Below, piece after piece: positions 1-64,000 of a stretch of 64,000 bases of DNA. This DNA is from Mycobacterium dioxanotrophicus. Lineage in GTDB: Bacteria > Actinomycetota > Actinomycetes > Mycobacteriales > Mycobacteriaceae. The translations under genes were made by a program, and so were the position numbers. The notes below the pieces were generated by a model, which worked only from the letters and a program-made list of their open reading frames with translations, had not been told where the DNA came from and did not search any database. Within the stretch, counting starts at the first letter, position 1, and each line of letters starts with the position of its first letter. The stretch lies in assembly GCF_002157835.1 (NCBI RefSeq), contig NZ_CP020809.1, positions 6,696,001-6,760,000 on the forward strand, given 5' to 3'.

Positions 1-269
1 GGGCCGAGATCGCCGGCCCCGTCCTCGCCGTCGACAAGGCCTACACCGCCGTGGCCAACAGCACTGCGACCGCGGAGCTGGGTGTTTTGGCCGCGCCTGG
101 CGGTGAGCTTTTCGGCCTGCAGGCCAACGGCGGCGGGCGATTCGTGATCTTCGGTGGCGGCATCCCGCTTCGGGCCGGCGGTGTGATCGTCGGCGGTGTC
201 GGGGTCAGCGGCGCCAGCGCGGCCGACGACGTCGCGTGTGCCGAGGCCGCGGTGGCGGCGTTCGGCTGA
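1..269 (+). CDS. GlcG/HbpS-like (DUF336) heme-binding-family protein, 3' part
   Basis: The reading frame is open from base 3 to the TGA at 267-269, so only the last 88 codons are present. The visible part has the typical C-terminal half of the GlcG/HbpS (DUF336) family: a helix KAYTAVANST, then GGRFVIFGGGIPLRAGG and VGGVGVSGASAADDVACAEA. Family members are small cytoplasmic or secreted proteins, some binding heme or cobalamin; many have no defined role and sit beside catabolic genes. The protein ends six bases before the stop of the convergent LacI-type regulator. The missing N-terminus prevents a statement on secretion. Confidence 0.75.
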   Translation, partial: AEIAGPVLAVDKAYTAVANSTATAELGVLAAPGGELFGLQANGGGRFVIFGGGIPLRAGGVIVGGVGVSGASAADDVACAEAAVAAFG

Positions 270-275
270 GCTGGG

Positions 276-1283
276 TCACGGGGCAGGGCAGCCGCAGGTG
301 TCCCCGATCCGCAGCGATGCCCTGAGTTCCGTGCCGACGCCGCTCTCCCCCAGCAGCTGCCCCACCGCGCGGCGCGCCAACGCGTCGACCGGTTGTTGCA
401 CCGCGGTGAGCCGAAGCTGACCGTAATCAGTTGCGCCACCGTCGAATCCGACGACGCGGATACGCTCCGGGATCCGCAGGCCGGCGTCCGCGACGGCCCG
501 GATGGTGGCAGCTGATTGCCCGTAGGTGCCGACGACGATTGCTCGCGGCGGGCGCTCCGTACGCAGAAACGTGCTCACGGCGGCGTAAGCACCCGCCGGC
601 GTGAGATCGGTGCGGATGTGCCGAAGTTGCGCGCCGACGACGGAAGCGACGCCCCGATACCGCTGCTCCACGGTTTCCCGATCGCCGTGACGGACATCGG
701 ATTCGGTGAAACCACCCACGAATGCCGTGTCGTGGCACGCATGTTCGTCACGTAGATGACGGGCGGCCAGCGCACCCGCATGCGTATGGTCCACAGCCAC
801 GATGTCAGCGGCAACGTCCCCGCGGATGTTGTGCAGCCACACCACCGGGATGCGTTCGTGGCGGCACAGCTTGACCGTTTCCGGCGCGTTGGCGGCGCCG
901 ATCACCACCAGGCCGTCGACGCCCACTTCGGCGAACGCGGTCGCGAATTCCAGCTCACGCTCCGGGTCATAACCGGTGTTGCCGATCATGGTCAGGTGGT
1001 CGCGGGCCCTGGCTTCGACCTCGATGTGCCCGACGAATTCACCGAACAGCGGCAGCCCGAGGTCGGGGACGAGCAGACCGATCTGCCGCCACCGGCGTGG
1101 TCGGCGCAATGCTCGGGCGCGCAGGTCGGGCCGGTAGTCCAACTCTTCAATGGCGTCGATCACCTTGGCGCGTAACGACTCTGACACCGGACGCGGTCCA
1201 TTGTTGAGCACGTAGCTCACCACTGCCGTCGAAGTGCCTGCTCGGCTCGCCACGTCGGCCAGGGTCGGACGCTTTCCGCTCAC
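276..1283 (-). CDS. LacI-family transcriptional regulator
   Basis: The product has an N-terminal LacI helix-turn-helix (RPTLADVASRAGTSTAVVSYVLN) with hinge helix (RARALRRPRRWRQIGLLVPDL), then a periplasmic-binding-protein-like effector domain (VDGLVVIGAANAPE, IRVVGFDGGATDYGQ near the C-terminus). From the GTG at 1283 it is 335 residues, the usual LacI length, and an SD-like GGGGA lies upstream; an in-frame ATG at 1367 would add 28 unconserved residues and directly abuts the palindrome. It is divergent from the arylsulfotransferase/ABC operon starting at 1438, so it most likely represses that operon in response to a small ligand, possibly a sulfate ester or sugar (inference). The exact start is uncertain. 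Confidence 0.88.
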   Translation of the reverse strand: MSGKRPTLADVASRAGTSTAVVSYVLNNGPRPVSESLRAKVIDAIEELDYRPDLRARALRRPRRWRQIGLLVPDLGLPLFGEFVGHIEVEARARDHLTMIGNTGYDPERELEFATAFAEVGVDGLVVIGAANAPETVKLCRHERIPVVWLHNIRGDVAADIVAVDHTHAGALAARHLRDEHACHDTAFVGGFTESDVRHGDRETVEQRYRGVASVVGAQLRHIRTDLTPAGAYAAVSTFLRTERPPRAIVVGTYGQSAATIRAVADAGLRIPERIRVVGFDGGATDYGQLRLTAVQQPVDALARRAVGQLLGESGVGTELRASLRIGDTCGCPAP

Positions 1284-1371
1284 CCTTGGATTCCCCGTCC
1301 CCCGGCGCCGCTTCGCCAGACTTTCGATCACGCCGATTATGACGGTTACGCCAGGACCTTCGCTCATTACG

Positions 1372-1383
1372 CTAATCGATTAG
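1372..1383. promoter_or_regulatory. Putative LacI-family operator
   Basis: CTAATCGATTAG is a perfect 12-bp palindrome with the central CG step typical of LacI-family operators. It lies in the divergent intergenic region, 55 bp upstream of the arylsulfotransferase-like start codon and close to the regulator's own start. It probably mediates repression of the operon and autoregulation. Confidence 0.6.
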
Positions 1384-1437
1384 AACCGTTACGGGGAGGA
1401 CCCGTGGACGTAACACGACATTGGTGGAGTAGCTGAC

Positions 1438-2724
1438 ATGGCATTCGTGCGACAGTCCGGCGTCACGCATTTCGACCCCGAACTCGCCTACGACAGCTAC
1501 GTGCTGTTCACCGGCGCAGATTCGGTCACCCGCCTCATCGACCTGCGCGGCACCGTCGTGCACGAGTGGCCCTACGCAGGCGTGCCGCCCCGCATCCTGG
1601 ATCCCGCGCTCAACGGCGGCCGCGTCGGCGATGTCGGGGTGCAGTTGTCCGACAGTGGCGATGCGCGCGGCGGTATCTACGCCAACGGAACTGTGGGACA
1701 GTTGGATTGGAGCGGTGACCGGGTTTGGGAATGGGGTCTGCAGGCACCCGGCGGGGCGGCCCGGCAGAACCATGACTGGGAGCTGCTGCCCAGCGGCAAC
1801 CGGCTGATCCTGGTCACGGCGCCCCGGGTCGTACCGGCACTGGGCGACCACGTCGTCGGCGACCAGGGCCTCTACGAAGTGACACCGGACGGGGAGATCG
1901 TGTGGACCTGGCTGGCCGGCGATCACCTCGACGAGTTCGGCTTTTCCGAGGCCGGTTGGGCCGCGCTGCGTGAGACGGTGGCCCGCGATCCCGAAGACCC
2001 GTGGGGCTACCTGGAGATGAACAGCGCCAAATCCCTTGGCCCCAACCACTGGTACGACGCGCAGCCCGATACCGTGTTTCATCCCGACAACATCCTGGTG
2101 AGCTTCCGCAAGGCCAACATCATCGCGCTCATCGACAAGGCGTCCGGTACCGTCGCCTGGAAACTGGGACCCTACTACGCCGCCCAGGCCGGGGCCCAGC
2201 ACCAGCGGATCAACGCCCACAAGGTGCCGCGCCCACTGGATCAGACGTCCGGACAACACAATCCGCACATGATCGCCGCCGGGCTGCCCGGCGCGGGCAA
2301 CATCCTGGTGTTCGACAACCAGGGCGGCGCGGGTTACCCGCCCGCACCGCTCGGCATCTACGCCGGCTCCCGTGTTCTCGAAATCGACCCGGCGACACAG
2401 GAAATCGTGTGGCAGTACACCGCAGAGGATTCGGGCCGCCCGTCGTGGACGTTCTTCAGTTCCTTCGTGAGCAACGCCCAGCGGCTGCCCAACGGCAACA
2501 CCCTGATCACCGAGGGCATGCATGGGCGGCTGTTCCAGGTGACGGCCGACGGCGACGTCGCGTGGGAGTACCACAGCCCGTATGAGGGGTACGGTGTCGC
2601 CGGCGAGCCCGAGGTCAAACAGCCCAGGGTCCCGGGCGTCGATCGGCTCACCTTGACCGCCCTGGTGTACCGGTCCCAGGCCGTACCTTTCGAGTGGACC
2701 CCGCTCGCGGGTGGGCGCTCATGA
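1438..2724 (+). CDS. Arylsulfotransferase-like (ASST family) beta-propeller protein
   Basis: This 428-residue protein contains repeated propeller-blade motifs of the arylsulfotransferase (ASST) family: LIDLRGTVVHEWP near the start, HDWELLPSGNRLILVT around residue 115, HPDNILVSFRKANIIALID, EIVWQYTAEDSGRP, and RLPNGNTLITEGMHGRLFQ near the end. ASST enzymes move sulfuryl groups between phenolic sulfate esters and phenols. No signal peptide is visible, so it may act in the cytoplasm on imported material. The start at ATG 1438 follows a GGTGGA-like SD. Its stop overlaps the permease start (ATGA at 2721-2724), so it is translationally coupled to an SsuABC-type transporter. The family is clear; sulfotransferase activity is inferred. 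Confidence 0.75.
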   Translation: MAFVRQSGVTHFDPELAYDSYVLFTGADSVTRLIDLRGTVVHEWPYAGVPPRILDPALNGGRVGDVGVQLSDSGDARGGIYANGTVGQLDWSGDRVWEWGLQAPGGAARQNHDWELLPSGNRLILVTAPRVVPALGDHVVGDQGLYEVTPDGEIVWTWLAGDHLDEFGFSEAGWAALRETVARDPEDPWGYLEMNSAKSLGPNHWYDAQPDTVFHPDNILVSFRKANIIALIDKASGTVAWKLGPYYAAQAGAQHQRINAHKVPRPLDQTSGQHNPHMIAAGLPGAGNILVFDNQGGAGYPPAPLGIYAGSRVLEIDPATQEIVWQYTAEDSGRPSWTFFSSFVSNAQRLPNGNTLITEGMHGRLFQVTADGDVAWEYHSPYEGYGVAGEPEVKQPRVPGVDRLTLTALVYRSQAVPFEWTPLAGGRS

Positions 2725-3560
2725 CCGCGGGAGTGGCGGTCCGGACACCGGCGGCAGGCACGGCGAAACGAGCGCGTCCGGTCCGGCTGCGCTCGGCGCT
2801 GACCAGGTTCTCCGCGCTCGGCTGGACCGTCGCCGGCCTGGTGCTCGCGTCGACCGTGTGGTCACTGGTGGTCGCGACGGGCCGATTCCCCCGTCAGCTC
2901 TTCCCGAGCGTCCCGCAGATCCTGTCCGCAGGCCACGCCCTGTGGGCCGACGGGCTGCTGCTCGACGACATCAGCGCCAGCTTGAGCAGGGCCGCACTGG
3001 GTTTCGCGATCGGAGCGGCCATCGGCGTCGTCGTCGCGGTGCTCACGGCCACCACCGCGGCCGGACGCAACCTCCTGCAGCCGGTGCTGCGCGTCTTCGC
3101 GCCGATCCCAACGATCGGCCTGGTGCCACTGGCGATTCTCTGGTTCGGATTGGGCGAGAACAGCAAGACCCTCGTGATCGCGCTCGGCGTGTTCGTCCCG
3201 GTGTGGATCAACAGCCATTCCGGGCTCGCGAGCACACCGGCTGACTACCTGAAGGCCGCCCGCTGCCTGGGGGCGGGACCCTGGCAGACGCTGCGCAGGG
3301 TCGTGTTGCCCGAGGCTGCACCGGACATCGCCGCGGGTCTGCGGGTGGGTGCCGCGATGGCATTCGTGTTGATCGTGGTGGCCGAGATGACCGGCACCAC
3401 AGCGGGTATCGGCTACCGGATCTATCAGGCGCAGTTGTTCTCCCAGGCTGACCGGCTCATCTTCTGCCTGATCGTGCTGGGCATCCTCGGTGCCCTGTGC
3501 GACCTGGCCGTCAACGCGGTCACCACACCGTTCACCCGCTGGGCGCAGGAGGAACACTGA
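2721..3560 (+). CDS. ABC transporter permease, SsuC/TauC/NrtB type
   Basis: A 279-residue polytopic membrane protein with about six membrane segments and the binding-protein-dependent permease coupling loop (DYLKAARCLGAGPWQTLRRVVLPEAAPDI, written here only as its conserved core AAR-LGA-Q--RRVVLPEA). This family carries sulfonates, taurine, nitrate or pyrimidine precursors. The start is the ATG at 2721 overlapping the upstream stop, because the longer reading frame from 2694 lies inside the upstream gene. It works with the ATPase and lipoprotein encoded next. Substrate is not readable from sequence; an aryl sulfate or sulfonate fits the neighbouring ASST-like gene. Confidence 0.88.
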   Translation: MTAGVAVRTPAAGTAKRARPVRLRSALTRFSALGWTVAGLVLASTVWSLVVATGRFPRQLFPSVPQILSAGHALWADGLLLDDISASLSRAALGFAIGAAIGVVVAVLTATTAAGRNLLQPVLRVFAPIPTIGLVPLAILWFGLGENSKTLVIALGVFVPVWINSHSGLASTPADYLKAARCLGAGPWQTLRRVVLPEAAPDIAAGLRVGAAMAFVLIVVAEMTGTTAGIGYRIYQAQLFSQADRLIFCLIVLGILGALCDLAVNAVTTPFTRWAQEEH

Positions 3561-3561
3561 C

Positions 3562-4314
3562 GTGGCCATTCAGACGCACGACCTGATCGTTCGGTTTCCC
3601 GGCCAACGCGAACCAACGCTGAAGAACATCTCACTGACCGTTCCCGACGGATCGTTCGCGGTACTCGTCGGCGCCTCCGGCAGCGGCAAATCCACCCTGC
3701 TGCACTGCCTGGCCGGCCTCATCACCCCAACCTCGGGCACCGTGACCGACAACGGCGAACCCATCACCGAACCACATCCGCGCCGTGGCGTGGCGTTCCA
3801 GCGCGATGTGCTGTTCCCGTGGATGACCGTCGCCGACAACATCGACTTCGCGCTGGCGGCACGGCATCTCGCCAAAGAACAACGGCAGGAGCAGATCGGC
3901 GTCCTGCTCGATCTCGTCGGCCTGCGCGAGGACGTGGCGCGCCAACGCCCGACCGAACTGTCCGGCGGGATGCGCCAGCGGGTCAGTATCGCCCGGGTAC
4001 TCGCGGGCGAACCGTCGGTGATGCTCATGGACGAGCCGTTCGCGGCGCTCGACGCACTCACCCGGCTGCGGATGCAGGATCTGCTGATCGACCTGTGGAC
4101 GCGGCTGAACCGCACCATCGTCTTCGTCACCCATGACATCGATGAAGCCATCCGGCTCGGCGACACCGTCAGTGTGCTGCGCGACGGCCGGATCGCCGAC
4201 CACATCGTCAACCCGCTGAACCGGCCCCGGCCCGCCGACGCGTTGGCAGATCAGCCCGGCTACAGCGAGATCCGCAAAACCCTGCACCACCAACTCGAGG
4301 ATGCCCGAACGTGA
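3562..4314 (+). CDS. ABC transporter ATP-binding protein, SsuB/TauB type
   Basis: The 250-residue protein has Walker A (GASGSGKST, about residue 35), Q-loop (FQRDVLFPWM), signature (LSGGMRQRVSIARVLAGEP), Walker B (VMLMDEPFAALD) and H-loop (VTHDIDEA). It energises import through the neighbouring permease. The GTG at 3562 is chosen because AGGAGGA lies just upstream and the domain begins there; a longer in-frame extension lies within the permease gene. The last four bases form GTGA with the start of the binding-protein gene. Confidence 0.92.
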   Translation: MAIQTHDLIVRFPGQREPTLKNISLTVPDGSFAVLVGASGSGKSTLLHCLAGLITPTSGTVTDNGEPITEPHPRRGVAFQRDVLFPWMTVADNIDFALAARHLAKEQRQEQIGVLLDLVGLREDVARQRPTELSGGMRQRVSIARVLAGEPSVMLMDEPFAALDALTRLRMQDLLIDLWTRLNRTIVFVTHDIDEAIRLGDTVSVLRDGRIADHIVNPLNRPRPADALADQPGYSEIRKTLHHQLEDART

Positions 4315-5279
4315 AATCCACTCTCTGGCGGATGCTCACCGCCGCACTGACCGCCACCGCGCTCGCCGTGTCGGTCACCGCCTGCACCAGCTCGGGCAGT
4401 GCGAACGCCGACGAATTGACCGTCGGCTTCGTCGTGGACCCGTCCTGGGCGCAGGTCCCGGTGGCGGCTTCGACCGGCTTGTTCGACAAGCACGGCGTCA
4501 AGGTCAAGGTGGTGAACTTCTCCTCGGGCGTCGAGGCGCTGCAGGCCGCGTCGGCGGGTCAGGTCGACATCACCACTGCCGCAGACGTTCCCACGTCGGC
4601 CGCACTCACCCGCACCCCGACCCTGAGGGTCGTCGGCGACGGGTCCCGGTGGGAAGGTTCGCGCATCGTGGCGCGGCGCAGCGCGGGCATCACAACCATC
4701 GCCGACCTGAACGGGAAGTCGATCGGCACCCCGCTGGGCACCAGCGCCGCGTACTACATCTCGAATGCCCTGGCGCAGAACCACATCAACGCCCAGCTGG
4801 TGCAGGTGGCGCCGTCGGCCGTGGTGACCGCGGCCACCCAGCGCAACGTCGACGCGGTGTCGATCTTCCAGCCGTACCAGGCGCAGACCATCCAGGCGCT
4901 CGACACCGACGCGGTCGAGCTCGACGGCGGCACCTATCACCAGCACAGCCTGTTCCTCGCCACCCAGCAGGCGATCGCCGACAAAGGTCCGGCGATCACG
5001 AGCTTCTTCGCAGCCCTCGCCGACGCGGGATCCGCTCTGTCCCAACAGGACAACGCCGCGATCGACGCCGTGGCCAAAGCCACGCAGCTCGACGCGGGCC
5101 TGCTGCGCCCGGTGCTCAAAGAATTCGACTTCACGCTGCAGCTCAATCCGGATCTCGCTGCCAAGCTGACCGATCTCGGCGAATGGGCCAAGACCCAGAA
5201 GTCGATCGACGCCACGGCCGCGTTGCCCGATTACGCGCAGTTCCTGGACAACCGGTTCCTGACGAAACCGGCGACGTAG
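4311..5279 (+). CDS. ABC transporter substrate-binding lipoprotein, SsuA/ThiY-like
   Basis: A 322-residue protein with a lipoprotein signal peptide ending in a lipobox (VSVTACTSS, Cys about residue 25), then an NMT1/SsuA-like binding fold (LTVGFVVDPSWAQVPVAAS, ASAGQVDITTAADVPTSAAL, IADLNGKSIGTPLGTSAAY). It should capture the solute outside the membrane. The start is GTG 4311, overlapping the ATPase stop, making this the fourth gene of a tightly coupled operon. It is convergent with the PucR-type gene seven bases away. Confidence 0.9.
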   Translation: MKSTLWRMLTAALTATALAVSVTACTSSGSANADELTVGFVVDPSWAQVPVAASTGLFDKHGVKVKVVNFSSGVEALQAASAGQVDITTAADVPTSAALTRTPTLRVVGDGSRWEGSRIVARRSAGITTIADLNGKSIGTPLGTSAAYYISNALAQNHINAQLVQVAPSAVVTAATQRNVDAVSIFQPYQAQTIQALDTDAVELDGGTYHQHSLFLATQQAIADKGPAITSFFAALADAGSALSQQDNAAIDAVAKATQLDAGLLRPVLKEFDFTLQLNPDLAAKLTDLGEWAKTQKSIDATAALPDYAQFLDNRFLTKPAT

Positions 5280-5286
5280 CCGGCGG

Positions 5287-6786
5287 TCAGCGCCCGTCCA
5301 GCAGATCCCGGGACCGCAACGCCAACCACAGCTGCGCGATGTCGGCGGTGTCGGACAACCGTGCGCCGGTGAGCTCTTCGACCTTGTGCACGCGGTAGAG
5401 CACGGTCTGGCGGTGCACGTTCATGGCAGCGGCGGTGCGCTGCCACGAGCGCTGGTTGGTGAGGAAGGCCTCCAGCGTCTCGACCAATCCGGTGCGATGC
5501 TGCGCATCGTGCTCGATGAGTGGGCCCAGCCACCGCTCGACCATGGCCTGGGCGTCCTCGACGCCGCCCATCCCGACCCACGACGTCGCCGTACCGTACC
5601 GCACGATGGCATCGCCGGTCCGCTGCGCGGTGCCCAGGGCCCAGGTCGCTTCCCGGGCGGCTTCCGCCGAGCGGCCCACGGTCTTCATCACCCGGCTCGC
5701 CCCGATCCTGGCGGTCGAGCCGAGCGACGCGGCGATGGCGTCGACCGCCGCGTCGGTACCCGGAACCACGGCATGTGCGACGCCGGAACGGAACGCGGTC
5801 ACATGCGGAATCCGGCGCCGCCACAAGGCCACATGCAGATCCCGCAGCCTGCGGTCGTCGGCACAGGTCACCGAGACGAACATCGACGTCGCCGGGTCCA
5901 GACCCGCTGACTGCAATTGCCTGCGCCCGACCCGCTGATCGATGCGGCCGTCGATGAGCTGCGCGGTGAGCTCGGCGCCCGAGCGACGGGTGTGTTCCAG
6001 GGCCAGGTGGGTCTGGGACAGTTCCAGCGCGACGACCGTCGCCGCGTGCTGGATCAGCACGCCGTCGAGGGCCACTCCGCCTTCCCGGATGACGGCCAGC
6101 ACCGCGTGTTCGTGTGTCGGTACCTCGCCGACGAGGACCTCGACGCCGCTGGGCGTCAGGATGGACCGCGCCCCTGCGGCGAGCGTGCCCTGCGATGCCG
6201 CACGCACGGTCTCCTTGACCTCATCGCCGGGGTGCGGTCCGTCGGGGTGATACGCGTCGCCGGTGACGCGGTCGCAGACGAACACCGAACACCGCAATTC
6301 CTTGGTGAGCGCGTCGGCGATGCGGGACCGCGCCACGTCGCCGGCGGTGGTGCGGCGCAGCGCATCGTAGATACGGGCCGTGCGCATGAGCCGCTGCGAC
6401 TGCTCTAGCAGCGTGGCCTCGGCGATGGCCCGCGAAATCGCCACGAACGGCATGGGATAGCGGATCCACAGCACCGGCAGGCCGAGGCGTTCGCTGGCGC
6501 GGGTGAAGCGCTGGGTCAGCCGGGGGCAATACATCTCCTCGCCGATGGCCAACCCGCTGGCGCCGACCCGCTGCAACTCGTCGAGCAGATGTTCCTGCTC
6601 GGCCGCCCCCGCGGGGAACGACATGCCGTTGGTCATCAGGAGCTCCCCGGCGCTGACCCACTGCCACGGCTCGGGCAGGTCCGACGTGTGCGTCCAGGAC
6701 ACCTGGCGGTCCAACCCGGCCTTGCCGGAATGCAGTCGCAGCTGCAGGTGCGGCATGTCCAGCAGCTCGCGCACCGTGATGCTCAC
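5287..6786 (-). CDS. PucR-family transcriptional regulator
   Basis: The 499-residue product begins with the PucR N-terminal domain (ITVRELLDMPHLQLRLHSG, HTSDLPEPWQWVSAGELLMTNG), has a GGDEF-like central part, and ends with the C-terminal PucR helix-turn-helix (TLEAFLTNQRSWQRTAAAMN, VHRQTVLYRVHKVEELTG). PucR regulators commonly control purine, allantoin or other nitrogen-compound catabolism. It is the last gene of a leftward operon after the NCS1 permease (26-bp gap), so it likely senses the imported compound or a catabolite. A second PucR-family gene lies at the operon's upstream end. Confidence 0.9.
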   Translation of the reverse strand: MSITVRELLDMPHLQLRLHSGKAGLDRQVSWTHTSDLPEPWQWVSAGELLMTNGMSFPAGAAEQEHLLDELQRVGASGLAIGEEMYCPRLTQRFTRASERLGLPVLWIRYPMPFVAISRAIAEATLLEQSQRLMRTARIYDALRRTTAGDVARSRIADALTKELRCSVFVCDRVTGDAYHPDGPHPGDEVKETVRAASQGTLAAGARSILTPSGVEVLVGEVPTHEHAVLAVIREGGVALDGVLIQHAATVVALELSQTHLALEHTRRSGAELTAQLIDGRIDQRVGRRQLQSAGLDPATSMFVSVTCADDRRLRDLHVALWRRRIPHVTAFRSGVAHAVVPGTDAAVDAIAASLGSTARIGASRVMKTVGRSAEAAREATWALGTAQRTGDAIVRYGTATSWVGMGGVEDAQAMVERWLGPLIEHDAQHRTGLVETLEAFLTNQRSWQRTAAAMNVHRQTVLYRVHKVEELTGARLSDTADIAQLWLALRSRDLLDGR

Positions 6787-6811
6787 CTGCCAACCGTATC
6801 GCTGGATCGGG

Positions 6812-8239
6812 TCAGGGAACGGGATTGCGCACGACCGGGACGGTGGCCTTCTGCCGACGCGCCAGCGAGGTCATCGTGAAGTAGTACAGCGGCGAGACCA
6901 CGACGAGGCCGACGATGAACGAGATATCAGTTCCGCCAAGGAGTTTGGCCATCGGGCCGGTGTAGGCGGTGCCGATGATCATGAACGGCAGTTGCACGGC
7001 GACACCGATCAGATAGCAGATCACCGCTGGCCAGTTGACCCGGCCGTAACGGCCACCGTCGGCCAGGAAGAAGTCCTCGACGACGTAGTCGCCGTGGCGC
7101 ACCAGATAGAAGTCGACGAGATTGACCGCGGTCCATGGCACCAGCGCACCCAGCAGCAGGATCAGCAGGTTGTTGTACTTGGCGACGAAGTCGTCACCGG
7201 CCGACAGGGCGACGAACACCGCGAAGGCGCAGATGCAGGCGGCGATGATGGCGCGTTCCCGGGCCCTGGCGGTGAACTTCGGGAAGAAGGTCTGCAGGAT
7301 GGTGATGGTGCACAGGGTTCCGCAGTAGAGGTTCATCGCGTTGGTCGCCGCCACGCCGACGCTGAACACCGCGACCACCAGCACACTGATGCCTGCGGTG
7401 GCCTTCGTCAGCGCGATGGCCGGATCGTCGTCGAGGGCCAGCAGACCGACTCCGGCACCGAGCAGCATCGGCAGGATCGATCCGGTGGTGGTGCCCCAGT
7501 AACTCATCCAGAAGGCCGGCTTGGCACCGGTCGCCTTGGGCAGGTACCGCGAGTAGTCCGAAACGTAAGGGGCATAGGCGATCTGCCATACCGCGGCGGC
7601 CGCGAAGGTACCGAGGAAGCCGGCTGCGGAGGCGCCCGTGCTGTGGAAGAAGTCGGCAGGCATCGGGTGGACACCGAACGCCCAGACGAAGGCCAGTACC
7701 AGCGTGATGCCCGAGGCCCAGGTCATGATCCGCGCGTAGGCGTGGATCAACGTGTAACCCCAGATCGTCGCCGCGATACTGACGCACGCCAGGATGAGGA
7801 TGCCGCCCTTGACCCCGAGGAACGGCAGCACCGAGGCCAGCGACTCACCGCCGAACACCAGGATCGAGATGAAGAACCCGGTGTACATACACACCACGAC
7901 GGCGACGATGAGTACCGCACCCAGCGAACCGAATTGGCCTTTGGTCTGCACCATCTGGGGCACGCCCAGGGTGGGACCCTGGGCCGAGTGCAGCGCCATG
8001 AAGATCGCGCCGAACAGGTTGCCGAGCACGATGGCCAATACCGCCGACCAGGCCGGCTGGCCGAACACCGTCGTCGCCAGCGCACCGGTGACGATGGCCA
8101 GGATCATGATGTTGGTGCCGAACCAGATGGTGAACATGTCCCGGTTGCGGCCGTGCCGCTGATCCAGCGGCACCTGCTGAATGGTGTTCTCCTCGATGGA
8201 GGAGATGGATTCCGCTGATTTAGTGCGGGTTTCACTCAT
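6812..8239 (-). CDS. NCS1 (purine/cytosine/hydantoin-type) permease
   Basis: A 475-residue protein with about 12 membrane segments and features of the nucleobase:cation symporter-1 family: a hydrophilic N-terminus followed by FTIWFGTNIMILAIVTGAL, and YAPYVSDYSRYLPKATGAK in the middle. NCS1 proteins import nucleobases, hydantoins, allantoin or related ring compounds. SD AAAGGAA precedes ATG 8239. It lies between the oxidoreductase pair and the PucR gene, all on one strand with gaps of about 30 bp or less. Together with the creatininase-like gene at 13868 this suggests a cyclic nitrogen compound as substrate (inference). Confidence 0.88.
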   Translation of the reverse strand: MSETRTKSAESISSIEENTIQQVPLDQRHGRNRDMFTIWFGTNIMILAIVTGALATTVFGQPAWSAVLAIVLGNLFGAIFMALHSAQGPTLGVPQMVQTKGQFGSLGAVLIVAVVVCMYTGFFISILVFGGESLASVLPFLGVKGGILILACVSIAATIWGYTLIHAYARIMTWASGITLVLAFVWAFGVHPMPADFFHSTGASAAGFLGTFAAAAVWQIAYAPYVSDYSRYLPKATGAKPAFWMSYWGTTTGSILPMLLGAGVGLLALDDDPAIALTKATAGISVLVVAVFSVGVAATNAMNLYCGTLCTITILQTFFPKFTARARERAIIAACICAFAVFVALSAGDDFVAKYNNLLILLLGALVPWTAVNLVDFYLVRHGDYVVEDFFLADGGRYGRVNWPAVICYLIGVAVQLPFMIIGTAYTGPMAKLLGGTDISFIVGLVVVSPLYYFTMTSLARRQKATVPVVRNPVP

Positions 8240-8269
8240 GTCGAGTTCCTTTGATGGCGGTCGGGCGGA

Positions 8270-8662
8270 TCAGCGGATGACGAAGCCGCGGTCGACGACG
8301 TGCTCGAGCATGTCGACGTAGCTGTCCATGTCGTCGCGCGCGGGGCGCGGTGCCGCGTCATAGGGCATGGCGGCTTTCACTGCGGGGCTGAGGAAGTAGG
8401 CACCCGCGGCCAGCACGGTCAGCGCCTCGAACCCTCCCGGCTGCTCCGTGGCGAGGCTGTCCAATGCGGCTTCGGGGTCCTTGTCCGCACTGGAATCCAG
8501 TGCGGCGGTGAGCGCGTCGACGAGATCGGGCCGATAGCCCAGGGCTTGGTCGAGCAGGGCGCCGGACACCTCTGCCGTGGTGGCCGACGGCATGGTGTCG
8601 CTTGCCGGGATGAGGGTTTCGGCCAGGGTGGCGAACACCTGACGCTGTTCGGGAGTGAGCAT
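8270..8662 (-). CDS. Gluconate 2-dehydrogenase subunit 3-like small subunit
   Basis: This 130-residue protein starts MLTPEQRQVFATLAETLIPA, the usual opening of the gluconate-2-dehydrogenase subunit 3 family, in which the small subunit accompanies a GMC-type flavoprotein. It lacks the twin-arginine leader found on many members, so it is probably cytoplasmic. Start ATG 8662 is eight bases after the flavoprotein stop, and the SD TGAGGA overlaps that stop, so the two are translationally coupled. It probably stabilises or couples electrons from the GMC protein (family knowledge). Confidence 0.8.
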   Translation of the reverse strand: MLTPEQRQVFATLAETLIPASDTMPSATTAEVSGALLDQALGYRPDLVDALTAALDSSADKDPEAALDSLATEQPGGFEALTVLAAGAYFLSPAVKAAMPYDAAPRPARDDMDSYVDMLEHVVDRGFVIR

Positions 8663-8670
8663 GGCGGTCC

Positions 8671-10287
8671 TCAGAACGGTGTGGGGATGCTGGAGCGGGT
8701 TTCGGTCAGGTGCCGCATGGACCGCAGCGCGACGGCCATGATGGTGGCGGTGGGGTTCATGCCGGTCGAGGTGACCATGGTGCTGCCGTCCACGATGAAC
8801 AAGTTCGGCACGTCGTGCGTGCGGCACCATTCGTCGACCACGGAGTTGGCCGGGTCGGTCCCCATCTTGGTGGTGCCCAGCAGATGCCAGGCGCTGTGCC
8901 GAACCACCGGAATCGGGTGTATCTCAACGGCTCCGGCGGCCTCGTGGGCCTCGACGGCCCGCGCGACGTTGAAGTCCAGCATCCGCCGGCAATTCTCGCC
9001 GATCTTGTAGTGGATCTTGGCTGCGGGAATCCCGTCGGAGTCGGTGACGTCGGGATCCAGTGTCACGGTGTTGGATTCGTCGGGCAGGTCCTCGGTAGTG
9101 ATGCCCCACTCGGTGTAGCGGCCGAATGTGCGTTGCAAGCGCGGATGGAAGTTCGCGCCGAAGCTGTCGCGCCAGTCGTCGCCCGGCTCCCAGAGGGTCT
9201 GCGCCAGTGGGCCACCCGTCGGCATGAGGTTCCACTTCGCGCCGCGGACGAATCCACGGTCGGTGTCGGTCTCATAGAACTGCAGGGATTGCAGCGCCTG
9301 GCCGGCCGGGCCGAGCCAGGTCTCCATGTCCTCGTCGTAAGCGCCGTAGACCGAGGCGTACGGGTGGGTCATCAGTCGCTTGCCGACCAGGCCCGAGGAG
9401 TTGGCCAGGCCGTCCGGGGCGGAGTTCAGCAGCAGTCTCGGCGTGCCGATTCCGTTGGCCGCCAACACCGTCACGCGGGCGGCCTGATGCTGCAGCGTGC
9501 CGTCGCGGTCGATGTACTCGGCGCCGGTCGCGAGCCCGCGGTCGTTGACGGTGATCCGGCTGACGCGGGCTCCGGTGACCAGTTGCACGCCGAGCTTGAT
9601 CGCGTCACGCCAGTGGGTGATGTCGGTGCTGGCCTTGGCGCCGACGGGGCAGCCGGATTCGCAGGCGCCGTAGCGCATGCAGGCTTCCTGGTTCTTGTAC
9701 TTGCGTGACGCGATGGCGTTGGGCGCGGGCCACCAGTGCCAGCCCAGCTTGTCCATGCCCTTGGCCGCGATCAGGCCGTATTTGCCGATCGGTAGCGGCG
9801 GCAGCGGGAAGGTGTGCGCGTCGGGGTAGGCCGGGTCGCCTTCGAGCCCGGACGCCCCGATGTGGTGGGTGACCTCGTCGTAGAACGGGCGCAGGTCCTC
9901 GTAGCCGAAAGGCCAGTCCTCGGCGACACCGTCGAGGGTCTTGACCCGGAAGTCCGACGGCATGGCGCGCACCCAGTGTCCGGAGAACATGATGGTGCTG
10001 CCGCCGACGCCGTTGAACATCAGCGGCTCGACCGGGCTCTCGGTGCTGTCGATCGGATAGTCGGCCGGGTTCTGCCGCACATTCGGGCTGGCGTTCCACT
10101 GCTTGAGCCGGGTCAGCTCCCATTCGGGCTTGCCGGCTGCGAAGTCGTCGGGCAGGTTCCAGCCGCCCTGTTCGAGACACACGACCTTGAGGCCGTGGCG
10201 GGCCAGCTCCAGGGCCGCCACTCCGCCGGACGCACCCGCGCCGATGATCAGGACATCAGGTTGCTCGTCGATTTCTCGGGTATTCAC
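8671..10287 (-). CDS. GMC-family FAD oxidoreductase (gluconate dehydrogenase large subunit-like)
   Basis: The 538-residue flavoprotein has an N-terminal FAD-binding motif (DVLIIGAGASGGVAALELA), a cysteine-containing segment typical of the gluconate dehydrogenase branch (CMRYGACESGCPVGAKAS), and the GMC C-terminal domain (HLLGTTKMGTDPANSVVDE, then TGMNPTATIMAVAL). It should oxidise an alcohol or sugar-type substrate and pass electrons to the membrane chain via the subunit-3-like partner. GTG 10287 is preferred because TGGAG lies eight bases upstream; GTG 10296 would add three residues. It is the first gene of a four-gene operon ending with a PucR regulator. Confidence 0.9.
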   Translation of the reverse strand: MNTREIDEQPDVLIIGAGASGGVAALELARHGLKVVCLEQGGWNLPDDFAAGKPEWELTRLKQWNASPNVRQNPADYPIDSTESPVEPLMFNGVGGSTIMFSGHWVRAMPSDFRVKTLDGVAEDWPFGYEDLRPFYDEVTHHIGASGLEGDPAYPDAHTFPLPPLPIGKYGLIAAKGMDKLGWHWWPAPNAIASRKYKNQEACMRYGACESGCPVGAKASTDITHWRDAIKLGVQLVTGARVSRITVNDRGLATGAEYIDRDGTLQHQAARVTVLAANGIGTPRLLLNSAPDGLANSSGLVGKRLMTHPYASVYGAYDEDMETWLGPAGQALQSLQFYETDTDRGFVRGAKWNLMPTGGPLAQTLWEPGDDWRDSFGANFHPRLQRTFGRYTEWGITTEDLPDESNTVTLDPDVTDSDGIPAAKIHYKIGENCRRMLDFNVARAVEAHEAAGAVEIHPIPVVRHSAWHLLGTTKMGTDPANSVVDEWCRTHDVPNLFIVDGSTMVTSTGMNPTATIMAVALRSMRHLTETRSSIPTPF

Positions 10288-10364
10288 CAGTCGCACTCCA
10301 GGTCAGATGGCTGCTGTGCGAATAATGATGCGTGCGTCACACTGACGGGCGCGAGAAGTGATCC

Positions 10365-10401
10365 GCACAAAACGGTAAACCTGCCTTGTGCATACGCACA
10401 A
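10365..10401. promoter_or_regulatory. Putative operator: inverted/direct GCACAA elements upstream of the GMC operon
   Basis: TTGTGC-ATAC-GCACAA (10386-10401) is an inverted repeat with six-base arms; an additional GCACAA lies at 10365-10370, about three helical turns away. The site is in the 223-bp gap between the upstream PucR gene and the GMC start, about 100 bp upstream of the GMC start codon. A PucR protein is the obvious candidate binder, but this is inference. Confidence 0.4.
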
Positions 10402-10510
10402 AGTCTGGCAACGTCCTGCCAACTCCCCCGCCGCATCTCTCCGCCGAGCAGACACTCAGGTCCGCGACACGCCGCGTTTCGGGTACCGCAGTGACTGCTC
10501 GCCGAGAGAG

Positions 10511-12013
10511 TTACCGCACCACGCCGCGCATCCGTCGGGCCGCGACGGCGACCGCGAGCGTCGTCAACTGGCCGGGTTGGTCGAGGTTCACGTCGAGCAG
10601 GCGGGCAATCTGGTCCAGCCGGTAGTACAGCGACTGCCTGCGGATGTGCAGCAGTTTGGCCGCCTCGGCCTTGGCTCCTCCGCACTCGATCAGCACTTCC
10701 AGCGTCCGCATCAGCTGGCCGCCTTTGGCCGCATCGCTGCGTTCCAGCGCGCCGATCTGGTCGTCGACGAACGCGCGCAAGGCATCGACGTCACCGTGGC
10801 CGGCCAGCAGTCGTTCCAGCGCCAGCGTCCGCACCCCGAGCGCTGGACCCGCCACCCCGAGATCCTGTCCGAGCCGCAGGGTCTCCCGCGCCTCGGTCAT
10901 CGCCCGGGGCAACGTGTCGATGTCGTCAACCATGCGACTCACGGTGATGCACAACCGGTTTCGCGACAACCGCAGCGCCCGCGCCGCAGCCTGCACCGCG
11001 GTGGCGACGTCGGTGCGCGGCTCGGCGGCCGACACCGCCAGCACGCCGCACAACAGACCGTCGACCAGTCCGAAGATGCCGTGGCCCACGTGATGCATCA
11101 GGGTGTCGGCGACCATCGCGACGGAGTCGACGCGCTGCGGGTCGACGGCCACACACGCGTAGCGCTGCCCCGACGTCGCGATACCCGCTGCCCGGAGCCG
11201 GGTTTCGAACGCGCCATGATCGCCTGCCTGATTGGCCACCAGTTGATCGAGCACCAACTGTTGCGCCCGCAGGGTGCCCGCGATTCCGGTCTGTTCCCGC
11301 ATCAGACACAGACCAAGCACGGTCGGCGCCCGCTCCAGCACTGCGGCGCATAGCAATTCGGGCACACCCGACGGGTCCACCGACAGCCGACCCCAGGCCG
11401 TACCGTCGACCATGACGGGCACCTCCGCGCGCGTCGCATCGTTTCCCTCGACGGCACCGGCGGTCACCATCACCCGACCCGCGTAATCACTGAGCCGCGC
11501 CGACGTCCCGAGCATCGCCGCGACCTGATCGATCAGTTCGTGCAGGGTCGCGCCGCGGGCCAACGCTTCGGACAAGGCCCGCGACGTCTCGTCGGCATAG
11601 CGCAACCGCGACACCGACCGGTCGATGAGCTCACTGTTGACCGCCTCGGCGACCTCGGTGAACCGCAACGTCGGAGCCAACTCGACCACCAGGAACCCGA
11701 GCGGCTGCGCTTCGTCGACCATTTCCGGCGGCACCTGCGCGAACGTCCGGCCGACCTCGAAGAACAATCCGGCCACTCCCCGCTCGGCCAGCCGCCGGAT
11801 GTACAGCCTGCGGCCTCCCTCGTCGACACCGACGAGGCCGACACCGTTGGTCAGCAGCACCTCGTCACCTCGCAGCAGATCCGCGATGTCGTACAGATCG
11901 GTGGAGTGCACCCACCGCACGGTGTGGTCGAGGTGGTCCCGGCCGCTGAGCACGGCCGGGTTGGCCGACCGCAGCGACGGGTGGGCAAGCACGTCACCGA
12001 CGGTCAAGGTCAT
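10511..12013 (-). CDS. PucR-family transcriptional regulator
   Basis: The 500-residue protein opens with a PucR N-terminal domain (MTLTVGDVLAHPSLRSANPA, HSTDLYDIADLLRGDEVLLT) and ends with the PucR helix-turn-helix (MRTLEVLIECGGAKAEAAKL, HIRRQSLYYRLDQIARLLDV). ATG 12013 is chosen because conservation starts there; a longer frame upstream is divergent intergenic DNA. It sits between the leftward GMC/NCS1/PucR operon and the rightward epimerase/SDR/creatininase operon, so it is well placed to control both. It resembles the other PucR protein only in domain plan, so the two may answer different signals. Confidence 0.9.
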   Translation of the reverse strand: MTLTVGDVLAHPSLRSANPAVLSGRDHLDHTVRWVHSTDLYDIADLLRGDEVLLTNGVGLVGVDEGGRRLYIRRLAERGVAGLFFEVGRTFAQVPPEMVDEAQPLGFLVVELAPTLRFTEVAEAVNSELIDRSVSRLRYADETSRALSEALARGATLHELIDQVAAMLGTSARLSDYAGRVMVTAGAVEGNDATRAEVPVMVDGTAWGRLSVDPSGVPELLCAAVLERAPTVLGLCLMREQTGIAGTLRAQQLVLDQLVANQAGDHGAFETRLRAAGIATSGQRYACVAVDPQRVDSVAMVADTLMHHVGHGIFGLVDGLLCGVLAVSAAEPRTDVATAVQAAARALRLSRNRLCITVSRMVDDIDTLPRAMTEARETLRLGQDLGVAGPALGVRTLALERLLAGHGDVDALRAFVDDQIGALERSDAAKGGQLMRTLEVLIECGGAKAEAAKLLHIRRQSLYYRLDQIARLLDVNLDQPGQLTTLAVAVAARRMRGVVR

Positions 12014-12051
12014 ACGACAGTATGACCTACGTGCATCGTTGAATGTATGAC
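12011..12051. promoter_or_regulatory. Putative PucR control region: CATAC/GTATG repeat
   Basis: CATAC-GACA-GTATG (12011-12024) is an inverted repeat covering the PucR start codon, and GTATGAC occurs twice, at 12020-12026 and 12045-12051, 25 bp apart. This arrangement in the divergent region fits an autoregulated, activator-type site, but no binder can be proved from sequence. Confidence 0.35.
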
Positions 12052-12116
12052 GTTTCGTCCGTTGTCGCCGACGGACCAGCAGGGCATTCTGGTCCACACA
12101 ACAGCGAGGAGCATCC

Positions 12117-13034
12117 ATGACCACACTCGTCACCGGCGGCCGCGGCTTCGTCGGTCGTCACCTGGTGGACCAACTGCTTGCCGAAGGCGAGCGCGTCATC
12201 ATGTACAACCGCGACTACTCCGTCGACCCTCGCGACGGAGTGGTCGCGGTCCTCGGCGAACTGTTCGACATCCCCCGCCTGACCGACACGCTGACCACCT
12301 ATGGCGTCGACCGCATCATCCACACGGCCGGGCAGAGCCATCCGGCCCTCTCGATCGAACTGCCGGTCACCACGTTCGCCGCCAATGCCGATGGCACGCT
12401 TGCGGTTTACGAGGCCGCCCGCATGACTGGCGTGCGCCGCATCGTGTTCTTCTCGTCGGAATGCGCGCTCGGCAACATCACCGAGCCGGGGCCCGTCATC
12501 GAGGACGTCAAACCGGCCCCGACCACCGTCTACGGCGTCACGAAGGTGGCGGGCGAATTGCTTGGCAGCGCGTACAACTCGCTCTACAGCATGGAGATCG
12601 TGTCACTGCGGATCACCGAGGTGTACGGCCCCGGGCTGTGGATGCCCAGCCTGCTCGGCGACATGATCCGGGCCGGCCTGCGTGGTGAGCCCTTCACCCT
12701 GGAATCCGGCGGTGACCACGGGTTCCAGTTCGTCTACGTCGACGATGTCGCGACCGCCGCCCGGCTCGCCTCCACCACCGAAAACCTCACCCAGCAGACG
12801 TATTTCGTGTCAGGCGGCGACCGGATGACCGTGTTCGAGACCGCCGAGCTGCTCGCAAAACTGTTGCCGGAAGCCAAGTTCGACATCGGCCCCGGCTACC
12901 TGCCCGACTGGGACCGGCAGGTCCAATTCGACCTGAGCCGCTCCGAACGCGACCTCGGCTATGTGCCGCAGTGGGCGCTGGAGAAGGGTCTGGAGAAGCA
13001 GATCGAGTGGATCCGGGCTACCGAGAACCTCTGA
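12117..13034 (+). CDS. NAD-dependent epimerase/dehydratase (extended SDR)
   Basis: This 305-residue protein is an extended short-chain dehydrogenase: Rossmann motif TLVTGGRGFVGRHLVDQL at the N-terminus, and YGVTKVAGELL, giving the YxxxK catalytic pair about residue 140. The family acts on nucleotide sugars or other hydroxyl/keto compounds. SD GAGGA precedes ATG 12117. It starts a rightward three-gene operon with an SDR and a creatininase-like hydrolase, divergent from a PucR gene. The operon context points to catabolism rather than cell-wall sugar synthesis. Confidence 0.85.
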   Translation: MTTLVTGGRGFVGRHLVDQLLAEGERVIMYNRDYSVDPRDGVVAVLGELFDIPRLTDTLTTYGVDRIIHTAGQSHPALSIELPVTTFAANADGTLAVYEAARMTGVRRIVFFSSECALGNITEPGPVIEDVKPAPTTVYGVTKVAGELLGSAYNSLYSMEIVSLRITEVYGPGLWMPSLLGDMIRAGLRGEPFTLESGGDHGFQFVYVDDVATAARLASTTENLTQQTYFVSGGDRMTVFETAELLAKLLPEAKFDIGPGYLPDWDRQVQFDLSRSERDLGYVPQWALEKGLEKQIEWIRATENL

Positions 13035-13048
13035 AGGGATTGCAGCAC

Positions 13049-13849
13049 ATGGGTGAGATGACGAACCGTACGGCGCTGGTCACCGGGGCCTCCTCCGGGA
13101 TCGGGCTGGCCACCGCCGCGACGCTGGCCCGCGAAGGCGCCGACGTGGCCGTGCTGGCCCGGCCCGAGGACGACCTGTCCGAGGCCGTACAGCTGGTGAG
13201 CGCGCACGGCCGGCGCGCCCTGCCGGTCAGCGTCGACGTCCGGGACTCCGCGGCGGTGCGGGCGGCGTTCGAGCGAGCCGAAGCAGAGCTCGGCCCCATC
13301 GACGCGGTGCTCAACAATGCCGGAATCTCCCGCGTCGCACCGCTGGTCGACACGACCGACAAGGACTTCGACGATCTGGTGTCGATCAACCTGGCCGGAT
13401 CGTTCTACGTGCTGCGCGAGGCGGCCCGCGTCATGCAGTCCCGCCGGCGCGGCTCGATCGTCAACACCGGCTCCGAGCTCGCTCTCATGGGTCAGCCGGG
13501 CTTCGTCGCCTACACCGCGACCAAAGGCGCCATCGTCGCGATGACCCGCAGTGCCGCAGCCGAATTGGTGACCTGGGGCATCCGGGTCAACTCGGTGTGT
13601 CCAGGCACCACCCGCACCCCGCTGCTCATGGTCGAATTCGAGGACAGCGCCGATCCGGAGGCCGAGATCGCCGAGATCTCGGCCAGCGTCGCCGCCGGAC
13701 GGTTCGGCGAGCCGCAGGAGATCGCCGAGGCCGTGGTGTTCCTGCTGTCCGACCGAGCCAGCTACGCGGTGGGCACGCATCTCGTGGTCGACGGTGGCCG
13801 GTCGACCTGCATACCGGCCGGCAACATCGGCGTCTCCCAGAACTACTGA
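13049..13849 (+). CDS. Short-chain dehydrogenase/reductase (classical SDR)
   Basis: A 266-residue classical SDR with the NAD(P) motif TALVTGASSGIGLATAATLA, the NNAG motif (LNNAGISRV), catalytic Ser and YxxxK (NTGSELALMG, FVAYTATKGAIVAM), and a C-terminal LVVDGG. ATG 13049 is preferred because GAAGGGA lies at good spacing and upstream in-frame sequence overlaps the epimerase gene. It follows the epimerase by 14 bp and precedes the creatininase-like gene by 18 bp, so the three are probably one transcript. Substrate unknown. Confidence 0.88.
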   Translation: MGEMTNRTALVTGASSGIGLATAATLAREGADVAVLARPEDDLSEAVQLVSAHGRRALPVSVDVRDSAAVRAAFERAEAELGPIDAVLNNAGISRVAPLVDTTDKDFDDLVSINLAGSFYVLREAARVMQSRRRGSIVNTGSELALMGQPGFVAYTATKGAIVAMTRSAAAELVTWGIRVNSVCPGTTRTPLLMVEFEDSADPEAEIAEISASVAAGRFGEPQEIAEAVVFLLSDRASYAVGTHLVVDGGRSTCIPAGNIGVSQNY

Positions 13850-13867
13850 GCCACAAGGAGTTACGAC

Positions 13868-14650
13868 ATGACTGAACAGAAGCCGCGTCTCTACCGGGAG
13901 ATGACCTGGCCGGAGATCGCCGAGGCGGCGCGCGCCGACATCCCGGTCGCCATCCCGATCGGCTCGACCGAGCAGCACGGCCACCACCTGCCCGTCTGCA
14001 CCGACTGGCTGATCCCCGAGAAACTGTTGGAGGAAGCCAGCCGCCGCACCGACCTGGTCGTCGGGCAGTTCGTCCCGTTCGGCTACCGCAGCAGGCCGGG
14101 AAGCGGCGGCGGACAACATATTCCGGGCACTCTGTCACTGCGGGCCACCACTTACATCGCCCTGCTCGAGGACATCCTCAGCGAGCTCAAGCGGGCCGGG
14201 TTCCGCAACATCGTGCTGTACAACTGGCACTACGAGAACAGCGGATTCATCTACGAGCCCGCGTTCCTGATCTCCGAGAAGCATCCCGATCTGAAGATCC
14301 TCGTGATGGAGGACGCCAACCCCGACTTCACGCCGGATCGCCAGCAAGCCATCTGGCCCGACGGCTTCCCCGGCCTGGCGCTCGAGCATGCCGCGGTGAT
14401 CGAAACCTCGCTGCTGCTGCATCATGCGCCCCATCTGGTGCGCGCCGAGCACATCAAGGCCGACGCTCCAGAGCGGGTGGTCAACCACGATGTGCTGCCG
14501 ATCGACACCCGCATGTCCACGACCACCGGCACGCTCTCTTCTCCCGAGGCCGCCAGCGCCGAGAAGGGCAAGATGCTCACCGAGTGGATGGTCGACCGCC
14601 TCGTCGCCATCCTCGACGAGGAGTTCGGCGACCGCCGACTGACCGTCTGA
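13868..14650 (+). CDS. Creatininase-family amidohydrolase, close to true creatininases
   Basis: This 260-residue protein keeps the metal-site pattern of creatinine amidohydrolase: IGSTEQHGHHLPVCTDW (Glu35, His37, Asp46), NWHYENSGF (about residue 119), and ALEHAAVIETSLLL. It also matches Pseudomonas creatininase outside the metal site: GYRSRPGSGGGQHIPGTLSL, a VLPID segment and TGTLSSPEAASAEKGKML. That is closer than MftE-like members usually are. Creatininase opens the lactam of creatinine to creatine. No creatinase or sarcosine-oxidase gene follows here, so the natural substrate may be another cyclic amide. SD AAGGAG precedes ATG 13868; it is the third gene of the epimerase-SDR operon. Confidence 0.82.
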   Translation: MTEQKPRLYREMTWPEIAEAARADIPVAIPIGSTEQHGHHLPVCTDWLIPEKLLEEASRRTDLVVGQFVPFGYRSRPGSGGGQHIPGTLSLRATTYIALLEDILSELKRAGFRNIVLYNWHYENSGFIYEPAFLISEKHPDLKILVMEDANPDFTPDRQQAIWPDGFPGLALEHAAVIETSLLLHHAPHLVRAEHIKADAPERVVNHDVLPIDTRMSTTTGTLSSPEAASAEKGKMLTEWMVDRLVAILDEEFGDRRLTV

Positions 14651-14877
14651 CACCCGACCGACGCACCGGCGAGACCACTCGGGGGTAGTTTGCCGCCGGC
14701 CAGACCGAGAGCTGCCCCGGCGTCGACTTCTCAACAGTGTGCGGAATGCCGATCACCAACGTCTGCAATTCGTTCGGACATGTTCGAACAGCCGACGCCA
14801 GCAGACAGATTGCCGGATGATGGTTCGCGTTCGTGATTGCTGGACGAGCCAGCAGATCCGGCACGTGACAGGGGGTC

Positions 14878-15636
14878 ATGATGGTGTATCCGACGACATC
14901 CGGTGGCAACGTCCTGATTGAGGGTCAGCACTGGCGCGGCAAGCTGCAACGTCCGCAAGGCGGAGACCTAGCAATCCATCTCGACAAGGGATTGCTGTTC
15001 GACGGCCGAGCCAGGGGCCTCGCCCAGTTGGTGACGGCCGGCACGGGAAGCGATCCACTCATCGTCGACGGGCGGGCCGCGGCGGGACGACTCGAGTGTC
15101 AGCTGCTCGACCCGGCGGCAAGCCGCGACCCGCTGCAGTTGACGGGCATGTTTGCTGGTGACGAGTTGACCGGCACCCTCACCGGTCCGGACCAGGAAAC
15201 GCACGACCTGGTCTTGCACAAGTACCAGCCGGATCAACCGCCCGCACCGGGCAAACCGCCCGGGCCGGCCGCCAATCAGGCAATTGTCAGCTACGAGGTG
15301 GAGACCAACATCGGCGACTTCGAGTTCGTCAACTGGTCATTCGCGGTCGTGGTGCCACTCGGGACGTGGAAAGGCCGCACGCTCTGGGGCAATTCCAGCG
15401 GGAACGTGACGATAATCATCGATCCGTGCGCCCCGATCCAAGAGTCCGAGAAGTGGCACGTGAACTTCGATCTCTCCACCTGGTGGGGCGCGCCGGTCGC
15501 CCACTTCTACACGCTTCGCGGCGAGATATCGGTGCCCGACAAATGGGTCACGTTGCTCCCGGGAAGCTGCGCCTGGCCGGACGATCGCTGGGTCGACGTC
15601 CAGGGCAGGATGAAGTTCCATCGGGATTACCGGTAG
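14878..15636 (+). CDS. Hypothetical protein, 252 residues
   Basis: I do not recognise this protein. The N-terminal ~115 residues look beta-rich and soluble (GNVLIEGQHWRGKLQRPQGG, LFDGRARGLAQLV); a proline-rich linker follows (YQPDQPPAPGKPPGPAANQ, about residues 120-140); the C-terminal ~110 residues are tryptophan-rich (EFVNWSFAVVVPLGTWKGRT, FDLSTWWGAPVAHFYTLRGE). No signal peptide or membrane segment is seen. The start may be ATG 14878 or ATG 14881; GGGGG suits the second. It stands alone after a 227-bp gap and is convergent with lpdA across a strong hairpin. Confidence 0.6.
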   Translation: MMVYPTTSGGNVLIEGQHWRGKLQRPQGGDLAIHLDKGLLFDGRARGLAQLVTAGTGSDPLIVDGRAAAGRLECQLLDPAASRDPLQLTGMFAGDELTGTLTGPDQETHDLVLHKYQPDQPPAPGKPPGPAANQAIVSYEVETNIGDFEFVNWSFAVVVPLGTWKGRTLWGNSSGNVTIIIDPCAPIQESEKWHVNFDLSTWWGAPVAHFYTLRGEISVPDKWVTLLPGSCAWPDDRWVDVQGRMKFHRDYR

Positions 15637-15658
15637 TCGAAGCCGGAATCCCTCTGCA

Positions 15659-15723
15659 CCGCGAGCGTGCGTGGAATGCTGCCCCGGCACGGAGTGTCGG
15701 GCAGCAGACACGCACGCTCGCGG
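15659..15723. terminator. Long hairpin between convergent genes (likely bidirectional terminator)
   Basis: CCGCGAGCGTGCGTG (15659-15673) pairs perfectly over 15 bases with CACGCACGCTCGCGG (15709-15723); inside, GCTGCCC pairs with GGGCAGC. There is no U-tract, as is common for mycobacterial terminators. It sits between the 3' ends of the hypothetical gene and the lpdA end of the gcv operon. Confidence 0.6.
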
Positions 15724-15750
15724 GGCTCGGTGAGGGGGTGCCCGGCCGCG

Positions 15751-17118
15751 CTACCCGTGGAGGTGAAGCGGCGCACCGGATACGGCCATCAGCGCCTCAC
15801 CCAAGGCCTCGTTCTGGGTCGGGTGGGCATGGACGAACCGGGCCGCCTCGGCGGCCTTCACGCCGAGGTTGTAGAGCAGCTGCGCCTCGCCGATGAGCTC
15901 GGAGACCCCGGCGCCGACCATGTGTACACCCACCACTGCCCCGGCCGGGTCGACCACGAGCTTGACCGCGCCGGAGGCCTTGAGGATCTGGCTGCGCCCG
16001 TTGCCCGCCAGGTCGTAGGTGACGGTTTCCACGCCATCGCCGTACTGCTCACGCGCCGCTTCCTCGGTGAGCCCGACCGACGCGATCTCGGGATGGCAAT
16101 AGGTGACCCGAGGAATGCCCGCATCGGCGACCAACTCGGCCTCGCGGCCCGCGATCCGCTCAGCGACGAAGATGCCATGCTGAAATGCCCGGTGCGCCAA
16201 CTGGAGTCCGCCGACGATGTCGCCGATGGCGTAGACGCTTGGCACGCTGGTGCGCAACGAGTCGTCGGTCACCACGAACCCGCCCTCGACCGTCACGCCG
16301 TTCTCGGCCAGTCCGAGGTCCGCGGTACGCGGGGCGCGGCCGACCGCGACCAGCAGCACGTCGGCGGTGAGCACATCACCGGATTCCAGGGTCACCTGCA
16401 CGGCATCGTCATCGGAGGTGACGCCGGTGACCCGTGCGCCGGTCTTGGCGGTGATGCGGCGACGGCGGAACAACCGCTCCAGGTAGGTGGAGATGGCGGT
16501 GTCCTCGTTGGGCACCAACCGGGGCAGTGCTTCGACGATGGTCACCTTGGTGCCGAACGAGGCCCAGAGACTGGCGAATTCGACACCGATCACGCCGCCG
16601 CCGAGAATGATCGCCGTTTCGGGGATGGTCGTGAGCTCCAGTGCTTGATCGCTGGTGAGCACGCGGTCTGACGTCGCGATCACACCGGGCACCTTCGGGG
16701 CGGATCCGGTGGCCAGCACGATCGTGCGGCCGGTGATGGTGGTGCCGTCGACGTCGACAGTGGTGGGTCCGCTGAGCTTGCCCCGGCCGTTGACGACGGT
16801 GATCCCGAGGCCCTCGATCAAACCCGAGAGGCCCTTGTGCAAGCGCGAGACCACGGTGTTCTTGAACCCGTGCAGCTTCTCGGGGTCGACGCCTTCGAAT
16901 GTGGCGTTGATGCCGAACTGGGCTGCGGTGCGGGCCTTGTCGGCGACCTCGGCGGCGTGCAGCAGCGCCTTGGTCGGGATGCAGCCGCGGTGCAGGCAGG
17001 TGCCGCCCACCTGAGCTTCGTCGATCAGGATGACCGATTGCCCGAGCTGCGCCGAGCGGATCGCAGCGGCATAACCGCCAGGGCCGCCGCCGAGGATGAC
17101 GACGTCAGCTGTATTCAT
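15751..17118 (-). CDS. lpdA: Dihydrolipoyl dehydrogenase (E3 / L-protein)
   Basis: The 455-residue flavoprotein has an FAD motif ([20 protein letters not shown]), the redox disulfide [13 protein letters not shown] (Cys41/Cys46), an NAD motif ([20 protein letters not shown]), and the C-terminal [13 protein letters not shown] with catalytic His and Glu. It reoxidises dihydrolipoyl groups, here those of GcvH, producing NADH. ATG 17118 overlaps the lipA stop (ATGA), with AAGGAG upstream. It is the last of seven genes in the gcv operon. Mycobacteria normally carry another Lpd serving pyruvate dehydrogenase and peroxynitrite reductase, so this one may be dedicated to glycine cleavage (inference). 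Confidence 0.95.
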
Positions 17119-18056
17119 GTAAGGCTCCTTTGACTTGCCATGGCGGCGCGCGCCTCGTTGTAGAGCGTTCCGGCCCGATAGGACGAGCGCACCAACGGTC
17201 CGGACATCACCCCGAGGAAGCCGACCTCACGGGCGATGCCGCCGAGATCGTCGAATTCGTCTGGCGTGACCCAGCGTTCGATGGGGTGATGCCGCGGCGT
17301 GGGCCGCAGGTATTGGGTGATGGTGATCAATTGGCATCCGGCGGCGTGCAGATCCCGCAGGGCCTGCACGATCTCATCGGTGGTCTCCCCCATGCCGAGG
17401 ATCAGGTTCGACTTGGTGATGAGGCCCTGGCCGCGGGCCCGTGACAGCACGGCGAGCGAGCGGTCATAGTCGAAACCCGGCCTGATCCGGCGGCAGATGC
17501 GCGGCACGGTTTCCAGGTTGTGCGCCAACACTTCCGGGGCGGCGTCGAAGACCTCATCGAGCTGCTCGGGTGTCCCGGTGAAATCGGGAATCAGCAGTTC
17601 CACACCGGTGCCGGGGCAGACCGCATGGATCTGCCGGACGGTCTCGGCGTACAGCCAGGCTCCGCCGTCGGGCAGATCGTCCCGCGCCACCCCGGTGACG
17701 GTCGCGTAGCGCAACTGCATCTGCGCCACCGATTCGGCCACGCGCCGCGGCTCGTCGCGGTCCAGTGGTTCCGGTCGGCCGGTCGCGATCTGACAGAAAT
17801 CGCACCGCCGGGTGCACTGATCGCCGCCGATCAGGAATGTCGCCTCCCGGGCTTCCCAGCATTCGAAGATGTTGGGGCAGCCCGCTTCCTGACACACGGT
17901 GTGCAGATCGTTGCGCCGCACGAGCGCACTCAGCTCACGGTATTCGGGGCCGGTCTTGAACGTGGTCTTCATCCACGACGGCTTGCGTTCCACCGGAGTC
18001 TGCGCATTGCGGACCTCGAGGCGCAGCAGGCGGCGCCCTTCTGGGGTGACGGTCAT
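17115..18056 (-). CDS. lipA: Lipoyl synthase (radical SAM), gcv-operon copy
   Basis: LipA inserts two sulfurs into octanoyl-lysine of lipoyl domains. The 313-residue protein has the auxiliary cluster cysteines (Cys55, Cys60, Cys66 in [16 protein letters not shown]), the radical-[11 protein letters not shown] (Cys81, 85, 88), and the late RSSYRAG motif. ATG 18056 matches the usual mycobacterial LipA opening ([20 protein letters not shown]); ATG 18077 would add seven residues overlapping sdaA. Mycobacteria usually carry lipA next to lipB elsewhere; no lipB is seen here, so this copy presumably modifies octanoyl-GcvH made by another enzyme. Confidence 0.95.
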
Positions 18057-18060
18057 GGCA

Positions 18061-19437
18061 TCAGCATTCGACGACATTCACCGCGACAGCGAGCCCACCG
18101 GTGGAGGTCTCTTTGTACTTGGCACTCATGTCCATCCCGGTGGCCCACATGGTGTCGATGACCTCGTCGAGGCTGACCCGGTGGGTGCCGTCACCACGCA
18201 GCGCCATGCGAGCGGCGTTGATGGCCTTGCCTGCCGAGATGGCATTGCGTTCGATGCACGGGATCTGCACGAGCCCACCGATCGGATCGCACGTGAGGCC
18301 AAGGCTGTGCTCCATCGCGATCTCTGCGGCGTTCTCGACCTGCTGCGGTGTGCCACCGAGGATTTCGGCGAGCGCACCGGCAGCCATCGACGCCGCGGAG
18401 CCGACCTCACCCTGGCAGCCGACCTCGGCGCCCGAGATAGAGGCCCGCTCCTTGTACAGCGAGCCGATCGCGCCGGCCGTGAGCAGGAAGCGGACGGTCG
18501 CGTCGTCGGGGTCGGCACGCCCTGCGCGCGTGTAGTGCAACGCGTAGTACAGGACCGCCGGGATGATGCCTGCCGCACCGTTGGTCGGCGCGGTCACGAT
18601 GCGTCCGCCGGAGGCGTTCTCCTCGTTGACCGCCAGTGCCACCAGGTTCACCCAGTCCTCGGCGAAAGCCGGGTCACGGTCCGGGTCTTCAGCGGCGAGT
18701 CGGGCGAACCAGTCGTGCGCACGCCGCCGCACCCGCAGGTTGCCGGGCAGGTAGCCGTCGCGGGACATGCCCTTGGTCTGGCAGGCGACCATCACATCGC
18801 GGATGTGCAGCAGTCGCTCCCGCACCTCGGTCTCGGTGCGGGTCGCGCATTCCAGCCGCATCATCGCCTGGCTCACTGAACTCCGATCGCGTTCAGTGAG
18901 AGCCAAAAGATCTGCGGCGGAACGGAACCCATTGTCGTCGGCCGGTTCGCCGTCGCCCTGCGCGCCCGATTCCCCTTCGGTGACGACGAATCCGCCGCCG
19001 ATGGAGAAGTACGTCTCGCGGTATACCTCGTGACCTTGCGCCCCCACAGCGGTGATCGTCATCGCGTTGGGATGCCCGAGCTGAGTCAACGGGTGCAGCA
19101 CCATGTCGGCTTCGGTGAGCGCCAACAGAATCCGGCCGGCGAGCTGGATCTTTCCCTCGACCCGGACGGCCGCGAGCCGTCGTTCCATGTCGTCGGTCTC
19201 GATGGTCTCGGGCCGGTAGCCTTCCAGCCCCAGCAGGATCGCCGGCATGGTGCCATGCCCGGCGCCGGTCGCGGCCAGCGAGCCGAACAGGTCGACGCGG
19301 ACGTCGGCGACCTCGTCGAGTACGTCGCGGGCGACGAGTTCGTCGACGAATCTGCCTGCGGCCCGCATCGGGCCGACAGTGTGCGAACTCGACGGCCCGA
19401 TGCCGACCGAGAACAGATCGAACACGCTGATGGCCAT
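18061..19437 (-). CDS. sdaA: L-serine ammonia-lyase (serine deaminase), single-chain, Fe-S
   Basis: This 458-residue enzyme converts L-serine to pyruvate and ammonia. It begins with the beta-domain signature ([20 protein letters not shown]) and carries the alpha-domain cysteines expected to hold the 4Fe-4S cluster ([33 protein letters not shown]). Its ATG at 19437 overlaps the glyA stop by one base (TAATG). In operon context it consumes the serine formed by GlyA, completing a glycine-to-pyruvate route. Length and both domains are complete. Confidence 0.95.
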
Positions 19438-20705
19438 TACAGCTCCGGATACAGCGGGAATTGCTCGGCCAGGGAACGCACCTGCGCGGCAAGATCATCG
19501 GTGTTCGCGCCCGGCGCGGCGATGAGAGCACCGACGATGATGTCGGCGACCTTCGCGAATTCTTCGTCGCCGAATCCACGGGCGGCCAGCGCCGGGGTGC
19601 CGATGCGCAGCCCCGACGTCACCATCGGCGGGCGGGGGTCGAACGGCACCGCGTTGCGGTTGACGGTGATGCCGACGGCGTCGAGCCGGTCCTCGGCCTG
19701 CTGCCCGTCGATGGCGGCGTTGCGCAGATCCACCAGCACCAGGTGCACATCGGTTCCGCCGGTGAGCACCGTGATCCCGGCGGCATGGGCGTCGGGCTGG
19801 TTCAGCCGCTCGGCCAGAATCTGCGCACCGCGCAGCACCCGCCGCTGACGCTCGGCGAACTCCGGCTGGGCCGCCATCTTGAATCCGACGGCCTTGGCAG
19901 CGATGACGTGCTCCAGCGGCCCGCCCTGCTGGCCGGGGAACACCGCAGAGTTGATCTTCTTGGCGATGTCGGCCTCGTTGGTGAGGATGACACCGCCGCG
20001 GGGACCACCGAGGGTCTTGTGCGTCGTGGAGGTGACGACGTGGGCGTGCGGGACCGGCGACGGATGCAGACCGGCGGCGACCAGGCCCGCGAAGTGGGCC
20101 ATGTCGACCATCAGGTAAGCACCCACCTCGTCGGCGATCTCGCGGAACCGCGCGAAATCGAGTTGCCGCGGGTACGCCGACCACCCGGCAATGATCAACT
20201 GCGGCTTGTGCTCTCGGGCCGCGTCGGCAACGGCGTCCATGTCGATGAGGTAGTCCTCCTTGGACACCCCGTACGCGGCGACGTTGTAGAGCTTGCCGGA
20301 GAAGTTCAGCCGCATGCCGTGGGTCAGGTGACCACCGCAGTCCAGCGACAGACCGAGAATGGTGTCACCCGGTTTGATCAGCGCATGCATCACGGCGGCA
20401 TTGGCCTGAGCACCCGAATGTGGCTGCACATTGGCGAATTCCGCGCCGAAGAGCGCCTTCACCCGGTCGATGGCGAGGCGTTCGATGACGTCGATGTGTT
20501 CGCAGCCGCCGTAGTAGCGGCGGCCCGGGTAGCCTTCGGCGTACTTGTTGGTCAGCACCGAGCCCTGGGCCTGCATGACCGCGAGCGGCGCGTGGTTCTC
20601 CGAGGCGATCATCTCCAGGCCGAGCCGCTGCCGGTGAAGTTCATCGCCGATGGCCGAGGCGATCTCGGGATCGAACTCGGTGAGATCCTGATCGAGCACA
20701 GTCAT
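19437..20705 (-). CDS. glyA: Serine hydroxymethyltransferase
   Basis: GlyA interconverts glycine plus 5,10-methylene-THF and serine plus THF. The 422-residue protein shows [31 protein letters not shown], and the PLP-lysine motif [15 protein letters not shown]. In this operon it should use the methylene-THF released by the glycine cleavage enzymes to make serine for SdaA. ATG 20705 follows the gcvH stop with a two-base gap. Mycobacteria generally have another housekeeping GlyA, so this may be a catabolic paralogue. Confidence 0.95.
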
Positions 20706-20707
20706 GT

Positions 20708-21118
20708 CTAGGCCTCGCTCTTCGCGGCGTATTCGGCAGCGGTCAGCAGTGTTCCCGCTGCGGTCGCCTGCACCTCGAAAAGCCAGCCCTCGCCGTAGGG
20801 GTCGGACGTCACGAGGGCGGGATCGTCGACAGCGGCCGTGTTGACGGCGGTGACGGTGCCACTGACCGGTGGGTACAGCTCGGACACGGTCTTGGTGGAT
20901 TCCACCTCGCCGCAGGTCTCGCCCGCGGTGATGGTGGCTCCGACCTCAGGCAGGTCGAGGAACACCAGATCACCCAGCGCCGCCGCGGCGACGGAGGTGA
21001 TCCCGACCCGCACCGGAACGTCAGGCAATGCGGCACCGGGCACGATCAGCACCCATTCGTGTTCCTCGGTGTAGCTGCGATCGTCCAGGACTGTATGAGA
21101 ATTGGCGATGTCTGCCAT
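20708..21118 (-). CDS. gcvH: Glycine cleavage system H protein
   Basis: The 136-residue lipoyl carrier protein has the start [13 protein letters not shown] and the lipoyl-lysine motif [18 protein letters not shown] (Lys76). It shuttles the aminomethyl group between GcvP, GcvT and Lpd. SD AAAGGAAG lies upstream of ATG 21118, and gcvT ends 12 bases before it. The lipoyl synthase in the same operon is its likely modifier. Confidence 0.95.
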
Positions 21119-21130
21119 AGTGCTTCCTTT

Positions 21131-22246
21131 TCAGTTGCGGCGGTAGAACGGCGCCGGGGTGACTTCGAACTGCTCTTTGTTGCCGCGGATGTCGACCTGC
21201 AGAACCGTTCCCGGTTCGGCGAGCGACGTGTCCAGGTAGGCCAGAGCGATCGGGTATCCGAGGGTGGGCGACAGCGCGCCGGAGGTGACGGTGCCGACCG
21301 CGGCCCCTTCGGGACCGTGATGGACGGTGTAGCCGGCCCGGGCCGCGCGCCGGGTCGAGCCCTTCAGCCCCACCAGCACCCGCTGCACGGTCTGCCCGGA
21401 AAGCTGCTGCAGTGCATCGCGTCCCACAAATTCCTTGCCCAGGCGAACGACCTTGCCGAGCCCCGCCTCGTAGGGGTTGGTGGCCTTGTCGAGTTCGTGC
21501 CCGTAGAGCGCCATTCCGGCTTCCAGCCGCAGCGTGTCGCGGCACGCGAGACCTGCGGGTGACCCGCCGGCGGCAGTGGTGACCGCCAGCAGGGACCGCC
21601 ACAGGGCAACGGCATGCGCGTTGGGCACGTAGAGTTCGAAGCCGTCCTCCCCCGTGTAACCCGTGCGGGCCAGCAGCACATCGATGTCGCCCACGGTGGC
21701 CTCGGTAACCGCGTAGTACTTGAGATCTCGCACCGTCTCGCGCTGATTCTCAGGCACCAGCGAACTCACGATGGCTTCGGACGCGGGGCCCTGCACGGCG
21801 ATCAGTGCGGTATCGGTGGATTGGTCGTCCACCTGGGCGTCGAATTCGGCTGCCCGGCTGCGCAGTTCGCCCGCCACCGTGGGGGCGTTCGCGGCGTTGG
21901 CGACGACCAGGAAGTGCTCGTCGGCGAGCCGGTACACCACCAGATCGTCGATGACGCCGCCGTCGGCGTCGCACATCAGCGAGTACTTGGCGCGTCCGAC
22001 GGCGATCTTGGAGGCCTCGCCGACCAGCGCGAAATCGAGCGTCGCGGCGGATTGTGGTCCGGTGATCGAGATTTCACCCATGTGGGAGAGGTCGAACAGG
22101 CCTGCGGTCTCCCGCACCGCGCGGTGCTCGGCCAGTTCGCTGCCGTACTTCAGTGGCATCGCCCATCCCGCGAAGTCGGTGAAACTGGCGCCCAGTTCCC
22201 GGTGTTCGTCGATCAGCGGCGAAGCCGGGGTGTGGTCGTCGGTCAT
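21131..22246 (-). CDS. gcvT: Aminomethyltransferase (glycine cleavage T protein)
   Basis: GcvT releases ammonia from the aminomethyl-lipoyl H protein and gives 5,10-methylene-THF. The 371-residue protein has [13 protein letters not shown] near the start, [15 protein letters not shown], and [17 protein letters not shown] in the middle, all typical. ATG 22246 is used because it overlaps the gcvP stop (ATGA) and matches the family start; the longer open frame lies inside gcvP. SD GGAGG lies upstream inside gcvP. Confidence 0.95.
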
Positions 22247-25113
22247 ACGAGAGCCTCCTGCAGGTTCGGTTCGGTCTGGAACGCCTCGGGTGCTGGGCAC
22301 GAGCAGGCGAGGTTGCGGTCACCGTGCACGCCGTCGATGCGGCGGACCGGCGGCCAGTATTTGTTGAGTCGCAGGGAGGCAACGGGATACGCCGCGTACT
22401 GCCTGCTGTAGGGCAACGTCCATTCGGCGTCGGTGACCTGTTCAGCGGTGTGGGGTGCTTGCCGCAGTGGGCTCTGTTCCAGCGCCCACTCTCCTGAGTC
22501 GACCCGGCTGATCTCGTCGTGGATGCCGATCATGGCCGCGATGAACCGGTCCAGCTCGGCCAGATCCTCCGATTCTGTGGGTTCCACCATCAGGGTGCCG
22601 TTGACCGGGAACGACAGGGTCGGCGCGTGGAAACCGTAGTCGATCAACCGTTTTGCGACGTCCTCGGCCGTCACCCCGGTGCGTTTGGTGATCTCGCGCA
22701 GGTCCAGGATGCACTCGTGCGCGACCAAACCGGACTCCCCGGTGTAGAGGACCGGGTACCGGTCGGCCAGCGACGCAGCCAGATAGTTGGCGGCCAGCAC
22801 CGCGGTCTTGGTCGCGGCCGTCAGCCCGTCGGGCCCCATCAGCGCCAGGTAAGCCCAGGTGATCGGAAGGATGCCCGCAGACCCGTAATTCGCGGCCGAC
22901 ACCGGGGCCGGACCGTCGACGGACAGCGGATCGCCCGGCAGGAACGGCGCCAGGTGTGCCCGCACCGCGACCGGTCCGACGCCCGGGCCCCCACCCCCGT
23001 GCGGGATGCAGAACGTCTTGTGCAGGTTCAGGTGTGACACGTCGCCGCCGAACTCACCCGGTTTGGCCAGGCCGACAAGGGCATTCAGGTTGGCTCCGTC
23101 GACGTACACCTGGCCGCCCGCGCTGTGCACGAGATCGCACACCGTGCGCACCTCGGTCTCGTACACGCCGTGGGTCGACGGGTAGGTCAGCATGATGGCC
23201 GCGACGCGCCCGCCGTGGTCGGACAGCTTCGCCTGCAGGTCCTCCACATCGATGTTGCCGTTGGGTGCGGTCTTGACCACCACCACGCGCATGCCGGCCA
23301 GAACCGCTGACGCGGCGTTGGTGCCGTGCGCGGATTGCGGGATGAGGCAGACGTCGCGCTCGACGTCTCCGCGGGACCGGTGGTAGGCGTTGATGGCCAG
23401 CAGGCCCGCGAGCTCGCCCTGCGATCCGGCGTTGGGCTGCAATGAAACCCGGTCATAGCCGGTGATCTCGGCCAGCCAGTCCTCAAGGTTGCCGATCAAC
23501 TCCCGATAGCCGCTGGTCTGCGCGGCCGGGGCGTACGGATGGATACCAGCGAACCCGGGCCAGCTGATGGGTTCCATCTCGGCGGCGGCGTTGAGCTTCA
23601 TGGTGCACGAACCCAGCGGGATCATCGTGCGGTCCAGCGCGAGGTCCTTGTCCGAGAGTTCCCGCAGGAAGCGCAACATGGCGGTCTCGGAACGGTGCCG
23701 GTGAAACACCGGATGGGTCAGGTAATCCGACGTGCGGAGCAGGTCTGCGGGCAACGCGACGCCGCCGCCCACCGCGACAGGGACGGCACCGAACACGTCG
23801 AGCACGCGCCGCACGATGTCGTCGGTGGTGCGCTCGTCGCAGGAGATGCCGACGTGGTCGGCATCGACCAGACGCAGGTTGATTCCGGCGCGGTCGGCGG
23901 CGTCGACGATGTCGTGGGCACCGCCGGGGACCCGCACCATCACGGTGTCGAAGAACCGGTCGTGGACCATCTCGCGGCCCGCGAACCGCAGCCCCTCGGC
24001 CAGCGCGGCGGCATGACCGTGCACGCGGGTTGCGATGGCGCGCAACCCTTCCGGACCGTGGTAGGCGGCGTACATGGCGGCGACGTTGGCCAGCAGCGCC
24101 TGCGCGGTGCAGATGTTGCTGGTCGCCTTGTCCCGGCGGATGTGCTGTTCGCGGGTTTGCAGTGCGAGGCGGTAGGCGGGCTTGCCGTCCACGTCGACGG
24201 AGACGCCGACCAACCGCCCCGGCAGCATGCGCTCCAGTCCCGAGCGCACCGACATGTACCCGGCGTGCGGGCCACCGAAGAACAGCGGCACACCGAACCG
24301 CTGCGCCGAGCCGACGGCGATGTCGGCACCTTGCTCGCCGGGTGCCGTGATGAGTGTCAGCGACAGCAGATCGGCAGCGACCGTGGTGAGCATGCCGCGG
24401 TCGGCGGCCGCAGCGATCAGCGGGGCGTGGTTGCGTACGACGCCGCTGGCGCCGGGCGATTGGAAGACGACGCCGAACGCGTCAGCGTCGGGCAATGCCC
24501 GCGTCAGGTCGGCGACCTCCACCTCGATGCCCACCGACTCGGCCCGCCCGCGCACCACCGCGAGCGTCTGGGGCAGGCAATCTGCGTCGAGCACAACACG
24601 ATTGGACTTCGAGGTCTTGTTGGCCCGGCGCATCAGCAGCACGGCCTCCATGACCGCGGTGGCCTCGTCGAGCAGTGATGCACCGGCCACCGGCAGTGCC
24701 GTGAGGTCCTCGATGACCGTCTGGAAGGTCAGCAGCGCTTCGAGCCTGCCCTGGGAGATCTCCGGTTGGTACGGCGTGTACGCGGTGTACCAGGCAGGCG
24801 ATTCCAGCATGTTGCGGCGCAGGACGGCGGGGGTGATGGTGTCGTGGTAGCCGAGACCGATCATCTGCACCCGCGTCTGGTTGCGGTCCGCCAGCGCCCG
24901 CAGCGCATCGAGCACCTGCTCCTCGGACCGCGCCGCGGGCAGCCGCAACCCGTCGATACTGCGGATCTGGGAGGGTACGGCCGCGTCGATCAATGCATCG
25001 ACGGACGGATAGCCGAGCACGTCGAGCATGCGGGCTTGGCCGGTGCGGTCGGGGCCGATGTGGCGATCGCGAAAAACACTGTCGCCGTTGACAAATTCAG
25101 AAAGCTCAGGCAC
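22243..25113 (-). CDS. gcvP: Glycine dehydrogenase (decarboxylating), P protein
   Basis: The 956-residue single-chain P protein has its N-terminal half ([40 protein letters not shown]) and a C-terminal PLP half with the lysine motif [18 protein letters not shown]. It decarboxylates glycine and loads the aminomethyl group on GcvH. ATG 25113 lies about 58 bases downstream of the tandem glycine riboswitch, so expression of this operon is probably switched by glycine. It is the first gene of the gcvP-gcvT-gcvH-glyA-sdaA-lipA-lpdA operon. Confidence 0.96.
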
Positions 25114-25171
25114 GAGGTGACTCCGGTTTCGGGGCGCCGCGATGACGCGACGTATCGGGTGGTGACACCTC

Positions 25172-25350
25172 CCCGCTCTGTCCTGAAACCTGAGAGTTTT
25201 AGCGCTGCCGCGCTGTTCCCCTTCGGTAAGCGAGATCCAGGGATCGCGCTGTTCTCCAGAGTTGCCTCGACACTGCGGTATTGGGCCTGAGAGATTCCCG
25301 GGGAGGAGTTGCTCCTACGGCGCCTCCGAACAACGGAGGTTCTCCCACAG
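25172..25350 (-). promoter_or_regulatory. Tandem glycine riboswitch
   Basis: Read on the minus strand, two glycine aptamers follow each other. The first contains GCCGTAGGAGCAACTCC, then AATCTCTCAGGCCC; the second contains TACCGAAGGGGAACAGCG, then AAAACTCTCAGGTTTCAGG and ACAGAG. These are the conserved core elements of the glycine riboswitch, and the two-aptamer form is the cooperative type. It sits directly upstream of gcvP, between the ureohydrolase gene and the gcv operon. Glycine binding normally turns such operons on. The expression platform in the following ~58 bases is not resolved. Confidence 0.93.
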
Positions 25351-25389
25351 TGCGTCAACGACGTTTTCAGTTGTGTGATGCATGCTACG

Positions 25390-26394
25390 TCATGGACGGG
25401 CGGTTGTCGCAACCTCTCCGTTGACGGGCAGGTTGGTGCGGGCTCCGGCGACCATCAGCGACACGATGTCGAAGACCAGCGTCGCCGCCGCGACGCAGGT
25501 GATCTCGGCGTGATCGTAGGCCGGAGCCACCTCGACGACGTCGGCGCCGACGATGTTGAGGCCGGTCATCTTTCGCAGCATCTTGAGCAGCTCCCGCGAG
25601 GTCAGGCCACCCATTTCAGGGGTGCCGGTGCCCGGGGCGAAGGCTGGGTCCAACACGTCGATGTCGATGGACAGATACACCGGGACGTCGGCGACCCGCC
25701 GGCGCACCACGTCCACGGCCGCGTCGACGCCGATCACGTCGAGGTCGCCGGCCCGGATGATCTTGAAACCCATCCTGGCGTCGTCGTCGAGGTCCATCTG
25801 GTCGTAGATCGGCCCGCGGATGCCGACGTGGATGGAGTGGTCCTCGATGAGCAACCCTTCCTCGAACGCGCGCCGAAAGATGGTGCCGTGGGTGACCGGG
25901 GCGTTGAAATAGGTGTCCCAGGTGTCCAGGTGTGCGTCGAAGTGAACCAGCGCGACGGGCCCGTGTTTGGCATGCAGCGCACGAAGATTGGGCAGCGCGA
26001 TGGTGTGGTCACCACCGATCGACACGATGCGGCGGTCGCCGCCGGCGAGGATGTCGGAGGCGTGGTCCTGGATCTGGCGGCACGCCTCGTCGATGTTGTA
26101 CGGCGTGACCGCGACGTCACCGGCATCAACCACCTGGACGTGTTCGAGGGGAGCGACACCGAGTTCGACGTGGTAGCCGGGGCGAAGCGCGCGGGCCGCG
26201 GTGCGCACCGCGAGCGGGCCGAACCGTGCTCCCGGGCGGTAGGAGGTTCCGCCGTCGAACGGCACGCCGAGGATCGCGATGTCGTAATCGGACACCTCGT
26301 GGATGTCGGCGATCCGGGCGAAGGTGCCCTTGCCCGCATACCGCGGAACCTGCGTGGCGGGCACAGCGCCGATGATGCCGTTTCGCGTGGTCAT
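25390..26394 (-). CDS. Agmatinase-family ureohydrolase (agmatinase or guanidinobutyrase)
   Basis: The 334-residue Mn enzyme has the arginase-superfamily metal motifs SIGGDHTIALP, VHFDAHLDTWDTYF and SIDIDVLDPAFAPGTGTPEM. The family hydrolyses agmatine, guanidinobutyrate or guanidinopropionate to urea and an amine or amino acid; sequence alone does not choose. ATG 26394 (TTRNGIIGAVP) is the conserved start; upstream in-frame sequence belongs to the divergent gene's control region. It is upstream of, and on the same strand as, the glycine-riboswitch operon. A 2-ketoarginine-decarboxylase-like enzyme encoded at 52658 makes guanidinobutyrate an interesting candidate substrate. Confidence 0.88.
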   Translation of the reverse strand: MTTRNGIIGAVPATQVPRYAGKGTFARIADIHEVSDYDIAILGVPFDGGTSYRPGARFGPLAVRTAARALRPGYHVELGVAPLEHVQVVDAGDVAVTPYNIDEACRQIQDHASDILAGGDRRIVSIGGDHTIALPNLRALHAKHGPVALVHFDAHLDTWDTYFNAPVTHGTIFRRAFEEGLLIEDHSIHVGIRGPIYDQMDLDDDARMGFKIIRAGDLDVIGVDAAVDVVRRRVADVPVYLSIDIDVLDPAFAPGTGTPEMGGLTSRELLKMLRKMTGLNIVGADVVEVAPAYDHAEITCVAAATLVFDIVSLMVAGARTNLPVNGEVATTARP

Positions 26395-26560
26395 CTGTGG
26401 TTTCCAGCCTTTCGAATCGCCGGGTGTTCGACTGCCAGCATCGACCCCGACGACCATCGATGGCGAGCAGATAATGCCCAAACCCCCGCCGGCGTCTTTG
26501 AGCGATCGCACAATCGCCCTGTCGTTCTGTGCCGGCGGTTTTCGTGGTTGGCTGGGTGTC

Positions 26561-27772
26561 GTGACCGACAGCACGACGTGCGCCATCGTGGGTGGCGGCC
26601 CGGCCGGCATGATGCTCGGCCTGATCCTGGCCCGATGCGGGGTCGATGTGACGGTGCTGGAGAAGCACGCCGACTTCCTGCGGGATTTCCGCGGCGACAC
26701 CGTCCACCCCAGCACCATGCGCCTGCTGGACGAACTGGGCCTGCTGCAGAAGTTCGACCAAATCCCTTACAGCAAGGTCGAAAAGGGCGACTTCACCGTC
26801 GACGGACAAGCCATCACCATGGTCGACTTCCGGCGGCTGCGGCAACCGCATCCTTATGTCGCGATGGTGCCGCAGTGGGATTTTCTCGACCTGCTCGCCG
26901 ACGCCGGCAAATCCGAACCGCATTTCACACTGCGGATGCAAACGGAGGTCACCGGACTGCTGCGCGACGGGGACCGGATCACCGGCGTCCGTTACGAGAG
27001 CCCGGACGGTCCCGGCGAGTTACGTGCCGACCTCACCGTCGGTTGCGACGGACGCTGGTCGGTCACCCGCCGGGAATCCGGCCTGTCGGTCCGCGAGTAC
27101 CCGGTGCCGTTCGACGTCTGGTGGCTGCGGGTGCCGCGCACCAACGACGGTGACTATTCACTCATCCCGCGCACCGCACCCGGCAAGGCGCTGATCATGA
27201 TCCCGCGCCGGGGGTACTTCCAGATCGCCTACCTGATCCCGAAAGGCAGTGACACCGGCCTGCGGTCCCGCGGCCTGGACCGCTTCAAAAGTGAGCTCGC
27301 CGAGCTGATCCCCGAGTCCGACGTGGATTCGCTCAATTCGTGGGACGACGTCAAATTTCTCGATGTCCGGCTCAACCGCCTGCACACCTGGCATCGCGAC
27401 GGACTGCTGTGCATCGGCGACGCCGCACACGCCATGTCTCCGGCAGGCGGCGTCGGCGTCAATGTCGCGATCCAGGATGCGGTTGCGGCGTCCCGGTTGC
27501 TGCACGCACCCCTGCGCGAGCACCGCCTCACCGAAACCAATCTGGCCGCGGTGCAGCGCCAACGCACCGTGCCCACCGTCGTCACCCAGGGTTTTCAGCG
27601 GATCGTGCACCGGCAGGTGCTGGCGCCTGCCATGGCGGGCAAGGAGATCATCCCGCCGCCGGCACTGCGGAACCTGCTGCACCGGCTACCCCGGTTGGCT
27701 ACCGTGCCGGGCTACATCATCGGCACCGGAGTGCGCCCCGAACACGTCCCGACCATCGCCCGCCGCCGCTGA
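26561..27772 (+). CDS. FAD-dependent monooxygenase (PHBH-like)
   Basis: The 403-residue protein is a group A flavoprotein hydroxylase-type enzyme: FAD motif CAIVGGGPAGMMLGLILARC, a DG segment (LRADLTVGCDGRWSVTR), and the GD motif LLCIGDAAHAMSPAGGVGVN. Such enzymes hydroxylate aromatic or polyketide-like substrates with NAD(P)H and O2. GTG 26561 (VTDSTTCAIVGGG) is where the FAD domain begins; the SD is weak. It is divergent from the ureohydrolase gene and stands alone, so the substrate is unknown. Confidence 0.85.
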   Translation: MTDSTTCAIVGGGPAGMMLGLILARCGVDVTVLEKHADFLRDFRGDTVHPSTMRLLDELGLLQKFDQIPYSKVEKGDFTVDGQAITMVDFRRLRQPHPYVAMVPQWDFLDLLADAGKSEPHFTLRMQTEVTGLLRDGDRITGVRYESPDGPGELRADLTVGCDGRWSVTRRESGLSVREYPVPFDVWWLRVPRTNDGDYSLIPRTAPGKALIMIPRRGYFQIAYLIPKGSDTGLRSRGLDRFKSELAELIPESDVDSLNSWDDVKFLDVRLNRLHTWHRDGLLCIGDAAHAMSPAGGVGVNVAIQDAVAASRLLHAPLREHRLTETNLAAVQRQRTVPTVVTQGFQRIVHRQVLAPAMAGKEIIPPPALRNLLHRLPRLATVPGYIIGTGVRPEHVPTIARRR

Positions 27773-27920
27773 AGGTCGCCGAACGAGTGTGAGTTTGCGC
27801 CCACTGGCGCACCGCGGTCCCCCGACCAGGTACCGTGCGCACATCTCGATGCCGTAGATCTAAGGTCGATCGGTACTGAACTGCGGACACATCTGGTACC
27901 GGGGAGGCGGTCGATCAGCG

Positions 27921-28745
27921 ATGTCACAGGAATTGTCGAAGGCGGATTCCAGCACGCCAGTCACCTCCGACTCGCCGAAGAAACGGCGGGCCCTTCAGCG
28001 CCGCGGATTCAAGCTGTCCACGCCGGTGGGTGAGATCGCGTTTGCCATCCGCACGCCGAAGTACCAGGCGCCTGTGCCCAAGTGGTTCGACCCATTCGGC
28101 ATCGCCGGCCGGGCGACCGACGCCGCCAAGGTCGGTATGCAACTCGCCAGCTGGGGCGAAGAGCAGCTGATGACCCTGCTGCGGGACCGGCTCGACGCGG
28201 TCGAGACGACGCCCAAGACACCGCAGTCGGCGGTGCCCGACGAGCCGACGACCGAATCGTTGCACTCGAAGATGGGCCGGCTGCTGGAGCGGGCGCTCGA
28301 CCAGAGCACCAGCGGCAGCCAGGTCGAGCTGTACCACCGGCTGCTCAACCAGCTCGTCGCCGACGAAGCCCGCATCATCGGCGCGCTGTCCGACGGCGCG
28401 GCCTCGCCTCTGGTCAACGTCCGGTCCTGGACCCGCTCGCGGACCCCCGGACAGGCCGTGCTGGAGAACGCGTGCCTGATCGGCCGCACCGCCAACGTGG
28501 CACTGCCCGGCATGGTGCCGCAGTACGTCGGGCATCTGCTCTCGTTGGGCTTGGTGGAGACCGGGCCCGAGGACCCGGGCATGAAGAGCGACTACGAGGT
28601 GCTGATGGCCGAGCCGGCAGTGCTCGCGGCGATGAAGACAGCGACGCGCGGTCCGTTGACGGCACGCGTGGAGCGACTCACGCTGAGCCTGTCGAGCCTG
28701 GGCATGGGGTTGTGGGAGGCCGCTATGGCGCAGGACGGTCGGTGA
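27921..28745 (+). CDS. Abi-alpha family (DUF4393) protein
   Basis: The 274-residue protein shows the DUF4393/Abi-alpha core about residues 130-160 (LYHRLLNQLVADEARIIGAL) followed by VGHLLSLGLVETGPEDP. The family name derives from a plasmid phage-abortive-infection locus, but most chromosomal members have no shown defence role. The N-terminus is basic (PKKRRALQRRGFKLSTPVGE). It ends at TGA 28745, where a 28-bp repeat begins and delivers the start codon of the next gene. It is probably co-transcribed with the DUF445 membrane protein. Confidence 0.75.
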   Translation: MSQELSKADSSTPVTSDSPKKRRALQRRGFKLSTPVGEIAFAIRTPKYQAPVPKWFDPFGIAGRATDAAKVGMQLASWGEEQLMTLLRDRLDAVETTPKTPQSAVPDEPTTESLHSKMGRLLERALDQSTSGSQVELYHRLLNQLVADEARIIGALSDGAASPLVNVRSWTRSRTPGQAVLENACLIGRTANVALPGMVPQYVGHLLSLGLVETGPEDPGMKSDYEVLMAEPAVLAAMKTATRGPLTARVERLTLSLSSLGMGLWEAAMAQDGR

Positions 28746-28772
28746 GCGAGGAGCCGGAGGCGGATCGCGCAT
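28745..28772 (+). repeat. 28-bp interspersed repeat, copy 1
   Basis: Begins AGCGAGGAGCCGGAGG and ends CGGATCGCGCAT. It starts in the stop codon of the Abi-alpha gene and ends in the ATG of the DUF445 gene, so it contributes a GGAGG Shine-Dalgarno-like run about ten bases before that ATG. Identical to copy 3 and two mismatches from copy 2. Confidence 0.8.
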
Positions 28773-30093
28773 GAGCAGCACCAGCGAGACGATCCTCGCC
28801 ATCCAGAACTGGCAGGAGATCAAGGCCGACTTCGGCGCCAACTGGTTCATCTATCTCTCCATGCCCTTCGTGGCCGCCTTCGTGGGGTGGAGCACCAAGA
28901 TCGTGGCGCTGGAGATGCTCTACCGACCCCTGGCCTTCGTCGGCATCGGCCCGATCGGCTGGCAGGGCATCGTGCCGCGCCGCGCAGGCAAGGTGGGGTC
29001 CAAGACCATCGAGTTGCTCACGCAGAACCTGCTCAAACCCGAGGAACTACTCGAGAAGGTCGACGCCAGGGAGGCTGTCGAGAACCTGCGCGAGCCGCTG
29101 ACCCAGGCGGTCGACGAGATCTCCCGCGAACTCGCCGAGCAGATCCGTCCGGGGTTGTGGGATTCACTTCCCGACGCGGCCCGCCGAACCATTCAGGCCC
29201 GCATCCACGAGCAGACCCCAAAGGTCGTCGAGAAGATGCTGGGCGAGATGCGGGCCGACCTGCCCCGCTTCGTCGACGTGCAGTTCCTCGCGGTCACCAC
29301 GCTGGTGCGCAACAAGGAGAAGCTCAACAAGCTGATGCGCGGGCTCGGCGACAACGCCATGGCGTTCGTCCGGCGCAGCGGCATCTACTTCGGCCTGGGC
29401 ATCGGCTTGGTGCAGATGGTGGCGTGGGCGCTGTTCCAGAACCCGTGGATCATGCCGGCGTTCGGCTTCGGCGTCGGCTTCATCAGCGACTACATCGCAC
29501 TGAACATGCTGTTCCGGCCGGTCCAGCCGACCAAGTATCTGGGCTTCATCCCGTTCCAGGGCTTGCTGCACGCACAACGCGACACCATCACCAAGGACTA
29601 CGCCAGGATCCTGTCCGAGGATCTGTTCTCGCCGGAGATCCTGTTCGACGGCATCCTGCGCGGTCCGGGCGCCGACAAGCTGTTCGCGCTCGTCGGCAAG
29701 GAGGTCGAAGCCGCCATCGACGCGCAGACCGGTATCGCCACACCCCTGGTGAAGCTCGCCATCGGGACCCAGCGGTACAACGCGCTCAAGGACAACCTGG
29801 TGCAGATGGTGCTCGAGCGGCTGCCCACCACACTGCGCGACGCGCAGGACTACGCGATGAGCGCGCTGGACCTCGAGCAGACCATCGTCGACAAGATGGG
29901 TCAGCTCACCAACGAGGAGTACGAATCGATCCTGCGGCCGGTCTTCAAGGACGACGAGCCGACGATGATCGCGGTCGGCGCGATCCTCGGTGGCCTCGTC
30001 GGTGAGATTCAGGTGCAGATCATCGAGCATTTCGGCCGGACACCCGAGACCGCCGCGATGGTCGATGTGGTGCGCACCGCGCTGCATCACTGA
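28771..30093 (+). CDS. DUF445 family membrane protein
   Basis: The 440-residue protein begins with a membrane segment (FIYLSMPFVAAFVGWSTKIV) followed by the DUF445 hallmark ALEMLYRPLAF, and a second copy of the theme later (PAFGFGVGFISDYIALNMLF), where the VGxxTDYIAxxMLFRP-like signature repeats. The segment between is helical and amphipathic. Members are inner-membrane proteins of unknown function. The start ATG 28771 is the end of the 28-bp repeat. It follows the Abi-alpha gene by 25 bp. Confidence 0.85.
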   Translation: MSSTSETILAIQNWQEIKADFGANWFIYLSMPFVAAFVGWSTKIVALEMLYRPLAFVGIGPIGWQGIVPRRAGKVGSKTIELLTQNLLKPEELLEKVDAREAVENLREPLTQAVDEISRELAEQIRPGLWDSLPDAARRTIQARIHEQTPKVVEKMLGEMRADLPRFVDVQFLAVTTLVRNKEKLNKLMRGLGDNAMAFVRRSGIYFGLGIGLVQMVAWALFQNPWIMPAFGFGVGFISDYIALNMLFRPVQPTKYLGFIPFQGLLHAQRDTITKDYARILSEDLFSPEILFDGILRGPGADKLFALVGKEVEAAIDAQTGIATPLVKLAIGTQRYNALKDNLVQMVLERLPTTLRDAQDYAMSALDLEQTIVDKMGQLTNEEYESILRPVFKDDEPTMIAVGAILGGLVGEIQVQIIEHFGRTPETAAMVDVVRTALHH

Positions 30094-30144
30094 ATCGCAG
30101 GAATAACCATCCCGACTCGTCCGTTGCATCGACCGTTCCGTCAA

Positions 30145-30170
30145 AACTAAACTGATCGTACAGTTCAGTT
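30145..30170. promoter_or_regulatory. Putative TetR operator for the SDR-TetR operon
   Basis: AACTAAACTG (30145-30154), a six-base centre ATCGTA, and CAGTTCAGTT (30161-30170) form a near-perfect palindrome with nine of ten arm bases paired. It lies 25 bp upstream of the SDR start, a normal site for repression. The TetR protein encoded by the second gene of the operon is the natural binder. Confidence 0.7.
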
Positions 30171-30194
30171 GAGTCCGAAAAGGCAGGTCACAAC

Positions 30195-31037
30195 ATGAGC
30201 GTTTGGTTCATCACCGGAGCATCCCGCGGTTTCGGCTTGGAGATCGCCCGCGAGGCCCTCACCCGCGGTCACGACGTGGTCGCCACGGCACGCGATGCCG
30301 CCACCATCACCGCGGCCCTGCCCGACGCGGGCGAGCATCTGCTGGCCGTGACGCTCGACGTCACCGACGAGGCACAGGCCCGCGACGCCGTTCAAGCCGC
30401 GGTCGAGCGGTTCGGCCGCATCGACGTGCTGATCAACAACGCGGGCCGGGGCCTGCTGGGCGCCGTCGAAGAAGCCACCGATGCCGAAATTCGCGCGGTC
30501 TACGACACCAACGTCTTCGGCCTGCTCACCGTCACCCGCGCGGTGGCCCCGGTACTGCGCGGACAGCGCTCCGGCACCATCGCCAACATCTCCTCGGTCG
30601 GCGGATTCGTCGGCTCGCCCGGCTGGGGCGTGTACGCCTCCACCAAGTTCGCTGTCGAGGCGCTGTCGGAGGCGCTGCATGCCGAGCTCAAACCGCTGGG
30701 CGTGCACGCGATGGTGATCGAGCCCGGATACTTCCGCACCGACTTCCTCGACTCGTCGAGCCTGCAGACCCAGCAGCGGACCATCGACGACTACACCGAC
30801 GGGCCGGCCGGGCAGATGCGCGTCGTCGCCGGTGAGCGCAACCACGATCAGCCAGGCGATCCGGTGAAGGCCGCCAACGCCATCATCGACGTCGTGGAGT
30901 CCCCGCAGCCGCCACTGCGCCTGCAGCTGGGCCGCGACACCATCGCGGCGGTCGAGGCCAAGATCGCCCACGTGCAATCCGAGATGAACCAGTGGCGCGC
31001 CGTCGCCGAGTCCACCGACCACGACGATGTCGCCTGA
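30195..31037 (+). CDS. Short-chain dehydrogenase/reductase
   Basis: The 280-residue SDR has the NAD(P) motif VWFITGASRGFGLEIAREAL at the N-terminus, LINNAGRGLLG, a catalytic Ser (ANISSVGGFVG) and YxxxK (GVYASTKFAVEAL). The extended C-terminus fits the family often annotated as oxidoreductase next to TetR genes. SD AAAGGCAGG precedes ATG 30195. The TetR start lies inside its 3' end (11-base overlap), so the pair is one operon behind the palindromic operator. Substrate unknown; a xenobiotic or stress response is plausible. Confidence 0.88.
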   Translation: MSVWFITGASRGFGLEIAREALTRGHDVVATARDAATITAALPDAGEHLLAVTLDVTDEAQARDAVQAAVERFGRIDVLINNAGRGLLGAVEEATDAEIRAVYDTNVFGLLTVTRAVAPVLRGQRSGTIANISSVGGFVGSPGWGVYASTKFAVEALSEALHAELKPLGVHAMVIEPGYFRTDFLDSSSLQTQQRTIDDYTDGPAGQMRVVAGERNHDQPGDPVKAANAIIDVVESPQPPLRLQLGRDTIAAVEAKIAHVQSEMNQWRAVAESTDHDDVA

Positions 31038-31644
31038 CACCCACGGCGCAGGTGAGCACGCCTTCGTCCGCCCCACCGGCGCGCGCAGCGACCGCATCCA
31101 CCAGGCCGTCCTGAACGCGACCGCCGATCTGCTCGACACGGGCGGCTTTCCCGCCACCACGGTCGACGCGATCGCGGCGCGGTCAGGCGCCAGCAAGGCC
31201 ACCATCTACAAGCACTGGCCATCGCGCACCGCGGTGGCTGCCGAAGCGTTCGGGACGATGATGGCCCAAGCCCTGCCACTGCCCGACACCGGAAGTACCG
31301 CAGGAGATCTCACCGAACAGGTGATGCGGGTGTCGGCCTTCTACGCCAGTGCACGCGGCGAGGTGTTCGCTCAGTTACTCGCCGCGTGCGTCGACGATCC
31401 CGTCGGCGCAACATATTTCCGCGAGTACTTCCTCGACGGCAGGCGTGCGGCCATCACCACCCTGTGGCAGCGCGGCGTGGCACGCGGCGACGCCGACCCG
31501 GGCCTGGCGATCGACGACGTCATCGACATTTTGTTCGGGCCTTTGATCTTCCGGCGCATGACCGGTCACTACGCGCTCACCGAACAACATGCGCGCCAGC
31601 TGGCGAAGACCGCGCTGCGTGGGCTGCTCGGCCCGTCGGCCTGA
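31027..31644 (+). CDS. TetR-family transcriptional regulator
   Basis: The 205-residue protein has a TetR helix-turn-helix about residues 20-65 (TTVDAIAARSGASKATIYKH), then a helical ligand domain of the TetR_C type (FGPLIFRRMTGHYALTEQHA near the end). It overlaps the SDR gene by 11 bases and probably represses the operon from the 30145 operator, including itself. Confidence 0.9.
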   Translation: MSPDTHGAGEHAFVRPTGARSDRIHQAVLNATADLLDTGGFPATTVDAIAARSGASKATIYKHWPSRTAVAAEAFGTMMAQALPLPDTGSTAGDLTEQVMRVSAFYASARGEVFAQLLAACVDDPVGATYFREYFLDGRRAAITTLWQRGVARGDADPGLAIDDVIDILFGPLIFRRMTGHYALTEQHARQLAKTALRGLLGPSA

Positions 31645-31660
31645 CATCACCCGCGTCGCG

Positions 31661-32818
31661 TCACCACCGCGACGGCGCGCCGCTGCGGATGCGGGCGATC
31701 TCCGACCGCGCGAACTGGACCGCCGGAGTATCGGCACCGCGGGAACGGGCCAGTTCCTGCGCCAGATCGTAGCCGGCCTGCAGAACCTGCCGCGCCGTAC
31801 GCCGAACGGATTTGGGACGCAAGGACTTCCGATAGCGCCGCCGGGTTCTGCGGTTGCCCGCGATGGCGTCGAGCTCGGCCTCCGCCAACACTCCCGACGC
31901 CACCTCGGGCGCCAGCACACTGCGCAGCAGCGCCCGCTCCCGCGGCACGGTCAGCACATAGACCCGGAAGAAGATGACCAGCGTCACCAGCAGGATGGCC
32001 GCCCAGAGCACGATCAGCAGCAGGCTGCTGCCACCGACCAGGCTTCCGGCCGAGTCCCAAAGACCATGCAGCACAGGCGCCGACACCATGAGCAGCAGCC
32101 CGCGGCCCACCCTGCGGGGTTCGGCGGGGCGGCCCAACACATAGATGAGCCCGGCGCAGAAGATCGCTGTGTAGGCGAAATGGCCACCCACGCCGGTCAG
32201 CATGCGCAGCACCATGACGACGGCCATCCCGTCCTGATCGCGCAACGCGTACAACATGTCTTCGAGCAACTGGAATCCCAGACCGATGACCAGGCCGATG
32301 ATGAATCCGTCGAACGCGGTCCGCACGATGCGCGGTGCCAGCACAATGAGCAGCACCAGCCCGGCACCCTTGGCGAGTTCCTCGGTGACGGGCGCCGACA
32401 ACCCGGCAGCCCAGTCCAACGACCAGCGCTGGCCGAACTGCTTGGCGTACAAGTCCCCGATGGCTGTGTTGGCGACGGCCGCCATCGCCCAGGTCGCGGC
32501 GAAGGCACCCCACACGAAGGCCGTGATCAGCAGCTTGACCGGCAGCTCGGTGTAGCGGTCGGCGCGCTGGGCCAGGAACCAGATGACCGCGCCGTAGATC
32601 GCGAAGACGACGGCCGCGGTCAGCACCGAGTGCGAGTTGAAACTGCCCACGGAATCGGCGAACTGGCCGAGCCCGACGAGGACCAGCAGCACGTATACCC
32701 AGAAAGCCAGGTTGCGCGGTTGGATGAACACGAAGCGGCGCCCCCATCCGGACGCGTCGATCGCTGAGATCCGCGCGGCGACAAGGGAATCCATCTGGGC
32801 CGTTTCCGGTGCGGTCAT
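31661..32818 (-). CDS. PrsW-family intramembrane metalloprotease
   Basis: The 385-residue polytopic protein has the PrsW motifs: EE in SAPVTEELAKGAG (about residue 145), E in FQLLEDMLYALRD (about residue 185), and a late His (MVSAPVLHGLWDS). About eight membrane segments are visible, with a basic cytoplasmic tail. PrsW of Bacillus cuts an anti-sigma factor; here the target is unknown. It starts at ATG 32818, overlapping the stop of the upstream membrane-anchored protein (ATGA), which is therefore a candidate partner or substrate. Confidence 0.85.
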   Translation of the reverse strand: MTAPETAQMDSLVAARISAIDASGWGRRFVFIQPRNLAFWVYVLLVLVGLGQFADSVGSFNSHSVLTAAVVFAIYGAVIWFLAQRADRYTELPVKLLITAFVWGAFAATWAMAAVANTAIGDLYAKQFGQRWSLDWAAGLSAPVTEELAKGAGLVLLIVLAPRIVRTAFDGFIIGLVIGLGFQLLEDMLYALRDQDGMAVVMVLRMLTGVGGHFAYTAIFCAGLIYVLGRPAEPRRVGRGLLLMVSAPVLHGLWDSAGSLVGGSSLLLIVLWAAILLVTLVIFFRVYVLTVPRERALLRSVLAPEVASGVLAEAELDAIAGNRRTRRRYRKSLRPKSVRRTARQVLQAGYDLAQELARSRGADTPAVQFARSEIARIRSGAPSRW

Positions 32819-33447
32819 CGGCCCACCTGCACGTCCCGCCGGATGCTGGTGATCATCCGGTTGGCTGTGTCACGGTCACTGTTGGTGGCCAGCAGCGGCT
32901 CGATCGCGACGGCCTTCACCGCGAAACCGTCGATGACGAACGCCGCCAACACCTTGTGCGCCACCGGATCCGTGAGGTCGACGGTTCTCCCCTGCACTCC
33001 CTGATCCGTGGTCACCGGGGCCCGGGCACTCGTCGTCGCCTCGGCACCGTCGGGCTCGGCCCTGCGCACGCGCTCCTCGAGCTGAGCCAGCGCGGCATCG
33101 GCGTCGCCCTTGAACGGCACCACCCCGACGGACAGCGACGCGTCCCCGTTGACCACGGTCGCGGTGCTCGGATAACCGCTTGCGGGCTCGTTGCCGCGGC
33201 GCACGCCGTCGGTGATGCCCCAGCCCGGCTCGGGCACGAACGTCACACCGTCGGCCAGTTCCATGATGTCGCCGGGCGCCACCTGCTCGGTGTAGGTGAA
33301 CGACGAATTCACCGCAGGCGCAACCACAGTCATCACGATCGCAAGGCACAGGACAGCCAGGGCCGGCGGGATGGTCCGGCGGTCGAGGCCGCACCAGCGC
33401 CGGTCGGCGGGTACCCACCGTTCGTCGGGCTCGTAAACGGGCAGCAT
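32815..33447 (-). CDS. Single-pass membrane-anchored protein, unknown
   Basis: I do not recognise this 210-residue protein. It has a short cytoplasmic N-terminus, one membrane segment (TIPPALAVLCLAIVMTVVAP, about residues 25-45), and a ~165-residue extracytoplasmic domain (SFTYTEQVAPGDIMELADG, TVVNGDASLSVGVVPFKG). The translation is coupled to the PrsW gene by an ATGA overlap. A membrane-anchored protein beside an intramembrane protease suggests a substrate or regulator, but this is inference. Confidence 0.7.
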   Translation of the reverse strand: MLPVYEPDERWVPADRRWCGLDRRTIPPALAVLCLAIVMTVVAPAVNSSFTYTEQVAPGDIMELADGVTFVPEPGWGITDGVRRGNEPASGYPSTATVVNGDASLSVGVVPFKGDADAALAQLEERVRRAEPDGAEATTSARAPVTTDQGVQGRTVDLTDPVAHKVLAAFVIDGFAVKAVAIEPLLATNSDRDTANRMITSIRRDVQVGR

Positions 33448-33659
33448 GTGCGCAGATTACCGGCGTCCTCGCCGCCCGGGCCGACATCCGCGGCGCTAAC
33501 GCTCGCCGCGCCTTCGGCAATCCCGAAACACGCACTTTCATCACGTGGCGTACATCACTTGACGTCCACGGAATCGCAGCTCAGGTCTCCCACTTGTAGC
33601 AGTTAGTTGCCACTGAAGACACCGTAGCCGTGGCAAACGGACCGAGATGGGAGTGGCAC

Positions 33660-34409
33660 GTGATCACCAGAATGGCGCAGTCCACGATTTACACCGTGCT
33701 CGCGTTGGCAGCTATCGTCGTCGGCTCGCTCGCCGGCCCGGTCGCGACCGCCAACGCGGCCGACGATGCATGTGCGAACGTCGAGGTCGTGTTCGCCCGC
33801 GGCACGTTCGAAGCACCCGGTGTCGGCGCGACGGGGCAGGCCTTCGTCGACGCCCTCACCGACCGGCTGCCGGGAAAGACCGTCGACGTGTACGCGGTGA
33901 ACTACCCGGCATCCCTGGATTTCGGCCAGGCGGTTGACGGAATCGCCGACGCCAGCAACAGGATTCAGTCGATCGCGGCGAACTGCCCGGCGACCAAGAT
34001 CGTGCTGGGCGGGTACTCGCAGGGCGCCGCGGTGGCCGGCTACACCACATCGGCTTCCGTTCCCGCCGGATTCGTCCTGCCCGCCAGCATTTCAGGTCCG
34101 ATGCCGCCGGCCGTCGCCTCCCACGTCGCCGCCGTGGCCCTGTTCGGTACGCCCGACGACTGGTTCCTGCACCTGGCCGACCGCGACGCACCGTCTATCG
34201 CCATCGGGCCGCTCTACTCCGGCAAGACCATTCAGCTCTGCGCGACGGGTGACCCGGTGTGCTACCCGGGCGGCTTGAACCGGTCGGCGCACAGCTCCTA
34301 CAAGGACAACGGGATGGCCATCCAGGCAGCCGATTTCGCGGCCCGCCAGTTGGGCGCCTCCGCTCCCGCAGCGACCGTGGTGCAGACCGCGGGTGACGCC
34401 GGAAGCTAA
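33660..34409 (+). CDS. Secreted cutinase-family esterase
   Basis: The 249-residue protein has a Sec signal peptide ending near ATANA (residues 1-33), then a cutinase/serine-esterase fold with GGYSQGAAV (catalytic Ser120), GDPVCYPGG (Asp198) and AHSSYKDNG (His211). Conserved cysteine pairs are present. Mycobacterial members (Culp family) hydrolyse lipid esters outside the cell. GTG 33660 is preferred over GTG 33630 because GGGAG precedes it at good spacing and the signal peptide begins there. A strong terminator follows. Confidence 0.92.
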   Translation: MITRMAQSTIYTVLALAAIVVGSLAGPVATANAADDACANVEVVFARGTFEAPGVGATGQAFVDALTDRLPGKTVDVYAVNYPASLDFGQAVDGIADASNRIQSIAANCPATKIVLGGYSQGAAVAGYTTSASVPAGFVLPASISGPMPPAVASHVAAVALFGTPDDWFLHLADRDAPSIAIGPLYSGKTIQLCATGDPVCYPGGLNRSAHSSYKDNGMAIQAADFAARQLGASAPAATVVQTAGDAGS

Positions 34410-34423
34410 CAGAACCCCGGGCC

Positions 34424-34475
34424 GACGGCCGGAAGCAGGTCCGCATTGGACCGCTTCCGGCCGTCGCTCTTTTCG
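34424..34475 (+). terminator. Rho-independent-type terminator of the cutinase gene
   Basis: GACGGCCGGAAGC (34424-34436) pairs perfectly with GCTTCCGGCCGTC (34453-34465); inside, GGTCC pairs with GGACC around a GCATT loop. GCTCTTTTCG follows, giving a short U-run. It starts 15 bases after the cutinase stop and separates it from the GntR gene. Confidence 0.85.
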
Positions 34476-34532
34476 GGGACACCGGCCTCGCGGACGTTGA
34501 CAGTCCTCACAGCTGACGGGCACGCTAGTTTC

Positions 34533-35237
34533 ATGAATCTGCCCGATAGCTGGACAGATCGGCCGGCCGCCGTCGTGCGGCGCAACGCCGCCGAAACAGT
34601 GTTCGACGACCTGTGCTCGGCCATCGAGAACGGCGACCTGCCGCTCGGGGTGAAACTGCCGCCCGAGGCCGCGCTGGCCGCGCGCTACGGAGTCAGCCGC
34701 TCGGTGATCCGGGAGGCGCTGCGCTCCTGCCAAACACTCGGCTTGACCGAGACCAAGACCGGTTCGGGCACCACCGTGATCTCGACCCATGCGGCCGCCC
34801 CACGGTATGGCCGGTTCTCGGCGCGCGACCTCGTAGAGGCCAGGCCCTACATCGAGGTACCGGCCGCCGGCTGGGCGGCACGCCGCCGCACCGATGAAGA
34901 ACTGGCAGCTCTGACGAAGATTGTCGACGCCATGAGTGCCGAAACCGATCCGGCACGGTGGGTCAAGATGGACACCGATTTCCACCTCGGCATCGCCCGA
35001 GCCTCGGGCAACGAGGTGTTCGCGACGGTGGTCGGGGCCATCCGCGGCGCGCTGTCGATCCAGTCGCGGCTACTCAACGCGAGCATCCACGAACGACGCA
35101 CCGCATCCGATCGCGAACACCGCCGCATCCTCGAGGCCATCACCGCCGGGGACTTCGCCGACGCCTCCGACAGCATGCGGCAACACCTGGATCGGGTCGA
35201 GGACGCGGTCAACAAGCTGACCTCCATGACCCCATGA
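34533..35237 (+). CDS. GntR-family regulator, FadR/FCD subfamily
   Basis: The 234-residue protein has a winged helix at the N-terminus (PPEAALAARYGVSRSVIREA) and an FCD effector domain with DTDFHLGIARASGNEVF and SDREHRRILEAITAGD, whose His/Asp residues bind a metal and usually an organic acid. ATG 34533 is the conserved start; the in-frame upstream part overlaps the terminator. The neighbouring permease has an FCD-type operator upstream, so this regulator probably controls it. Confidence 0.9.
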   Translation: MNLPDSWTDRPAAVVRRNAAETVFDDLCSAIENGDLPLGVKLPPEAALAARYGVSRSVIREALRSCQTLGLTETKTGSGTTVISTHAAAPRYGRFSARDLVEARPYIEVPAAGWAARRRTDEELAALTKIVDAMSAETDPARWVKMDTDFHLGIARASGNEVFATVVGAIRGALSIQSRLLNASIHERRTASDREHRRILEAITAGDFADASDSMRQHLDRVEDAVNKLTSMTP

Positions 35238-35302
35238 GGCCCTGAACCGAAGTTCACCTCCTTGACGGAAAAACGTGACCGGTGTCACACTCGTTCGATC
35301 AA

Positions 35303-35315
35303 GCTGTCTGACAGC
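35303..35315. promoter_or_regulatory. Putative FCD-GntR operator upstream of the permease
   Basis: GCTGTC-T-GACAGC is a perfect 13-bp inverted repeat with the TGTCTGACA-type core typical of FCD-subfamily sites. It lies 23 bp upstream of the permease start and just downstream of the GntR gene. A second inverted repeat, GTGAC-CGGT-GTCAC, sits at 35275-35288. Confidence 0.6.
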
Positions 35316-35338
35316 CGCACAGCCGAGATTGGACTCCG

Positions 35339-36832
35339 ATGACCGCGCAGTCTCCGCAAGCCCAACCCGCCACCGCCCCGTCGCCGAACCTCACCAAGGA
35401 AGACGCCGGCTATCACAAGGGCCTCAAGCCGCGCCAGCTGCAGATGATCGCCATCGGCGGCGCCATCGGCACCGGCCTGTTCCTCGGCGCAGGTGGCCGC
35501 CTGGCCTCGGCCGGCCCCGGACTGTTCCTGGTGTACGCCGTCTGCGGCATCTTCGTGTTCCTGATCCTGCGGGCACTCGGTGAGCTGGTCCTGCACCGGC
35601 CGTCGTCGGGATCGTTCGTGTCCTATGCCCGCGAGTTCTACGGCGAGAAGGCGGCATACGCCGTCGGCTGGCTGTACTTCCTGAACTGGGCGATGACGGC
35701 CATCGTGGACACCACGGCCATCGCCACCTACTTCCACTACTGGAAGACCTTCAACGTCATTCCGCAGTGGCTGCTGGCGTTCCTCGCGCTGGCGATCGTG
35801 CTGTCGGTCAACCTCATCTCGGTCAAGATGTTCGGCGAGATGGAGTTCTGGGCCGCGCTGATCAAGGTGCTGGCGCTCATGACGTTCCTCGTCGTCGGCA
35901 CGATCTTCCTCGCCGGCCGCTATCAGGTCGATGGCCACAGCACCGGCCTGAGCATCATCGCGCAACACGGCGGATTGTTCCCCACGGGTGCGCTACCCCT
36001 GCTGATCGTCACGTCCGGCGTGGTATTCGCCTATGCCGCAGTCGAATTGGTCGGCACCGCGGCTGGCGAGACCGCCGAACCGGAGAAGATCATGCCGCGC
36101 GCCATCAACTCCGTGGTGGCCCGCATCGCAATCTTCTACGTCGGATCGGTGGTCCTGTTGGCGCTGCTGCTGCCCTACACCGCCTACGACAAGCACCAGA
36201 GCCCGTTCGTCACGTTCTTCTCCAAGATCGGCTTCGCCGGAGCCGGCGACATCATGAACATCGTGGTGCTCACCGCGGCGTTCTCCAGCCTCAACGCCGG
36301 GCTGTACTCGACAGGCCGCATCCTGCGGTCGATGGCGATGAACGGCAGCGCACCGAAGTTCACCGCCAGGATGTCGCGCAACGGCGTGCCGTACGGCGGC
36401 ATCGTACTGACGTGCGTGATCTGCCTTTTCGGTGTGGTCCTCAATGCTTTCGAGCCCGGTGAGGCGTTCGAGATCGTGCTCAACATGGCGGCGCTCGGCA
36501 TCATCGCGTCGTGGGGCACGATCGTGCTGTGCCAGCTGCGACTGGTGAAGATGTCCGACGCAGGCATCATGAAACGGCCCAACTTCCGGATGCCGTTCAC
36601 GCCGTACAGCGGCTACGCGACCCTGCTGTTCCTCGTCGCCGTGCTGGTACTGATGGCCTTCGACGCTCCGATCGGCACCTGGACCGTCGGGACGCTCGTC
36701 GTCCTCATCCCGATGCTCATCGGCGGCTGGTACCTGGTGCGCGGCCGCGTAATGGAGGCCGCGGGCGAACGTATGGGCTATACCGGCGAATTCCCGGTGG
36801 TGGCGAACCGTCCGGTGGATCCTGAAGAGTAA
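35339..36832 (+). CDS. Amino-acid permease (AAT/APC family, GabP/AnsP-like)
   Basis: The 497-residue protein has about 12 membrane segments and the AAT-family opening [20 protein letters not shown], then [15 protein letters not shown]. Typical substrates are GABA, asparagine or aromatic amino acids; the sequence does not decide. The C-terminus is short and hydrophilic. It follows the GntR gene, with a matching operator in between, and precedes a small membrane protein gene by 25 bp. Confidence 0.9.
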
Positions 36833-36857
36833 GAACCGGACAGGACGAGGTGAATCG

Positions 36858-37058
36858 ATGACCCGCAGCCATCCCCATACCCGTAACCGTTACGCCGCTC
36901 GCCCGCCGCTGTACGGGATGGTGATGGTGTTCCTCGCGATGGCGATCGTGGCCGTCACCGCGTATTACCACCTCGGCTGGTGGTCGATCATCGGCTACGC
37001 CATCGCCGCGGTGACTGCGGTCGCCGGGTTTGCACTCGCGTTCCGCGACTTCTCCTGA
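36858..37058 (+). CDS. Small two-helix membrane protein
   Basis: The 66-residue product has two likely membrane segments ([20 protein letters not shown] and [20 protein letters not shown]) and a basic N-terminus. I recognise no family. GACGAGGTG is an SD-like stretch before ATG 36858. It may be a small partner of the permease upstream or of the metalloprotein encoded ten bases downstream. Confidence 0.6.
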
Positions 37059-37067
37059 CTCGCGGCG

Positions 37068-37796
37068 ATGAGCGACTCCACAGCAGCCCAGGTTGACGAG
37101 ATCGCACCGGACATCTACCGGATCTCCACGTGGGTTCCCGGCATCACCGAGCACGGCTTCACCTTCAACCAGTTCCTGTTGACCGGCGACCAGCCTTTCC
37201 TGTTCCACACCGGCATGCGGTACCTGTTTCCGTCGGTGTCCGAGGCGATCAAACGCGTCCTGCCACTTGACCGACTGCGCTGGATCTCCTTCGGTCACTT
37301 GGAAGCCGACGAATGCGGTGCGATGAACCAGATGCTGGCCGCCGCCCCGAACGCCGAGGTGATCCACGGCCCGTTGGCCATCATGCTGTCGCTGGCCGAC
37401 ATGTGCGACCGGCCGCCGGTCGCCGCACCGGAGGGTGCACACGACATCGGCGGCCACCGGCTGAGATTCATCCCGACGCCGCACGTGCCACACAATTGGG
37501 AAGCGGGCCTTTGGTTCGACGAAACCACCTCAACGCTGTTGGCGGGTGATCTCTTCACCCACACCGGGCAATGCCCGGCACTGACCGAATCCGATTGCGT
37601 GGCACCGGCACTGGAAGCCGAGGGGCTGTTTCACGCCACCGGCCTGACCACCAACCTGGGTCCTACCCTGGCCCAACTGGCCGAGCTGAATCCGACGACT
37701 ATGGCGATCATGCACGGCTCATCGCACAGCGGCGACGGCGCAGCCCAGCTGCGGGCCCTCGCCGACGGATATGCGGCAATGGTCGGCGCGTCATAA
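37068..37796 (+). CDS. MBL-fold / oxygen-binding di-iron (ODP-like) protein
   Basis: The 242-residue protein resembles the beta-lactamase-fold domain of flavodiiron proteins: [17 protein letters not shown] carries the His-x-Glu-x-Asp iron motif, [16 protein letters not shown] the bridging Asp, and [13 protein letters not shown] a later His. It lacks the flavodoxin half found in flavodiiron reductases, so any O2 or NO reduction would need a partner. The SD before ATG 37068 is weak. It is ten bases after the small membrane protein gene. Confidence 0.8.
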
Positions 37797-37830
37797 CCCA
37801 CCGGCGCGGCCGGCTGCATAGCCTTGTCGC

Positions 37831-38379
37831 GTGACGGCTCGGCCACTGCTGGGTGCCCTGCTGACCGCCGGGGCCTTACTCACCGCGTGCCACTCGAGCA
37901 TCGAGGGCTCGCCCGTCACCAGCCCGCCCTCGCTGACCGAGCCCACCTTCCCCACTCCCCGGCCGAGTCGGTCGAGTCCCACGCCGTCCCCCAGCACCAC
38001 AACGCCACCGGCGACCACCACCTCGCAAGCCCCACCCGGTGCCGCCGCGCTCGAACCGACCAACGGCTACGTCTTCATCCAGACCAAATCCGGTAAGACG
38101 CGCTGCCAGATCTCCAGCCGGGAAGTCGGTTGCGAATCGGACTTCACAAACTCACCGATCGTCGACGGCGCGCCCGCCAACGGAGTCCGAGTCAGTACCG
38201 GCGGTCAAATCCATTGGGTTCTTGGCAATCTCGGCGATATCCCGGCAGTGACGCTCGACTACCGCCCGTATCGGGCACTCGGTTGGACCGTCGACGCCGG
38301 CAGCGACGGCACCCGGTTCACCAACGATGCGACTGGTCACGGCATGGTTGTCGCGGTGCAGGGTGTGGAGAGCTTCTAG
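37831..38379 (+). CDS. Lipoprotein with Pro/Thr/Ser-rich linker, unknown
   Basis: The 182-residue protein has a lipoprotein signal with lipobox LLTAC (Cys about residue 20), a Pro/Ser/Thr-rich linker (about 28-70), and a compact C-terminal domain with two cysteines (KTRCQISSREVGCESDF) and HWVLGNLGDIPAVTLDYR. Similar small lipoproteins are common in mycobacteria and lack a known function. The start is GTG 37831. It is 34 bases after the MBL gene and is followed by a 28-bp repeat. Confidence 0.75.
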   Translation: MTARPLLGALLTAGALLTACHSSIEGSPVTSPPSLTEPTFPTPRPSRSSPTPSPSTTTPPATTTSQAPPGAAALEPTNGYVFIQTKSGKTRCQISSREVGCESDFTNSPIVDGAPANGVRVSTGGQIHWVLGNLGDIPAVTLDYRPYRALGWTVDAGSDGTRFTNDATGHGMVVAVQGVESF

Positions 38380-38398
38380 AGTCGTGGGTATGACTTCC

Positions 38399-38426
38399 AG
38401 CGAGGAACCGAAGGCGGATCGCGCAT
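38399..38426 (+). repeat. 28-bp interspersed repeat, copy 2
   Basis: Begins AGCGAGGAACCGAAGG and ends CGGATCGCGCAT; differs from copies 1 and 3 at two bases. It lies between the lipoprotein gene and the TIGR03085-family gene and supplies the latter's ATG, as copy 1 does for the DUF445 gene. Confidence 0.8.
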
Positions 38427-39048
38427 GACAGCAGCGAAGCGCGAGCGCGCGGCGCTCGTTCAAACCATGCGTGCGGCCGGTCCGGACGCCCCCACACTGT
38501 GTGAGGGCTGGAACGCCCGCGACCTGGCCGCCCACCTGGTGGTGCGGGAACGTCGGCTCGACGCCGCGCCCGGCATCCTGGTTCCGCAGCTCGCCGGCTA
38601 CACCGCCAAGGTGCAGGAACAGGTCACCGCAGGCACCGACTGGGCCGAGCTGGTGGACAAGATCGCCGCCGGCCCACCGCTGTACTCACCGTTCTTCCTG
38701 CTCGACCCGTTGGTGAACGTCGGTGAGATGTTCATTCACAACGAAGATGTCCGGCGTGCCCAACCCGGCTGGAAGCCAAGGGAACTCGACGATGCCACCG
38801 TCAGCGCACTGGCCCGGATGGTCTCCAACATGGCCAGGATGACGATGTCGAAGTCTCCGGCCCGCGTCACACTGACCACGCCCGAGGGCAAGACACTGAC
38901 CACCATCGGCCGCGGCCCAGAGGTCACCGTCACCGGTGCTCCCGGTGAGCTGTTGATGTTCGCGGCGGGCCGCGAACAGGCCGACGTGACGTTCTCCGGC
39001 GACGACGTTGCCGTCGCCGCGTTGCGCTCCGCCCGCCGCGGCCTCTAG
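38425..39048 (+). CDS. TIGR03085-family (maleylpyruvate isomerase/DinB-like) protein
   Basis: The 207-residue protein has the DinB/mycothiol-type four-helix N-terminal part with LCEGWNARDLAAHLVVRERR, VNVGEMFIHNEDVRRAQ and a C-terminal sterol-carrier-like portion (VTVTGAPGELLMFAAGRE). The His residues fit a metal site; family members are mostly uncharacterised actinobacterial proteins. The ATG comes from the 28-bp repeat. Its stop overlaps that of the convergent DUF222 gene in a shared CTAG. Confidence 0.8.
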   Translation: MTAAKRERAALVQTMRAAGPDAPTLCEGWNARDLAAHLVVRERRLDAAPGILVPQLAGYTAKVQEQVTAGTDWAELVDKIAAGPPLYSPFFLLDPLVNVGEMFIHNEDVRRAQPGWKPRELDDATVSALARMVSNMARMTMSKSPARVTLTTPEGKTLTTIGRGPEVTVTGAPGELLMFAAGREQADVTFSGDDVAVAALRSARRGL

Positions 39049-41062
39049 GGGTCGTCCGGCCCGTCCCGGTTGCGGGGTCGTTGTGTGGCGTGGGCGGTGT
39101 GGTTGCCGGCGTCTCGGCCGCCCATAGCCTGGGGTGCCGCATTGTCCGGCTGGGCGAGATCTTCTGGTGCGTCATCATTATTGGAGGCGGGGTCGGCATC
39201 GCCTGTCTCGTCCGCATTCGCGGGGCACACTTCTTCAGGTCCGGAGGTGAGCACTTCAGGCCACGGGTCGGGCTCGGCGGGTGCTTGGTCGCCCGTCACG
39301 GCGTCGTCGTCAGTGCCCTCGCCGCCGATGATCTGGGTTGCCTCGGCGCCTGGTTGGGCGGGATCTTCTGGTGCGTCATCGTTATCGGAGTCAGTCCCGG
39401 TATCGCCGGTGTCTTGCGTGTTCGTGGGGCGCAGTTCTTCAGGCCCTGAGGTGACCACTTCAGGCCACGGGTCGGCCTCGGCGGGTGCTTGGTCGCCTGT
39501 CACGGCGTCGTCGTCAGTGTCCTCGCCGCCGATCTGAGGTGTCTCTTGGTCCCGTGCCTCATCACGATTGGACGCTGGGCCGGTATCGCCGGTTTCGTCT
39601 GGGTTCCGGTGGCATGGTTCTTCCTCCGGCGGGGCGGCCTCGGCGGGCTGTCCGTCGGCGTCCGCACCGGTGCCCTCGCCGACGGCGTCTGTGTTGGGGT
39701 GGAAGAGGTCTTCGGGGTGCCAGTAGTGGTTGAGGCGGTCTTGGCCGGTGTCGAGCAGCGGTGGGGGGATCCATTCCACGCGGCCGTCGTCGCGCACGTG
39801 GGTGGTCCAGCCCTGTTCGCTGACCAGGCGGTTGTCTTTGGGGCAGGCCAGGGTCAGGTCGGTGATGTCGGTCTGCCCGCCTTGGGCGTAGTCCCTCTCG
39901 GCGTGGTGGCCTTGGCAGCGATCCGGCGGGTGCGAGCATCCGGGTTTGGTGCAGCCGCCGTCGCGGGCGTGCAGGGCCAGGCGTTGCCCGACCGAGGCCA
40001 GCCGCTTGGCGCGCCCCAGATACAACGGCACTTCCTTGTGGTTGGCGAACACCGCCAGGTACTGCCGGGCGCGTGCCGCCATGTGAATCACCTGCGGGAT
40101 CGACAAGCGGATCCCGCTGCCGGTGGTGGCCACCCCGGATAACGATTCCAATTCTCGAACCGTGGTCGAGATCACGACGGATACCGGTAATCCGTTGTGT
40201 TGGCCCAATTTTCCCGAGGCCAGCAGCGCGCGCCCCATGGCCAGGAACGCGTCGTGGGTGCGTTGCGCGGCGGTACGCGTATCCGCGGCGATGGCCTCGG
40301 CGCTGGGCGTGCCATCGACACATGGATGTTCATCGGCGCGGTTGCACATGCCCGGGGCGGAGAGTTTGGCCAGCATCGGCGCCAAGGTGGCCGCGGTTTC
40401 GGCGTCGAGGTAGCCGAAGATCTTGCTCGTCCCGTCGAGGCGTTGCGGGGAGATGACGATCCCGCGACGCCGCTCCTGGACAGACTCCTGAGGTTCGGGC
40501 CGTCCTGGTTGAGCAGATAGGCGATGCGTTCGGCGCAGCGCCGCAGGATGTCCGGGGAGTTGCCGGCGCCGATGCGGGCCAAATCCGTGTCGATCTCGGT
40601 GTGGGTCGACGCGTCCAGTGGTACCGGGCATTTGTCGAAGAACTTCTTGATGACCGCGACATGCTCGGTGTTGATCTGGCCGGCGGCTTGGGCGGTGGCG
40701 GTGGCCGGCAGCACCGGGGGCAGGGGTTCGCCCGACACCGCGGTGCGCGGGCCGAGCAGGGCTGCCTCGGTGACGCGGCGTTTAGCTTCCGTCGGGCTGA
40801 TCCGCAGCCGGATCGCCAACGCGTCGGCCCAGCTTTTCGCGCCGATCTCACGCGCGGTGACCCGTGTTTGTGCTTCGGCGAGCAACCGGTGATCGACCGT
40901 GGGGGCGCGGCGGGCCTGGGTTTCACGGCGGGACGCCAGCTCCAAGAGCTCGGGCAGGCTCAGCGCGTCGAAGTTCAACCCCGCCAGCTTGTCGCACACC
41001 GCGTCGTACTCGTCGAACGCCGCCAGGACCGCGTCCCGGTCCACCACGGTGTTCGCAAGCAT
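39045..41062 (-). pseudogene. DUF222/HNH endonuclease (13E12 family), frameshifted, with acidic repeat tail
   Basis: The N-terminal part (from ATG 41062) is a DUF222 protein ending RIAYLLNQDGPN, where the frame leaves the conserved continuation. The next frame resumes PEPQESVQERRRGIVISPQR, the DUF222/HNH core, and reaches the HNH motif (CTKPGCSHPPDRCQGHHAER). A single missing base at the GGGCC run (40497-40501) explains the switch. In mycobacteria this is the 13E12 repeat family, of unclear role, possibly nuclease. The C-terminal ~170 residues are acidic and include two 68-residue repeats. It could be a real pseudogene or a sequencing error; no shift signal is evident. Confidence 0.75.
39117..39524 (-). 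repeat. Two tandem 204-bp units in the acidic tail of the DUF222 gene
   Basis: Units at 39117-39320 and 39321-39524 each encode 68 residues of the pattern TDDDAVTGDQAPAE, PWPEV-TSGPEE, NDDAPED-AQP, ending GG. A degenerate half unit precedes them. The tail is rich in Asp, Glu, Pro and Thr and is probably disordered. Confidence 0.75.
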
Positions 41063-41136
41063 GTTCGAATTCTAGCGCGATCCACCGACCCACGAACCGG
41101 TTATCCACAACCCGCACTTCATCCACAGGCCTTATG

Positions 41137-41153
41137 GCGCAATGCAATTGCGC
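41137..41153. promoter_or_regulatory. Inverted repeat in the divergent region before the giant regulator
   Basis: GCGCAAT-GCA-ATTGCGC is a perfect inverted repeat with seven-base arms, about 100 bp upstream of the 2,083-residue regulator and 75 bp from the divergent DUF222 start. It may be an operator; the SARP-type domain of the giant protein or another factor could bind it. Confidence 0.4.
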
Positions 41154-41254
41154 GACAGACGATCGTGCGACAATGCCCGTCGCAAAAGGGCTCACTCACT
41201 ACCCTTTACTCGATCTTGACCACATGTTGAATCGCCACACCGACGATCTCCCAT

Positions 41255-44200
41255 GTGAGTACGCTTCCATCGGTGGAACTGGAGGTTTTGGGACCTCTCC
41301 AGGTCCGGAAGGACGGTGCGCCCGTCGTCATACCGGGCGCAAAGCCGCGCGCGATACTCACGATGCTCGGGCTGCACGGTGGTTCGGTCGTCCCCGCCAC
41401 GACGCTGGTCGAGTTGCTGTGGGGCGATGCCCCACCACGCACCGCCGCCAAAGCCCTGCAGACCCACATCTCGTCGTTGCGGCATGCTCTCGGCGACGGA
41501 TTCGTCTTGACCGAGGGAACCGGATGGCGCCTGAGCACCACCGAAGTTGATGCCTCACGCTACAAGCGAGCAGTCGGGCTCGGTCGTGCCGCAGCAGCCG
41601 CCGGTGACGCCAGCGGTGCAGTGGCTCGGTTCGGCGAGGCTGTGGCCTTGTGGCGGGGAGTTCCCGAGCTTCCCGACGGCCGGCGCGGAGCGTCCGAGAA
41701 GACGCGCTGGGTCGAGGGCCACGCCGCACTGATCGAAGATCGGGCCGACGCGCTGCTGATGACTGGCAGAGCGGCGGAAATCATCGGTGAGCTTGAGGCC
41801 TCGGTGGCGGACGCACCGCTGCGCGAAAGACGTTGGGGCCAGCTGATGCTCGCCCTGTACCGTGCCGGCCGGCAGGGTGAGGCGCTGGGCGCGTACCGAC
41901 GCGCCCGCACGCTGCTGGCCGATGAGTTGGGAATAGATCCCGGACCCGAGCTTCGACGCCTCGAGGCCGCGATCGTCGCGCAGGACGACACACTGGACCT
42001 CCCTGCGGCGCAACATGTTCCCGCTGTAACACGCGCGGTGACCTTCCTGCTCACCGACATCGAGGGGTCGACCTCCGCCTGGGAGGCAGATGCCGACGCC
42101 ATGGCCGTCGCGCTCGCTCGCCACGACGAGATCGTCGAGCAGGTCATCACATCCCGAGGCGGTCGCCTGATCAAGACGCGCGGGGAGGGCGATGCGACAT
42201 TCTCGGTCTTCGACCGCCCTTCGGCAGCCGCCGCTGCCGCCATCGAGCTGCAAGACGCGATCCTCCAGGAGCCGTGGGCGCTGGCCGAACCCATGCGTAT
42301 CCGAATCGCCTTGCACACCGGCGAGGCAGAACTCCGCGACGGCGACTATTTCGGTCGATCGGTCAACCGCGCCGCCCGGCTACGGTCCCTGGCCACGGGT
42401 GGGCAGACCCTGTGCTCGGGTGCGACCGCCGAACTCGTGATCGATTCCCTCTCCGACGACGTTGCACTCGTGGATCTGGGGACGCGACAACTGAAGAATC
42501 TGGCACGCCCCGAGCACGTTTACGAACTTCGCCTCGACACCAACGACAACGCATCGCCCCCAAGCACTCCCCCGATCGCGCGACCCGAATTGCCCGCCGT
42601 ACTCACCGGATCCGGCCCCTTCGTCGGGCGCGAGTCTGAGCTCAGTCATCTCACGTCCGCCTGGCAAGCCACGCTCAGCGGCGGCACCCGAGCAGTGCTG
42701 ATCGCCGGCGAGCCTGGTGTCGGCAAGACTCGGCTGGCCGGCGAATGGTCCTCTCGGGCATACGAGAAAGGTGCTGTCGTGCTGTACGGCCGGTGCGATG
42801 AGGACCTCGGCGCGCCGTACCAACCATTCGCGGAATCGCTACGCACTCTTGTGCCGTGCGTTGGGGGCAGCCGGTTGCGGGCCATGCGCGGCGTCGAAGC
42901 GCTGCTGCCCTTGATTCCTGGATTGCTCGATGCGTTGCCCGACCTTGTCGCACCCGCCCGAGCCGACCCGGACACCGAACGCTACGCGCTGTTCGACGCT
43001 GTCGTCGCGCTCCTGGAAGTCGCGTCTGCGACCGCACCCGTCGTGCTGGTTCTCGACGACCTGCACTGGGCCGCCAAATCCACCTTGCTGCTGCTGCGAC
43101 ACGTCCTGCGGTTCGGCGACCACGCCCGCGTACAGCTCGTCGGCACATACCGCAGCACAGATCTCGACCGGTCGCACCCGCTCGCGGCCATGCTTGCCGA
43201 CCTCCATCGCGCCGGCACAGCCGACCGCGTTCAGCTCAGCGGCCTGGGCACCGACGACGTGACCGCGTACGTCGCCGAAGCCGGTTACGACGACGAAGAA
43301 CTGGGCCGGGCTTTGGCGTCGGTCACCGGCGGCAATCCGTTCTTTCTCATCGAAGCGCTGCGGCACGTCGGTGAAAGCGGTGGCCGCTGGGACTCGAGCA
43401 CCCTGCCCCAGGGGGTGCGAGAAGCCGTGAGCCGCAGGCTCTCCCGGCTTTCCGCGGAGACCAACAAGGCGCTTTCGGCAGCCGCGGTTGTTGGCAGCCG
43501 GTTTGCCGTGGACCTGGTCGAGCGGGTGCTTGACCAGGAGCTCGTCGATGCGTTCGACGAAGCGTGCACGGCGGGCATCATCATCGAAGAGCCTGGCGGC
43601 TGCTACCGGTTCAATCACGCCATCGTCCGGCAGTCACTGTTGGCCGAGCTGGCGTCCGTGCGGCGCATGCGACTGCACCAGCGCATCGCCACCACACTGG
43701 AGAACACGCCCGGCATCGACGACGAGCGGTTGGCCGAACTGGCGCATCATTACTTCGAATGTGCCTGGGCCGGAAATGCAGTCAAGGCCGTCGAATACTG
43801 CCGACGTGCAGCCGACCAAGCGATGACCCGACTTGCCTACGAAGGCGCCGCAGAACTCTATGACCAAGCCCTGCATGCACTCGAAGAACTCGACGACGAG
43901 TTGCCCGACCGCGACGACCAACGCGCCGAACTACTGGTCGCACGGTGCGAAGCACTGTTGGCCTCGGGTGACGTCGCGTCGGCGGCAAGCGCCGTCGCCC
44001 AACTCCAGGAAGCGACCCAGCATTCAGCACGCCTCGCGGCGTGGGCGACGTGCTTCGACGGACAACTCTCGATGCTAATCCATCCCGAGCGACTCGACGA
44101 TCTCGAACTCGCGTTGGACAAAGCCGCCCAGCGATTGGCCGAATTGAACGATGGCGCAGGGGAAGCCAAGGCACACACCGTGCGCGCGCAATGTCTCGCC

Positions 44201-47200
44201 CGGCTCGGTCGGATCGCCGACTGCGAAACCGCCTTGGACCATGCGCTTTCCGCTGCCCGCCGCGCACGAGAACACCGCAGGGTGAACAACGTGTTGGCCG
44301 GAGCACCCCTTGCGGCTCTCTGGGGACCCAATCCGGTTCCGCGCGCAGGCGGGCGCTGCCTTGATGTGGTGCGCCTGTTGCGAATCACCGCCGATTCGCC
44401 TGCGGTGGAGGCGACGTCGACGCGGTGTCAGGCCGTACTGGAGGCATATCGCGGCCGGGCCGGTGCCGCACGACGCATGATCGACTCGGCCCGCCGAACG
44501 GTCACCGGACTTGGTTTGCGACATGGGCTCCTCGAGGTCGAGCACTTCGCCGGCATCGTCGAGCTCATTCTCGACGATCCGGACGCGGCCGAACAGCATT
44601 TGCGTCTGGCTTACAACGGCTTTCGCCGGATGGGCCTTGACGCCGATACAGCCGAGACGGCCGCCCTGTTGGGGCGCGCGTGCATGCTCCTGAGCCGCGA
44701 CGACGAAGCCGACGAACTATGCGCCGAGAGTGAGCGCCTCGCAGGCCATGCACTGAAGGCCTCGATTGCGTGGCGCGTCCTCAAGGCACAGCTGCTGTCA
44801 CGAGGCAAAGATCACGCTGAGGCACGGCGGCTCGCCGAGGAGGCTGTGGCCCTGGCCGAGCGCACCGACGCGCTGGTCGATCACGGCGATGCATGTTTGG
44901 TGCTCGCAATAGTGCTGGGTGCCGCAGGCGATCCCTCCGGGATGCAGTCCGCTGCCGAAGGAGCTGCAGCCCTGTACGAGCAGAAGGAGGCTGTAGCCCT
45001 TGTCGAGAAGGCACGTCGCCTTGTCGGCGAGAGCGTCCGGACCACTACGCCGGCGCTACCTGAGCCAGCGAGCGGCGAGCTCGATAGCTCATGTGTGCGA
45101 GCAGGCGAGCGCGTGTTGGCGGCTGTCGACCGAGGGGCGTGGGCCGAATTCGAGCAACTGTTCGCAGCTGCGGCCACTGCAGAAAGTTGTCGCAAGATCG
45201 TCGGTTTCGCGCCGGTCGACATGCCGTCTGACTGGGTGCACCAGAACAGACTCAACCTCGAGACCGGCGGCATGCGGGTCACCGCGACGGTGATCGCTGT
45301 TCGAGGGGAGCGCCTTGCCCTTTCACGATTGAGAGTGGGCACCGCCGACATGAGCGCTGGGGCACCCGAGGACGAGCTTCTCCAGATATATGGCATCGAC
45401 GACGCCGGCCGAATCGCTCTGCAGATATGGTTCGACCTCGACGACTTCGATGCTGCCATCGCGGAACTGGACGCTCGTTACCTTGCCGGGGAAGCCGCCC
45501 CGCACGCGCACACGTGGTCCGTCATCGCTGACGCCTATGTCACTCTCAATCGGCGCGAGCTTCCCGCGGTGACGCCGGACTGGGTGGACATCGATCACCG
45601 ACAGGTGCTCACGGTCGACACGGGCGAATTGGGAGTGTCGCTCAACGCATTGTGGGACATCACGTCGCAAGCCACCATCTATGTCGAAGCAGTACATCGA
45701 CTCACTGAAATCGGCGCAGTCACAACTCACGTGTCATCAGCGACCTCGAACGAAGGGTTCGACGCCGAATGGCGAGACATCGCCTTGTTGACGGTCGATG
45801 GCGACCGGATGAGTCGCGCTGAAGCTTTCGGCGAGGCGGATCTGGCCCTCGCGGTCGCAAAACTAGAAGAGCTCAGCGCCCCGAGGGCGCGACTGGAAAA
45901 CGCGGCAACTCGTGCGTACGAGCGCATGAAGGACTGCTACTCCAGCGGCAACTGGGCCGCACTGACCGAGGTACTAGCTGAGGGCATATCCAATGACGAC
46001 CGTCGCCTGGTGGTCAACGCGGGTGTCCAACGTGGGCGTGATGCCGTGATCAGCGAGATATCTGGCATCGCCGGGGTTGGAGTAACGACTTGGACGGCGG
46101 ACACTATCGCGGTCCGTGGCGATCGCATCGTTCTCAATCGTGCACGAGCATCGAGCGGCGAACTACCGGAGGCGTTCCACACCGATGTGCTCGACGTGGT
46201 CGAAACCGACGCCGACGGACAAGTTGTGGCACGCGTCGTTTTCGATCCCGACGACATCGACGCGGCTCTCGCCGAACTCGACGCCCGCTACCTTGCTGGT
46301 GAGGCGGCGCCGTTCGCGCGGACCTGGTCGGTAATCGTGGCTGCATACGCCGCATTCAACCGCCGCGAGACTGCCCCGACGACACCTGGCTGGGTGAACA
46401 TCGACAACCGTCGAGGAGCAGGTTTCCAGCCTGGCGACATGATCAGTTATATCCAAGCCGCATGGGATGACTCACCTGACACCAAGATCCACATCGTGGC
46501 GGTGCACCGGTTGACCGACCACGGCGCAGTGGTCACCCATGTCGCGCAAGGGGTCTCGCAGGACGGCTTCCACGCCGAGTGGAAGGACACCCACATTCTG
46601 CTGGTCGACGGCGAAATGGTCAGCCGCTGTGAACTATTCGACGAGGCAGACCTCGACGCTGCGCTGGCCCGGTTCGAGGAGCTGCACCCGACGGCCGGGC
46701 GTCTACATAACACCGCAAGCGACATGTACGAGCGCTTCCACAAGTGTTTCGCTGCACCGGATCTGGCCGCGATCGAGGCGATGCTGGCCGAGAGCTTCTA
46801 CGGTGACGATCGCCGGCACCTCGTAGGCTCCGGAATTCGGATTGGTCGGGATGCCGCACTTCAGGACGCCTGCGCGATCGCCGGCCTCGGCATCAGGGTC
46901 GCCGCGGCGACGGTCATCGCGACGCGGGGTGAGCGCCTCATGCTCAGGCGCTCGCGTTACGTGGGGCAACCGTCCGCCGCGATTGACGTCTACGTGCTCG
47001 AAGTCGTCGAGCTGGATACCGACGAGCGAATCGCCGCGGTGGTCACCTTTGATCCCGACGGCATCGAGGCCGCCCTAGCCGAGCTCGATGCGCGCTATCT
47101 CGCCGGCGAAGGCGCCGCCCACGCGCGCACCTGGTCGGCCATCACGGCGGGCTACGCCGCGTTCAACAGGCATGAGCTGCCGGCGACCACGCTCGATTGG

Positions 47201-47506
47201 GAGAACGTCGACCGCAGGCGCGCGATCGCCTTCGCTCCTGGCGAGCAGACCTCTTACATCCAAGCCACCTGGGATGTCACACCCGGCGCCAGGGCCCATG
47301 CCGAAACCATCCATCGCCTGAACAAGTGCGGTGCGCTCGTCACACAGGCGGTGCACGGGACGTCGCCGGAGGGCTTCGACGCCGAATGGCGTGAGATCGC
47401 GCTCCTCACGCTCGCCGGCGACCTGATCAACCGCTGCGAACTGTTCGACGAGGCCGACCTCGCCGCTGCTTTGGCACGGTTCGAGGAGCTCACATCGGCG
47501 GGTTGA
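41255..47506 (+). CDS. Giant SARP/BTAD - class III nucleotidyl cyclase - STAND ATPase regulator with C-terminal repeats
   Basis: The 2,083-residue protein has, in order: a SARP-type winged helix (about 5-95; LEVLGPLQVRKDGAPVVI) and BTAD (about 100-245); a class III cyclase domain (about 260-430) with TFLLTDIEGST (metal Asp268), GEGDATFSVF (Asp313) and SVNRAARL (Asn371/Arg375), so catalytic residues appear intact; a STAND/AAA NTPase with Walker A GEPGVGKT (485-492) and Walker B LVLDDLHWA (Asp601/602); helical TPR-like repeats; and three ~267-residue C-terminal repeats (about 1283-2083), each with AELDARYLAGE-A. The BTAD-cyclase-ATPase layout is known in mycobacteria; the repeated, possibly NTF2-like tail is unusual. 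It is intact, with no frameshift. The LLM gene starts two bases after its stop. Confidence 0.88.
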   Translation: MSTLPSVELEVLGPLQVRKDGAPVVIPGAKPRAILTMLGLHGGSVVPATTLVELLWGDAPPRTAAKALQTHISSLRHALGDGFVLTEGTGWRLSTTEVDASRYKRAVGLGRAAAAAGDASGAVARFGEAVALWRGVPELPDGRRGASEKTRWVEGHAALIEDRADALLMTGRAAEIIGELEASVADAPLRERRWGQLMLALYRAGRQGEALGAYRRARTLLADELGIDPGPELRRLEAAIVAQDDTLDLPAAQHVPAVTRAVTFLLTDIEGSTSAWEADADAMAVALARHDEIVEQVITSRGGRLIKTRGEGDATFSVFDRPSAAAAAAIELQDAILQEPWALAEPMRIRIALHTGEAELRDGDYFGRSVNRAARLRSLATGGQTLCSGATAELVIDSLSDDVALVDLGTRQLKNLARPEHVYELRLDTNDNASPPSTPPIARPELPAVLTGSGPFVGRESELSHLTSAWQATLSGGTRAVLIAGEPGVGKTRLAGEWSSRAYEKGAVVLYGRCDEDLGAPYQPFAESLRTLVPCVGGSRLRAMRGVEALLPLIPGLLDALPDLVAPARADPDTERYALFDAVVALLEVASATAPVVLVLDDLHWAAKSTLLLLRHVLRFGDHARVQLVGTYRSTDLDRSHPLAAMLADLHRAGTADRVQLSGLGTDDVTAYVAEAGYDDEELGRALASVTGGNPFFLIEALRHVGESGGRWDSSTLPQGVREAVSRRLSRLSAETNKALSAAAVVGSRFAVDLVERVLDQELVDAFDEACTAGIIIEEPGGCYRFNHAIVRQSLLAELASVRRMRLHQRIATTLENTPGIDDERLAELAHHYFECAWAGNAVKAVEYCRRAADQAMTRLAYEGAAELYDQALHALEELDDELPDRDDQRAELLVARCEALLASGDVASAASAVAQLQEATQHSARLAAWATCFDGQLSMLIHPERLDDLELALDKAAQRLAELNDGAGEAKAHTVRAQCLARLGRIADCETALDHALSAARRAREHRRVNNVLAGAPLAALWGPNPVPRAGGRCLDVVRLLRITADSPAVEATSTRCQAVLEAYRGRAGAARRMIDSARRTVTGLGLRHGLLEVEHFAGIVELILDDPDAAEQHLRLAYNGFRRMGLDADTAETAALLGRACMLLSRDDEADELCAESERLAGHALKASIAWRVLKAQLLSRGKDHAEARRLAEEAVALAERTDALVDHGDACLVLAIVLGAAGDPSGMQSAAEGAAALYEQKEAVALVEKARRLVGESVRTTTPALPEPASGELDSSCVRAGERVLAAVDRGAWAEFEQLFAAAATAESCRKIVGFAPVDMPSDWVHQNRLNLETGGMRVTATVIAVRGERLALSRLRVGTADMSAGAPEDELLQIYGIDDAGRIALQIWFDLDDFDAAIAELDARYLAGEAAPHAHTWSVIADAYVTLNRRELPAVTPDWVDIDHRQVLTVDTGELGVSLNALWDITSQATIYVEAVHRLTEIGAVTTHVSSATSNEGFDAEWRDIALLTVDGDRMSRAEAFGEADLALAVAKLEELSAPRARLENAATRAYERMKDCYSSGNWAALTEVLAEGISNDDRRLVVNAGVQRGRDAVISEISGIAGVGVTTWTADTIAVRGDRIVLNRARASSGELPEAFHTDVLDVVETDADGQVVARVVFDPDDIDAALAELDARYLAGEAAPFARTWSVIVAAYAAFNRRETAPTTPGWVNIDNRRGAGFQPGDMISYIQAAWDDSPDTKIHIVAVHRLTDHGAVVTHVAQGVSQDGFHAEWKDTHILLVDGEMVSRCELFDEADLDAALARFEELHPTAGRLHNTASDMYERFHKCFAAPDLAAIEAMLAESFYGDDRRHLVGSGIRIGRDAALQDACAIAGLGIRVAAATVIATRGERLMLRRSRYVGQPSAAIDVYVLEVVELDTDERIAAVVTFDPDGIEAALAELDARYLAGEGAAHARTWSAITAGYAAFNRHELPATTLDWENVDRRRAIAFAPGEQTSYIQATWDVTPGARAHAETIHRLNKCGALVTQAVHGTSPEGFDAEWREIALLTLAGDLINRCELFDEADLAAALARFEELTSAG
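45101..47503 (+). repeat. Three ~800-bp coding repeats at the 3' end of the giant regulator
   Basis: Three units of about 267 codons, starting near 45101, 45902 and 46709, each encode the sequence theme VIA-RG-R--L-R, FD-DDIDAALAELDARYLAG, ARTWSVI-AAYAAFNRRE, and FDAEW-DIALLTVDGD. Each unit itself seems to be made of two similar halves that read like SnoaL/NTF2-type folds. Protein similarity is clear; DNA similarity is moderate, so the duplication is old. Confidence 0.75.
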
Positions 47507-47507
47507 G

Positions 47508-48458
47508 ATGCCCGATACGCTGGCGCCCATGGACTTCCGTGTGTTCGTCGAACCCCAGCAAGGCGCTACGTACTCCGATCAGCTCGCTGTCGCCCGAGCG
47601 GCCGAAGCGCTGAACTACTCGGCATTCTTTCGGTCCGACCACTACCTGGCGATGAGCGGCGATGGCCTGCCCGGCCCGACTGATTCCTGGGTGACGCTGG
47701 CCGGTATCGCCCGCGAGACCTCGACCGTTCGCCTGGGCACCATGGTCACCTCGGCGACCTTCCGCCACCCGGGTCCATTGGCCATCTCCGTCGCACAGGT
47801 CGATGAAATGAGCGGTGGCCGTGTCGAATTGGGTATTGGAGCGGGCTGGTTCGAAGCCGAGCACCAGGCTTACGCCATCCCGTTCCCGCCGTTGGGTGAA
47901 CGGTTCGACCGGCTCACCGAACAGCTGCGGATCATCACCGGCATGTGGGACACCCCGGTCGGGGACAAATTCGACTTCGACGGCAAGCACTACACCGTCG
48001 TCGACTCACCGGCCCTGCCCAAGCCCACGCAGTCGCATCCGCCGATCATCATCGGAGGCGGCGGCCCCAAGCGCACGCCTGCGCTGGCCGCGGAATTCGC
48101 CGCCGAGTTCAACATCCCGTTCGTCCCCCTCGACGTCCTCAAGGCGCAGTTCGCCCGGGTCGCCGCCGCGGTTGCTGCCGCCGGGAGAGCCCCCGACTCG
48201 CTCACCTACTCCGCGGCGTTCGTGCTGTGTGCGGGACGCACCGACGCCGAGATCGCCAGCCGGGCGGCCGCCATCAACCGCGAAGTCGACGAGCTTCGCA
48301 GCAATTCGCCGCTGGTCGGGACACCCGCGGAGATCGTCGACAAGTTGGCTCCGTTCGTCGAAGCCGGCGTGCAGCGGGTCTACCTGCAGGTGCTCGATAT
48401 GGCCGATCTGGACCACGTCGAACTGTTCTCCACCGAGGTCATCCGCCAATTGAACTGA
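47508..48458 (+). CDS. LLM-class (luciferase-like) F420-dependent oxidoreductase
   Basis: The 316-residue TIM-barrel protein has the LLM signature elements FFRSDHYLAM, VRLGTMVTSATFRHPGPLAI and SGGRVELGIGAGWFEAEHQA; these are typical of mycobacterial F420-using members. It should catalyse hydride transfer to an unknown substrate. The start can be ATG 47508, two bases after the upstream stop, or ATG 47529 (MDFRVFVEP). Tight spacing implies coupling to the giant regulator. Confidence 0.88.
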   Translation: MPDTLAPMDFRVFVEPQQGATYSDQLAVARAAEALNYSAFFRSDHYLAMSGDGLPGPTDSWVTLAGIARETSTVRLGTMVTSATFRHPGPLAISVAQVDEMSGGRVELGIGAGWFEAEHQAYAIPFPPLGERFDRLTEQLRIITGMWDTPVGDKFDFDGKHYTVVDSPALPKPTQSHPPIIIGGGGPKRTPALAAEFAAEFNIPFVPLDVLKAQFARVAAAVAAAGRAPDSLTYSAAFVLCAGRTDAEIASRAAAINREVDELRSNSPLVGTPAEIVDKLAPFVEAGVQRVYLQVLDMADLDHVELFSTEVIRQLN

Positions 48459-48497
48459 TAGGGGCAAGACCAGGTAACGCGATTATCATCGGACCCC

Positions 48498-48953
48498 GTG
48501 ACCGCCAAGGACGACGACGACCGGGCTCATGATCAGCCCTGGCACCATTCGACGTCGGCGGTCGCTGGTGCGAGCGCCGTAGCCCTCGGCGTCATCGCCC
48601 TGCTGGTGTGGGGCGTGGTGAGCCTGACCAGCAGCGCCAACAGTCCGGAGGAGGCACCGACCCAGTTTGTCGATCCGACGTTTTCGTCGTCGACGCCTGC
48701 GGGGTCCACGACGACCACGACAGCCACCATCACGACCACCCCGCCGGTGAGCACCTCCGAGATCATGGGACCTTCGGACGCCGCCACCACTTCGGGGTCG
48801 GACACCTCGTCATCGAGCGACACATCGTCGACCAGCCCATCGACGACCGGGGAGCTGCCCACCACCCGCAGCCATGCCGGCGACACCAGCACCAGCCGCC
48901 CACGGGTCCGCACGAATGTGACGCGCACGCTCTATCCGTTGCCGGGAAACTGA
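48498..48953 (+). CDS. Single-pass membrane protein with Thr/Ser-rich tail
   Basis: The 151-residue protein has an acidic cytoplasmic N-terminus, one membrane segment (VAGASAVALGVIALLVWGVV, about 22-42) and a tail rich in Thr and Ser that ends RVRTNVTRTLYPLPGN. The tail may be O-mannosylated in the cell envelope (inference). I recognise no domain. The start is GTG 48498. Its plan matches the 167-residue protein encoded at 54307 and the tails of the Hsp70-like proteins further right. Confidence 0.65.
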   Translation: MTAKDDDDRAHDQPWHHSTSAVAGASAVALGVIALLVWGVVSLTSSANSPEEAPTQFVDPTFSSSTPAGSTTTTTATITTTPPVSTSEIMGPSDAATTSGSDTSSSSDTSSTSPSTTGELPTTRSHAGDTSTSRPRVRTNVTRTLYPLPGN

Positions 48954-48965
48954 GGCCGCCCGTCA

Positions 48966-50516
48966 TCACCCCAGCGGGTCGTCGAGCGCCAGGACGGCGT
49001 TGCGCTCGCGTCGCAGCTCTCGCTGCCCGATCAGATAGAACGCGATCCCCGTGGCGATGAACAACGCCATCGGAATCAGCTGGCCGAGTTCGTAATCCAG
49101 GCGGTCCCCGGCGAATCCGGCAGGCAGCGCGTCATCGGGGGTGCCGGGAGAGCCGAACAGACCGAGGCCGGCGCCCGGGTAGAGCAGCTGAATCAGGGTG
49201 AAGATGACCACGAGTGTGGCTGCTGCTGAACACAGATACCGGCCGACGGTACCTCCCGGGATGCGGAACGGCCGATTGGCGTCAGGGTATTTGCGGTCCA
49301 GAACCATCAGCGCCGGGAACATCACCAGATAGGCCACCATGGTCATCGAGATGGCCAGGTTGAGCCCCACGCTGAAGTACTTGCCGATGTCACCGGACGT
49401 GAAGTTCAGCGCCGCGATCATCACCACGGTCGCCAGGATTCCGGCCAAGACGTTGATACGGACGGGCGTGCCGAACCGTTCGGAGATCTGGCCGAGCCAC
49501 GCGGGGCCGCTACCGTCTGAGCACGCGGTGGCCTGGGCGCGACTCTCACCGATCGCCCAGCTCACGCCGCTGGTGAAGAGGGCGATGATGACGCCTGCGG
49601 CGCAGACGACGCCGATAACCTCACCCGCACCGGTCAATTCGACGGTTCCGTCCGGGCCGACATGGCCTCCGTAGATAGTGAAGACGAGCTTGGCGGCGTC
49701 GAGGAATCCGCTCAGATGGCTGACCTGGTCACGTGGCAAGACCACCAGAATCGCCACCACCGGAGCGGCGACCATCAGGAACGCGGCGAGCCCTGAGCGC
49801 ATGACACCGAGCGGGATGGTGCGTTGCGGGGCTTCCATTTCCTCGGCCGCCGCCGAGGAAACCTCGAACCCGACGAAGGTGAACACGATCAGGGGTGCCA
49901 GCGCGAGGAAGCCCAGGTACGACGGGGAGAAGTCCGATGCCGTGAGCGGTTGGATTCCGTGGATGACGCCGTAGATCACCGTCGACACGAAGAAGAATCC
50001 GAGGAGGACGATGCGTGCCACGGCACCGGCGATGGGCACCCAGCGACCGGCTTTCAGTGACACGGACACCGCCAAGACGCCCGCCCACACGAAAGCCAGG
50101 CCGAAGACGTACGTCCACGCCCCTGGTAAGGGATGGATGAAGGTCTGGAAGGTGGCCAGTGCGACCACCGCCAAGGCACCGCCGACCCACACCGGGTTGG
50201 ACAGCCAGTACACGAACTGCGCCACGGATGCCACGCCGCGCCCGAATGCCATACGTACCCAGGTGTATTGGCCGCCTTCAAGCGGAAAGGTCGAGCTCAG
50301 TTCGCTGACGATCAACCCGTAGGGCACGAAGAACACCACCGAGAAGACGAGTAGCCAGGCAAACGCCTCGGGCCCCGAGGCAGCCAGCGCGCCGATGGTG
50401 TCCAGCCCGACCAGCGAGCACAGCAGCAGGAAAAAGACATCGAAGCGGCGGAGCCCTTGCCGCAGCCGCGCTCTGGGACGCTCGATCTCTGGTTCCTCGA
50501 TGATTTGTTGCGTCAT
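48966..50516 (-). CDS. APC-family amino-acid permease
   Basis: The 516-residue protein has about 12 membrane segments and the APC signature region FFLLLCSLVGLDTIGALAA plus SELSSTFPLEGGQYTWVRMA. It probably imports an amino acid or amine. ATG 50516 is chosen because AGGAGA precedes it; the longer frame is divergent regulatory DNA. It is divergent from a TetR gene, with the 18-bp operator between them, so it belongs to the same regulon as the amino-acid dehydrogenase and decarboxylase. Confidence 0.9.
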   Translation of the reverse strand: MTQQIIEEPEIERPRARLRQGLRRFDVFFLLLCSLVGLDTIGALAASGPEAFAWLLVFSVVFFVPYGLIVSELSSTFPLEGGQYTWVRMAFGRGVASVAQFVYWLSNPVWVGGALAVVALATFQTFIHPLPGAWTYVFGLAFVWAGVLAVSVSLKAGRWVPIAGAVARIVLLGFFFVSTVIYGVIHGIQPLTASDFSPSYLGFLALAPLIVFTFVGFEVSSAAAEEMEAPQRTIPLGVMRSGLAAFLMVAAPVVAILVVLPRDQVSHLSGFLDAAKLVFTIYGGHVGPDGTVELTGAGEVIGVVCAAGVIIALFTSGVSWAIGESRAQATACSDGSGPAWLGQISERFGTPVRINVLAGILATVVMIAALNFTSGDIGKYFSVGLNLAISMTMVAYLVMFPALMVLDRKYPDANRPFRIPGGTVGRYLCSAAATLVVIFTLIQLLYPGAGLGLFGSPGTPDDALPAGFAGDRLDYELGQLIPMALFIATGIAFYLIGQRELRRERNAVLALDDPLG

Positions 50517-50587
50517 AGCGGTTTCTCCTGGTTCTGCCACTGTCCATGCACGTCCAAGTGGACCGGGCGCGTGAGAGGCCAATAACA

Positions 50588-50605
50588 ACTGACTGCTCAA
50601 TCAGT
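50588..50605. promoter_or_regulatory. TetR-regulon operator, copy 1
   Basis: ACTGACT-GCTC-AATCAGT is an imperfect palindrome, six of seven arm bases paired, with the same spacing as the perfect copy at 51363. It lies 72 bp upstream of the permease start and about 97 bp from the TetR start, in the divergent promoter region. Confidence 0.75.
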
Positions 50606-50701
50606 AAGCAGGAAGACTGTGCGGCGCGCGTCACAATTTGTCAAGGCCGCGAGCGTCATCACTGCGCCACCTGCGCAGATGAGGCCGGGTACGGTGCCGA
50701 T

Positions 50702-51313
50702 GTGGTCCGATCACAGAAACAGTCCCCTGGCCGCGCCGACGACATCGTGGCCACGACCATCGAGTTCATCACCGAGAACGGCGTCGGCCAGCTTCGCACC
50801 GTCGACATCGCCAAACGCCTCGGCGTGAGCACGGGCCTGATCTTCTACCACTTCGAGACGCTGGCGAATCTGGTTGAACACGCGTTCGCCGTTGCCGCCG
50901 AACGCGATTTGACCCAACTCCGCAACACGCTCGACAGTGTCGCGAACGAGTCGGTGCTCGATCGACTGCGCGCGGTTTTACGTCACTACGGACCCACCGG
51001 AAACGCGCTCGGCTGGCGGCTGTGGATCGAATCGTGGTCAGCAGGCCTGCATGACGAGAACTTGCGGAAAGTCGTCAAGAACATGGACTCACAGTGGCGC
51101 CAGACCGTGGCGATGCTCATCGCGGAAGGCGTGGGTTCCGGGGAATTCCACACCCCCGATCCGCATGGGGCGGCCTGGCGCCTCACGCTGCTCCTCGACG
51201 GCCTGGCAGTTCAGTCGGTCGCCCTCGGCGGGGCAGTGACCACCGAGGAGATTCACCGCTGGACCGAGGACGCCCTGCGCAACGAGCTGGGGCTGCCGGC
51301 ACCATCCGCATAG
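50702..51313 (+). CDS. TetR-family transcriptional regulator
   Basis: The 203-residue protein has a TetR helix-turn-helix near the N-terminus (LRTVDIAKRLGVSTGLIFYH) and a BetI-like C-terminal ligand domain (GWRLWIESWSAGLHDENLRK, WRLTLLLDGLAVQSVAL). GTG 50702 is the likely start, just before the conserved region; a longer frame runs through the operator. Identical operator-like palindromes lie on both sides of this gene, so it probably represses the permease, itself and the dehydrogenase operon. Confidence 0.88.
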   Translation: MVRSQKQSPGRADDIVATTIEFITENGVGQLRTVDIAKRLGVSTGLIFYHFETLANLVEHAFAVAAERDLTQLRNTLDSVANESVLDRLRAVLRHYGPTGNALGWRLWIESWSAGLHDENLRKVVKNMDSQWRQTVAMLIAEGVGSGEFHTPDPHGAAWRLTLLLDGLAVQSVALGGAVTTEEIHRWTEDALRNELGLPAPSA

Positions 51314-51362
51314 CGCGGCGACGATCCAAGCCACACTTGACGTGACCTGACGCACTCTCCAT

Positions 51363-51380
51363 ACTGACTGCTTAGTCAGT
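51363..51380. promoter_or_regulatory. TetR-regulon operator, copy 2
   Basis: ACTGACT-GCTT-AGTCAGT is a perfect palindrome with seven-base arms, ending 17 bp before the start codon of the amino-acid dehydrogenase. It differs from copy 1 at two positions, one of which restores symmetry. Confidence 0.8.
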
Positions 51381-51397
51381 CACTTTTGGGGAGTCAC

Positions 51398-52615
51398 ATG
51401 TCTCTTTCTTTGCCCAATGCCATCGGTTCGGTCGAGCAGGCCGACGACTCGCCGGTTTTCGAGGCGATCTGGACGGACCCGATCACCGGTGCCCGCGGAT
51501 ACCTCGTGCTCGACCGGCTCGTGCGCGGCATCAGCAGCGGCGGCCTGCGGATGCGCAAAGGCTGCTCGCTGGACGAGGTCCGCGGTTTGGCCCGGGGTAT
51601 GACCCTCAAGGAGGCCATCCACTACGAAGAGGCCGCGCGCTACGTTCCGCTGGGCGGCGCCAAGGGCGGTATCGACTTCGAACCTTCCGATCCGGCGGCA
51701 GAGTCGGTGCTCTACCGCTATCTGGAAGCGATGAAACCTCTCATCGAGCAACGCTGGACGATGGGCGAAGACTTCGGCGTTCGCCAGGAGACCGTTGACA
51801 AGTGCATTGCCCAGATCGGTCTCGGCAGCTCGGTGGACGCGGCCTACCAACACGTCGACGATCCCGAGCAGGCGCAAGCCCGGATGCGGGTCGCGTTCGG
51901 CACGGACGTCGACGGCGTCAAGCTCGATGAGCTGGTCGGCGGCTACGGCGTCGCCGAAGCGGCACTGGCTGCAATGGAATTGCACGACCTGCGCCCGGAT
52001 ACCGCCACGGCATTCATCCAGGGCTTCGGGTCGATGGGCGGGGCGACCGCCCGGTACCTGCAGCGGGCCGGCGTGCGGGTGGTGGGTATCGCCGACGTGC
52101 ACGGCGTCGTCGCCAACCCGAACGGACTCGACGTGGAGCGGCTGCTGCTGACGCGCACACCCAGCGGCGGGGTCAACCGCACCGAGCTGGGCCCCGACGA
52201 TGTCGAGCTGCCCGGTGACCGCTGGCTGTCGGTGGCCGCCGACGTGCTGGTCCCCGCCGCCACGTCCTACTGCATCAACGCCACCAACCAGCATGAGGTG
52301 ACGGCCAAACTGGTCGTCGAGGCGGCCAACATGCCTGTCACCCCGGAAGCCGAAACCGACATGGCCGCACGGGGAATCGTGATCGTTCCGGACTTCGTGG
52401 CCAATTCCGCGACCAACGCGTGGTGGTGGTGGGTCCTGTTCGGCGACATCGACGGAAGTGCCGAGCAGTCCTTCGCCAAGATCTCCACGCGGCTGCGCGA
52501 GTTGAGCAGCGAGATGTTCGCGTTGTCGGCCGCCGACAAGATCACCGCGCGCGCCGCCGCGTACACCATGGCCACCGACCGGCTCGCCAAGTTGACCACC
52601 GCGTACCCCAGTTAG
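51398..52615 (+). CDS. Glu/Leu/Phe/Val dehydrogenase
   Basis: The 405-residue NAD(P)-linked amino-acid dehydrogenase has the catalytic-lysine region VPLGGAKGGIDFEP, and a Rossmann fold with IQGFGSMGGATARYL. It oxidatively deaminates an L-amino acid to a 2-keto acid and ammonia. ATG 51398 is preceded by GGGGAG; the TTG at 51386 lies within it. With the operator 17 bp upstream and the keto-acid decarboxylase downstream, it fits an amino-acid degradation pathway. Mycobacterial housekeeping GDH is much larger. Confidence 0.9.
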   Translation: MSLSLPNAIGSVEQADDSPVFEAIWTDPITGARGYLVLDRLVRGISSGGLRMRKGCSLDEVRGLARGMTLKEAIHYEEAARYVPLGGAKGGIDFEPSDPAAESVLYRYLEAMKPLIEQRWTMGEDFGVRQETVDKCIAQIGLGSSVDAAYQHVDDPEQAQARMRVAFGTDVDGVKLDELVGGYGVAEAALAAMELHDLRPDTATAFIQGFGSMGGATARYLQRAGVRVVGIADVHGVVANPNGLDVERLLLTRTPSGGVNRTELGPDDVELPGDRWLSVAADVLVPAATSYCINATNQHEVTAKLVVEAANMPVTPEAETDMAARGIVIVPDFVANSATNAWWWWVLFGDIDGSAEQSFAKISTRLRELSSEMFALSAADKITARAAAYTMATDRLAKLTTAYPS

Positions 52616-52657
52616 CCTGCGGCCCAACGAGATCGCGCACGACCCCAGGAAGGACTC

Positions 52658-54295
52658 ATGAGCACCCACACCGAAGCCACGATCGCGCCCGCCGGACAGC
52701 GCCGCAGCGGCGGCCAAGCTCTGGTCGACGCGTTGACCCTCCACGGCGTCGACGTGGTCTTCGGGATCCCCGGAACGCACAATCTGCCGGTCTACGCCGC
52801 GCTGGGCGGCGCGGGTATCCGGCACGTTCTGGCACGCCACGAACAGGGTGCCGGCTACGCCGCCGACGGCTACGCCCGGGCCAGCGGCAAGCCAGGGGTG
52901 GTGATCACGACCACCGGACCGGCCATCCTCAACGCCGCAGCCGCGGCAGCCCAGGCCTATTCGGATTCCGTGCCCGTCCTGTTCATCGCGCCGGGGCTGC
53001 CGCTGCATCACCCGAGCCGGGGCAACGGGTACCTCCACGAGGTGAAAGACCAATTCCGCGCGATGGATTCGATCGTCGGGCATGCGCAACGCGTGACCAC
53101 TGTCGAAGAGATACCGTTGGCGGTCGCGCAGTGCTTTGCGGCGATGACGAGTACGCGTCCCCGGCCTGCGTACCTGGAAATCCCGCTGGACCTCCTCGAT
53201 CTCGAGGCCACCACGGCGCTGGTGCCGCCCTACGCCGGTCGCCCGGTTCGTCCGAATCCGGAGTCGATTCGAGCGGCGACGGAGCTTTTGGATGCCGCCG
53301 AGCACCCGTTGCTGATCGTCGGCGGCGGCGCATCGGGCGCGGCGAACGAAGTCCGTGATCTCGCCGAAGCACTGCAAGCGCCGGTGATCACGACTGCCAA
53401 CGGCAAAGGCGTTCTGCCCGAGACACATCCGTTGTCGCTGGGCGCCGGCGTCCATCACCCCACCGTCAAGGAGTTGGTGGCCGCGAGCGATGTGGTCGTG
53501 GCTGTCGGCACCGAGCTGGCCCCCTCGGACTGGTGGTGGGGACCAATAGCGCAGCAGAGCACCGTGATTCGCATCGACATCGATCCGACGGCCGCGGCGA
53601 CAAACATCTCCCCCGCCGTCGCTCTGGTCGGTGACGCCGCCGAGACCATCTCCTCGCTGCTCACGGGCCTCACCACCGCAGGGCGCACCGATGGTCGCGA
53701 ATCTTCCGCGCAGTGGCGGCGATTGCTCCGGCAGGACGCTGCACAAGAAGGCAGTGCCTACCTCGAGCTGTGTGCCGCGTTGGACGCCGCACTCGACGAC
53801 AGCGCCCTGATTGCCGCCGACAGCGCGATGGCCTGCTATTACGGCGCACTGTCGAACCTTCCGCTGCACCGGCCCCGGTCCTTTCTCTATCCGACCGGGG
53901 TGGGCACCCTGGGCTACGGTCTGCCGGCTGCGATCGGCGCGAAAATCGCAGCGCCACAACGCCAAGTGGTGGCGTTGCTCGGTGACGGCGGTGTCATGTT
54001 CACCATCGCCGAGCTCGCGGCTGCCGCGCAGGCCGGTTTGGCCATACCCGTCGTGATCGTCGACAACGGAGGCTACGGCGAGATCCGTAACGAGATGGCC
54101 GACCGCGGTGACACCGTGCACGCGGTTGATCTGGCCAGCCCCGACTTCGCCGCGCTGGCGCGATCCCTCGGCTGCCACGGGGTGTCCCTCGAGTCCGCCG
54201 CACTATTGGCCGATGCCGTCGGGGCCGCGCTGAACGCCGACCGACCCACGCTCATCCACCTACGCGTATCCGGTCGAGAAACTGAGTCCGCCTAA
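52658..54295 (+). CDS. ThDP-dependent 2-ketoacid decarboxylase, AruI/acetolactate-synthase-like
   Basis: The 545-residue protein has all three ThDP-enzyme domains. The cofactor-activating Glu lies in ARHEQGAGYAADGYARASGK, and the ThDP/Mg motif runs from GDGGVMFTIAELAAAAQAG to VDNGGYGE. Its N-terminal region resembles 5-guanidino-2-oxopentanoate decarboxylase (AruI) of the arginine transaminase pathway; the whole family also includes acetolactate synthase and benzoylformate decarboxylase. It follows the amino-acid dehydrogenase by 42 bp, so it would act on that enzyme's keto acid. Substrate assignment is tentative. Confidence 0.82.
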   Translation: MSTHTEATIAPAGQRRSGGQALVDALTLHGVDVVFGIPGTHNLPVYAALGGAGIRHVLARHEQGAGYAADGYARASGKPGVVITTTGPAILNAAAAAAQAYSDSVPVLFIAPGLPLHHPSRGNGYLHEVKDQFRAMDSIVGHAQRVTTVEEIPLAVAQCFAAMTSTRPRPAYLEIPLDLLDLEATTALVPPYAGRPVRPNPESIRAATELLDAAEHPLLIVGGGASGAANEVRDLAEALQAPVITTANGKGVLPETHPLSLGAGVHHPTVKELVAASDVVVAVGTELAPSDWWWGPIAQQSTVIRIDIDPTAAATNISPAVALVGDAAETISSLLTGLTTAGRTDGRESSAQWRRLLRQDAAQEGSAYLELCAALDAALDDSALIAADSAMACYYGALSNLPLHRPRSFLYPTGVGTLGYGLPAAIGAKIAAPQRQVVALLGDGGVMFTIAELAAAAQAGLAIPVVIVDNGGYGEIRNEMADRGDTVHAVDLASPDFAALARSLGCHGVSLESAALLADAVGAALNADRPTLIHLRVSGRETESA

Positions 54296-54306
54296 CATCG
54301 GTTGGC

Positions 54307-54810
54307 GTGTCGAACTACTACTCCGACGACAACGAGCCGACTCAGTACGCCCAGAGTTACAGCGACTACGGCGACTACGGAACGCAACCCGAGCCACCTG
54401 CTCCTGAACCCGTCCCCTGGTACCGCAAACCGGCTGCCCTGGTCGGGCTCGGAGCACTCGGCGCCATCGTCGCGGCCCTGGTCGTCTACGCGATCGTGCA
54501 GCTGTTTTCGTCGGGCGGCGACGCGAAGCCCGCGAGCGTCACGACGACCTCCTCGACCACGTCGTCGACGACAGCGACCACCACCCCGGCACAGCAGAGC
54601 ACCGCGGTAGTGCCGCCGGCCACGCAGACCGTCACCGAAACCCAGGCGCCGGACACCCCGACGACCACGGACCCGGGCACGACGACCACGACGACGGAGG
54701 CGCCGGTCACCACGACGACGACCGAACCCTCGGTGACCGTCAGCACGAGCACCACCGTCGTCACCAACACCGTGACCATTCCCGAGTTCCCCCGCAGGCA
54801 CGGCAACTAG
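54307..54810 (+). CDS. Single-pass membrane protein with Thr-rich tail
   Basis: The 167-residue protein has a Tyr/Asp/Glu/Pro-rich N-terminus, PWYRKPAALVGLGALGAIVA as membrane entry, and a Thr-rich extracytoplasmic tail of about 90 residues ending VTIPEFPRRHGN. The start is the GTG at 54307. The PWYR-plus-helix join is the same as in both Hsp70-like proteins at 54807 and 62371, so it looks like a relative of their C-terminal part without the ATPase domain. It is convergent with the first Hsp70-like gene. Confidence 0.7.
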   Translation: MSNYYSDDNEPTQYAQSYSDYGDYGTQPEPPAPEPVPWYRKPAALVGLGALGAIVAALVVYAIVQLFSSGGDAKPASVTTTSSTTSSTTATTTPAQQSTAVVPPATQTVTETQAPDTPTTTDPGTTTTTTEAPVTTTTTEPSVTVSTSTTVVTNTVTIPEFPRRHGN

Positions 54811-56693
54811 CAGCGATTACGGCGTAGGCACCGTAGACGTCGTCGGCTCCGTCGAATGCGACGGCTTCGGCGGTGCGCTCGGCGCAACCGTGGGCTCCGG
54901 CGCCTGAGTGTGCGTCGGCTCGGGCGGCGGGGGCGGCGCGGTGTGCGTGTGCGTCGGCTCGGGCGTTGGGGACTGGGTCGGTTCCGGCGCAGGCGTGTGC
55001 GTCGGCGGCGGGGGCGGCGTGAACGTCGGGATCGGCAACTGCGGCACGGGTAGCTGCGGTACCGGTAACTGCGGCAGCGGCAGCGCCGGGATGGGCAACT
55101 GCGCGATGGGCGGCAGCTCGGGGGCCGGCGGCACCGCGACCGGAGCGGGAAGGTCAGCCGGAGCCGGGTCCGCGGCCTGGGGCAAAGCCGGGGCCGGAGC
55201 GGCCTGCGGCGCCGGAGCCGACGCCACCTGCTGGCGCTGGACCGAATACGGCGCGGACGACGGCGACGCCGCGGGGCGGGAGCGGGTACCGCGGGATCCT
55301 GCACGACGACGGTGCGGGTCGGCGGTGCCGCACCGACCTGGGCCAGTGGCGCCTCCGCCGGTGCGAGTCCGGGTGCCGCCGGGCCGTTGGCAGGCGTGGC
55401 GTCCATCTTGTCGGCGTGGGCCGACAGCAGCAGGCCCGCGGTGCCGACGACCGTGAGCAGCGCCGCCGCGCACACCAGGATGCCGCGGTACCACGGGGTG
55501 CGGGCCGCCGCAGAGGGCTCGCGCGGCGCTTCGGCGAACACGAATGCGGGCCTGGCCGAATCCTCAGACACCGATTCCGGGATGTAGTCCATGACCTCGG
55601 CGGCCGGATCGCTGACCGACCAGGCCAGCGCGGCCGGTGCCAGCGACGAAGCAGCGACTGTGCCGGTCGTCGATGCGGCGACGAAGGGTGCGGCCGTCAC
55701 CGCCCGGGTCGCCGCCGTCTCGGCCTCACCGCGGCGGGCCAGCAGACCGGCACCGATCGCGGTCACCACCTGAGCCTGCGCGACGGTGGTCACCGACATC
55801 CGGAAGGCTTCCGAAAGACGCTGCGTGACAAGGGGAATCCGCGCCGTTCCGCCGACGGTCACCAGCGCCGCCAGCTGTGCCGGGTGCACGCCGTTGCGCC
55901 GCAGGAGGTCGTGCAGCGCCTCGACCACCCCGCCCAGCGGCGCGTCGATGACCGCCTCGAGCTCGGCACGGGTGAGCCGCAACGTGCTCCCCGGCATCGG
56001 GCCGGGCAACCCGGTGGCGGCCTCGTAGCTCAACCGTTCCTTGGCGGCCCGCGATTCCTCACGCAGCCGGGACAGTGCGGCCACCGCCGCGGTACCCGAG
56101 GCGTCGGCGTCGAGGCTGCTCAGCACGTGGCGCAGCAGTTCCTGGTCGACGAGATCACCGGAGAAATCGTCGTACCGCACGGTCTGTCCGATCGGCGCGA
56201 AACGCGCACCGGCATCGGCGAGCGTCAGGCTGGTTCCGGTGGCCCCGAAATCGGCAAGGGCGACGATGCCGCGGGCCGGCAGCCCGGGATGTGCCTGCAT
56301 CGCCGTCAACGCCGCAACGGCGTCGGACACCACCCGCACCCCTGGCATCGCGGCGCGGGCCGCGTCAAACGCGGCCGGGGCCCAGTACGCGGGTACCGCC
56401 ACGACGGTGCGCTCGGGACGCTGCGCCGGACTGGCGGCCCGGGTCATCGACTCGACCGCCGCGGCCAGCAATTGCTCGCCGCGGTGGGCCGAGCCGTCGG
56501 CAGCGAGCAGCGGGATCGGATCACCGACCCGCTCCACGAAGCCGCTGATGACAAGACCGTCTCCGTCCAAGACGCCGACCTCGGGCATGCGGTCCCGGAA
56601 CAGGGTCAGCACGCTCCGCCGCACGATCGGCGCCTGGTCAACAACCGCTGTCAGGTTGGTCGCACCAACCGACAACCCCAGGCAACCACGCAT
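54807..56693 (-). CDS. Membrane-anchored Hsp70-like ATPase, apparent frameshift in its tail
   Basis: The N-terminal ~330 residues form an Hsp70/actin-like ATPase (LGLSVGATNLTAV, ALADFGATGTSLTL, LVTVGGTARIPLV). There is no substrate-binding domain; instead a linker, PWYR, a membrane helix (ILVCAAALLTVVGTAGLLLS) and an exterior tail follow. As read, the last ~150 residues are Arg-rich and improbable. The next frame instead gives a Pro-rich tail (PQLPVPQLPVPQLPIPTFTP) ending at 54817. One base missing from the GGGG run at 55273-55276 explains this, so the intact product probably ends there. It follows iniC on the same strand, after a 28-bp repeat. Confidence 0.8.
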   Translation of the reverse strand: MRGCLGLSVGATNLTAVVDQAPIVRRSVLTLFRDRMPEVGVLDGDGLVISGFVERVGDPIPLLAADGSAHRGEQLLAAAVESMTRAASPAQRPERTVVAVPAYWAPAAFDAARAAMPGVRVVSDAVAALTAMQAHPGLPARGIVALADFGATGTSLTLADAGARFAPIGQTVRYDDFSGDLVDQELLRHVLSSLDADASGTAAVAALSRLREESRAAKERLSYEAATGLPGPMPGSTLRLTRAELEAVIDAPLGGVVEALHDLLRRNGVHPAQLAALVTVGGTARIPLVTQRLSEAFRMSVTTVAQAQVVTAIGAGLLARRGEAETAATRAVTAAPFVAASTTGTVAASSLAPAALAWSVSDPAAEVMDYIPESVSEDSARPAFVFAEAPREPSAAARTPWYRGILVCAAALLTVVGTAGLLLSAHADKMDATPANGPAAPGLAPAEAPLAQVGAAPPTRTVVVQDPAVPAPAPRRRRRPRRIRSSASRWRRLRRRRPLRPRLCPRPRTRLRLTFPLRSRCRRPPSCRPSRSCPSRRCRCRSYRYRSYPCRSCRSRRSRRPRRRRTRLRRNRPSPQRPSRRTRTPRRPRRPSRRTLRRRSPRLRRAHRRSRRIRRSRRRLRCLRRNRC

Positions 56694-56736
56694 ACCTTCT
56701 ATGTCGGTCGCGGGCCCTGATTCGTTGCACCCGCCG

Positions 56737-56764
56737 ATGCGCGATCCGCCTCCGGCTCCTCGCT
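56737..56764 (-). repeat. 28-bp interspersed repeat, copy 3
   Basis: On the minus strand it begins AGCGAGGAGCCGGAGG and ends CGGATCGCGCAT, identical to copy 1. It lies between the iniC stop and the Hsp70-like start, but here the base after CAT is C, so no start codon is made. The Hsp70-like ATG lies 44 bases further on. Confidence 0.8.
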
Positions 56765-56768
56765 GGCG

Positions 56769-58262
56769 TCAGCGGTTGCGGGCCGAATATTCGGCAACCA
56801 ACGCCTCGGCGCTGCGTACCGCGGCCCGGCACGCGCGGGTGGTGAACGGGTCGTTGAGCGGGTGCTCGGCTCGCCGACGCCAGCGCTGTGCGGCCGCGAA
56901 CGCCGCGCGCGGCCCGTCATACGGCGTGTCGGGCTGCAGCCCGAGCCGACTCGCGGCGTCGGTGCCCGACCCTCCGATGATGCGGCGCAACGACGCCATC
57001 TCGTCCTCGTTGAGCGTCGTCGGGCGCCCGCGCAGCTGGCTGAGCAGCCGCAACTCCTCGAACGCGTGCGTGTCCGCGAGCAGCGGGTCGATGTCGGCCA
57101 GGATGTAGGGAGTCGCGTAGATCGGGTTGTGCTGCACGAACTGCCGCAGCGACAGCAGCGCGGTGTGCGCCTTGAGCAGATCGGAGCGCTGCGCGAACTG
57201 CTGGTCGATGACATCGCGCAGCGCGACCAGGCCACTGCGCTCGAGCAGTTCGTCGGCCAGCGCCACCGAATCGGTGATGCCCGCACGCAGCACCGCGATG
57301 GAGATCCTGATGCCGAACATGCCGAACCGCTCGAGCAGCGCCGCGCGAGTCGCCGCGTCCACCGGCAGCGAACTGTCCTCGCGCACAAAGCGATCCACCG
57401 ACAGCATTGCCTTGTTGATCTCGGCGGAGTCGACCCCGGCGAGCTTCTCCAGCGCCACGAACTCGCTCTGACGCAGCGTGCGGGCAGTCAGCGCGAGCAA
57501 CCCGGACACCGGCACCACGGCCTGGCAGATACCGGTCTTGTCCATCTCGGCGGTGAACCGTTTCGCGACGTCCTTGGCCGACATCATGGCGTCGATGCGG
57601 CCGGCACCGATCTCGTCGGCCCGCGACGCCACCCCGATCACGCCGAGCGCGCCCGCCGAACCGCCGACCAGCTCCCCGATCTGTTTGAGCAGGGCGATAT
57701 CGGCGGCGTTGAGCGTGCGCAGCAGGAAGACCACCGCGTCGACGCGCGGCACCCCGTCCTCGGGCACCAGCAGCCGATGCGTGCGTTCGGAGACGTCACG
57801 CGACAGCGACGACGTGCCCGGGGTGTCGATGATCGTGGTGTCGATCAGTTCGGCGGCAGGCCACTCCACGTCCAGGTCGACCACGTCGACGGGATCCAGC
57901 GCCGAGAAACTGAACGTCAGGCCCCGGTCGTGGGGGTCGCGTGCGATCGGCACATTGGACCGGCGCCCCCCGCGGTGGTTGGCCGTCACCTTCGGGGTGG
58001 GGCCGTGCCGGAACCAGGTGACGATGCGCGTCGCCTCGGTGGCGTCGGTGGGTGCGATGTCCTCCCCGACCAGCGCGTTCACCAGCGTGGACTTGCCCGC
58101 CTTGAGTGTGCCGGCCAGCGCGATGCGAATCGGCTGGTTGAGCCTGCGCCCGATCCGGTCGAGTTCGTTGTGCACGTCGGGCCGGTCACGGTACGCCGGG
58201 TCGCCCCGGTACGCCTGGATGGTGCCGCCCAGAATCGTCCGTACCTGATCGCTCGTGCTCAC
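56769..58262 (-). CDS. iniC: Dynamin-like GTPase IniC
   Basis: The 497-residue dynamin-like GTPase has G1 GTLKAGKST (51-59), G3 DTPG (146-149) and SRAD around residue 205 at the G4 site; it lacks the membrane segment of IniA. IniC of M. tuberculosis belongs to the iniBAC operon, induced by isoniazid and ethambutol and other cell-wall inhibition. GTG 58262 lies 23 bases after the iniA stop. The gene order iniB-iniA-iniC is conserved, with an Hsp70-like gene added after iniC. Confidence 0.92.
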   Translation of the reverse strand: MSTSDQVRTILGGTIQAYRGDPAYRDRPDVHNELDRIGRRLNQPIRIALAGTLKAGKSTLVNALVGEDIAPTDATEATRIVTWFRHGPTPKVTANHRGGRRSNVPIARDPHDRGLTFSFSALDPVDVVDLDVEWPAAELIDTTIIDTPGTSSLSRDVSERTHRLLVPEDGVPRVDAVVFLLRTLNAADIALLKQIGELVGGSAGALGVIGVASRADEIGAGRIDAMMSAKDVAKRFTAEMDKTGICQAVVPVSGLLALTARTLRQSEFVALEKLAGVDSAEINKAMLSVDRFVREDSSLPVDAATRAALLERFGMFGIRISIAVLRAGITDSVALADELLERSGLVALRDVIDQQFAQRSDLLKAHTALLSLRQFVQHNPIYATPYILADIDPLLADTHAFEELRLLSQLRGRPTTLNEDEMASLRRIIGGSGTDAASRLGLQPDTPYDGPRAAFAAAQRWRRRAEHPLNDPFTTRACRAAVRSAEALVAEYSARNR

Positions 58263-58285
58263 GCTGCGAAATCCGACCCTTTCAC

Positions 58286-60130
58286 TTAACCCCGCGAGCC
58301 TAGCGGTGCTCCCTGGGCGAGGTTCCCAGCATGCTCGACCACCTGCTTGAGGATGTTGAGCTGACGCTCCAGCTCGGCCACCCGGGTGTTGCGCTCGTTC
58401 TCCTCGACCTTGGCCGCCGAGAGCGTGGCCTGCAGGGATTCGTTGAGTGAGCGGTTCGTCTGGTTGGCCACGTCACGATAGTGATCGCGGAGCTGACGCT
58501 GGATGGCCTTGAGCCGGTCACGGGATTCCTTGCCCACCACGAACGCCACGTCATCGACGAACTTGCGCACGTTGGCCTTGGCTTCGCCGCGGACCCGCAG
58601 CATCCGGTTCTCCATGTCCTCCTTGTAAGCCTTGCGGCCCAGCAGGAGTCCCGCACCCAGCGACAGCGGGTTGAACATGCCGAGGCCGGCGAACGAGGTG
58701 ATCATGCCAAACATCAGCACGCCGCCATAGGAACCCCGCATACCGGTGACCAGCTTGTGGCCCGCCCGGATGGGCCCGGCCTCCAGTTTCTGCACCGAGC
58801 TGAATTCCCCGAAACCAGCGCCCATTTCACGCGCATCGAGCTGCGGCAGGGCCACAGCGTCCAGCCCGGCCTTGGCGAAGGTGTCGGCCACCTCGGCGGC
58901 CAGCGCCTCGGCCCGCTGATAGGCCCACACGAAGTTGTCGCCGACCGCGGTGGCCACCGCGTCCTCCAGCTCAGCACCGATCTCGGCCCAGTGCGCGGTG
59001 GGGTCGACCTTGTCGAGCATCTTCTCGGTGTGCGCGCTGATGGTCCGGAACCGTTGCCGCAGATCGTGATCCACGTCGGCGGTGAGATCGGCGATACCGT
59101 CGTTGAGCACCTGCTGCCACAGCGCGCTCTGCGCGAGGGCGTCCTGCGCCTCCTGCTTGCGACGCTCCAGCTCGCTGGTCAGCTGTGCGCGTATCTCCGG
59201 ATCGTTGATCGAGGCCAGCTCCGTTTCCACAGCGAGCTTCAAATGCTCTGCGGCAGACCGGATGTCGTCGACCACCTGATCGCGGATGCGGTCGTTCTCA
59301 CGCGACAGCACCCGTTCGGAAAGGAAGTTGACGATGGCCGGGAAGTTGGACTCCTCGTTGAGTTCCTTGTCATTGAGCTGGATCGCATGGCTGCGCAGCA
59401 CGGAAGACAACGGAGTAACCGGCACATTCAGACCCGCGCGCTGCAGGTGGGCGGTGTTGGCAGCGACGATGTCCCGCCAATGCGGGTACAGATCGGTCTT
59501 GGTCGCGACAATCGTTGCCACCGGGCATATTTCGAGCGCCTGACGGATGAACCTCAGCTCGGGTTCGGTGAACTCCTGGCTGGTGTCGCTGACCATAAGC
59601 ATCGCGTCGGCGTCGGGCAGCAAGCCCAGCGTCGCCGAAAGGTGCGGCTGCCCATGCCCGCCCACGCCGGGGGTGTCGATGAACGCCAGCCCGCCCTGCA
59701 GCAGTGGGCTCGGCGCGGTCACCTCGACCCGCAACACCTGGCGCCCGCCGGCCTGCGGGGCGCGGCGCAGATCGTTGCGCAGTTCGCCCGGCGGGATGTC
59801 GATGAGTTCGGGTTCGGCTCCGTCTGGCCGCGCCACCACGAGCCGGGCCGACGGCTGCTCGCCGTAGGACACCATGGTGGCCAGCACCGTGCTCTCGTCG
59901 TCGCCGACGCGGGCCACCGGCATGTTCAACAGCGAGTTGAGCAGCTGGCTCTTGCCCTGTTTGAGCTGGCCGGCGATCACCACCCGGATGTGCGGGTCGG
60001 TGATGCGCTCCTTGGCGCGGGCCAGGCTTTCGACGAGGTCGCCACGGTCTCTGGCGCCGGCGATCCTGCTGGTGTGGTCGATCAGCTCGACGATGACCGC
60101 TACTTTGCGCGGGTCGTTCGATTGCGTCAT
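58286..60130 (-). CDS. iniA: Dynamin-like GTPase IniA
   Basis: The 614-residue protein has G1 GQLKQGKS (54-61), G3 DTPG (152-155) and G4 TKTD (210-213), a helical stalk, a membrane-inserting hairpin about residues 468-498 (MFGMITSFAGLGMFNPLSLG) and a helical C-terminus. M. tuberculosis IniA is a bacterial dynamin-like protein reported to remodel membranes and to affect drug tolerance. It starts 82 bases after the iniB stop, with a strong hairpin in between. Confidence 0.95.
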   Translation of the reverse strand: MTQSNDPRKVAVIVELIDHTSRIAGARDRGDLVESLARAKERITDPHIRVVIAGQLKQGKSQLLNSLLNMPVARVGDDESTVLATMVSYGEQPSARLVVARPDGAEPELIDIPPGELRNDLRRAPQAGGRQVLRVEVTAPSPLLQGGLAFIDTPGVGGHGQPHLSATLGLLPDADAMLMVSDTSQEFTEPELRFIRQALEICPVATIVATKTDLYPHWRDIVAANTAHLQRAGLNVPVTPLSSVLRSHAIQLNDKELNEESNFPAIVNFLSERVLSRENDRIRDQVVDDIRSAAEHLKLAVETELASINDPEIRAQLTSELERRKQEAQDALAQSALWQQVLNDGIADLTADVDHDLRQRFRTISAHTEKMLDKVDPTAHWAEIGAELEDAVATAVGDNFVWAYQRAEALAAEVADTFAKAGLDAVALPQLDAREMGAGFGEFSSVQKLEAGPIRAGHKLVTGMRGSYGGVLMFGMITSFAGLGMFNPLSLGAGLLLGRKAYKEDMENRMLRVRGEAKANVRKFVDDVAFVVGKESRDRLKAIQRQLRDHYRDVANQTNRSLNESLQATLSAAKVEENERNTRVAELERQLNILKQVVEHAGNLAQGAPLGSRG

Positions 60131-60165
60131 AGGGAAACCCTCCGGCCTCTAACGGTAAACGGCGA

Positions 60166-60196
60166 ACTGGCGGGGACCTTTGCGGTCCCCGCCAGT
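60166..60196. terminator. Intercistronic iniB-iniA hairpin
   Basis: ACTGGCGGGGACC (60166-60178) pairs perfectly with GGTCCCCGCCAGT (60184-60196) around a five-base loop. No U-tract follows on the minus strand, so it may be a partial terminator or an mRNA-stabilising element that lets iniB be made in excess of iniA and iniC. Confidence 0.7.
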
Positions 60197-60212
60197 AGCG
60201 GTGCTGTTCCGA

Positions 60213-61319
60213 TCAGAAGCCGTGGAACCCGGCGTGCGGGTCGACGGTGTTGTGGCTGGCCACATCGTTGGTGGTCGACACGTTGGTGTGCAGGCCACCG
60301 ACCTGGTGCACCGAATCGTCGGTGACCGAGCTGTGCACCGAGCTGTCGCTGTGCACCGTGCTCGTGTTGCCCACCGAGCTGTCGTGCACCGACTGATCGG
60401 ACAGCGAGGTGTGGGTCGACGACGCGGTGTGCACCGACGAGTCGATCGAGCTGGTGTTGCCGCTGCCGACGTCGTGACCCGCGGTGGTCTGGTTGCCGCC
60501 GACTGCGTGGCTGTCGTTGCTGGTCACGATGATCGAGCCGGCGTTGCCGCCGTCGCCGGCATTGGCGTGGCCGCCGCTGCCGCCGATGTTGAGCAGGCCA
60601 CCGCCGCTGCCGCTGGCGCTCGCGCCACCGCCGTGGCCACCGCTCATGTCGTTGCCGCTGATGACCGGTCCGTCGTTACCGGAGATGATCTGACCGCCTG
60701 CGTGCTGCGAGCTGTCCGAGATCTCGTTGCCCTGGCCGACGGCGACGTGCGAGCCGGACCCGGCCCAGACATCGCCGTTGTTGACCGTGTTGCCGTGGCC
60801 GAGCACTGCGCCGTCACCGGTGACGATGGGACCGCTGGAGTGACCGGTGTTGACCACGCCGCCGTTGGTGGCGGTGTTGGTCGTGCTGGTCTTGTCGCCG
60901 AGGGTGATGTCGCCGAAGCCCAGGTTGAACGCACCCTGCTGGGCGTTGGCGCCGGCGTCCTGGTTGGGGCTCATGATCGGCACGTTGTTGTGGCTGGCCA
61001 GGTCGGTCGAGTTGCCGCCCATCAGGGAGGTGTCGGTCTGCGGCGCGAAGGTCGGCTGCGAGGTGAAGGCCGTCTGCGGGGAGAACGGGGAGGCGATGTT
61101 GTGGTAGTCGGCGACTGCCCGCTGCAGGCCGTAGACCGGATCACCGTTACCCAGGGCCAGACCGGCCGGAGCGGCGGTGGCGGCCACCGAGGCCAGCTGC
61201 GCGGCGGACACGTTCGGCAGGCCGGCGTCGCGCAGCGCGCCTTCCGGGTCGGCCACGTAGGCGGCGGCAGCGGCGGGGCTGCGGAACAGGTCCATGATGA
61301 AGTCGATCAGAGTGGTCAT
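60213..61319 (-). CDS. iniB: IniB, Gly/Asn/Ser-rich envelope protein
   Basis: The 368-residue protein opens with the IniB N-terminal domain (MTTLIDFIMDLFRSPAAAAA, then YVADPEGALRDAGLPN, GLQRAVADYHNIASPF). A Gly/Asn/Ser-rich low-complexity body follows (about 130-290; GGSGGHANAGDGGNAGSIIV), and it ends with repeated DSSVH-type motifs. IniB is the first gene product of the isoniazid-inducible operon; its role is unknown. The C-terminal repeat composition suggests an extended exterior structure. No classical signal peptide is seen. It is followed by iniA and preceded by a TAGGGGAT repeat region. Confidence 0.9.
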   Translation of the reverse strand: MTTLIDFIMDLFRSPAAAAAYVADPEGALRDAGLPNVSAAQLASVAATAAPAGLALGNGDPVYGLQRAVADYHNIASPFSPQTAFTSQPTFAPQTDTSLMGGNSTDLASHNNVPIMSPNQDAGANAQQGAFNLGFGDITLGDKTSTTNTATNGGVVNTGHSSGPIVTGDGAVLGHGNTVNNGDVWAGSGSHVAVGQGNEISDSSQHAGGQIISGNDGPVISGNDMSGGHGGGASASGSGGGLLNIGGSGGHANAGDGGNAGSIIVTSNDSHAVGGNQTTAGHDVGSGNTSSIDSSVHTASSTHTSLSDQSVHDSSVGNTSTVHSDSSVHSSVTDDSVHQVGGLHTNVSTTNDVASHNTVDPHAGFHGF

Positions 61320-61394
61320 CTCGGTACTGCCTTTCGTTGTGTCTTGCCTGAGGTTCTGGTTCTCGTTCCGGGGCGTCCCGGCGAACTGGTGACA

Positions 61395-61423
61395 ACGTTA
61401 TGGGCCCCGCAAGCCCCCGCAAA
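61395..61423 (-). promoter_or_regulatory. Possible iniB core promoter
   Basis: On the minus strand TTTGCG (61418-61423) and TAACGT (61395-61400) are spaced by 17 bases, 75 bp upstream of the iniB start. The hexamers match sigma-A consensus only weakly, so this is a candidate for testing. The rest of the 302-bp iniB upstream gap holds the TAGGGGAT cluster and the terminator of the upstream gene. Confidence 0.3.
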
Positions 61424-61480
61424 CGGGGCCGGATCCCCTCCCTCCCGCAGGCCCACCGGGGCTGGCGAATGGGGACCCAT

Positions 61481-61507
61481 TAGGGGATTAGGGGATCGCT
61501 AGGGGTT
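61481..61507. promoter_or_regulatory. TAGGGGAT repeat cluster upstream of iniB
   Basis: TAGGGGAT occurs twice head-to-tail (61481-61488 and 61489-61496), and TAGGGGTT follows at 61500-61507. The cluster lies about 160-190 bp upstream of iniB. The same motif occurs three times before the second iniB-like gene, so it is a likely binding site for a shared ini regulator. Confidence 0.6.
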
Positions 61508-61561
61508 CCTGAAGCAAATATGGTCAGATCCTGGGAGGTCGCCATCTATGCACGTCAACGT

Positions 61562-61595
61562 CAAAAAGCGCACAACCAAAGAGGTTGTGCGCTAA
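61562..61595 (-). terminator. Intrinsic terminator after the second iniB-like gene
   Basis: On the minus strand AGCGCACAACC, loop TCTTT and GGTTGTGCGCT form a perfect 11-bp stem followed by TTTTGACG. It lies 29 bases downstream of the iniB-like stop and should end that transcript before the iniB promoter. Confidence 0.9.
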
Positions 61596-61621
61596 TTCGC
61601 TACGGTTAGATGCGGCTGCGT

Positions 61622-62143
61622 TCAGCTGAACAGATCGAAGCCGGCCCCACCATCGTGGTGGTGATCGTCCACTGCGGGGGCTGCCCACTCGGTACCGAAG
61701 TCGGCGTGGGTGGCCGGTGCGTCATCGATGACGGGGTCGCTGAGCTGCAGCGATGAATCGTCGAGTGACTGAGTGGTGGTCCCGCTGTCGGTGAAGTAGT
61801 CATCGAGCGCGGCGGGCGCGATGTGGTCCGGCTGGGTGATCACGTGGTCCACGGTGTGCCCGGTATCGGCGAGCGTGGCCGCGGCGGGCACATGGTCGCC
61901 GAAGGCGTCGAACGCGGCCGTGGCCGCCCCGCTGGCCCAGACGTTGCTCGCGGGTTCGGTGCCGAACCCCTCGCCGCCGGTCAGTGATTCGGACACCACC
62001 GGAATGAGATTGTTGACATCGACGCTGGTCACTCCGGTCAGGTGGGCATCGGAGATGGCTTGCGACGGGTCGGCGGCATAGCGCGCGGCGGCGTCCGGAT
62101 CGCGCACGAGTGACATGACAAAGTCGAGGAGCGAATTCGCCAT
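61622..62143 (-). CDS. Second IniB N-terminal-domain protein
   Basis: The 173-residue protein has the same opening as IniB (MANSLLDFVMSLVRDPDAAA, then RYAADPSQAISDAHLTGV), followed by an Ala/Asp/His-rich tail (ending VDDHHHDGGAGFDLFS) in place of the Gly-rich body. ATG 62143 has SD AAGGAAGG; a longer frame runs into the divergent promoter. It is divergent from the Hsp70-like gene at 62371 and monocistronic, with its own terminator. Confidence 0.85.
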   Translation of the reverse strand: MANSLLDFVMSLVRDPDAAARYAADPSQAISDAHLTGVTSVDVNNLIPVVSESLTGGEGFGTEPASNVWASGAATAAFDAFGDHVPAAATLADTGHTVDHVITQPDHIAPAALDDYFTDSGTTTQSLDDSSLQLSDPVIDDAPATHADFGTEWAAPAVDDHHHDGGAGFDLFS

Positions 62144-62262
62144 GACACCTTCCTTACTCTCTTGTGACCATCTCGGCCCCGTCTCGTGACGGCTGTCATC
62201 GATGCTATCCACCAGTGGCGTCACTGGGATCGGTGTCCAACCCACCCCCTTGGCGGTCCAAT

Positions 62263-62302
62263 TAGGGGGTCGGCTGTTAGGGGATTCTGGCGACTAGGGG
62301 AT
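62263..62302. promoter_or_regulatory. TAGGGG repeat cluster in the iniB-like/Hsp70-like divergent region
   Basis: TAGGGGGT (62263-62270), TAGGGGAT (62278-62285) and TAGGGGAT (62295-62302) lie 120-160 bp upstream of the iniB-like start and 69-108 bp upstream of the Hsp70-like start. The match to the iniB upstream cluster implies one regulator for both units. Confidence 0.6.
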
Positions 62303-62370
62303 GGATCCTCGACACCGGGGGGCCAGCCGCTATCGTGGGGACGGCCCAGACAACACAGGAGTGACGCCTG

Positions 62371-64000
62371 ATGACCGACGCACTGGGGTTGTCGATCGGG
62401 ACAACCAACCTGGTGGCTGCCCGCGAGGGCCGTCCGCCGGTCGTTCGCCGCTCGATCCTCACGCTGTTCGCCGACCGAGCTCCCGAGGTCGGCGAATACG
62501 GCGGTCATGGCCTGGCGCTGACGGGGTTCGTCGAGCGGGTGGGCGACCCCGTGCCGATCGTCGCCGCCGACGGTTCGCAGCATCGCGGTGAGCTCGCACT
62601 CGCCGAGGCCCTCGACGCGATGGCCCACGCTGTCGGTGGTGGTGCACCCGTCACGATCGCCGTCCCGGCCTACTGGGGCCCCGCCGCTGTCGGCGCACTG
62701 CGCGGCGCACTGCGCGGCGCGCTGCGCGGCAGACCCGCCCTGGCTCCCGACGGCATTCCCGCCGAACTCGTCCCCGACTCCCTGGCCGCGCTCGCGGCGT
62801 TGCGCACCGGTCCCGGCCTGCCCACCGAAGGCGTCGTGGTGCTGTGCGACCTCGGCGGCAGCGGCACCAGCGTGACACTGGCCGACGCGAGCGCGGGCCT
62901 GTCCCAAATCGGCCAGACCGTGCGATACCCGGACTTCTCCGGCGACCAGGTGGATCAGGCGCTGCTCAACCATGTGCTCAGCGGTGTCGCCGCTGCAGGC
63001 AATGCCGACCCGGCCGGGACGGCCGCGGTCGGTTCACTGGCCCGGTTGCGTTCCGACTGCCGCCAGGCCAAGGAACAGTTGTCCGCCGACACCGTCGCTG
63101 TCGTCCCGACCGACCTTCCCGGGTTCACCTCCGATGTCCGGGTGACGCGCTCCGAGCTCGAACAACTCGTCGCCGAGCCACTGACCGGGCTACTGAACAG
63201 CGTCGCAGACATGCTGCAGCGCAACAACATTGCGTTGTCGAGCGTGACAGCGGTGGCGACGGTCGGCGGCTCGGCCGCGATCCCACTGGTGACCCAGCGG
63301 CTGTCGGAGCACCTGCGCGCACCGGTCGTCACGTCGCCGCAGCCGCAGCTGACCGCCGCGGCGGGTGCAGCGCTCGTGGCCGACGTCGTCGCCGACGCAG
63401 GCGCCCCGACCGGGATGGCCCCGGGATCATCGCGGCCGACGCGCCGACCGGTCTGGCGCCGGGGATCAACCCGCGGACGTCCCGACCGGCATGGCGCCGA
63501 GCGCCTGGGCGGCGGGCGCGGCCGGTGCTGCCGCGGCCGACGGCGCCGCGTCCGCGACGTTCCGCTCGCTCGCGTGGTCGCAGGACGACGACGCCCCCAC
63601 CGACGAACCGGTCCCCTACGCCGGACCGGACTACAACTACAACTACGAGAGCGGCGGGACGGGCCCGACCTCGGCCCGCCCGCAGATGGCGTTCGCCCAC
63701 GAAGAAGAGGCGTTCGAGGCCGAGCCCGCACCACTGCCCTGGTACAGGCGGCCGGTGATCCTGTTCGCGGCGGCGGCCGCCGCGGTCCTGCTCGCGGCGG
63801 GTGGTCTCGCCGTGACGCTGACCAGCTCGTCTGGCGACTCGACGCCGGTGACCGAGACCAGCACCACGGTCTCGATGTTGCCGCCGGTCACCACGGTCAC
63901 CGTCGGCCCGGACGGTCAGGGCACCACCACCGTCATCACCCCGACAACCGTCATCACCCAGACGCACACGCCGACGGACACCGCCACGTCCGGCACCACG
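62371..64000 (+). CDS. Second membrane-anchored Hsp70-like ATPase, two apparent frameshifts, runs off window
   Basis: ATG 62371 (SD AGGAG) begins LGLSIGTTNLVAAREGRPPV, the Hsp70 phosphate-1 motif; VVVLCDLGGSGTSVTLADAS and VATVGGSAAIPLV follow. It is clearly a paralogue of the protein encoded at 54807. After APTGMAPG the frame degenerates. One frame then gives GIIAADAPTGLAPGIN and the next DVPTGMAPSAWAAGAAGAA, then a linker, PWYRRPVILFAAAAAAVLLA and a Thr-rich tail. Two missing bases, in GGG about 63423 and CCC about 63470, restore one protein containing an APTGxAPG repeat. Read as given, the frame stays open to the window end. Confidence 0.75.
   Translation, partial: MTDALGLSIGTTNLVAAREGRPPVVRRSILTLFADRAPEVGEYGGHGLALTGFVERVGDPVPIVAADGSQHRGELALAEALDAMAHAVGGGAPVTIAVPAYWGPAAVGALRGALRGALRGRPALAPDGIPAELVPDSLAALAALRTGPGLPTEGVVVLCDLGGSGTSVTLADASAGLSQIGQTVRYPDFSGDQVDQALLNHVLSGVAAAGNADPAGTAAVGSLARLRSDCRQAKEQLSADTVAVVPTDLPGFTSDVRVTRSELEQLVAEPLTGLLNSVADMLQRNNIALSSVTAVATVGGSAAIPLVTQRLSEHLRAPVVTSPQPQLTAAAGAALVADVVADAGAPTGMAPGSSRPTRRPVWRRGSTRGRPDRHGAERLGGGRGRCCRGRRRRVRDVPLARVVAGRRRPHRRTGPLRRTGLQLQLRERRDGPDLGPPADGVRPRRRGVRGRARTTALVQAAGDPVRGGGRRGPARGGWSRRDADQLVWRLDAGDRDQHHGLDVAAGHHGHRRPGRSGHHHRHHPDNRHHPDAHADGHRHVRHH

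Follow-up and report, generated by a model that had tools for sequence, protein, structure and literature searches.

Domain architecture of the regulator

The window, i.e., the whole 64,000-nucleotide stretch of Mycobacterium dioxanotrophicus DNA that was analysed, contains a long open reading frame whose product combines DNA-binding, cyclase and ATPase parts with a C-terminal tail of three repeats (Table 1). An F420-dependent LLM-class oxidoreductase gene begins 1 base past its stop codon; relatives of this gene, 84–97% identical, were found at 10 of the 109 loci searched, directly downstream every time, making it a possible co-transcribed partner of the regulator. Downstream genes vary between loci and define no single pathway, those identified being the F420 oxidoreductase, an S51 peptidase, ArsR/AHSA1 and thiolase-type proteins.

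Table 1. Features of the regulator gene and of the gene that follows it
Feature	Positions	Strand	Remarks
Whole open reading frame, 2083 aa, GTG start	41255..47506	+	SARP, class III cyclase, STAND ATPase, helical arm, six NTF2-like domains
OmpR-type winged helix-turn-helix, residues 30-81	41342..41497	+	Pfam PF00486, E 2.3e-6, exceeds cut-off
BTAD domain, residues 98-240	41546..41974	+	Pfam PF03704, E 7.6e-38
Class III nucleotide cyclase domain, residues 260-395 by Pfam	42032..42439	+	PF00211, E 1.5e-7, exceeds cut-off
STAND-type AAA ATPase core, residues 455-623	42617..43123	+	PF13191, E 5.7e-29
Helical, TPR-like arm, residues 624-1282	43124..45100	+	Weak TPR_12, 4 stretches, E 0.028, under cut-off; conserved among relatives
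Tail repeat 1, residues 1283-1550	45101..45904	+	Half A 45101-45490, half B 45491-45904, both NTF2-like
Hinge ...ELDARYLAGE..., residues 1388-1411	45416..45487	+	Site of 410-residue absence vs M. brisbanense
Tail repeat 2, residues 1551-1820	45905..46714	+	Half A 45905-46300, half B 46301-46714
Tail repeat 3, residues 1821-2083	46715..47503	+	Half A 46715-47107, half B 47108-47503
TIGR03560-family F420-dependent LLM-class oxidoreductase gene	47508..48458	+	NCBIfam TIGR03560, 295.9 bits, exceeds cut-off

The N-terminal part has the order that defines a SARP, a winged helix-turn-helix followed by a BTAD domain, both over their Pfam cut-offs, and the BTAD region matches the sequences of the solved structures EmbR (2fez, E 1e-34) and AfsR (8hvr, E 1.3e-31). 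The ATPase core carries a Walker A motif, GEPGVGKT, at residue 485 and a Walker B motif, DDLHW, at residue 601, as expected of a STAND ATPase with an AAA_16-type core.

For comparison, genes of relatives were collected by two regular expressions, one for the cyclase GST motif and one for the P-loop, both of which were required. This gave 83 distinct genes, five of which were cut by the end of the fetched stretch and dropped, leaving 78. DDLHW is kept in all 78 heads; most Walker A residues are part of the selecting expression. In the cyclase, aligned to Ma1120 and 3mr7, residues D268, K307, E311, D313, D364, N371 and R375 are the same in 78 of 78 heads, D268 being itself part of the selecting expression. 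Among these are K307, D364, N371 and R375, which we take to be the substrate residues (Lys, Asp) and transition-state residues (Asn, Arg). D268 is one metal-binding acid; the second position falls in GEGD, which aligns ambiguously, and either E311 or D313 could serve. The domain order read in the first-pass annotation (SARP/BTAD, cyclase, STAND ATPase, helical repeats, tail) was supported by Pfam signatures and structure prediction; the cyclase, read there as apparently active, has residues of the catalytic type.

Fold of the C-terminal repeats

The three repeats are 42–51% identical to one another in pairwise comparison of the three pieces, which resolved them; a self-BLAST of the whole tail as a single query reported only the identity match. 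Because the first structure-match list was filled by A-half ranges alone, the B half was predicted separately. The predicted fold shows the arrangement of the NTF2-like superfamily, alpha(-alpha)-beta-alpha-beta4-alpha with helices on a curved sheet, and the models support an assignment of both repeat halves as NTF2/ketosteroid-isomerase folds, i.e., six such domains in the tail. The suggestion that each repeat consists of two NTF2-like halves, for which structure prediction had been proposed as the check, held in the prediction and in fold comparison. We infer up to six small-molecule pockets on the window protein.

Distribution and copy number of the tail

Of 98 genomes sampled from the genus, 40 carry the tail, counting the genome that the window comes from, and full two-domain units number up to 14 per gene in reading frames uninterrupted by a contig end; two frames cut by a contig end hold at least 17 and at least 20. 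A tail unique to the window protein was rejected on the basis of these genomes and of database proteins. The earlier idea of a novel triple repeat is therefore unsupported in that form. Its novelty had been made to depend on the architecture not being already described as common: common it is in databases, where proteins already list the same Pfam combination, but no published description of the tail was found in open-licence PMC papers, and one may exist elsewhere.

Unit number varies even between genes with heads 96–97% identical, e.g., 9 vs. 7 and 10 vs. 6 (pairs with a zero-unit gene were left out of the bins in this comparison). The array is split over two reading frames at eight distinct loci, one of them (L051) by weak partial matches alone, suggesting that the gene is dispensable in some lineages; these split arrays are included among the 78 genes and account for the lowest unit numbers.

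Constant head and mosaic tail

The contrast between head and tail is invisible from any single sequence. Across the 78 genes, mean pairwise identity of the head is 0.73–0.91 in 20 of 21 full 60-residue bins and 0.61 in the remaining one, whereas the tail units inside one gene share a mean identity of 47% at the median. Homogenisation of repeats within a gene was considered and rejected, since the best within-gene pair reaches 53% at the median and 68% at most (75 of the 78 genes, with two or more full units). No exchange between paralogues of one genome was seen either, the best unit pairs being at most 57% identical in the four of seven paralogue pairs that yielded a comparison.

Between genes, halves of units were matched separately at 72% identity or more, in 148 units from 17 pairs of genes whose heads share at least 92% identity; the pairs share genes and hence are not independent. 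Both halves found their match in a single partner unit for 43 units and in different partner units for 8, while only one half matched in 49 and neither in 48. For 57 of the 148 units, then, either just one half has a match or each half matches a different unit, and what is exchanged seems to be one NTF2 domain.

Compared with M. brisbanense, the window protein is a short form with 410 residues fewer. The alignment offset jumps from +8 to +418 at the conserved ELDARYLAGE hinge; half A of repeat 1 resembles the lone first half of the M. brisbanense tail (83%), and half B of repeat 1 has no close counterpart there (best 62%). Whole-unit matching had suggested that repeat 2 alone has a counterpart in M. 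brisbanense, which was overturned by half-domain mapping, where five of the six window halves have counterparts at 75–86%.

Synonymous divergence is raised at the hinge columns (0.38 vs. 0.225 elsewhere, z 10.4), a pattern noticed in bins first and tested afterwards. A test of synonymous heterogeneity on seven hand-picked pairs with close heads was positive for the tail in all seven, with p from 0.041 to 6e-31 (L086/L119, with few changes, is unreliable), and for the head in three, namely the window gene with L069 (p 3.5e-17), L120/L127 (p 2e-11) and L053/L118 (p 0.002). The latter result means that recombination is not confined to the tail, and the test is weak evidence for a process acting on the tail only. 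Taken at the sequence level, these comparisons establish the tail as a fast-changing mosaic on a conserved head, in which single domains are apparently re-assorted and joined at conserved hinges.

Relation to known systems

The protein resembles AfsR and other large SARP regulators in its SARP part, which matches the solved AfsR and EmbR sequences, its STAND ATPase and its helical repeats; it differs in having a class III cyclase between SARP and ATPase and an NTF2 array after them. An AfsR orthologue was rejected on the NCBIfam AfsR equivalog score (151.4 bits against a cut-off of 1430) and on the interposed cyclase. The mclx proteins (Rv0386, Rv1358, Rv2488c), whose domain order we take to be cyclase-ATPase-LuxR, likewise join a class III cyclase to an ATPase and a DNA-binding output, but theirs is a C-terminal LuxR helix-turn-helix in place of the N-terminal SARP and NTF2 array seen here. 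The 14 Pfam families listed for the window protein down to an E of 1 include no LuxR/GerE match, and its NTF2-like C terminus sets it apart from the mclx group.

Also related in the C-terminal half are zinc-ribbon–class III cyclase–STAND–TPR proteins (L181, L182, L194, L195), which also carry NTF2/SnoaL arrays, detected by the unit profile at 10 to 113 bits per stretch and by Pfam SnoaL_2 over its cut-off in L181 and L182. Within the genus (two genomes), the helical arm of these proteins is 44–45% identical to that of the window protein; in a genome from another family the figure is 40%. TPR_12 exceeds its cut-off in L181; a zinc ribbon and another cyclase stand where the window protein has its SARP. 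Ketosteroid isomerase (KSI), Rv0760c, SnoaL2 and Lsd19/MonBI are single or paired enzymes or binders, about 5–20% identical among the matches listed, unlike the window protein, which chains six NTF2-like domains on a regulator, and its relatives, with up to about 40. A C-terminal NTF2/SnoaL domain on a transcription factor is also found in ECF41/ECF56 sigma factors (SigJ, SigG1), where its effect on factor activity is predicted or shown (PMC7730460); these factors have one such domain and neither ATPase, cyclase nor array.

Putative pocket faces, selection and alternative functions

In the A half, one face of the sheet is variable (mean column identity 0.165) and the opposite face conserved (0.58, p 7e-5). 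By register with KSI, a weak sequence match (E 0.2), the variable face is the one lining the KSI pocket; pocket-face and catalytic positions follow KSI residue numbering. The inferred pocket positions differ strongly among units and are conserved between orthologous units. We give even chances to the reading that the predicted domains form a sensor array with several pockets for small molecules, which licenses a STAND switch whose outputs are transcription and a cyclic nucleotide.

A rather unlikely alternative, though one with precedent, is that the chain works as a scaffold for proteins or peptides, or as an arm for oligomerisation, whose variable surfaces recruit different partners. NTF2 folds also work in these ways: the SnoaL_2 domain of ECF41/ECF56 contacts the sigma core (PMC7730460), and the fold-match list holds a CaMKII-association-type domain, 3h51. 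In addition, the predicted whole tail has a pTM of only 0.46, so that the domains may be beads with flexible placement. However, the sheet positions that vary most in the A half carry mainly hydrophobic or small residues and few charges, apart from columns 97 and 110, and it is the presumed pocket-lining face that varies while the opposite one is conserved, both of which speak against this alternative.

An immune-type role, in which an NLR-like STAND protein senses foreign (e.g., phage) molecules and answers via a cyclic nucleotide and transcription, is improbable. The constant STAND head with a diversifying sensor resembles the putative antigen sensors associated with NACHT anti-phage systems (PMC10907252) and conflict systems with hypervariable effectors (PMC7159879), and domain turnover is fast. 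Against this, no PADLOC family (systems described by 2023) reached E 0.01 or better, the output part is a SARP activator, not an effector that kills cells, and the identified downstream genes are not defence genes. Positive selection on the pocket face was looked for between orthologues and not found: in 44 independent orthologous unit pairs, selected at 75% identity or more, which biases dN/dS downward and leans against detection, dN/dS was 0.18 on the variable face, 0.15–0.18 on the A-half sheet faces and 0.25 overall, rather than above 1.

It is more doubtful still that the tail is nearly neutral slack, with repeats expanding, shrinking and drifting as little depends on them. The differing unit numbers behind near-identical heads and the split arrays fit such drift, as does the higher dN/dS of the tail units (0.25 pooled) than of the heads (0.06–0.15 in 11 of 12 pairs). 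Even so, the tail values lie far under 1, identity-biased as the pairs are, the fold and the A/B alternation are preserved, and most of the 78 genes have arrays that run for thousands of codons as open frames.

That the tail domains are enzymes of the ketosteroid-isomerase/SnoaL kind, making the protein a multi-enzyme fused to its own regulator, is very improbable: an Asp aligned with the KSI catalytic Asp is near-invariant in A halves (column 32, 0.95, in the weak-match register), as is one that B halves carry in a similar motif (column 167, 0.94), and two-domain NTF2 epoxide hydrolases are the top Foldseek matches, but column 97, which the same weak-match register pairs with the oxyanion Asp of KSI, is one of the most variable columns (0.10), the D-x-R-R motif may be conserved for structural reasons, and fusion to a SARP-STAND head would be unusual for an enzyme.

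Proposed mechanism and biological meaning

Returning to the sensor array, the gene would encode a large mycobacterial SARP-type STAND regulator with an evolvable chain of single NTF2-fold domains as its C-terminal sensor, in which A and B types alternate, six in all here; we rate this reading as likely as not. Each domain could hold a different, probably hydrophobic, small molecule, and ligand binding would relieve autoinhibition of the STAND core, which is under ATP control, and bring it into an active state, perhaps as an oligomer. The active core would free the SARP domain to switch on promoters, among them perhaps that of the neighbouring F420 oxidoreductase gene, and would also stimulate the cyclase. 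Domain swapping would re-tune the molecules sensed and leave the output untouched; relatives gain, lose and exchange pocket-shaped domains, probably with the effect of altering what the cell senses. More tentatively, the ligand repertoire may evolve by combinatorial shuffling, in which NTF2 pockets, up to about 40 per chain, are gained, lost or exchanged between species at conserved hinges under a near-unchanging output.

Single-chain bacterial regulators usually carry one sensor. Here, the sensor is an apparent array that is rebuilt domain by domain in relatives, while the DNA-binding, ATPase and cyclase parts change little, and what is unusual, judging from the sequences compared, is this constant head against a changing tail rather than the triple repeat. 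With heads that barely change across many species, it is possible to single out what the tail contributes, which raises the testable question of what the NTF2 domains bind and whether exchanging one alters what switches the regulator on. Should the pockets take up different molecules, a single protein would integrate many signals and could alter its input through recombination; in principle, bacteria would then have a counterpart of diversifying NLR-type receptors.

Domain architecture of the window protein

The first-pass annotation described a multidomain ORF with three tail repeats, and this is confirmed by Pfam domains above their cut-offs (see table) and by tail pieces 1283–1550, 1551–1820 and 1821–2083, which are 42–51% identical to one another (E 6.9e-57 to 1.6e-84). 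TPR and SnoaL matches in the same ORF scored below the Pfam cut-offs. As a query against the window's own genome, the tail matched a single place. Elsewhere in the window, a 932-codon open frame on the reverse strand (51380–54178) has no Pfam match; its make-up gives the impression of a spurious frame shadowing a gene on the other strand, not of a genuine protein.

Features of the window protein, its neighbour and the zinc-ribbon array proteins (L, locus of a relative; G, genome)
Feature	Position	Strand	Evidence
SARP-cyclase-STAND-NTF2 ORF, 2083 residues	41255-47506	+	
OmpR-type winged helix	residues 30-81 of the 2083-residue ORF		Pfam, above cut-off
BTAD	residues 98-240 of the 2083-residue ORF		Pfam, above cut-off
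Class III cyclase	residues 260-395 of the 2083-residue ORF		Pfam, above cut-off
AAA_16 ATPase	residues 455-623 of the 2083-residue ORF		Pfam, above cut-off
TIGR03560-type F420-dependent oxidoreductase gene	begins 1 base past the stop codon of the 41255-47506 ORF		
Zinc-ribbon array protein (G416)	L181:3411-8684		
Zinc-ribbon array protein (G092)	L182:3538-10884		
Zinc-ribbon array protein (G790)	L194		
Zinc-ribbon array protein (G011)	L195		

Among relatives, 83 distinct genes carry the cyclase and P-loop motifs, and the 78 ORFs not cut by the end of a fetched stretch form the counted set. K307, D364, N371 and R375 align with class III cyclase residues that we take to have substrate and transition-state roles; these four, E311, D313 and the Walker B motif are invariant across all 78 heads, while D268 and most P-loop residues served in gene selection, and their conservation is not independent evidence.

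Array length and neighbouring genes

The number of full units (two NTF2-like halves, A and B) per ORF was 0 (1 ORF), 1 (2), 2 (6), 3 (8), 4 (12), 5 (9), 6 (8), 7 (6), 8 (4), 9 (10), 10 (6), 11 (1), 12 (1), 13 (3) and 14 (1), split arrays being included among the lowest counts. At least 17 full units are present in L096, whose ORF is open at the end of the fetched stretch, and at least 20 in a 5552-aa ORF open at both ends (L102:1-16658). The earlier interpretation is thus partly supported: the SARP/BTAD, cyclase and ATPase order stands (Pfam), but a special triple repeat is not supported in that form, since relatives carry 0–14 units and at least 20 in L102. In 71 of the 78 genes a single A half stands ahead of the first full unit; the 7 exceptions include the window gene and its two nearest relatives. 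Split arrays occur at eight distinct loci (L048, L051, L056/L080, L059, L066/L098, L097, L117 and L134), where a second unit-bearing ORF adjoins the first (in L051 via weak partial matches only), which points to decay of the gene in some species. One mycobacterial genome holds two such genes, each with its own head, in tandem and nearly end to end (L138:1678-18119).

What lies downstream varies from gene to gene. In 56 of 77 genes (window left out), the stop is closely followed by the start of an ORF of 150 aa or more. The largest downstream group, a Peptidase_S51 protein (11 loci; Pfam match in both of the two scanned), belongs to another species group, where its gene stands in place of the F420 oxidoreductase and overlaps the end of the array gene (e.g., L031, L045, L053, L090, L133). 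Further array ORFs and the F420 oxidoreductase follow 8 genes each, and an ArsR/AHSA1 protein is found at 4 loci (one scanned). A ChsH2/thiolase-type protein at 3 loci (L084, L088, L101; one scanned) could point to lipid or sterol chemistry.

Distribution

The tail search returned 1117 proteins at E ≤0.001 among 7994 candidates scored; among the 120 matches listed, Mycobacterium accounts for many of those with a name, a few come from MAGs labelled otherwise, and many combine BTAD, cyclase, AAA and SnoaL labels. The tail was matched in 40 of 98 sampled genomes of the genus, the window's own counted (E 0.001), in 20 of 298 genomes of the order (E 1e-10), all within one of 76 genera, and, among 396 genomes of the phylum (E 1e-5), in 6 of the genus and 1 of another family. 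The head (E ≤1e-150) was found in 15 of 249 order genomes, every one in the window's genus. A named-species scan, from which entries for the window's own genome may be missing, retained 73 loci. Of these, 69 bear the titles Mycobacterium, Mycolicibacter or Mycolicibacterium, two are Mycobacteriaceae and two Actinomycetota MAGs; closest to window repeat 2 were M. aquaticum (89%), M. brisbanense (84%) and Mycobacterium sp. 852013-50091 (77%).

The NTF2-array theme extends beyond the SARP form. A second protein type, found in two other families of the phylum as well as in two genomes of the genus, joins a zinc ribbon to STAND, a helical arm, an NTF2 array and a class III cyclase that differs from the window protein's. 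No description of SARP-cyclase-STAND-NTF2 arrays was found in the open-licence PMC papers searched.

A constant head and a changing tail

Over the 21 full 60-residue bins that reach residue 1260, mean pairwise head identity is 0.73–0.91 in all but one (0.61); in the final, incomplete bin before the tail it drops to 0.37. Within the 75 genes with at least two units, median unit identity is 47% (mean) and 53% (best pair), with a best-pair maximum of 68%. The fraction of tail units that find a counterpart at ≥68% falls from 0.92 at head identities of 96–100% (4 gene pairs) to 0.35 at 92–96% (13 pairs), 0.13 at 88–92% (62 pairs) and a rounded 0.00 below 88% (2765 pairs). This low fraction arises partly because halves, rather than units, correspond: for 148 two-half units in 17 gene pairs with heads ≥92% identical (threshold 72%), both halves were matched in one partner unit for 43 and in different partner units for 8, one half only for 49, and neither for 48. 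Judged from these alignments, the exchanged module appears to behave as a single NTF2 domain, not as the 270-residue repeat.

The window and M. brisbanense genes have heads 89% identical and adjoining oxidoreductases 97% identical. Aligning their tails gives an offset of +8 as far as roughly residue 1387, of +418 from roughly residue 1412 and of +397 close to the end; therefore the window protein lacks 410 residues present in M. brisbanense, with the junction inside the conserved ELDARYLAGE hinge between tail halves, and a further difference of 21 residues accounts for the later shift. The A half of window repeat 1 is the counterpart of the lone first A half of M. brisbanense (83%), its B half has no close counterpart there (62%), and the remaining four halves have counterparts at 75–86%; M. 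aquaticum has counterparts for all six (80–96%).

In 44 independent orthologous unit pairs, chosen at ≥75% identity, synonymous differences per site reach 0.363, 0.381 and 0.398 in columns 121–130, 251–260 and 261–270. Combined, the hinge columns give 0.38 vs. 0.225 elsewhere (z 10.4), and the conserved non-hinge columns 31–40 (0.222) and 71–80 (0.218) are not elevated. The raised divergence is consistent with exchanges whose endpoints lie in the hinges; such exchanges would preserve reading frame and A/B order. Among direct repeats of at least 20 bases in the window tail, similarity does not exceed 80%, so recent slippage within the window copy is not indicated.

Putative pockets of the A half and a proposed model of function

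Across 479 units, A-half sheet positions alternate in conservation. The variable face (columns 76, 78, 80, 82, 93, 95, 97, 99, 108, 110 and 112) has a mean column identity of 0.165 vs. 0.58 for the opposite face (Mann–Whitney p 7e-5; faces were assigned from strand positions after the column values had been seen). Small or hydrophobic residues predominate there, and charge is scarce except at columns 97 and 110. In the orthologous units (≥75% identity), dN/dS is 0.18 for the variable face, 0.15 for the opposite face and 0.25 overall. A profile match to a mycobacterial ketosteroid isomerase, 6p3l (E 0.2, not significant alone), gives a register in which, on the isomerase numbering we assume, the variable face lines up with the steroid-pocket side of the enzyme and Asp 32 corresponds to its catalytic Asp. 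The simplest reading would be that units differ in their pockets and that a pocket, once formed, is retained.

The general view of large SARPs and STAND regulators is that they stay inactive until their sensor arm has been acted on by ligand and ATP. In the best-supported model, putative tail ligands would bind the sensor array and relieve the inactive hold, which would switch transcription and cyclase together. Rival accounts of the tail are a partner-binding scaffold (unlikely), an immune-type sensor (more doubtful), near-neutral slack (improbable) and a multi-enzyme (very improbable). What is notable in this otherwise known kind of large SARP/STAND regulator with a cyclase is a putative sensor tail rebuilt domain by domain.
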